Part shown: one piece after another, positions 1-64,000 of the stretch
Layout: every line of letters begins with the position of its first letter
How positions within the stretch are numbered: the first letter of the stretch is position 1
NCBI GenBank assembly: GCA_963576735.1
Contig: OY755173.1
Span: 14,106,873 to 14,170,872 of the forward strand
Reading direction: 5' to 3'
Length of the DNA: 64,000 nt
Source: Bedellia somnulentella
Lineage: Eukaryota; Arthropoda; Insecta; Lepidoptera; Bedelliidae
Translations under genes and position numbers: made by a program
The notes under the pieces: generated by a model
The model's database searches: none
What the model was told of the DNA's origin: nothing
The model's input: only the letters and a program-made list of their open reading frames with translations

Positions 1-474
1 CGTCATTTGTTGCCGGGACAGACGACTAAACTTGCCCTCTTGCATTTTTAGAAATTCAGGTGACTCAGCCGTAAAATATCCAACAAAGCTGAATAAATAT
101 CAAATTATATTATAAACAAATATCTCCCAGTAATTGGAATATCCAGAGCCATCGAATTTATATATTTAAATCAGAATCTGCCTGTAATATCCATCGTTGA
201 AATCATTAGGCTCACGGAGGCTTCATTTCATCAGACATTAAAGCATATTCCAATTACGCGTGTCCAATTATCTACACTGAATGGGGTGGATATTTGGAAT
301 TCACGGTATACCCGTTATATCTTATTTCGAATAAATTACCCACTCATGCACAGTCAATTATAGAAAAACATACTCGTGCGATCTTCTAAATTATAACTTG
401 GGCAAGCTAGTTATTTTTAATTATTCTACGTACTTTTGTAATGTTCTGCAGTTATGTATGTTTTCTCATAAGTT
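1..474. other. AT-rich sequence, nothing recognised
   Basis: No open frame, known repeat or RNA gene seen. Confidence 0.6.
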
Positions 475-718
475 GCGTAGTGTTGGCATAGAATAACACT
501 ACCCCATTTCTTCCGGAGGGTGTACGTAAGAGGCGACTAACGGATTTGGAGCTTTTAAGGGATTTTTGGGCGATGTGGTTGGAGACCCATCACCGAAAAC
601 CTTCAATTTACCATCTTTTCCCCACTAAAATTTCCAAACGTGGCTGAGGAATTTCCAATTCCTTAGCTCTGGCTATCCCTTCTAGGTATTTATAGCCGTG
701 AGCATATGTATGTATGCT
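475..718 (+). repeat. Repeat B, full length
   Basis: GTAGTGTTGGCATAGAATAA start, TTTTTGGGCGATGTGGTTGG middle, AGCCGTGAGCATATGTATG end. SINE-like unit of about 240 bp with a constant start and a TATG-repeat tail. Confidence 0.85.
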
Positions 719-904
719 ATGAAATTTATAGGAAAAAAAGCGCTTTCTTATAAATAACATAACGACTTGAAATTATTGTGTCTCATTAAAAATTGTATCT
801 GCGAAGGGGAAATTGTTTCTCTACGATGAATTAGATTATACATTTTTCACTGCCGCAAAGCAGCTATAGCCTGCAACTTTGTTCCACTCTATTGGATGTA
901 CATT

Positions 905-948
905 TGTTATGTGCTGTTGGCTTAGAATAGTACCACCGCATATTTTCC
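905..948 (+). repeat. Repeat B fragment (start)
   Basis: TTGTTATGTGCTGTTGGCTT and AGAATAGTACCACC match the B start; it joins the SINE-A at 966. Confidence 0.6.
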
Positions 949-965
949 CATTAGTATCATACATG

Positions 966-1193
966 ACAACATCGTGAGGAAACCCACATGGCTGAGTTTG
1001 TGCTTAGTCATGTGACAGTGTATTCGTACAAAACGGCGATAGGCCTGCCCCCTATCACGTGAGTACACTGTCCATGCAAAACGTGGGTACTCTGAACACC
1101 AGGTGACAAAGTCACGTGATGTTCAGAAGTATTAGTACCTCTGCCAACCCCTTCGGGGATATTCGGCGTGAACGTTTATGTTATGTTATGTTA
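966..1193 (+). mobile_element. SINE-A, 5'-truncated
   Basis: Starts at ACATCGTGAGGAAACCCAC and ends GGCGTGAACGTTTATG with TTATG repeats. Confidence 0.92.
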
Positions 1194-1350
1194 TGACAAC
1201 TAATGGTACGGGAAATATGGCTGGAGACTATTCCCCATACTTAGTTTTTAATATCTTTTCCCAAAACCACTATATAAATATAGTTACTGAGGTATCACTC
1301 CACCCCTTTTTAAGAGTGACTGCCGTGAGTTTAAGTAGATAGGTAGCTAA

Positions 1351-1702
1351 AACTGTGATAGCTCAGTGGGCAATACATCGCTTATCGTTCAGACGAGGAG
1401 GGTCCAAATCTCGGGTCACGCCTACACCAATTTGTTTTTTCTTAAAACATAGGTGTGGTTTTTTATCACGGTTGTTATCAGTGAGGGAAAACTTCGTGAG
1501 GAAACCAACTTTGTCACGTGACAGTGTATTCGCACAAAACGGCCATAGGTCTATCACGTGAGTACACTGTCCAAGCAAAACATGGGTACTCACAATTGCA
1601 ATGTCACGTGTTGTTCAGTAGTATACTAACTAACTACTATATATATAGTAACTCCGCCGGCCTTTACGGGGATATACGGTGTGAACGTTTACGTTTTTGA
1701 GT
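1351..1702 (+). mobile_element. SINE-A, near full length
   Basis: tRNA-like head with A box GATAGCTCAGTGGG and a diverged B box, then CACCAATTTG, GTGAGGGAAAAC, CACGTGAGTACACTGTCC and the 3' end. The short ORFs that overlap it are not genes. Confidence 0.9.
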
Positions 1703-2110
1703 AGCTGAAATATAGGTAAAGTACCAGGGATGCATAGTAAACTGGTATGTCGATTTACAATTTAATTGAGTGAAGCGCCGGTTCGGCCGAGGCCACACTG
1801 CGAGCTCCACTGCCTGTCAATTATTTGCTGCCAATCACTATCGATGTTTTACGTAAGGCTCTCGGTTTCGATATTAAGTTGCTTTATTACTTCATCTAAA
1901 ATTGCTTTGATTTAGAGAGGATAATTGAATCTTTGTTTTTTATAATAATACGTTTTGAAAATTTTCACTAATACTGGAAAACGTAAGTAAAGAGCCATTT
2001 TATGAGAACAGTATTTAGGTGGATATTGCGATTTATTTTTATTAATGGTTAATTTTACTATTACTGGGCGAATGAAGCTTTGCACAGGAAGTATGATTTT
2101 CAAACATATA
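1703..2110. other. Spacer before the mariner
   Basis: A short GC-richer stretch (about 1770-1815, GCGCCGGTTCGGCCGAGGCC) has no match I recognise. The minus-strand ORF over 1912-2205 crosses the mariner end and is not a gene. Confidence 0.5.
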
Positions 2111-3397
2111 CGAGGGGCATGCCAATAGAAGTTAGATACTCTTTTCTTATTTAATTGACACAGGCAAGCTATACACCATCTTATAGGCTGCTTTTTTATT
2201 GACATATTTTAATATAAAACACACTTCTTTTTATTTGAATGAGCATCAAATTTCTGAGAATCTGGCGGGAATTCACTTGCAACAATGAAGCTCAGTCAAC
2301 GTGATTTTCGCGCTATGATTTATTATGACTTTAAAAAAGGTTTAAAGCCTCAAGAATGTTTTGAACTTTTGGCTCCTACTTTTGGTGAGTCTGCTTGTTC
2401 TCAAGCAACAGTATTCAATTGGTTTGCTGAATTTAAAAGAAGACGGGGATGTCTCGAAGATGAAGCGAAGACAGGACGGCCGCCAACCGCGGTCACGCAA
2501 GAAAACGTTCGTGCAGTCGAAAAACTTATTCGCGTAAACCGACGAATTACATATGTAGAGCTAGAGCGAGAACTAGGAATTTGATCAGCAGCAATGCAAA
2601 CCATAACCCACGACCACCTTTCTCTCCGTAAACGTTGTTCGAGATGGCTGCCGCACAAACTTACCGATGAGCAGAAAGACCGTCGGGTGGATTGGTGCCT
2701 ATTCATGATAGATAAATTCAACGGAGGCGAGAAAAAAAACGTATATGATATACTGACTGGTGACGAAACATGGCTATATAACTATGATCCCGAATCAAAG
2801 CGACAGTGCTTTGAAGACGAGCCAACTCCTACGAAATGTCGCCGTGCACGAAGCACACAGAAACAAATGGTCGTCTCGTTTTTCTGCAAAACGGGTCATA
2901 TTGCTACTGTTGTGCTTGAGAATGAAAGAACGGTGAACTCCAAATGGTATGTGACAGTTTGCGCTCCAACAGTAATATCAGCTTGGTGTGACAAGCGACC
3001 GAAGTCAGGAATCCGGCACCTTCTCTGGCACCACGACAATGCGGCGCCGCACACGTCTGCCAGAACACTAGACTTTTTCAACTCAAAAAATGTGTCAATT
3101 CTCCCTCACCCGCCTTATTCCCCTGATCTAGCGCCTTGTAATTTTCACTTGTTTCCAAAAATCAAAGAAAAACTAAAGGGGAAGAGGTTTGAAAGCAAAG
3201 AAGATGCAATGGTTGCCTATAATTTCGAGATTTCTAAGGTATCTAAAGAAGAGTGGCAACAGGTATTTTCCAATTGGTTCAGACGTATGGAAACGTGTAT
3301 ACGTGCTCAGGGTGAATACTTTGAAAAGATCGATACTTGTAATAAAGAATAATTTATATAATTTTTGAGTATCTAGTTTCTTTTGGCATGCCCCTCG
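2111..3397 (+). mobile_element. mariner-family DNA transposon, 1287 bp
   Basis: 31-bp terminal inverted repeats (2111-2141 and 3367-3397, 28 of 31 matching, outer end CGAGGGGCATGCC) are flanked by TA duplications at 2109-2110 and 3398-3399. Length and layout are typical of mariner. The transposase inside is broken. Confidence 0.97.
2285..3352 (+). pseudogene. mariner transposase, inactivated (in-frame stop, third catalytic Asp to Asn)
   Basis: The reading frame runs 355 codons with one stop, TGA at 2582-2584; both halves are in the same frame. The N-terminal part has the helix-turn-helix DNA-binding region (MKLSQRDFRAMIYYDFKKGL, then a second HTH near SQATVFNWFAEF). The catalytic part shows TGDETW (Asp at 2762-2764), HHDNAAPHTS (Asp at 3035-3037) and YSPDLAPCNFHLF. 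With mariner DD34D spacing, the third acid falls on Asn (AAT at 3140-3142), exactly 34 residues after the second Asp. Cut-and-paste activity would therefore be lost twice over. The near-full length and good TIRs mean it could still be moved in trans. Confidence 0.95.
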
Positions 3398-3399
3398 TA

Positions 3400-3980
3400 A
3401 CGTATTTTAGTCACTGCTCACCTCACATAAACATTAACTTATATCCTATGTTTATTCTGAAGGTGTTCCGATTCTATTGAAAAACTATTGTTAAAATTGC
3501 TTTGGCTGTTTTGAGCCTATTCACTACAGTAAACGCAAAAAATACACCAACAAATCTTTCCTCATTAAAATGAATATACATTTCGGATTCAAAATCTGTA
3601 ACTTCAATGGCAATCTTATTGGTTTCAATAATAACCTTAGATTCTCCATCTTTCTCGAATTTATTCTATCTCTTAATCTCAAATATACTACAAAATCGCT
3701 CTATACTATGGAGTCTTTAGTTTATTTCCATTTCACAATACAACACAAACTTACCTATTATTATGACCTAATAAACTAGTGTGAACTACTGTATGAAAAC
3801 AATAGATAACATAAATCTAACACCCGATACTCGAACCAAAATGTATCAGTAACTGTTGGGAATATCGTTTATTACCTATTCATATTAAATTCTACATGTT
3901 ATGGCCGCACTTAACTTGAATTTATAATGTTATATATTTCGCACAATAACGTTAAATAGGATTATCATGTATTTGCTATA
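3400..3980. other. Spacer between mariner and nuclease element
   Basis: AT-rich. The 69-codon frame at 3570-3779 has no recognisable domain and looks random. Confidence 0.55.
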
Positions 3981-6117
3981 TAATCCAGTCTGTGGGGACT
4001 TATAAAAGCCTTTGCTCTACAAAAGGTGGAGTAAAAGCGGTTTTGACCTTATTTTGTTTAGGTATGGGGACCTAATAAAAATCCAAGTTTTCGACCTTGG
4101 GAGGAAAAGGCGCGAGCCGCCATCTTGAATTGAATGTGCCAAAATTAGGTTTTTTTTAAATAATGCCTCAACAGTTGACTTTGTGGCAAAAGTGTCTATG
4201 AGAAGTAGAAAGAAGACAAAATTACTAACATTTTTCTCATACATGTTTATTCTGTAAGTCTTATAGGTAAAAAGTTACATCTGGTAGAAGAAAAACAAAA
4301 TTACAAAAATCATCAATTTACTTAAATTTTTATACAAAATTATGCAATTACTTTTTAAACCGTTTTGATGGCCCGGGTTGATTAATGTTTACAACTTCAT
4401 TGTCATCGCCGATATTTTCTGTCTCATTATCTGTGACAATCCGGGCTTCTAATGATGACATTTCGTCATTACAGTCCTCGTCATCTATTACAATTTCCAA
4501 CGCATTTCCGCATGACTGACCATTACAGAATCCACACACGACAGAGCATTTTAGTCCAGCTTTTCTGCAGCTACATGGTTTGCCGCATCCTTTTTTGCAG
4601 TGACAAGAAATTATCTTTAAAAGCGCCTGGGGTGCTGCTTTCTCTGTTGTTGTTATTGGAGTGAGCCTATTGGTGTCATATCTCCAGCCCCAGTCTTCTG
4701 GATTTTTTTTAATTCCATACCATTTTTGAACTTGGTGGTATGTCCTAAACGCATGATACCGTGCAGCGTCCTTTGTCGGTGGCAACGAAGCAAGATTGAA
4801 TTTACTTTTAATTGTCGATTGTGCGAATCGTTGATACCGGATTTCTTCTAGGGATTCCTTTTCCATGTCGCCTCCGTACAAAGTAACTATAAAACGTGCT
4901 CCAGCGTCTTCGATTTCTTCTGGTTTTGCTGCTTCATTTTTGTAGACGGCGATGATAGCATTAAGTTGTGGATTTTTCTCAACAAGGGAACAAAATTTAA
5001 TTTTCCCTTGGTTGAAGAGAGACGATGTGGTATCGCAGCCACTAAAAGCATGCAGAAAAAGAATGTTCTTAGCAGCTTCTTTATATTTAAAACAATTAGC
5101 TGAGTATAACTTTTCAGCAGTTCTGCCTCTACCAGGCTTTTGCATGTATATGTTGCTTTGAGGTGGAGATAGTGCTGTTAACAAAGCCAGAAGATCTACG
5201 TCTTCACCAACGACAATTACATGTTCAAATGTTTCACACAAAGATATTGCTGTATTGACGATTAACACGTCAGCATCTTCTTCAGCTTGCTTGACTTCAA
5301 TAGCAGCTTGTTCCATTTTTTGTTTCAGCATTGTTATAAGACGGCTTTTGTTGTTAGTATTAGCCAAAAATCTTTCTTGTGATACTTGAGCTGCCATCGT
5401 TTCATCAAAATGTACATCTGCTGACATATGTTTCTTCGATCGTCGTAGTCTTTCTGCAGACTTTGTATTTTCCTTTGCGCCATCAGATGGATATCCATCA
5501 AAAATAACGACTGCATTTGAACCATAATGATTACGTACATACTGAACGTACCTCTCACAAATTGTCTCAAACTGGTCATTAACATGCCATACTACTTTAT
5601 GTAGTAGATATCCTCCATCTACAACGGTTTTTGTGTTATTTCCGAGTTCCATTTTTTCATGATGCCGTCCCACTCTCTCGCCTAATCAGAGAATGCGGAA
5701 CGGCAACGTTTCATACACCTTGGCCATCGCCGGCATGTCTCGCGGATTACCCCGCGCCGCGTGATAGCTAGCTACCAAGGCCAAAATACATAGAGATGAA
5801 TTTTTTTTTTTGGAAATATTTTATTTCGGCGCTTGTAACTTTTTACCTATAAGACTTACAGAATAAACATGTATGAGAAGAATGTTAGAAATTTTGTCTT
5901 CTTTCTACTTTCCATAGACACTTTTGCCACAAAGTCAACTGTTGAGACATTATTTAAAAAAAACCTAATTTTGGCACATTCAAGATGGCGGCTCGCGCCT
6001 TTTCTTCTCAAGGTCGAAAATTTGGATTTTTATTAGGCCTTCATACCTTAACAACATAACATCATAAACGCTTTTACTCCACCTTTTGTAGGGCAAAAAT
6101 ACCTACAGACTGGATTA
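3981..6117 (-). mobile_element. Long-TIR element carrying a FEN1-like nuclease/CXC gene, about 2.14 kb
   Basis: The left repeat (3981-4277) and right repeat (5834-6117) are inverted copies, about 297 and 284 bp, of good identity with small indels. Outer ends read TAATCCAGTCTGT on the left and its complement on the right. Shared inner blocks include AAAAGGTGGAGTAAAAGCG, GGCGCGAGCCGCCATCTTGA and ACAGAATAAACATGTATGAG. ATA lies just outside each end, a possible 3-bp target duplication, though a 4-bp TTAA-like site with one mismatch is also possible. The only gene between the repeats is the minus-strand ORF at 4348-5673. Confidence 0.88.
4348..5652 (-). CDS. FEN1/XPG-like (PIN-fold) nuclease with C-terminal CXC Cys-rich domain
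   Basis: Intact minus-strand ORF of about 434 residues from the first ATG (5652-5650); the frame is open a little further up, to a stop 19 bp above the GTG at 5673. I read it as a flap-nuclease relative: VVDGGYLL (first metal Asp), then VVIFDGYPS and NTKSAERLRRSKK resembling the FEN1 VFDG...KRSERR helix, EEDADVLI in place of EAEA, VVGEDVDLLALL in place of the ED.D site, and HAFSGCDTTSSL in place of the LLG.DY site. The C-terminus has CHCKKGCGKPCSCRKAGLKC and further Cys pairs (CXC/tesmin-like, zinc-binding), then an acidic tail and a basic end SKRFKK. It is alone inside long inverted repeats, so it is probably the element's own mobility or maintenance protein. The function is inference. CTCTGATTAG just upstream might be an acceptor for a further 5' exon. 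Confidence 0.8.
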   Translation of the reverse strand: MELGNNTKTVVDGGYLLHKVVWHVNDQFETICERYVQYVRNHYGSNAVVIFDGYPSDGAKENTKSAERLRRSKKHMSADVHFDETMAAQVSQERFLANTNNKSRLITMLKQKMEQAAIEVKQAEEDADVLIVNTAISLCETFEHVIVVGEDVDLLALLTALSPPQSNIYMQKPGRGRTAEKLYSANCFKYKEAAKNILFLHAFSGCDTTSSLFNQGKIKFCSLVEKNPQLNAIIAVYKNEAAKPEEIEDAGARFIVTLYGGDMEKESLEEIRYQRFAQSTIKSKFNLASLPPTKDAARYHAFRTYHQVQKWYGIKKNPEDWGWRYDTNRLTPITTTEKAAPQALLKIISCHCKKGCGKPCSCRKAGLKCSVVCGFCNGQSCGNALEIVIDDEDCNDEMSSLEARIVTDNETENIGDDNEVVNINQPGPSKRFKK

Positions 6118-6394
6118 ATACCTTGAGTGTTTTGATTATATGTTCGTACGTTATTGCCAAAGGAAATTAGTTTAATACACATATATTTTATACTATGTGT
6201 TTCGTTTGTATGGGTAAAAATAACAATAAAACATAATAATACCAAGATTTAATTTCAAATTTGAACCCTTAAACAAGATAGAAATTCAGAAATGGACCAA
6301 AAAAACAAAGATAAATGCTTAGATTAATTTACTTTTACTATTTAGTAGCTTGAAAATCTCTACATCCGTTTAAATGCTTTCCGTTGTTCGATAT

Positions 6395-6696
6395 GACTTT
6401 CAATACATACATACATTTACTCACGTCACGCCGCGCAGTTAGTTCCCATTGATTAGCAAGCAGAGACTTTCGATTGCCACTTTGTACGATCCTGGATGAT
6501 CTCTCGAGCTTCGTCTACATTTATCAATCTTTCCATACATGATCTCTTGTACTTACTACTTTGGACGCCTGCCTTTTTAAGCTAATTCTCTATTTTAATG
6601 ACATTATTTTACGTTGGCTCTATAAATCTCTTTTACCAATTTACAATCATACATCCTTTTTATGTACCCAAACCATCATACTCGTAACATTCAAAA
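6395..6696 (-). mobile_element. LINE-C fragment, diverged
   Basis: ACATACATACATTTACTCAC start (3' tail) and TTAGTTCCCATTG, GCCACTTTGTACGATCCTGG, TGCCTTTTTAAGC match LINE-C in reverse. Strongly diverged. Confidence 0.8.
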
Positions 6697-7818
6697 AGAG
6701 CAAGACAAAAACTTACATGCAAGACGGCTGATAACTCTAATAATGAGTAAGATATTTGTCCAAAGTAAATGATAAAAATATTAGTAAATATATAAAAACC
6801 CCTATAAATCCCACAGTCAAAAACGTTTTAACATTCTGTTTTCTTAAATACAAACAACTAACAAAAACGAACTCAACATACATTTAGGAGAAAAGAGAAA
6901 TGCCGACCCTTTTATAGTCATTTCGCGAGAACAACAGTTATATCAAATAAAAGTTTATTGTACAACCAAAGTGCCACAATTTAACGTACAAACATACGCT
7001 CTACATGAATGCGTAAAATTTTACTGTTACATCGGTAAAGATGGGTTTGAACGTGAGCTGTTTTCATACTGCTTCTAATTGTATAACTAAACTTTGCGAA
7101 TAATACAAATATAGAGCTTATCTTTTCTAAAGGTACTGGCAATGTGCTAAGGAATACTACTAGTATTGAAATAACAAGTTTTGATATTATATTGCTGCAA
7201 ACAAAACCGTTGCTGCTTTAGATAGACTTGTTTTTTATAGCATTGCATTTCTTGCATCACTAACAATGGCCTGTGGGCTATCACCGCATTTTATTTTCAC
7301 TAGCCCCTATTGTCTCATACAACACTCAAAGAAGTTCCATTCATGACATTAAGAATTATTTCGAAAATCTAAGTCTATATTTGCAACGATCCAATATTAA
7401 ATAATTTCAAAACTTAATATGAGAACTAATTCCAAAGATTTCATTGAAAAGCCCCTGAATGTACATCTGAAGTGCTGGTTTCTTTGATGCGGTTATGTCA
7501 CAGGTTTACTTTCTAATTAGAGTAGCTCGGCTCTGGGAGTGCTCCTGTGATGCCGTAAGCGGGTGACGTCACGACTGTTCGGTGACTCGTGTGTACACAA
7601 TTACCCCTTTTTACTATGTTTTTAAGCTCTTGTGGTATGAACAATGCTGTTGGTTTAAATTAGTTTCAGCAATGGTTTTTAAAAATAGGATATATTTTCC
7701 TAAATATTTATATAAGTATTTTATTCATACATTGGATTGTAGTATTAGTCAATAACTTTTTTATGTTGTATTTGAGGTTTTTTTTTATATTTCAGCTTAG
7801 ATACGTTCCTGACCTGAT
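6697..7818. other. Intergenic, with one CRE-like palindrome
   Basis: Mostly AT-rich. At 7530-7600 the base composition rises and GGTGACGTCACG holds a perfect TGACGTCA (CRE/ATF) site. No exon can be read from it. Confidence 0.45.
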
Positions 7819-8172
7819 GACAACCGTGAGAGTCCAATGGGTAGAACACCCACCCATCAATACAGACAGGCGTGAGTTCAAAACTCGGGTCGGGCCTACA
7901 CCAATTTGTCTTTTCTAAAGTGTGGTTAATTGATCACGGTTGTTAACGGTGAGGGAAAACATCGTGAGAAAACCCATATGGCTAAATTATACTTAGTCAT
8001 GCATGTGACAGTGTATTCGTACTAATCGTAAATAGGCCAACTCCCGCGGTAATGTCAACACCGTCCAAGCGAAACGTGGGTACTCTGATCACCAAGTGAC
8101 GATGTCACGTGATGTTCAGAATTATAGTACCTCTGCCTACCCCTATGGAGATATACAGCGTGAACGTTTGAG
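7819..8172 (+). mobile_element. SINE-A, full length, diverged
   Basis: ACAACCGTGAGAGTCCAATG head, GCGTGAGTTCAAAACTCGGG B-box region, end AGCGTGAACGTTTGAG. Confidence 0.9.
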
Positions 8173-9338
8173 TCTTTGAACATGTTCCTACCGAGGTAAT
8201 AAGGCAATTTGTCTACCGCGGTTAGTAGACTACAACGACGGCTACTGTTGACTGCTGCCGTGACCGTCGCGGTCGGCTTGACGATATCTTCGAAGTACGA
8301 TATCGTATTACTTTTATGACTATTGGTCGATTCAGTATGGAATGTGGTAACAAATTAATTAAAAACCTCAGCAACTTATTTCTTTTGTACAAGTTCCACA
8401 TTTAATACGATCATGGGTTCTTAAACTTAATACTCAATCCGTTGCAGCTAGATGATATTAAAGAAAGTAAACGCCTATTTAGTGGTGTTTGTATGGTAAA
8501 AAACCCATTAGAATTGGTCAAGATGTTTCTGATTTCGGAGGGATCTTGATGGATTGATACGATAATTATATGCATGAGATATGAATGTGATCCATTTTAA
8601 GTATTAAATTTTTATTATTAGTTTGAGGCAGATGTAAATTATTTTTAAGATAATTACTAAATTTAAACACTTTCAGTTATTCATTGTGTAATAAATAAAG
8701 AAAGACAAAATTTTATTTATTGTATTCAATTTAAATAGAAAAAAAGCTGTCATTTTACAAACATTATCATATCATTCAAAAATTAGGTAATAAATACCGA
8801 TAATTATGAACAATAAACCATTAGAAAATGCTGATAACCATGTTGAACGTAACTTACAATAGACTTATATATGACAAACAATCTTTTCATACAAGACATG
8901 ATAGTCACTTTAATGACGCATTAAATTTAGCCTTCAGCAATAAATATTGAGGAACAAAACAATGATTTTCTTAATGTCAAATGTTTAGGTCATCGCTTTG
9001 TTGTAATAACTAATAATAACATTGTCCCTTGTACTTAACGATAAAAGCTTATATCGAACATTAACAATTTTGTGAAGGTTGAAGAAAGTAAATGTGTGTA
9101 TGATGTGTTGTTTTTTTTAAATATTTACTACTATCTATTTGAATTAAACTTGAAAATGATTCAAACCAATATAGCTTACCTAATTCTGTAGTTTCCGTAG
9201 CTTATGCACTACATATTTAGGCACGCAGCACGAGAAAATGCTTGTCTTCTACCAAATGCGTAGAGTGGGTCATATTAACACTTTTTGGGTCCTAAAATCA
9301 CACTCATAAATTGCTTGGTTTCGCATATAACCAACATA
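8173..9338. other. Intergenic AT-rich sequence
   Basis: A GC-richer patch at about 8200-8290 (ACCGCGG, GACCGTCGCGGTCGG) includes a small palindrome. Nothing else recognised. Confidence 0.5.
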
Positions 9339-9457
9339 TCTATACTTATAATAAATCTGTAGAGAGGTCAATTCTGTACATGGAATATATTTTCAAAATA
9401 ACTATCAGGGGGTGATTAGGGATCGATACTGATGCCAAAAATGCAATCAGTAAAATT

Positions 9458-9491
<34 letters not shown>

Positions 9492-10232
9492 GGTTTGTAT
9501 GTTCCTTATGGAAACAAAAACTACTAAACGGATATTAACGAAACTTGGTACAATTATTCTTCATACTCCTGGGCAGGTTTTTGTATACTTTCCAGCAGAA
9601 TAGTAAAGGGGAATTTTGGGAAATTTTGGGAAAACGGGAGAAGTTACTCCATTTTTTAAGCTTCCCTCGCGTGTGCAGCCTTAATGGTCAAAGTTACATA
9701 GAAATCACGTATGACGGAAATATTCTACATAAAATTATCTAAAAAATATTCCGCAACAGTATATGTCTATCTTTTATGGTTGACTCACAACAACACGTGT
9801 AACTCCTGATAGCTTAGCGGTTCGGCACATTCTGATTATATTTGTTTTCTCTTACGTTTATAATACTCTCAATCACCCTTATTTCGAAAGTTAACATTAT
9901 TACCTACTCAATAAAAAAAGAATCATAGAAATCGATATAGAAACACCAAAATTAATAGTCCCAACATAATAGTCGCACGCGATCAAAACCAAATCCTTAG
10001 TAATTTACATATTACGTACTAGATAGCGCCAGTAGTTGCATCAATTAAAACCTAAAAATTAGCTTAATTTCGGAGATATTGATCTGTACCGATCATAAAA
10101 GATGATCATTCAGACATGAGTGCTGTAAGTTGTAATAAAGGCGCTAATTTCATAACGCTTGAGCAGTGATTTAAGAAACCTCCAATATTTTTAAAACTAC
10201 GCTACCCGTGCGAAGCGGGGCCGATCCACTAG
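9339..10232 (+). mobile_element. Non-autonomous Helitron, 894 bp
   Basis: Starts TCTATACTTATAATAAATC after an A and ends CTAG before a T. A hairpin (CCCGTGCGAAGCGGG) lies about 10 bp before the end. It contains a (GTCT)n microsatellite at about 9462-9490 and no Rep/helicase ORF. The small ORF at 9545-9742 lies inside repeat sequence and is not a gene. Confidence 0.9.
9462..9492. repeat. GTCT microsatellite
   Basis: About seven GTCT units inside the Helitron. Confidence 0.9.
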
Positions 10233-11415
10233 TTTTAATTAAAATAACAAAAGAGCAATGCACCGAGAGAGAAGTTATTATATTTTTAAGTGTGATAAGA
10301 GGTTTTCCCTGTTTGTTACGTGGATAAGTCGAGAAAGGAAGCAGTCTGAAGAGCTGGCGGGAACAGTTCCATTGTGGTGGTCTGAATAGGCGGACATACC
10401 CACTTTACGACTTATTCAGCTCAGGGTTGCGGGTTCAACAATAAAACTCGGAGATTTCTTCTCCGCCGTGACAAATAATTGTAAACGGTAACATAAATAA
10501 ACCAATATTCTGTTCATTTAACGTTTGTGGGTCATGGTTTGGCAGAAAGTATTTATATATTTAACCAGCAAAGCAGAATAATATCAATTTCTATTTTACA
10601 CTAACTCGATGAAGCTGTAAACATAACTTCTTATTCAATAGCTACCCTGCAAGAAAATGCATGAATATAAATTGAAAATTAATCAAGCTTTTTTAAAGCC
10701 ACGCTTTTCTTTGAACCTATAACACTAGCATAATATTAAAACCTCTGCAGTGGAAAATATGTGCGGAATTTTATTAAATCTCACATATGAAACGTGTGTA
10801 ATAATAGGACGTAAACTTGCAGTAAAGTGTTGCAGCCCCGATCCGCAGTAGCTCAGCTGGCAAACTTTACGATTTTCACAAGAAATAAAATAGAAATATA
10901 CGGCTCTCCCATTGTTGGCAACAATGGATTCTTTTCCCGCGAGATATTGACACAACTACTTACAAAATGCAAGAATGTTTTAAGTTTATTTATTCCAAAG
11001 GATAAAAGGCTTTAGCGGCATCTTTCTCAACGAATAAGAAGAAATTAAACTTTGTGGTATTTATATAAATAAGATGCATTTATTCAGATAAAGGGATTGG
11101 CAGAGCTTCGCAATAAATTAATGCTCAGCCACTTTAAGCGTGTTAAATGTAGAAACCATAGTTGAAGCAGAGAAAAAATTTATAAGTTATGATTATTTTA
11201 TGGAGTCTAAAAATTAACTTACACGATCTCCACTCCATTATCTTATGAGTAAGCCTAATACGAGCGCTATTTTATCGTCACGATATCGGTTAAAATGAGA
11301 TGACAGAATACGATACTAAATAAGTGCGAAAGAGATGATTGTTTTATACCACACAATATTTAGTTAAAAGGACGTCGTGCTAGCTACGCTGATATTTTTT
11401 ATGTTCATGAGTTTG
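10233..11415. other. Intergenic, tRNA-box-like debris
   Basis: GGTTGCGGGTTCAACAAT (10426) and GCAGTAGCTCAGCTGGCAAA (10845) look like isolated B- and A-box remnants. The overlapping 62-76-codon frames on both strands have no domains. Confidence 0.45.
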
Positions 11416-11604
11416 TTACTCATTAATAAAAGATGTTATTAAAGGAAAGAAAAATTTCGACACTGGCGGGGTTCGAACCCGCGACCTTCGGGTATACGCC
11501 CCCGTCGCTCTGCCAACTGAGCTACAGTGTCAGTTCAGTGGGTTCGAACCCCGCCAGTGTCGAAATTTTTCTTTCCTTTAATAACATCTTTTATTAATGA
11601 GTAA
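11416..11604. mobile_element. Foldback element 1, 65-bp perfect inverted repeats around a tRNA-like core
   Basis: Arms 11416-11480 and 11540-11604 are exact reverse complements over 65 bp, with a 59-bp loop. The arms carry TTAAAGGAAAGAAAAATTTC next to the tRNA-like ends. Flank AATTCCCACATGAGG (11606-11620) matches, in reverse, the flank of elements 2 and 3, so the element may extend to about 11630. Confidence 0.9.
11459..11531 (-). tRNA. tRNA-like sequence (probably non-functional) in foldback element 1
   Basis: 73 nt on the minus strand: acceptor GACACTG/CAGTGTC (7 bp, perfect), D stem GCTC/GAGC with AGTTGGCA loop (A box), T arm GCGGG TTCGAAC CCCGC (B box). The anticodon arm does not fold normally: only CGGG/CCCG pairs, the loop has 8 nt and there is no U at position 33, so no anticodon can be assigned. 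It is a tRNA relic or tRNA-derived SINE head captured by the element. Confidence 0.6.
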
Positions 11605-11629
11605 TAATTCCCACATGAGGAATTCATGT

Positions 11630-12991
11630 CAAAAAACATTAAATTCATGAGTTTGTGTTTGTTTTTTTTCACACAAAAAATTATAATAATTAAAATCATT
11701 ATTATAATATTAACTTCTTGACACATATAGCTTGGAGCTTATAATTGTTACATTGTAAGACTTATAAGTTATAATACAGGACTCTTTCTCTCCCTATCGG
11801 TTACACACATGTTAAATCATCTAAGTTTTTTTTTTAAGAAATATATTAAGACTCATAACCACTGATTATATCAAATTTTACCATCTTCCTGTAAAAATTC
11901 AAATCTAAACGTAGATTGCTGGTTTATAGTTTATATCATACGCCTTGAGTGTAAAAAACTATAATTCAACGACATACCAATACCATATTTACCATACCAA
12001 TATTTGGTGATATACCAAATATTCGAAAGAAATCAAAAAAAGTTTCCTACAAAACACAATTCAAACAGCAAAACCATTCAGCCTGAATTGAGGAATAATT
12101 TCAGATCATTAGTCAGTAGTCCATTTATCTGTCTGCAAGGCGCCACGCCTCGCCACATGCCAACATGCTTACAACATTATAACCTTTGAAACCGTAAGAT
12201 ATATATCACAGTTACTCGACAGCCGCGGGCATTATGTAAAAGTATTTTTCAGCTGAATGTGTATTAGTTTCCTTTTAAAAGTCTTGAGGAAAAGTAAACA
12301 GCCGGCACCGCTAAGGCGAGAGGCGTGACGGAAAAATTTGCATATCCCATAATTTTACAAACATGAAAACGGTTGGTCCGGAAAACGACCCGTGGGCCTT
12401 GTTCAAACTTACTTTTACGAGCCCTCGTAAAACGAAAATATTTAGGATACCTGCGTATATTTATTTCCCGAAAACAATATTTACTAGCTAAGGATTTGGT
12501 AATTTCGACCCGCTATTACACTCTTCATTATACCAACAATCAAAGATTAAGTTTGTCTTTTGTTTTAGCGCTGTGTTTGTACATTTTATGACATTGGCGT
12601 AAAATATTAGTATTGCAAGGTTCGCCATTGTGCCTGGTACAAGAGTAATGTTACTTTAATAGATCGATAACACGTGAGGTATTCTATAATAAGTCTTTCA
12701 GCTTTGAAACATGCAACCGTTTGAAATTGCCTTCAAATTTTACTTTCACTTGTGGTTTAATAAAGGCAAAAAAAATGCATTTAAACGTAAATATGATTCC
12801 CAAGGTGAACGTAGCTTCGTTGATATAAAAGGTAGTTGACCACGACCCGAGTACGTCATAGTCGCAAATAGGCATCCCTCGGTAATACTAATATATTCAT
12901 AACAACTGAACTAAAAGCTGACAAAGCGCTTATGTATGGTCCCAAAATGAGTGTGAATATTGACTCATAAGTATTAGTTGTTACTTACCTG
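11630..12991. other. Intergenic, nothing recognised
   Basis: Short ORFs (60-72 codons) only. A GC-richer patch at 12295-12330 has no match I know. Confidence 0.5.
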
Positions 12992-13199
12992 ACACCTTAA
13001 TAGCCCAGTAGTAACACGAGCCATTATCCAACATCGAATATTATGCGGAATGCACGAGAACCCTGAGTCGGGCCTGCGTCTATGTGACTTTTTCTAAGTT
13101 AGATATGTGGTTATTTGAGGTGATTATGGTGACTACAAGGCATATCTGAACGAGTCATATGACGGTTAACACAGTGACACGGTGTGAACGTTCGAGTTT
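12992..13199 (+). mobile_element. SINE-A, decayed
   Basis: ACCTTAATAGCCCAGTAG head, CCTGAGTCGGGCCTGCG, end GGTGTGAACGTTCGAG; much of the middle is deleted. Confidence 0.75.
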
Positions 13200-13202
13200 A
13201 AC

Positions 13203-13338
13203 GCCCGATTTCTGAATTGAGTATTCAAGCTGAGAACGACTTAAGTATCGTTTTGTCCCATTCAGTTGTTAAGATTTCAATGCGACAGAACGATACTTAA
13301 GTTGTTCTCAGCTGGAATACTCAATTCAGAAATCGGTC
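13203..13338. repeat. 136-bp near-perfect hairpin (foldback MITE)
   Basis: Left arm CCGATTTCTGAATTGAGTAT...AACGACTTAAGTATCGTT and right arm AACGATACTTAAGTTGTTCT...ACTCAATTCAGAAATCGG are inverted over about 55 bp, with a loop of about 22 bp. It follows directly on the decayed SINE-A. Confidence 0.85.
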
Positions 13339-13397
13339 ATAAGACATATTAATAAGTATAACATCCAGGAAAAAGGAGCTTTCAGTCATACTTATGA

Positions 13398-14275
13398 CTA
13401 GATTTTTGCCCGCGACTACGTCCGCGTGGACTACATTTTTTGCATTCAGTTTACATCCAAAACACTACCTAACTTCCGATTTTTTAATATATTTATATTG
13501 CCGCGGGCGTTGTCATAGATATAAAGAACATTGAGACTAATTAAGTGATTCTTAGGCGATGCAGTTGGAGACCCATTTGACTACCTTTTCCCCATTCAAC
13601 TTCCAAAAGTTGATAAAGAATTACTATCTCTGAAGCTGTGGCTACTCTTTTTTGGGATTTATAGCCGTAAGTATTTATTCATTAATGATTGATAGATGTA
13701 TTTCATATATTCCTTTTTGTAGTGGCTATATCAGTCAATCGCTTCAAGTTTCAAATTCCTAGGTACAGAAATGTCAAAAATCTGTATACTATATTTTAAT
13801 CCCTTTCCAGAGTTTCAAAAAACCATTTTAATTGTTCATAAGAATCATGAAACAAACCATTTTGTACTAAGTTTAGTAAGTATGGATAACAGTTTGGCTC
13901 TCCGGTGTCGGCCGGGTGCTGCCCCCTACACTGACCGTTGGTGATGTATGAGAGTTTGCAGCCAATCAGTCATAGATGGCGGTACTAAATTAAAATTGAG
14001 ATATATCCTATTATTTACAAACTATGCATCCTGAGGCTAAAATAGAATATTAATGTATGCGTACGTATAGCATAATATATCTATGGGAATATTATTTTAA
14101 AAAGAGTCAAATAAACATATTCTCAGACCTACCAAATGAATACGCAAAATCGGATATTCTAAAATCAATATTTGTTTCAATTTTAAACATATTATAGGTT
14201 TAACGTGTTATAGGTTTTTGTTTTTTTTCTTCAATGTACAGTTTTGACCTCGGTACAGTCTTATTATAGTATAGA
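13398..14275 (-). mobile_element. Non-autonomous Helitron, minus strand, 878 bp
   Basis: On the minus strand it begins TCTATACTATAATAAG (14275 downward) and ends CTAG at 13401-13398, again between A and T. A CGCGG...CCGCG type hairpin precedes the 3' end. A decayed repeat-B fragment (about 13550-13680) lies inside. Confidence 0.85.
13550..13682 (+). repeat. Repeat B fragment inside Helitron
   Basis: TCTTAGGCGATGCAGTTGGA, GACCCATTTGACTACC and TTTATAGCCGTAAGTAT. Confidence 0.7.
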
Positions 14276-16369
14276 TGGAAACATTGCCCTCAGCAGCATT
14301 TGAACCTTTCAGCGAGGCTAATAAGTTTTTGAGGGTTTGTGTGTTAATAACTCACTTAAAGAACATATAAAAATTAACATACAATAATCACATAGGTGCA
14401 GGGCAGGAGTATTCTTACTATAAAATATTAGTTTTATATTTCGATCTTACCTCTACATACATTAATTTACTGAATAACTAAATCTTCAAACAAAATATAC
14501 TTATTGAGTCTATAAGGATGTTATTATATAAAAGACTCATTTAAAATTAGATAAGTATAATCATGTGAACTTACGTATTTTGTCACTACAGACTTTTGTT
14601 TCAACCAAACTTAATGAAAGTACAAGACGAATCCTTCTTAATTAATTTAATGCGCTAACGGTCGAGCCGAGGCGTTAGAGACACTTTGGTTTAGCACCTT
14701 TTTCAATGGCATCAGAATTAAGCTTTTTAGGTCTGTGGTTTGTTGGTTTAGTCAGGCGCTAATTAATATTAACAACTAACAAATATAATTCTAAGAAATG
14801 AAAAAAAGAGACGAAATTCATTTTTATAATTACACAAAATCAAACTTTTGTATATTTTGTTATCCAAAAGAAGGCAGTTAAGTACAGTGCAATATATACT
14901 GAAGCATATATTTCGGTAGACATAGTTTCGAAACATACATTATTTTGAAGAGCTGTTGTCCCTCGGAACACAAAGTTTTTGTGTGATAGATAAATCAGTA
15001 GGCATTTAAATTTTACATTTTTATGACTCATAGACGTCAATAAAATCAAGCATCCATTTTCAGTACACATAATCAAAGGAACAAACCCAAAAGCAACGAA
15101 CTGGCAATCTATCTGATCTCTACAGTACAAGCATACCATTCACAGATACTCTACTGTTACATGACCCTGAAGCGCCCTGAATTCTCTCACTTGTATATAT
15201 GTACGTATTGGAACTTTCGACGTCACAGATGGGTCAAGGTAACCGGCGCAATGAGACGGAAAAGCACACATGGGGAAATTGAACATGAATTTATTTCAGT
15301 TTTATCGGATTTACAAGGGTTTTTGCTTTGAAATAATATTACTTAAATAGCAAAAATTTTACTTTTTGTTCGTAGATGACTATGAGGTTTTTAAACATTT
15401 TAAAGTTATTTAAATATATATCTAAGACTTATTATTATATTATTAACGTATTTACCTTAATAATATCCCAACACGGTATCCCGTGTAATGTTTGCTTGGA
15501 ATGGTATTACCCCATTGAGTGTGTTATTGCAGCTTTATATATTTGAAGACCTTTTCCTCTTATTAACTTTCAAAAGAGGCTAAAGCATTGTTTATTCAAA
15601 TGTTTGTTTGAAACTAACCGTTTTTTTGGATTTTACCGTGAAACATTAAATAAAGTTTAACAAGGAACACTGTCCCTTATTTATCGCTGCTTTGTAAATA
15701 TATACTGTCCAATCAGTGAGTATAATTTAAATAACTTAGATTTCTTTAATCTTTTAATAATAATCTTTAATTCTTTAATAATTTAATCTTCTTTAAAGTT
15801 TTCCATTTCAAAGAGATGATTTATATTTCCCGATACTGTGTCTCGAACTCAATACAGAACACCTAAGTAATGACGTAGAACTCTCAACCCCAAACTTCTC
15901 AGTTTGTAAGATTAACGTTATGAGCAAATGTTCAACAGTGTTAGTGCAATTTCATGCGATAATAGCATGCATAGTTAGCACTTGTCATGCATATCATGTA
16001 CTATAATCTCATGAAATCTTGAGTTGAACGAGATTTGATCCGATATGCAGCAACAGTAAGCCAGCGTAATACTGCATTATGAAATAAATCCTATTTGGCC
16101 TTGACACAGAAACGGTGAATATTGGTGCAATGCAAATAACTATGTTTAATATTAAAACTTGGCTTGGTGTTGTTGTTTTTTTATGATGTTTGGTTTGTTA
16201 CGAAAAACTCAGGTATTTAAAGTAAAGGATTAAAAAAAACTTGAAAGGCTTATTACCTTAACACATGTGTCTAATAAGTTAGTAAGTTAATATAAGCCTT
16301 TTAAGTATTGCGCAAGTAACACTTAATCGTCAGCATATCAGAAGCATTAAATTATAAATCCGATCATTC
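14276..16369. other. Intergenic AT-rich sequence
   Basis: The 99-codon minus-strand frame at 14840-15139 has no recognisable domain, is Cys/Phe-rich and is probably chance. A decayed repeat B lies at about 15.5 kb. Confidence 0.5.
15475..15600 (+). repeat. Very decayed repeat B
   Basis: GTAATGTTTGCTTGGAATGG, ATTACCCCATTG and AACTTTCAAAAGAGGCTAAA. Confidence 0.45.
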
Positions 16370-16515
16370 TTAGTCCATGATCACGTTCACGCAACTCTGT
16401 CAGACAGTCATCCATGAACAAATTGAAAAGCCACGGAGAAGCTACACACCCCTGTCAGACACCCCGAGAGATCTCGAACCAGTGTGTGTTTTCCTCGTTT
16501 AGTCTTACACACACA
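16370..16515 (-). mobile_element. LINE-C internal (RT) fragment
   Basis: GTCATCCATGAACAAATTGA, AGCCACGGAGAAGCTACACA and CCCGAGAGATCTCGAACCAG match the minus-strand RT segment at 59940-60040. A short (AC)n run follows. Confidence 0.8.
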
Positions 16516-16734
16516 CACGTGCACCGGAATCTTCAAAGTGTGATACCAGTTGATAATAACTCAACGTCATGAGTATGAGACTGAAAAAACTTTTTAGTCT
16601 TCAAAATCATCAAACATTACTAATTAATAAGATAATGAACATTGTATTTGCAACTCAATAATTTAGATAGTAGATGTGTAGTGTTGGGTAAGAATAGAAC
16701 TAACCTATTCATATCCCTGGGTATGTTGGGGATG

Positions 16735-16935
16735 AGGCTGAGAACGAAGGTGCAACTCAGCCATGTGTGTTCCCGTTCCTCACGATAATTTCCCTTACTG
16801 TTAACAACAACTATAAATTGACTACACATGTCTTTAGAAAAACCAATTTGTATAGGCTGAACCCGGGAATCGAACCTACATCGTCTACACGATAAGTGGT
16901 GTTCCTTCACAGAGCTACCACGTTTGCTTACCAAG
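16735..16935 (-). mobile_element. SINE-A, 5' half, diverged
   Basis: Reverse orientation: CAGCCATGTGTGTTCCCG, CCAATTTGTATAGGCTGA, CCCGGGAATCGAACCTACAT (B box) and CACAGAGCTACCACG (A box). Confidence 0.82.
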
Positions 16936-18534
16936 CGCCAGTTTGGCCAAATGCATACAAAGTTGTGATTGATAGGGTTCGACTACTCAATGTATGTTAC
17001 CATAAAGTGTAAACCACCTAAACACTAAAATGCATAAATTCTAAACCGCCTAACATTTATTCGTACTACAAAATTACAGGTGAAATGCCTGTCCAAAGTG
17101 GTTGCAGAAATAAATTAGTGGAAACGTTTAAAATCAATTAGTAGAATTGCAGTTCTGACAATATGGCCTTGTTCGTTCAGTATCTGTGCTCTTGACCTAT
17201 TAGTGGAATAGGTTTTACTGAAATTACAAAACTAATTGAATTTCTACATTTTATCAAATAAGTTAATGCATAAACTCAGAGATACATTTCAATAACAAAA
17301 ATACAGTTTAAAAAAACTGAAAAACATGCTTTTGAAGCACTATAGGCTGAAAATTATGAAAAAATGTGGGTTGCTCGATAGACGAAAAATATAGCACAAA
17401 GCGCCCCATGATGTTTCATGATTATCAGCTTATGTTGGGAATTCTTTTTCACTGTTTAGTTAAATATGCTTTAAATCAAATGCGCGTTTTTCAATTTTTT
17501 ATACCATATTTATTTTATTTTTTTAGTATTGAATCATTTGAAATTATTTAATCCTGGCGACCCTAATCAGGCCAATGGGATGAATGAACCTATGAAATTA
17601 TTATATCGTCCTTGTTTGTTGATTCTCGATAAGTGTACGAATTTTGAATTAAATTAGTCCGTTTAAATTGGGTTAAAATTAAGTTTAAAGGATTTGTTTA
17701 CGTACATTCAAACATATAGGTGAAGCTAATATCATCTTTCCAATCGTCCAATCATAGGATCAAACAAGTTCCTACTTCGACAAAAACGTTATTCACTAGT
17801 AAAACCACGTCAATTATCCTTATTGGGGGCTCAATAAAATACCAGTTTCCAACTAAACAAGCTATAATAATGCCAATCATAAATCAATTTCCTACAAAGC
17901 AGTGAAGGCTACACAATTTATAATTGTCTTGTGCGTGACTTATTTGATCAAGTAGTCACAAATTTATCTATGATAATTGCTAGGCTCTATCTTATTATAA
18001 AATTAATCTAACTTTACCTATTTACTGCAAATTACTTTAAGATTTCTTCATTAAAGTACTTATATTTAAACAATCTACATACGTAGTCTATGTATAACAT
18101 TATAAAAACAATTTTGTGTTATTTACATAGTTTTGTTTTGTATAGTTAATATGTAAACCTCTGATACTCTGGTGTATCCTTAAGTGGGTACATAAATATT
18201 ATTTTTTTATATTTTTAATGAGAAAAATTATTGCCAATAAATCTACATAACTAAGATATAATATTTATAGATGGAGATATTATATATCCGAGGGGTTTAG
18301 GAGAGAAATAGAATTCAATAATTCACTAGAAGTACAATTAACAGTTGAGGATTTGCAGTGATTAGTGAGCGAGTGGTTATCCATAAAGATCCTTTATTTA
18401 ACTGTATAATTGTGCTCAACCATCGATAAATTTAAACTATAAAAAGCAATATTTACTTTGTTTTAACCTGAATTAATAAAAGCGCCAAAAAAGGCCAAGG
18501 GGCAGTGGTACAAACATTTCTAAATATCTTACAT
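16936..18534. other. Intergenic AT-rich sequence
   Basis: No gene or known repeat seen. Confidence 0.55.
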
Positions 18535-18645
18535 CATTTTTGTCACCCTGGTATTCAGAGTAACCACGTTTTGCTGGGTCACTCCATTCACGTGATTGGG
18601 GGCTGGATTATCACCATTTTGCTCGAATCAACTGTCACAGAACAA
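18535..18645 (-). mobile_element. SINE-A fragment
   Basis: CACCCTGGTATTCAGAGTAA, CCACGTTTTGCTGGG and CACGTGATTGGGGGCTGG match the SINE-A middle in reverse. Confidence 0.75.
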
Positions 18646-19139
18646 TAATAGTTAGTACAATTACAACAATGCTAATAAAATGAAACCTGACAAATAGTTT
18701 ATTAATTTGAATGTTATGTCAGATGATTTTATAAACTTTACTTTGACTATGCAACCAACCCAATTCACAGTAAAACGCGTGGGAGCTACTTCAATAGAAC
18801 TTCAGAGCTTATCGCTGCCAAAGTGCAGAGCAAAGTTTATCTTGAAAACACAGAATAAATTAAGCTGCGAGATTCTTCTTCATTATATCTACAGAGAAAA
18901 CTCCCGCGTGTAAATAGTGAGGGTATATTTGCTTTCACTTTGTACAAAATCATAAGAGAAATTTTGCTTGCTTGAACTTTTGGCTGGAATTTGAAAAAAT
19001 GTTTTAGTGTGACCTACTTGTAGGTTAGACGACTATCTTCAAGTTTGATTACTGATGCGATGTTTTTAAAATTGAATTTAAGTCTTTTTCTTTCCTTTAT
19101 TTATCTTTTATTTACTATTAACTATAACCTAAATAAAAC

Positions 19140-19245
19140 AAAAAACAACTTCCAAATGTGGCTGAGGAGTTTTTAGCTCTTTAGAGCAGAGCTTTAGCTC
19201 TGGCTTCCCTTTGTTAGGATTTATGGCATTGAGTGTATGTATGTA
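19140..19245 (+). repeat. Repeat B 3' fragment
   Basis: ACTTCCAAATGTGGCTGAGG, AGCTCTGGCTTCCCTTTG and GTGTATGTATGTATT. Confidence 0.7.
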
Positions 19246-19932
19246 TTATTTTATGTTTAATTAAAATATTCTTTATGCTACATGTATATTCTAAGGTTAT
19301 AAATTTATCAGCCTCAGGTGATGGATCTCCAGCGACGACGCCCAACAACCACTTAAAAAACACTACATCTTTCAATATACACTTCTGGTGTTTCAGAAAC
19401 CAATAAATACGTTTACTAAATTAATATATATCTGAATAAACTTATAACTATAATTGTATGTCAAACAAATGCTAATAATAGTTATAAATCAGAATCGGTT
19501 TCTTGTTAGCAACTAAAATTCTATTTCCGAGAAGTTATGCATAGATTTTCAGAAACAAATTAATTTCCGTAAAGTGATTTTCGAACAGAATGATTTATTA
19601 AATTATTTGGTATTTCAATTCGTTACCCATGGAATATTACGCGGCAAATACCAAGGTGGAAAGGCAAGATTAATAATATAACACTTAAGGCCTTCGTTTT
19701 GATAAATAAATTGGTATGTTATGGCCTAGTTACGATCACACATTTTTAATCACGAAATTCGATCACAAAAAGCCTTCGAAATATTTACAAAAAATAAATA
19801 ATTCGATAATATTTATGTGATAATTGACATATTAGTGTTACATCAGAGCAACTTAAGGCAAATATTCGCAAAACTTGAATAAATTTATAGACTTGGTAAA
19901 TATATTTACACTGTAACACATTTGCATTGTAC

Positions 19933-20170
19933 AAACATACATACATACATATACTCTCGGCTATAAATCCCTTAACGGGTTAGCCAGAGCTTTGGAATGA
20001 GGAATTCCTCAGCCACTTTTGGAAATTGATTGGGGAAAAGATGGTAATAATAAATGTTTTTGGTGACGGGTCTCCAACCACTTCGCCCAAAAATCACTTA
20101 AAAAGCCCCTATACCCTTAGTCATCCAAGAGTAGAAATGGGGTAGTGTTAATCTAAGCCGACACTACACG
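19933..20170 (-). repeat. Repeat B, full length
   Basis: ACATACATACATACATATAC tail, CCTCAGCCACTTTTGGAAAT, AAATGGGGTAGTGTTAATC and GCCGACACTACAC end. Confidence 0.88.
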
Positions 20171-20260
20171 GCAAATTACATTGTAATATCTTAAATTTTG
20201 TTGTTTTGGGAAATTTGGAATCTATATGTTGTATTTTAAGTGAATTGTAGGTGGTGTTGA

Positions 20261-20620
20261 CAACCGTGATAGCCCAGTGGGTAGAACACTTGGTTATCGT
20301 GCAAGCGACTAGTGTTCGAATCCTGGGTCGGGCCTACACCAATTTGTCTTTTCTAAAGACATATGTGTGGTTAATTTATCATGGTTGTTAACGGTGAGGG
20401 AAAACATCGTGAGGAAACCCACATGGCTGAGTTGTACTTAGTCATGTGACAGTGTATTCGTACAAAACGGCGATAGGCCTGCCCCCTATCACGTGAGTAC
20501 ACTGTCCATGCAAAAACGTGGGTACTCTGAACACCAGGTGACAAAGTCACGTGATGTTCAGAAGTAGTAGTACCTCTGCCAACCCCTTCGGGGTTATTGG
20601 GCGTGAACGTTTATGTTTAT
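20261..20620 (+). mobile_element. SINE-A, full length, 360 bp, perfect 14-bp target-site duplication
   Basis: GTAGGTGGTGTTGA flanks both sides (20247-20260 and 20621-20634). Intact A box (GATAGCCCAGTGGGTAG) and B box (GTTCGAATCCTGG). Reference copy for the family and probably recent. Confidence 0.97.
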
Positions 20621-20634
20621 GTAGGTGGTGTTGA

Positions 20635-22670
20635 AAACCTTCCAACCAACAAACCCACAATTTCTACCTTTTTCAATCATAATTGTCAAAAATACATCAG
20701 AATAGGGTGAGAACTGTTTCATTATGAATTCATGAGATTATTTGAGTTCATATATATAAGCATTAGTATAGGTAGCTGGTGCGCTATTTATTAGATTTTT
20801 TAATATAAAGTTGTGCTGGATTTGTTGTGTCTACAATACCCCATCGAGTAAGGGCTCGAGAGTCTCACACGAAATTATTTGAAGGTAGGGTGATCGGTCT
20901 GAGGAAATTACTAAATAAATTGTAATCTTCACACACATATACCAAGTGTCCCGTGACATTCGTCGTAAAGACAACTACTCTTATCTCTGCCTCCCCTTTG
21001 TAAACATATAACATGAGTGCTATTTCCATGTATATTTTGGGTGAAGGAGAAATGTGTATGGCCCAGACACGAGGCGTGATTTTCGGTAATATTCGCAGTT
21101 GTTGAATGCATGCAAGAAAAGCTACACGCAAACCTAATTTTATCCCCTGAAAAAAACTCATTATGCTCTTTAATTAAATTCTTTACTTATACGTAATTAA
21201 TAATGTTATATTTATTATTCGTAACTCCTTGTCGTTAAGAGAGGAACACATGAAGTTTTATTATTTGCGTGATTTAAATCTAACTACTTAATACATAATT
21301 AAAAAATAACAAAAAGTGGACCAATATGTACCGTACCCTGTTAAGGCATCCGCGCTAAAATGGGTTATTTTAGGGGATTTCAAACAATATAAGATATTAA
21401 TAAATAAAAAAAAAGCAGAGCATTTCGCTAGTATAAACTACAGTATGCCAAATTTCATACTTCACCGTTCGCGCCATTTTTATAAAATGGTAATAAGTTT
21501 TTACTTCACATAATACATATACTCACGGTAGCCAGAGCTAAGGAATTATAAATCCCTCAGCCACTTTTGGAAGTTGAGTGGGGAAAAGATGGTAAAATAA
21601 AGGTTTTTGGTGATGGGTCTCCAACCGCATCGCCTAAAAATCCAAGTAATGGGACACCCGTGGGTAGAAAGGGGTAGCAACATTCTAAGCTGGCACTACA
21701 CGGCAATCTCAGCCGTCCTTCACGTGTATAGATATGATTATTCTATCGAAAATAAAAAACATGCACCTTATTTATTATATTTATTATTTTCCTTATTGCT
21801 TCCCAACCACCAACAAGTGACTTCCCTTGTTCTAGATGTGGTAGGCTTTGTAGGTCTCGTATTGGTCTACATAGCCACCAACGTAGGTGCAGTCAAAACA
21901 CTGGAGTTACTTAATAAACCAGACACTGTTTAAACCGTCTATCATAGACGTAACAGGCCCTTGATGATATTATTTTCATCGGCAGGGATCGAAATTTTAA
22001 GTTCTTAGGGTCAACTAGTCCCTTAGTAAAAAATATATATAAACATAACTACAAAAACATAACAAATCCAAAGAAAAAAGAATCGAAGCAGAATAATCTT
22101 AGATCTAAAGGACCTCTTCTCGTCAAAAACAAATCTTCTCATGTCATCTGCTCCTTCATAGAAGTGATAAAACAAAGTTAGCAAGTATTTTTATTACAAA
22201 AGATCAACTAAACTGCTTCTATGTTGTCTTGAACCAATAAAGTATTCATTAAAGAGCACTCCGGCTTTTGGTATCTTTGTTTGAAACTCTACTTTAACTT
22301 CAATCGTAAACTTTTATAGCGACAACAGAGGAATTTGAAATGTTTTTCTTCTCGCAGAATGTTCAATCAAGTGATTCTAAGTAGTTACTCTCCGAAATTC
22401 TTTTGCATAAATCTTTTAACTTTTATTACTTTGCTGTGTAGTGTTATGTAAGAATAGCACTACCTACTACTACTAAAAATATATATCGTTCTATGGGTTC
22501 AAATACGGGCACTAACGGGCTATGTGACTTTTTCGGTGGTTCGGTGAATGTCGCTGGAAATAAATTACCATATTTTTTTACGCTGAGACACCCATCGTAC
22601 TGAAAAACATCATTATCTGGAAGATCTTTGTGCAAGAAAGAGTTTTAAATTTGTTTTTTTTTGCCAACAG
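20635..22670. other. Region upstream of the HS3ST-like gene
   Basis: Holds a repeat B (21511-21705) and a B fragment at about 22436-22470. The overlapping minus-strand frames at 20865-21161 have no recognised domain. The promoter is not identifiable. Confidence 0.45.
21511..21705 (-). repeat. Repeat B, internally shortened
   Basis: ATACATATACTCACGGTAGC, CCCTCAGCCACTTTTGGAAG and AAGCTGGCACTACACGG. The ORF overlapping its end is not a gene. Confidence 0.83.
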
Positions 22671-22777
22671 GTTAACACTATGGAGGTGCGACGGCGGAAA
22701 GTGTCTCGACACAACAAAAACTAAATAGTCTTAGAACACAATGTGAGGGTAGTACGAGAAAGTGGTCACCTGGCCGC

Positions 22778-46178
<23,401 letters not shown>

Positions 46179-49100
46179 ATATCAATGAATAGACTATTGG
46201 TACAAATATACCACGTTGTTGTGATTTATCAAAACATATCAAAGAAAAATAACATATCAGTTATTGAAACTAATACATATCACTAGTTAAGGTTTTTAAA
46301 ATCAGTTTATGTATACATTTAGATAATAGGCTAAAGTGATCTTTATATTAAATAGGATAATACATTTAATATACAAGAATATTTCGGAGAGCTTTGTTTA
46401 GTTAGCCAATTGTTTTAGTAAAATGTATTACTTTAATTACAAATTCTTTAGTGACAAAGGAAATTTATTGATCTTGTAGTTTGAATTCGTTTGTATTTTT
46501 AAAATAAGCTAGCATAATTTTGAGTGAGTGCTACATATATTGAAAATACCTTCAAAACCCTTTTAATGTTATTTAAATCGAAATAAAAAAAGAAGATACA
46601 AATTTTGATTAAACGCATATTAAGCGCCCACGCAATATTTTAGATGATTTACAATGGGATTTTTGCACCGCTAAAGAACTGACCTACAGATTGAAACCTG
46701 AGCAATATTTTTAAATAGTTAATTAGAATTTTGTATGTGTAAGGGAAGTCCAAATTTAATATTTCGTTACCTAGCTATAATATTAATAAATACTACAAAA
46801 TTTTAACTGTTCTCTCTTTAGGTGTTGTCGTGTCGGTGTGTCGTGTCAGTCTGTGGTAAAGTAATTAACAATCAAATTGTATTAAGAATTTCTTAATTTT
46901 TTCTTCCTAATCAATACACTTATGTTTTATTTTGAAAATTAGTATGCAGATATATATTAACTCTTTCATTGAACAAAAATCGTATTTATAAAAGCGTACA
47001 TTTTAATGAGAGTATGACAGTCATTTTAGTTACTATATTTTACTAGTTACCAGAGCATTTGTCTGGGATCATGTCAGACAACTATTATCCTGTCTAACTC
47101 AAACCACATACAGACAATTACCCCTCATTTTACAATTAAAAAGTCACATTGTATTGCACGCCATTGTTTGATAAAACTACTATGTACTGTGTAATTTTGT
47201 ATCATGTTTTAACATTTCATTGTGTAATTCATTTAAAGTCTTTCTCAGTCTTTTTATGAGGATGGTGGAAGGAAAAATTGAATGCTTCAAGCTATCAACA
47301 GAATTAATCGAATTTTCACGCACCACTTGCCTAGCCCACAGCAATATTGCAGAACTCTTGAGGAAATTTTCGTAATTTATTATTGGTCTATATACCATTT
47401 AAATGATTACATAACGTAGTAAAAAAGATTGTGATTGCTATTTTCTGAACCTATTTACAGATGCAAATATCTTACTTCAAAATCTCTTATTTATCTGGTC
47501 ACTCATTTAAAAGAAAACATTAATCTAATACGATATATTTTTATATGATTGTGTTAGAAACGTTTCTGCATTTTTTTCTTTCATGAAGCTTAACAACTCA
47601 ATAATATTGAAAGAAATGTTTTTTTTTCACTTTAATGAACGGTGTTTCCATTTTATATTCATAAATTTCAGTATAGTCAAAAACCTTTTTTCGACGCGGG
47701 CTTAAGGAATTTATATAGTAAGGAAAACGTTCAAGACTGAAGAGTTAGTTTAAGTATTATAGTTATATGTGTGTTAAGGGTTAGATTCAATATCCAATAA
47801 CCTTTTAACCCTACACGTAACTAAAAATTATTAAAAACTTTTAAAGCAGAATTTTTGCTTCAATATTGTATTGGGAAAACAGAATCAACGAATATTTATA
47901 TGTTTTATTATTTAGTTAAATTAACTCTACACATAGTTTAATTTAGTCTGTATGTTAATGAAATAAATACATATCAATGATAAATCCCTTGGGAAGATTG
48001 TAACAAATCTATTTCCATACAAATCGTTAATATGGAAAGCCACTTGTTTTTAGCAGTTTAAATAAAAATATATTTTTTAATTTATGTAGGTACGGAATAT
48101 GAAATTTTCCGCGAAAATTGGAAGGTTAGCTAAAACATTGTTCCTATATTTTGTTTGTTTGTCTTAGATAGAGGTTTTTATGAATACTTAAAAAAATGTT
48201 AGTTATTATTTGAATAAGAACAATAAAACACCGAAGTAAATTAAAACAATCACACAGCATATTTTCCTTATATTTTATGATTATGTCTTAATATAAGATG
48301 TTATCCATAACTATTCAATATATAGTTATATTACTTAATATAACTTAGCGTCAATTTAAGCAAAATGTCGTCAAGTCATAAGCGATATTACAAAATTGAT
48401 GATTTATGGGTACAAAGTTGGTACTAAAAAGTATCATTTGCCTTAATATTACACTTGGGTATATTGTTTTAATATGAAATAATTTATATTAAATCAGCAT
48501 GCATTTGTCAGCATTGCATGCTACTTGTTTCCGTAATTACTTGTCTCTAATAAACAGGATACAAAACCGCTCAACCTTCAACTTTCAGAAGAAACATAGG
48601 CTAAATAATATCACGCCAAGTTTCAGAAAGAGTAAGCAGTGACTGAAAAAACTATATCAACTGTGAAAAAATAAATTATTTTTAATTGTTATAATATGAA
48701 ACTTTATATTTTAAGAAAATAAATACCTAACATCCATATAGCATGTTGTTGGTATTTTCCATACTAATGATTTGTATCGAAACAAAAATATCAAGCATAT
48801 CAAATTAGTATTAAGTAAATCATTTTACTGTTGAAGGAGGGTGTTTTAATAAGTAATGTAATTACATATAGATTTTATTCACTGTTGAATGTCGTGCACG
48901 TATGATCATAAGGTACTATGTAAGTTAAATGTTATACGGCAATATTGTTATAAATATTTCTTATTATTTAAGCTTTCGTACTTCGTTCGTTACTAATTTA
49001 TTTTACAAACATTTTAACAATGAAAATAATGATATATTTTTAGTCATTCTTTATGAAATCTATTTAATCCTTGATTTTTTTCATTAGAAATAGAATTAAT

Positions 49101-49245
49101 CATCTTGTGTCACTTGATGGTCATCATTTGCGTTATAATTATTGCCGCTAGTAATAAAAATATTGTAAATATTTTCAATTCTTTTAAATAATTGTACATC
49201 TTCGATTAAAATACTGTCACAAAAATGTTGTTTTATTTTCATAAC
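46179..49245. other. 3' UTR and downstream region of the HS3ST-like gene
   Basis: About 3 kb of AT-rich sequence with few repeats. Several AATAAA-like signals. The 72-codon minus-strand frame at 47180-47398 shows no domain. Confidence 0.5.
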
Positions 49246-49409
49246 ATATAACATAACATAACATAAACGTTCACGCCGAATATCCCCGAAGGGGTTGGCA
49301 GAGGTACTAATACTTCTGAACATCACGTGACTTTGTCACCTGGTGTTCAGAGTACCCACGTTTTGCATGGACAGTGTACTCACGTGATAGGGGGCAGGCC
49401 TATCGCCAT
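49246..49409 (-). mobile_element. SINE-A 3' half
   Basis: ACATAACATAACATAAACGT, CCCGAAGGGGTTGGCAGAGG and CACGTGACTTTGTCACCTGG. The start of the element is missing where the RTE-like tail lies. Confidence 0.9.
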
Positions 49410-49433
49410 TTTATTTTCAAACCTAACTATATG

Positions 49434-49665
49434 ATATCATCATCATCATCATCAAAAGCATACAGACGTCCACTGCTTGACATAGGCCTCCCCCAAAGAT
49501 CTCCACAGCGACCGGTCCTGTGCCGCTCTCAACCGTCGGCTTCCCGCGATCTTGACCCAGTCGTCGGTCCACCTTGTGGGAGGCCACCGGACCACACTGC
49601 GTCGTCCGGTACGTGGCCGCCTATCCAGAACCTTCGAGCCCCAACTGCTATATGATATACTTATA
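49434..49665 (-). mobile_element. RTE/BovB-like LINE 3' end with ATC-repeat tail
   Basis: TCATCATCATCATCATC tail, then GACGTCCACTGCTTGACATA, GGCCTCCCCCAAAGATCTCC, a frequent lepidopteran LINE 3' end. CTATATGATAT lies on both sides (49426-49436 and about 49650-49660). It inserted beside or within the sequence flanking a minus-strand SINE-A. Confidence 0.82.
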
Positions 49666-52104
49666 TTTATATTTTGTTATTTACTTACTTAGCCGTTAGA
49701 GGGTCAATCATTATGTGTTAGCTTCTCAACTTTCTACGTCCCCTCTATCCCAGTGTCACCTAACTTGCACGGTAATTTTTACTATATTTTTTTTTAAAAA
49801 AACAATGTTATAGTAAGCAATTTCAGATAATTGTTTGAGATTCTCTCCTGTTAGCACACTGACTTCTATCCACTGTAATATTAAGGGGACGATAGGTATG
49901 ACGTTTCAATACAGGAAATACAATAAATAAATAATCAGTGGTAGCCAATTATACAAACAAAATCATGTTTATATAATTTAATAACATTACAAAATGTAAC
50001 ACATTTTTATCCAGAAATTAGCCTCTACTGATAAAAAAAATATTTGAAATAAAAAACTATTCCGAACAATGAACAAAGCTTACGACAAAAATAAAAAAGC
50101 TATGTTATATTAGAAAGTGAAATTGATGGTGAAATTTGCAACTTTCATGAACTAGAACTACGCTTATACATAATATAAATAAATACATAAATAGACTTAT
50201 TTTACCGATCAAGTTGACTCCCAATTTGATCATCTGCGGTATGGGATACTAACTTAACGATCGAAATCGAAAAAAATACACGTATACATCACCTCTTATA
50301 AGTGGCCATACTCGTAACGTATAATTAAACAAACCATCGTACCAAGCTTCAAAGAGCAGAAAGAGAAAATATTCATACTAACTTTCATCAAGTTCAGTTT
50401 ACCACAGTGGCATTTTTTTAAATCGTTTTTTTTCAATAGACGTGGAAGCGCAACAGACAAATAGAAAGACAGGCTAGACTTTAGCATTGATAATATAATC
50501 AGTATGGAAATAACAATAAATAGTGCGTAAAATATATAGTCGAACCGATTTTTTTTTAATGCAGAGTCTACTACAGTTCTAAATCGTTTCTTGTATTCAA
50601 ACTCCTGATTTTTTTCTACCAATTTCTGTGCGTAATCTTGTAGTATTTCATGTCATTAAATGAATTATGGTTTTCTTTTCTCATATATATATATTAAATA
50701 TTTTAAATGTATTTAAATATAGTTTTTTAGAGATATCGATATCTTATAAATATTTAATCTCACTTCGAAATACATTTGTACTCATATATATAGGAGACAA
50801 AAATGGTGATGAAACAATAATGTCTCAAACGTGTATCTTCTTCATAATTTCTTACATTCTTCATTTTATAAAGTAGTTTGAGATCGAGGTAATGTGCCAG
50901 TTTGTGTTCGGAAAGCTAGATGATAATTTTAAACGTGATGTTTTGAAATAGTTTTTTTAAACGAATACCTGCACCACCCCAAAGTTATGGCATGTTAAAA
51001 TTGTTAATGCTTTTCCAGTCCAATTTCACTATGGCATTTTAGAAGTACGTTAAAAGTTCATTAATGTTCCTCGCAGCTGGCATCTGGTTTATGGAAGTAA
51101 TATCCGCGATTTACTACTCGGTCTAGAGATAAAAACCATGTTGCTCTACAAACTTTTATCTCGTTCTATATTTTAACTCTCTCCTTTATTATTCTGTACT
51201 AAGTCTTTGCTATAAAACAATAGTTATAGTTAAATAAAAATTAATAAGGCATTAAATTAGGTAAATATTTGCCTAAAAATAAATAAATAAATATTTTGGA
51301 AGATAAACAGCAAAACATATCTAATAAACTACTATATAAATTCCGTGTACCAATTTTAAATCTTCACCAATATAATAAGAAGATGTACTCGTAATAAGAA
51401 ATCGAAAATAGAGCTTCCTCAAATTATTTACTTCCGCTTTGAAATTCCGTTCTCATTTTTACTTAGTGAAAACCGTTCGGCGTAAAAAGAATAAAGTAAA
51501 ACTTTTCATTTTGTGCTTTTTCATCGTCGTTTTCAATTTACCACTGGAAATTGAAATTTTAATTATATTTGAACAATATCAAATACAAGACTTGGCAATA
51601 AGGTCAGAGATATATCTTTGCCTGTATTTTAAACTCTAAGTGGTATTTCGTCACCTGATATTTAGAGTACCACTTTATGCCTCTACATGATATGGGGCAG
51701 CTACATGGTCGCTTTAAACGAATATACTAACCAACCATTTTTAGTATATAGTACATATAACAGTAGCTTGACTGACTGAAAGACACAGTCGAAATTAGTT
51801 GACGTACAAAGTTCAAATTTGATATGTGGGTCTCTTGGATAGTGTAGTTGAGAGACAAATTGGTACACTTTATTTGGGTTTTAAACACACACACCTCTGT
51901 GCATCTGGAGCCGTGCATATTGGGCTACCATGGTTGCATTTTTTTCAAACAGCTGGTTAGTTCCATAACCAATTGATATGAAATAATTTTCCGATATTTT
52001 CGTTGTTGTCAAATTTACACCGAATAGACACTGATTACATTCTCCTAATGATCACAAGAATAAATAGTTAGCAGTAATGTAATGTAACAGTAGAGTGTTA
52101 TCTG
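49666..52104. other. Intergenic AT-rich sequence
   Basis: The 108-codon minus-strand frame at 50296-50622 has one hydrophobic stretch but no recognisable family; probably chance. A decayed SINE-A fragment lies at 51640. Confidence 0.5.
51640..51715 (-). mobile_element. SINE-A fragment
   Basis: TTCGTCACCTGATATTTAGA, GTACCACTTTATGCCTCTAC and GATATGGGGCAGCTAC; decayed. Confidence 0.6.
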
Positions 52105-52321
52105 TGTAGTGTCGGCTGAGTATCACTACCCTATTTCATCCATGGATGTTCGTAGAAGATAATTATGGGTATTGGGGCTTAATAAGTGATGCGGTTAGAG
52201 ATCCATCACCAACGATCTTTAATTTAAAATTTTTACACTGCTCAACTTCCAAAAGTGACTGAGGAGTCTCTTTTTCTGAAGCCTTTCCAGAGATTTATAG
52301 CCATGAGAGTATGTATGTATT
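52105..52321 (+). repeat. Repeat B, diverged
   Basis: TGTGTAGTGTCGGCTGAGTA start, GATGCGGTTAGAGATCCATC and TATAGCCATGAGAGTATGTA end. Confidence 0.83.
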
Positions 52322-53429
52322 TTGTGTGAGCCTTTTCACACGACGAAAGGCGAAAAGACCGATGACGCTGACCACATAGCCAAAATGTATGTAGCTTCAA
52401 ACGTATCAGCATAATTTTAAGTACATGTCTGTACAATCGACGATGGAATCTAGGCTACCGATAATTATCAAATTTAACAATTGCAAATCTGCCAGAATAA
52501 TTGCTTTATGTTTTTTGTAATAAAAATATGATTATTACACTAACACTTGTTGGATGACCTTATTGGGTTGGTTGATGGTATGTACGGTTATGTAAGTATG
52601 TACCTATATAGGGTTTCCGAAAATGGTTAACTATGTACCAGTATATATGTTTATGTACATATACAATTCTGTTTATTTCATGTTAGAACGTGTAATCCTT
52701 TCACAATCTTGAATATTCCTTCCCTAAACCTTATTCAGTCAATTTAATCTTTCACAAAAATCGCTTTCGTCGTTTTGTACGACGTAAGGACGCGTAAAAA
52801 AATGTTAAGAAACCCTTTATTCGCTCATTTACTATATACTGTATTTTAATTCAGAGTATGAGAACTTTTGATATTTCTAAAGGAAAGGGTTTAACCCGAT
52901 TCAAATTAGCACAAAACTAAACACAAAGGCAAGTTATTTGCCAATGCTTATAGAAGACAACTTCATTGTTTGGATAACTAATTACGGTTAACCGAATAAT
53001 TTGTATGTACAAATTTTACTAATTAACTTTTATTAGGACTTCCCTTTTCCTTATTTTAAGTGTAATGGTTCTTTAGATGACTTTGTTTAAGTAGATTTTT
53101 AGGGATATATAAAAAACAAACAGCTCAGTAATTGATTAAGGTAAGGACCGTTTTCACAGTAAAGACACACTAGCCGGGTCTATATTTACTCGTTTAAGAA
53201 TATTGTCTTAATCGAATTAAGAATAACGTTTTTAGGCCTAGCGGTATTTATCCATAACAACTTAAAGCATAACTGTTTTGACGTATATATTTTTTTCACT
53301 TAACCAAACATGTCATAACTGTTTCTTAACATATTTTTCAATGCAGAAGTTCTTGAGTTAACTAATAAGTTCTTTTATTATGTCATGTAGGATTTAAGAG
53401 AGAAGTGGTTAAGTGACTAGCAATACAAC
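52322..53429. other. Intergenic AT-rich sequence
   Basis: Nothing recognised. Confidence 0.55.
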
Positions 53430-53735
53430 AAATCACTTTATAATGGGCTGCTTTAATGGTCTATCACCTTGCGTGCTATGAGACACCTACGTCTACGCCA
53501 CACGCCATTCATATTAGAGAGACGAATTTAATTGACGAGGAATACAGCAAACAGTAAAAAATAAATTATTTTACTTATTATTGATACAAAAAATATGAAA
53601 AATAATGCTCTAAATTGAGGAGAAGGCTAACTGTTTGTTGGCGCACTTTATAATGGACCGCTATAATGGTCAACGACCTTACGCGCTACGAGACGCCTAC
53701 GACTACGCCACACGCCATTCATCCGCCCACGCACT
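53430..53735 (+). repeat. Two diverged copies of a 90-bp block
   Basis: CACTTTATAATGGGCTGC (53434) and CACTTTATAATGGACCGC (53646) start blocks that share TAATGGTC, ACCTTGCG/ACCTTACG, CTACGCCACACGCCATTCAT. The copies are 212 bp apart and GC-richer than their surroundings. There is no ORF and no known family. Confidence 0.75.
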
Positions 53736-53824
53736 CTCGTAGTAGTAAAGCAGAAATAGAACTTTATCAAGTATCTCGCAGTTCCCATTCATTTTATCTT
53801 AGAGACAGAAGGTGTTGCAATTAT

Positions 53825-54175
53825 TAAATTAAAATTATATAACCCGAATCGAGTCCATCCAAAAGCGTTTCCTTCGGTATCTCGAATACAAAACCGGTGT
53901 GCATGATTCTAATTACTTTGATCACTGCAAAAGGCACCACCTTCTCCCTTTAGAATATAGACGGAAAATAGCAGATGTTGACTACCTCGCTAAGATAGCT
54001 AGAGCAGAAGTAGACTGTCCCGAGCTTCTCGCCGGTATCAACGTGCGCGTCCCCCGCGGGGCGCATCCCCGGCACCAGACCCGCTGGCGGTGGGACCCGC
54101 GCGGACCAATTACCGGCGAAACAGTTTTTTACTTAGGGCAGCTAGGAGTTTCAATGAAATAGTAAAGGAAAAAGA
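53825..54175 (+). pseudogene. Non-LTR retrotransposon ORF C-terminal fragment (Jockey/I-like)
   Basis: ARIESIQKRFLRYLEYKTG-type start, then NYFDHCKRHHLLPLEYRRK, IADVDYLAKI and CPELLAGINVRVPRG. This is the domain after the RT thumb in Jockey/I/R1-like LINEs. A frameshift after the GC-rich RTRWRWD stretch leads to a stop at about 54162. The 3' region AATATAAGCTCTTCC follows. Confidence 0.65.
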
Positions 54176-54344
54176 TTTGGCATTCGATTTATTTAATATA
54201 AGCTCTTCCAATTTGAAAAACCATAGCTAATCATTATTTTCAATGTAGTTAGGATCTGATAACATTATATATTATATATATAGGTATATATTTCATATAT
54301 ATAAGAAATATTATTTTATTATTTATGTCATATATTTTTTTCTA

Positions 54345-54600
54345 CATACATACATACATACATATACTCACGGCTATATTTCCCTAGAAGGGGTAGCCAG
54401 AGCTAAGGAATTAGAAATTCCTCAGCCACTTTTGGAAGTTCAGTGGGGAAAATATGGTAAAAATAAAGGTTTTTAGTGATGGGTCTCCAACCGCATCGCC
54501 CAAAAATCCAATATAAAGCCCCGATACCCTTAGTCGCTTCTTACGACATCCGTGGGAAGAAAGGGGTAGCGACATTCTAAGCCGGCACTACACACTACAC
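54345..54600 (-). repeat. Repeat B, full length
   Basis: ACATACATACATACATACAT tail, CCAACCGCATCGCCCAAAAA and CATTCTAAGCCGGCACTACA. Confidence 0.88.
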
Positions 54601-55494
54601 TATATATATATATTTATATGGACATTATATACTTTCATTATTATGTGTACATATATCTGTTTACATTTATTTAAGTATATAAACATTAGTTAACTCTACT
54701 AAACAAAAAAGGTTTGTTAGTAAATTGGTGAAAACTAAAGGCTTCGAAATGTATACATTTTATTTAATATTATTATTTTTTGTAAAAGCTGTGGTTTTCC
54801 ATAAATAAATAAATAAATTATACCTATTACACATTTAATTAGATTTTTAGAGCACTCGAGCTGTAAATTTCTTTGTATTAAGTATACAATTATTGCAACT
54901 ATTGAAGCATAGCATTTTTTTTATAATACTGAAGTTTTATTCCAAAGGCTAATTTGCTTTCTAGTTGGCATTACAGTTAAAAGTTGATTTAACTTAAAAA
55001 TAGAGCTTGAAAGATTTAGTTAGACAGATAGTATTTAAGATTTTTCCAGTTAAACACGATTAAATTAAACCACTGCAACATTCACTTGAATGGCAAATAT
55101 TTCAAAATAATATTTAAGGCAGGCATTAAAAAATAATACGGTTATGGAGGGGAAGTTGAGACAATTTTAGTAGAATAGTCTCTGCCTATCGCAATGTAAA
55201 TTAATATCCTATATACAAGTAAGTAAGTAAAAATTTAAATGGATAAAGAAATTATAACGAAAATTTAAGAAAAACTTTTTTTATTTCATCACTTTACTTA
55301 ATAAGCCTAACGCTTTCCACACTGCCACCTACGCAATGTTATTCATTCATTAACAAGACAAGACAACCTTTGTAAGACATTCTCGGCAGTGACAATCATC
55401 TCTTTGTGCCTTCTACTCATCAAGTTTGCAAACAACTTGAATTTATTTAAATAAATGAGCCTTAAAACTACACCGTGCCGTAGTGTTGGCTTAG

Positions 55495-55740
55495 ATTGCC
55501 GTGTAGTGTCGGCTTAGAATAACACTACCCCATTTCTACCCGTGGGTGATCGTAAGAGGCGACTAACGGTATTGGGACTTTTAAGGGATTTTTGGACGAT
55601 GCGGTTGGAGACCCATCACCAAAAACCTTTATTTCACCATCTTTTCCCCACGCAATTCCAAAAGTGGCTGAGGAAATTATAATTCCTTGGCTCTGGCTAC
55701 CCCTTCTAGGGAATTACAGCCGTGAGTATGTATGTATGTA
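55495..55740 (+). repeat. Repeat B, full length
   Basis: GCCGTGTAGTGTCGGCTTAG start, GACGATGCGGTTGGAGACCC and GCCGTGAGTATGTATGTATG end. Confidence 0.9.
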
Positions 55741-58299
55741 AAACTACACGTTGTATCGCAATTAAATGGGGTTATTAATTTGCTGATTGAAATTGCATCC
55801 AGATTGCGTTATTTATATCAGTGTAATTTATTCAAAGTATTTTAAATTATTTAGAAGATTTCCTGCAATCATATGAAATAATGAACTATGTTTATATCAT
55901 CCTTTCAACATATATCCGCTGAATTAACCTTACATAGGTGCCTGGTATATTCTAGACATTAAAAAAATATTTCTATTGAGTAAAAACTGGTAAACGAAAC
56001 CTAGTCAAGGAGGTACTTTTCGTAGTATTTTTTCACCTACTTATTCATAACGATACAAAGCACTAACATATAACAGTAAGTATTTTTCAGTGTAGTTTAT
56101 TCTTTTCCCGCTTTTATTCTTATTAGCTATTTTCAGCTTTTGTTTTACATCCTTTTATCTCAAATTTCAACATTTGCATATTAAATTTTGTTTAGTATAG
56201 CTTTGTTGTTCTTTAAATGATACAGATGGCTTACTCAGAATAATACGATTTTGTAGATACATAGCGCTTCCTGGAAAGTATTTTCAATTACCGCTGCAAA
56301 GAAAAACAAATAATGTTTTATATTTAAGCATAAATTACAAACATACATATACTCATGGGTAAAAGTGTTTAGCCGAAATTCCGGAATGACAACTTTTATT
56401 CTAATAATTGATAACAAATTGAGTTGAAACATTTACAACAAGTTCTTGATAAATTAAAAAATACTTCAGAGGGATCGGCCCCCAAATAACTTATCTTAAG
56501 CGATCGCGATAGTTTTGCAGGTTGCAATATTATATTAAAACGCATACAAAGTATGGTATTGACAACAATGATTATTTAATAATTTTGATACCACCACCGA
56601 CCGAATAAGTTTTAACCGATAATCGGAGAAAGAGTAAGCTAAATGAACCCACAGAAGCGGTTTGAAGGAATTTATACGATTATTGTAATATCAAAAACTT
56701 ATCATGTTTACAAATTATTATGATACTTCTTTCAGAGAGTTCTAAATATATGTGCTATATCAGTTTGAATTGAGTTTTAAATTTCAGTATTTCAGAATTA
56801 AAATGCTCCAATTTCAAATATTTATGAAATCAACCACGTCCATAGATCCAGATAAATATGAATAAAAACTGCTTCAAGCAATCTCATTAGATTCAATGCT
56901 TAGCTTTTATCTTAGTATGTTTTATTATATCTGAAAAACTGATAATAATTAGTTTCACACTCAGAACACCAATATCCGCTTTCAGAAAAACCGTCGAACA
57001 AAATGTTGGATTGAGAAATACGTAGAGAGTAGCGGGTAGTGTAGGTGTATGCGACAGAACTGGTAATCCGGCAGGGCCGGGTCACAAGATAAACTTGACG
57101 AGGCCTGCACGTAAATCTGGCAAGATTGATGGTTCCACTGACCTAAGGGCCGCCACCGCAACCACTTCGGCTTGACGCTGGCAAGTCGGAAAAATTGCAT
57201 CCAATCTTTATAATCCTACAACCTTCAATAAGTCAACGTATATATTTTTGTACATACTTATAACTTAATATTTTCTGCGAGCTAATTTTTAAGTATGAAT
57301 TGTGTTTTGGATATATTTAAAATAACATATATAAGCAATAAAATAGTCCCACCACTATTGATACGTGCTAAAATTATATGCATGTTTATATGCTAAGTTA
57401 TCTTTATGGCACATTTAGTTGTGCTAGTATATTTTTTGCAGAGAACGTTATGCGTTTAGTTATTATGGTTATTATTAGGCCCAGAAACTTAATTACTAAT
57501 TTAATTATAACAAATGTAAATAGTTATGCTACTAAAGGCAACCAGTAAAGTTTTTTTGATAAATCTAAATTAATTTTTTCTGTGTTCAATGTATCCATCT
57601 ATTCTATTTTAGATAGTTTTTTTACTGACGCTGTAATGGACCAGGCTTGTCTTTGTTAACACTTTACATATCTTCTAGATATTTTGTTAAGTTATAATGG
57701 TGAGTTCATGAAATTTTCTTTTCTTTTATTGAATTAATGTAGCTGAAAATATAACTAACGTTATTTGAAAAATTACCGTGGATATTTTCAACATCACATT
57801 TTTTTTCTTACATTATACATTGACTAAAGATTAGGCAAAAATATGATCTTATAAGAGATCTAGTTGCAATGTAACCTACCCAACATTTTTACTTTGAGTT
57901 CACCCTTTTCAAAACCCATATATAAAATTTAAAACAATAACAAAACTTAAACTCAAACCCTTCAAACACAAGTGTTTCCGCAACAATTTTCCAGCTAACA
58001 GTCCATAACAAGAACAATAAAACTATACAGTATCCACGTCACCTTAATTCAACATTTCCGTTCCGACTCCGTGGGTCCCTAAATAAACAAAGAAGTCCGT
58101 TTTAATCTAGACCCTCGTTAACCGGTCTGACAGCTACCTAAGTCTGGAAAGCACGGAACTAACAATTCTGAACCTAAAACGACGCCGTGTTTCAAATATC
58201 AATACATTCTGGACACCTTTACGCAAAGTCAAGTAGGGACTGTCATCCGGTCAATTTAGGATCAAAAATTTAAGAAAGGGTTACATTATTTTGAATGTT
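55741..58299. other. Intergenic, with one unexplained GC-rich block
   Basis: At 57010-57190 a GC-rich stretch (CGGCAGGGCCGGGTCACAAG, GGGCCGCCACCGCAACCACT) has an open minus-strand frame of 72 codons (LASVKPKWLRWRPLGQWNHQ). It could be an exon of an unknown gene or a repeat fragment. The rest is AT-rich. Confidence 0.4.
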
Positions 58300-58685
58300 T
58301 TTGTTCATGAAAACCTCATGTGGGGATTATTATTAATAAGTAAAGAATAAATAAAGGAAAGAAAAATTTCGTCACAGGCGGGAATCGAACCCGCGACCAT
58401 GAACAAAAACATTCAAATTATGTGACAGTTAGGCGTTCTCAACATTTGCATTCTATCTGAAATGATAGACAAGTCGCCTTCCAAATTTGAGAAAAAAATC
58501 GAAGGTAAGGAACGCAAACACTACTTAAAAGTGTAAAAGAAACAAAGGATAGAAGAATTTCGAACTGGCAGCCGTTGACACGGTAGCTCAATTGGCAGAG
58601 CGACGGGGGCGTATACCCGAGGTCGCGGGTTCGATTTTCGCCTGTGTCGAAATTTTTCTTTCTTTTATTTATTCTTTATTTATTA
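58300..58685. mobile_element. Foldback element 2 with tRNA-like end
   Basis: 65-nt arms at 58334-58398 and 58621-58685 are inverted, with a few mismatches. They contain ATAAAGGAAAGAAAAATTTC and the tRNA-like T arm. The left flank TTTTGTTCATGAAAACCTCA (58300 on) is shared with element 3. The body has ACGCAAACACTACTTAAAAG with no insertion. Confidence 0.88.
58577..58648 (+). tRNA. tRNA-like sequence in foldback element 2
   Basis: 72 nt, the length of a normal tRNA. Acceptor GACACGG/CTGTGTC with one G-U pair, D arm GCTC AATTGGCA GAGC; the T stem has two changes (GCGGG against TTCGC). The anticodon stem is misaligned and position 33 is G, as in element 1. Probably a pseudo-tRNA. Confidence 0.5.
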
Positions 58686-59036
58686 ATAGGGTTACATTAA
58701 TTCGGTTAAGCTTTATATGCGTAAATATTGGGATGCTGTCGATACATATATTACTTAACATTAGCTGAAGCCTTCTTTATAATAACATTTAATACTAAAC
58801 TGTGGCTAAACAAAATATTTACTAATTACCGACTTTAATGTTGGAGGATTACACTGTTTTAGTAAAATGTGTTTATAATCTCGAATGTGTTTTGGATTTG
58901 TATGAATAACAATTATTTTAACATGAAATAACGAGCATAATTTAATTTCGACCAAACGGATCCTAGTATATGCCCTACCAGGAAATTATAATGAAAAAAT
59001 AACTTTTCACCTTTTATCGTTTTTTTGTTCAGAATT

Positions 59037-60106
59037 ACATACATATACATACATATTCTCACGCCGTTAGTTCCCATTGGGGTAGGCAAAGACTATCGAT
59101 CGCCACTTTGTACGATCCTGGCAAACCTCTCTGGCTTCGTTTACATCCATCAATCTTTTCATACATGCTCATTTATTCTTCATACTGCGGACACCTGCCT
59201 TTTTGAGCACATGTTCTATTTGATCCAAATGTGTCCTCCGAGGTCGTCCTCTACTAACATTACCTTCCACATTGGCTCTATATATCTCTTTCACCAATTT
59301 ACTGTCATCCATCCTCTCTATGTGCCCAAACCATCTCAACATTCCTTTATCTATCTTTCTTACAATATCATCTTTTACACCACACCTTTCACGAATCACA
59401 TCATTCCTCACACGATCACATAACCCTACATTACACACTTTTCTGAGGGATCTCATTTCTACTGCATTCACTCTACTTTCATGCTTCTTCTGCCACACCC
59501 AACATTCACTGCCATACATAAGCGTAGGAACGAGGACAGCATCATGCACAGCCATTCGGGCCTTTGCAGACACCGACTGACTAGACATTAGACTATCCAG
59601 TGCTCCATTTACCGCATTACCCTTTTTCACTCTTCTCTCGATATCTTCATCACACTTTCCATCCCTAGTAAACAAACTTCCTAAATATACAAACTCTTTC
59701 ACTTGTTCCACTTTCTTACCATTAATCTCAATCACGCATTCGGTCATATTCACCTCTCTCTCAAAAACCATAGTTTTTGTTTTATCCACATTCACCCTCA
59801 TTCCCTTTTTCTCAAAAGACGCACATGCAATATTCATCATCTCTTGCAGCTCTTCCACCGATGATGCAAGTAGCACTTGATCGTTGGCATATAAGAGGCA
59901 TTTAATGATGAATCCACCCATTCTCAATCCATAATCACTTTCACGCAACTCTGTTAAACAGTCATCCATGAACAAATTGAAGGGCCACGGGGAAGCTACA
60001 CAACCCTGTCGGACACCCCGAGAGATCCCGAACCAGTCAGTATTTTCCCCGTTTACTCTCACACATGCACTGGAATCCTCATAGAGTGATACCAGTGCAC
60101 GTATAA
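59037..60106 (-). mobile_element. LINE-C (RTE-like) copy, 5'-truncated, 10-bp target-site duplication
   Basis: GTTCAGAATT flanks both sides (59027-59036 and 60107-60116). The 3' end has the C-family hairpin and TATG repeats. It is the longest LINE-C copy in the window and defines the family. Confidence 0.92.
59169..60062 (-). pseudogene. LINE-C reverse transcriptase fragment with mutated YADD (YAND)
   Basis: 297 codons of RT palm, thumb and C-terminus: GISRGVRQGCVASPWPFNLF, LLYANDQVLLASSVEELQEM, YLGSLFTRDGKCDEDI, LMYGSECWVWQKKHE, MLRWFGHIERMDDSKLVKE and GRPRRTHLDQIEHVLKKAG. The first Asp of the catalytic pair is Asn (codon complement at 59883-59885). The ORF stops at MKNK because AGA became TGA; sister copies continue RACMKRLMDVNEA. 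Not functional. Confidence 0.92.
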
Positions 60107-60194
60107 GTTCAGAATTGTAAGATATATAAAACGGTTTTCATGGATAATTGCCTGAAAACCATTTGTTCTTTCAAAACTGGTTTTCTAGCTGTTG

Positions 60195-60985
60195 ACCATT
60201 CCTTCCCGTGGGTGTGCGTAAGAGGCTTAGTAGTATGTAGTAGTATATTTGGATTTTCTTATTATTATTGGGTGATGCGGTTGAAGGCCCATTTCGAGCA
60301 GCTTTTATTTTACATTCTTTTCCCCTTCATTTTCATCTTCCAGAAGTGGCTAAGGAATGTCTTACTTTGAACGTCTGGCTACCCTCTTTAGCCATGAGTT
60401 TATTAATGTATGTCTGTGTAAGTTTAACAAAAAACCCTTATAGCTATGGCATGTCCGTCGTTTTTGTCTGTCCTTAAGCGAAATAGCTCGTGGTAACAGT
60501 TTTTTTTATTTGCAATGTAAATAACTGTGTAATGTTAGTTTAGAATAGCACTACCCCATTTCTTCCGGTGGGTGTACGTAAAAGGCAACTAACGGTATTG
60601 GGGCTTTTAAGGGATTTTTGGGCGATGTGGTTGGAGACCCATCACCAAGAACCTTTATTTCACCATCTATTCCCCACGCACCTTACAAAAGTGGCTGAGG
60701 AATTTCTAATTCCTTAGCTCTGGCTAACCCTTTATTGGGATTTATAGCCGTGAGTATATGTATGTATGTATGTATGTCAGTTTAGTATGGCACTAACCTA
60801 TTACTTCCTGTTAATTTTGTTTTAAGGCACGTTAAGGTTTTGGGAATCGTGGGATGATGTGGTTAGAAATGTATCATCAACCATCCTTTCTTTTACAATA
60901 TTTAATTTATTCATATTTTACACCTCTCTTCGAAAAAAGGCTAAGGATTAGCTTTCTCCTTTTTGGGATTTAAATCCGTTAAAAA
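60195..60985 (+). repeat. Three consecutive repeat B copies (diverged, near-consensus, diverged)
   Basis: 60195-60425 is old (GGGTGATGCGGTTGAAGGCC). 60525-60778 is close to consensus (GGGCGATGTGGTTGGAGACC, ending in TATG repeats). 60779-60985 is old (GATGATGTGGTTAGAAATG). The middle copy inserted beside older ones. Confidence 0.8.
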
Positions 60986-61455
60986 CCATAAAGCCAAAAA
61001 ACAGGTACAAGAAAATAATGAATAAGAATAATCGCTCAAATGAAAGAGTAGAGATTAGCAGAGCTCTAAGCAAGAATAATAAATACAAAGCACTATTCAC
61101 AAACCCAATATTATTTAGAAATGCTTGCTAAAACGAATGAGGTTATAAATTGCTAAAAGCTCTTTATAAACCAAACAAAACCATGTTAGTAAATCAAATT
61201 TCCATTAATTATGTTTAGGAAAAAAACATTACGCCTCTTGGTAAATAAACGGATTATTCTCGCGTGCCAGTTATGTTCACAGTGTATAGAAATAACGGTA
61301 AGTTTTAGCACGCAACTTTATGGGCACCTAGGTCTTGAGTGACTGCCTTTAATTAACGCGCCAAATTAATGTGCGCTACATACCCGCTAGGTTATCGCAA
61401 TTATACCTATTATTAATACACTAGGTCGTCCAGTGATGAACTTCTAAAATAAATA
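60986..61455. other. Intergenic AT-rich sequence
   Basis: Nothing recognised. Confidence 0.5.
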
Positions 61456-61712
61456 TGTATGTGGTTAATTTATCATGGTTGTAAACGGTGAAAGAAAACA
61501 TCGTGAGGAAAACCCACATAGCTGATTTGTACTTATTCATGTGACAGAGTAATCATACAAAAATGGCGAAACGCCTGCACCCTATCATGGGAGTACACTG
61601 TTCAAGCAAAACGTGGGTACTCTTAATACCAGGTGATAATGTCACGCGATTTTTTGAAGTATTAGTACCTCTGCCAACCCCATCGGGGATATACAGCGTG
61701 ATCTTTTGAGTT
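61456..61712 (+). mobile_element. SINE-A, 5'-truncated, diverged
   Basis: ATGTGGTTAATTTATCATGG start, CATCGTGAGGAAAACCCAC, CCCCATCGGGGATATACAGC end. Confidence 0.88.
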
Positions 61713-62959
61713 TTAGTTCAAGACGGACGATCTAAATACAACCAATCACAAACTGATTTTAGGCTGATTTTCTGGAATATTCCTTAGCGCGTTAACGTAT
61801 CTATTCCTCTACCAGAGTCAGTACCCAAGATTAAATTCTTGGTGTAAAATTTGCCTGCCTGATTGTGTTTGTTGCGAGAACTCTGCTATAGCAAGAGCCG
61901 CACAACCAGAAATAACATGTCTAAGTGACCCTTAAATCGGTGTCTGGAACAGCTCAAATAGCAGTGCACTTTACTGTTTTAGAGTGGCATACGTTGCATA
62001 CTGGTCACGGTGTATAGCTGTGGTTTTGTTCGACTGAACAAAATCCGACTGGATTTTCTACTATAACTTTCGAGATTAAACAGCTTATGAGCTAAATATC
62101 TTACCAACCAACAAACGGCTATAGCAAAGCGTGTTGAATAGAGTACACTCGAAGTAGTACAATTGTGCCAGAAAACAGCTTATTAAAAATATTTTCTCCT
62201 ACAGAAAACTTCCAGCAAACATGTAGCGCAATTACATTCGAGGCGTGAACTTTATAAATTCGCCACTTGTGCGACATAAAAGAATCTGGAAAAACAAACT
62301 TTTTCAACACGGCGGCCTGGCAACAAGATTTAAGATCTACATTTTTTACTATAATAAAACTACCTATATATGTATTTTCTAGAAATAAAACAAATCGTAA
62401 TAACGGGGATCAATATTAGCGACATAAAAAATAGTTATTCATGATTCAAGTATCGATTTGTGGTCATAATATTATTCTTCATAACAAATATTATAAAAGT
62501 AAATAACATTTTTAACTCAATCTTTTAAGGTACCAAAAATTACCTAAAATTTAATTAATAAAGGGGTAGTGACATTCTAAGCTGGCAATAAACGGTACGG
62601 TTACGGTTATTTATAAATGAAACTCTTAAACTGATATCTAAAACCGTGTGTTATCTATCCAGCTTTTCCTATCACCAAGAGATATCCGAGTATTATTTAT
62701 TCAAAACACGCAAAAACACATCCATTATACGTTAAAAGCTTTCCTCTGAGGCTTTTTCCTGCATAATTTTTGAGCTAATGCGTTATTTTATCCTAACATT
62801 ACATCTATTGATTTAATAGTCCTAAATATCTCTCGACAAGTTTCGAGGAAGGCCAAATTGGATGAAAGATAAAAAGGTGCTTATTTATCACTTATATTTT
62901 TTAACATTAATATTCGGAAAGTATCACGTAACAAGGATTTATTTTTCTATGTACTCTAT
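61713..62959. other. Intergenic AT-rich sequence
   Basis: Nothing beyond a repeat B fragment at 62556-62600. The 63-codon minus-strand frame at 62119-62310 has no domain. Confidence 0.5.
62556..62600 (-). repeat. Repeat B fragment
   Basis: AAAGGGGTAGTGACATTCTA and AGCTGGCAATAAACGG match the B start in reverse. Confidence 0.6.
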
Positions 62960-63165
62960 TTCTCCCTAAAGTGTTGTACGAGATAACTAAGGGTATTTGA
63001 GCTATTTAGGTGATCGTTGGGGGATAAGGCTGAAATCAATAACCGTTTATTTTACAATCTGTTTACTTAAATTCCAAAAGTGGATGGAGAGTTGCCGATT
63101 CTGTGGCTATGAAACTATCCCTGACTTTGATTTATGCTCCTGATTGTATAGGTGAGAGAGCGTTC
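62960..63165 (+). repeat. Repeat B, strongly diverged
   Basis: GATCGTTGGGGGATAAGGCT and AATTCCAAAAGTGGATGGAG match the B middle. Confidence 0.55.
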
Positions 63166-63295
63166 GTATACATATTTTCTTTATCTTACTAAAAATGGTA
63201 GCAGGCAAGCAGAAATGGCGGTGAAAGTGAAAAACAGGATATTGATATGGTTTGTACATACAGAGTGGCAAAATAATTCAAAGAATAGCAGAAGT
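63165..63295 (+). mobile_element. Very diverged LINE-C-like fragment
   Basis: AGAAATGGCGGTGAAAGTG, TTGATATGGTTTGTACATAC and GAGTGGCAAAATAATTC resemble the GMLRWFGHIERMDD-coding part. Weak. Confidence 0.4.
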
Positions 63296-63370
63296 GTTGG
63301 TTAAGGAACTCCAGTTATTGTAGAAGTAATTTTTTTTATTGTTTTAAAATTATTATTATTATTTTTTAAA

Positions 63371-63651
63371 CATAAACATAACCTAACATAAACGTTCACG
63401 CCGTTTATCCCCGAAGGGGTTGGCAGAGGTACCAATACTTCTGAACTCACATGGCAGCGCCATCTAGTGTCCAGAGAAGGTGCCCACGTTTTGCTTAGAC
63501 AGTGTACTCACGTGATAGGGGGAAGGCCTATCGCCGTTTTGTACGAATACACTGTCACATGACTAAGTACAACTCAGCCATGTGGGTTTCCTCACGATGT
63601 TTTCCCTCACCGTTAACAACCATGATAAATTAACCACACATATGAAAAGAC
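63371..63651 (-). mobile_element. SINE-A, most of the element
   Basis: ACATAACCTAACATAAACGT to CCACACATATGAAAAGAC; lacks the tRNA-like head. Head-to-head with the next copy. Confidence 0.92.
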
Positions 63652-63654
63652 AAA

Positions 63655-64000
63655 TGACATGATAGTCCAGTGGGTAGAACACCCGCCCGAAAACAGAAGG
63701 GCGTGAGTTCCAATCCTAGGACGGGCCTACACCAATTTGTCTTTTCTAAAGTCATAAGTGTGGTTAATTTATCATGGTTGTTAACGGTGAGGGAAAACAT
63801 CGTGAGGAAACCGACATGGCTGAGTTGTACTTAGTCATGTGACAGTGTATTCGTACAAAACGGCGATAGGCCTGCCCCCTATCACGTGAGTACACTGTCT
63901 AAGCAAAACGTGGGTACCTTCTCTCGAAACTAGATAGCGCTTGCCATGTGAGTTCAGAAGTATTGGTACCTCTGCCAACCCCTTCGGGGATAAACGGCGT
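63655..64000 (+). mobile_element. SINE-A, runs off the window end
   Basis: GACATGATAGTCCAGTGGGT head, B-box region GTTCCAATCCTAGG; same subtype (CTAGATAGCGCTTGCCATG) as the inverted neighbour. The 3' tail lies outside the window. Confidence 0.92.

Follow-up and report, generated by a model that had tools for sequence, protein, structure and literature searches.

How could an element that is bounded by two long inverted repeats, and whose single long gene encodes a nuclease, have moved within a genome? The question is raised by a stretch of approximately 2.1 kb (positions 3981–6117) on contig OY755173.1 of Bedellia somnulentella, which lies in a window of 64 kb (the whole stretch of DNA that was analysed). 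The element is most likely a crippled DNA transposon and not a new transposition route, and very probably it descends, as a non-autonomous copy with an internal deletion, from an AcademX-like DNA transposon.

Inverted Repeats, Flanks, and Neighbouring Sequences

The element is delimited by a left terminal inverted repeat of 299 bp (3981–4279, plus strand) and a right one of 284 bp (5834–6117, minus strand), both identified by repeat alignment. Aligned with each other, the arms share 91.45% identity over 269 columns (E = 1.6e-107), a pairing that is far above chance and that bears out the two long inverted repeats described in the first-pass annotation of this DNA. The arms pair in three successive ungapped pieces of 150 nt (97%), 120 nt (89%), and 21 nt (86%), and their outermost bases, TAATCCAGTCTGT, match at both ends of the element. 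A search of the window with the repeat-end pattern gave zero-mismatch matches at the two element ends only, and no other sequence in the 64 kb matched any part of the element at an E value of 1e-3.

Adjoining the outermost repeat base on either side is the trinucleotide ATA (3978–3980 and 6118–6120), a candidate 3-bp target-site duplication such as insertion of the element would leave. This match, known from one copy, has a chance of 2.1% for random pairs at a fixed boundary; a scan of 15 boundaries gave one more 3-bp match, located 5 bp outside the repeats. No DNA relatives of the element were confirmed in viral or prokaryote contigs, no protein match to its open reading frame (ORF) was found in phages, and the region 3500–6500 contained nothing in Rfam at the gathering threshold.

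Elsewhere in the window, a truncated transposase ORF of 252 aa, which we take to be mariner-like, is found at 2594–3352 (plus strand), its match to DDE_3 (E = 9e-5) being below the cut-off. ORFs at 33030–35004 (plus strand) and 59169–60137 (minus strand) resemble, by eye, fragments of LINE endonuclease/reverse transcriptase, and a run of consecutive long ORFs of up to 603 aa at 35236–39620 (minus strand) has, by eye, the appearance of a non-LTR retrotransposon that is lightly broken and encodes an endonuclease and a reverse transcriptase. There is also a tandem array at 25267–25891, comprising 3.8 copies (95%) of a GC-rich 165-bp unit. In one frame it encodes about 50 residues and one stop per unit, with a hydrophobic, membrane-anchor-like stretch, and it looks like a repeated exon or a captured gene piece.

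The Nuclease Reading Frame and Its Cysteine-Rich Tail

The single long ORF between the repeats is on the minus strand (4348–5652) and reads through 434 aa from its first ATG, at 5652, to a stop at 4348; an alternative GTG start at 5673 would extend it to 441 codons. Each of the FEN-type motifs named in the first-pass annotation is present (VVDGG, FDGYPS, KSAERLRR, EEDADVLI, GEDVDLLALL, and SGCDTTS). All seven nuclease acids occur in order, and among the rows of alignment A1 with a letter at the position they are conserved in 48/48 (D12), 49/49 (D52), 50/50 (D126 and D128), 48/50 (D151 and D153), and 48/48 (D207).

On the basis of predicted fold and conservation, the nuclease domain comprises ORF residues 1–318 (4699–5652). 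Its FEN1/EXO1 type was confirmed in the predicted structure, in agreement with the FEN1-like enzyme proposed from the motifs. With the FEN1/EXO1/XPG (Rad2) enzymes the ORF shares this predicted fold and the ordered, clustered active-site acids, flap cleavage being the predicted activity. Unlike them it ends in a CXC-like tail, has approximately 14% identity to EXO1 in structure comparison, and lacks a segment matching EXO1 residues 2–16, i.e., the N-terminal segment before the first Asp; the structural alignment to EXO1 begins at EXO1 residue 17 for the ORF and at residue 2 for a long relative, P0133. A profile built from the ORF's own alignment matched EXO1 only at E ~1, while one built from the long proteins did so at 5e-4.

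The tail contains a CXC-like module of nine cysteines (ORF residues 350–381; 4510–4605, minus strand), which are kept in 45–48 of 47–49 alignment rows, and some relatives of the ORF, among the matches listed, are named CXC proteins. To this extent the CXC tail described previously is upheld, but a Pfam search of the ORF gave no match to the CXC domain, nor to the XPG domain. The last four cysteines are spaced unlike those of the canonical tesmin/TSO1 CXC motif. Weak Pfam matches of the ORF to CowN and Gp7_helical were taken as chance.

The ORF had also been called intact. It is uninterrupted as it stands, but when set against the long relatives it appears to be the C-terminal fragment of a transposase–nuclease fusion protein. 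It preserves 67 of 68 near-invariant positions, ranking 12th among 50 alignment rows, and hence either the copy of the element arose recently or selection acts on the fragment, both of which fit this preservation equally. KP-type P-element repressors offer an analogy for the second case, in which the truncated nuclease–CXC protein could have been retained to regulate in trans, e.g., as a repressor that binds the repeats via its CXC module. The undecayed ORF with its preserved sites, together with a first ATG preceded by A at −3 and followed by G at +4, would suit such a role. However, the fragment is known from one copy and a recent deletion yields the same picture, and we regard this explanation as unlikely.

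Long Relatives and the Part Missing from the Element

A protein search with the ORF identified 367 relatives, of which the best 120 were listed. A few of those listed are automatically named Exonuclease 1 or Protein asteroid, and the listed relatives have the nuclease followed by the CXC-like tail, the order also found in the long fusion proteins. In these long relatives (up to 1,312 aa) the nuclease is at the C-terminal end and a D/D/E region is upstream of it within one polypeptide. Among 51 proteins of at least 900 aa, the nuclease VDGG motif was present in 44, the E motif in 44, the second D in 39, and the first D in 20, with the full motif set in 11 by a strict count. A group of 82 further proteins of at least 1,200 aa gave corresponding figures of 73, 82, 74, and 58, with nuclease FDG in all 82 and the full set in 25 (strict count); the nine without the VDGG pattern lack it despite having more than 300 aa after the E motif. 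The nuclease was downstream of the E motif in 78/78 proteins with both, at a median distance of 226 residues.

Alignment of 34 long relatives placed the second D (D280 of P0133) and the E (E520) in all 34 rows, and three candidates for the first D (P0133 positions 114, 117, and 124) in 23/25, 24/25, and 25/26 of the rows with a letter. In the predicted model of P0133 (pLDDT 82.7), the first-D candidates are in or near the strand 108–118, D280 follows directly after the strand 275–279, and E520 is in the helix 515–528. This strand/strand/helix order of acids, with a large helical insertion, is the arrangement expected for an RNase H-like core of DDE type. The Pfam family DUF6589 was detected in 10 of the 34 relatives (best E 5.9e-4) and in two of six further ones (best 1.2e-5, in P0247, scoring 24.7 bits where the cut-off is 27), and no transposase family was among the 25 results shown for the 34. 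One fold search with P0133 gave 50 listed matches that all fall on the nuclease part; in other whole-model searches the best 50 of 279 and the best 50 of 214 matches were mostly named as FEN, XPG, EXO1, or XRN nucleases, the latter set including some uncharacterised or unnamed proteins. Judged by its motifs and by the model, the region upstream of the nuclease is probably a DDE transposase. The full-length relatives would accordingly contain, at the level of motifs, the conventional transposase that the first-pass annotation had named as evidence against its own reading.

That reading had the nuclease drive transposition by a mechanism not built on DDE chemistry, the FEN1-like enzyme and the CXC finger cutting and joining at the repeats. 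It is consistent with an uninterrupted sole long ORF in which every nuclease acid is present, and with five of 34 relatives with the nuclease motif no more than 75 aa from their start, which by eye lack the usual upstream linker. In the other 29 the first residues, again by eye, already belong to the linker of the long protein; these short relatives therefore resemble truncated records or gene models, and a nuclease-only family among them was rejected on this ground. FEN1-type enzymes, moreover, cleave flaps and have no end-joining activity, and nothing in the fragment corresponds to EXO1 residues 2–16. With D/D/E motifs found upstream of the same nuclease, as the C-terminal part of transposase-like long relatives, a nuclease-only transposon is very unlikely, and the claim of nuclease-driven transposition is not upheld.

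An element that has lost the upstream part of such a fusion protein is the reading preferred here. The first-pass annotation was correct in stating that the element has no transposase of its own, the upstream part of the relatives having no match elsewhere in the window either. When the relatives were mapped to the window, 216 of 217 matched it, and 222 of the 224 matched stretches were inside the element. The matches begin in 161 of these 222 stretches at 5601–5675, either at VVDGG or immediately before it (59 at 5625 and 35 at 5637). Complete relatives have about 1,100 more codons where the element has the spacer between the ORF and the right repeat (5653–5833), and the deletion junction would, from these sequence comparisons, be somewhere in about 5640–5720. 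Its position is not exact, and a remnant of the linker may be left, because 20 of the 222 stretches run weakly beyond 5675, mostly as YE..PF against the relatives' linker, across a stop codon. The spacer was unmatched in plasmids. It includes a GC-rich block (5674–5800; 53.5% GC vs 34.7% for the window), which could represent either the parent gene's 5′ leader or filler DNA at the site of the deletion. The YE..PF stretch, with its weak likeness to the relatives' linker, lies in this block. The two matched stretches outside the element both derive from P0066 and resemble LINE reverse transcriptase by eye; this relative has a LINE-like tail fused behind its nuclease region.

The fusion architecture also bears on the second proposal of the first-pass annotation, namely that the nuclease was captured by an element mobilised in trans. 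Mobilisation in trans is the best reading, but capture is unsupported. A nuclease gene taken up from the host by an unrelated inverted-repeat element would be consistent with repeats that were not tied to an autonomous parent, no DNA relatives having been confirmed in the viral and prokaryote contigs. Against this, the listed relatives share the order of nuclease and CXC-like tail with the long fusion proteins, and the similarity to solved EXO1 is remote even by the long-protein profile, despite the few exonuclease-like automatic names. Host capture is considered highly improbable.

Placement and Movement of the Element

The Academ superfamily is counted among those with a DDD/E transposase in PMC9587614, and its copy counts in an aphid are reported in PMC9783078. 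In PMC10045372, target duplications are given as 9 or 10 bp for AcademH and 3 or 4 bp for AcademX, and these lengths are tied by the author to the encoded helicase and nuclease, respectively. These statements on target duplications and DDD/E class, together with the fusion architecture of the relatives, put the parent element within AcademX or close to it. As in AcademX, there are terminal inverted repeats at both ends, long relatives in which, by their motifs, the nuclease appears to be joined to a DDE-like region, and a nuclease module rather than the AcademH helicase (the AcademX nuclease feature being taken from PMC10045372). The candidate ATA duplication is within the 3 or 4 bp given there for AcademX, on one copy and at a chance of 2.1%. 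Unlike AcademX, the element itself has no transposase region, and it is filed on this account as an internally deleted derivative and not as an autonomous member; the likeness rests on features and not on alignment to reference Academ sequences. A connection to AcademH was not drawn, since a further protein search (602 matches, the best 120 listed) gave, among those listed, a single protein with a precomputed Pfam annotation, DUF6589, and no helicase. The nuclease of AcademX was reportedly assigned to the XPG type by Kojima in 2020.

Internally deleted transposons of the Ds or KP kind keep their ends, lose the transposase, and contain a remnant of the parent gene. The element resembles them in all three respects and differs in that its remnant is a nuclease domain with every active-site acid. 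An accessory nuclease alongside a DDD/E transposase is also described for KolobokP, KolobokE, and KolobokD; unlike the FEN1-like enzyme found here, those nucleases are of the His-Me finger, lambda-exonuclease-like, and DnaQ types (PMC9587614).

For the internally deleted AcademX-like copy, we infer DDE catalysis, mobilisation in trans, a role for the nuclease, and a deletion event, as follows. The complete parent would encode a protein of approximately 1,500 aa with a Cys-rich N-terminus, a DDE-type transposase, a FEN1/XPG-type nuclease, and a CXC-like tail. A deletion would have removed part of the gene upstream of the nuclease motif, leaving both repeats and the last 434 codons, and it may have preceded the element's move or occurred in place; internal deletions usually arise through abortive repair following excision. 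A full-length transposase from elsewhere in the genome would bind the repeats, excise the element by DDE chemistry, and insert it with duplication of 3 bp of target, and the nuclease of that full-length protein may trim flaps or joints where the ends are cut or joined. The nuclease fragment in the element would be a passenger, because it comes without the transposase and without the N-terminal segment of EXO1-type enzymes. A literature search, with most subscription papers outside its scope, found no test of what a flap nuclease does when joined to a DDE-type transposase, and to our knowledge the role of such a nuclease has not been tested. It is improbable that the element is a self-standing mobile or parasitic one, with its truncated nuclease–CXC fragment selected as a trans helper or repressor of the AcademX-like parent.

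An apparent transposon without a transposase would in this way be explained as the leftover of a transposase–nuclease fusion, one whose nuclease acids and tail cysteines are strongly conserved across the relatives. The fragment would be a ready-made, stand-alone version of the flap-nuclease module. Should it prove to be under selection, it would stand out as an unusual protein that regulates or assists transposition.
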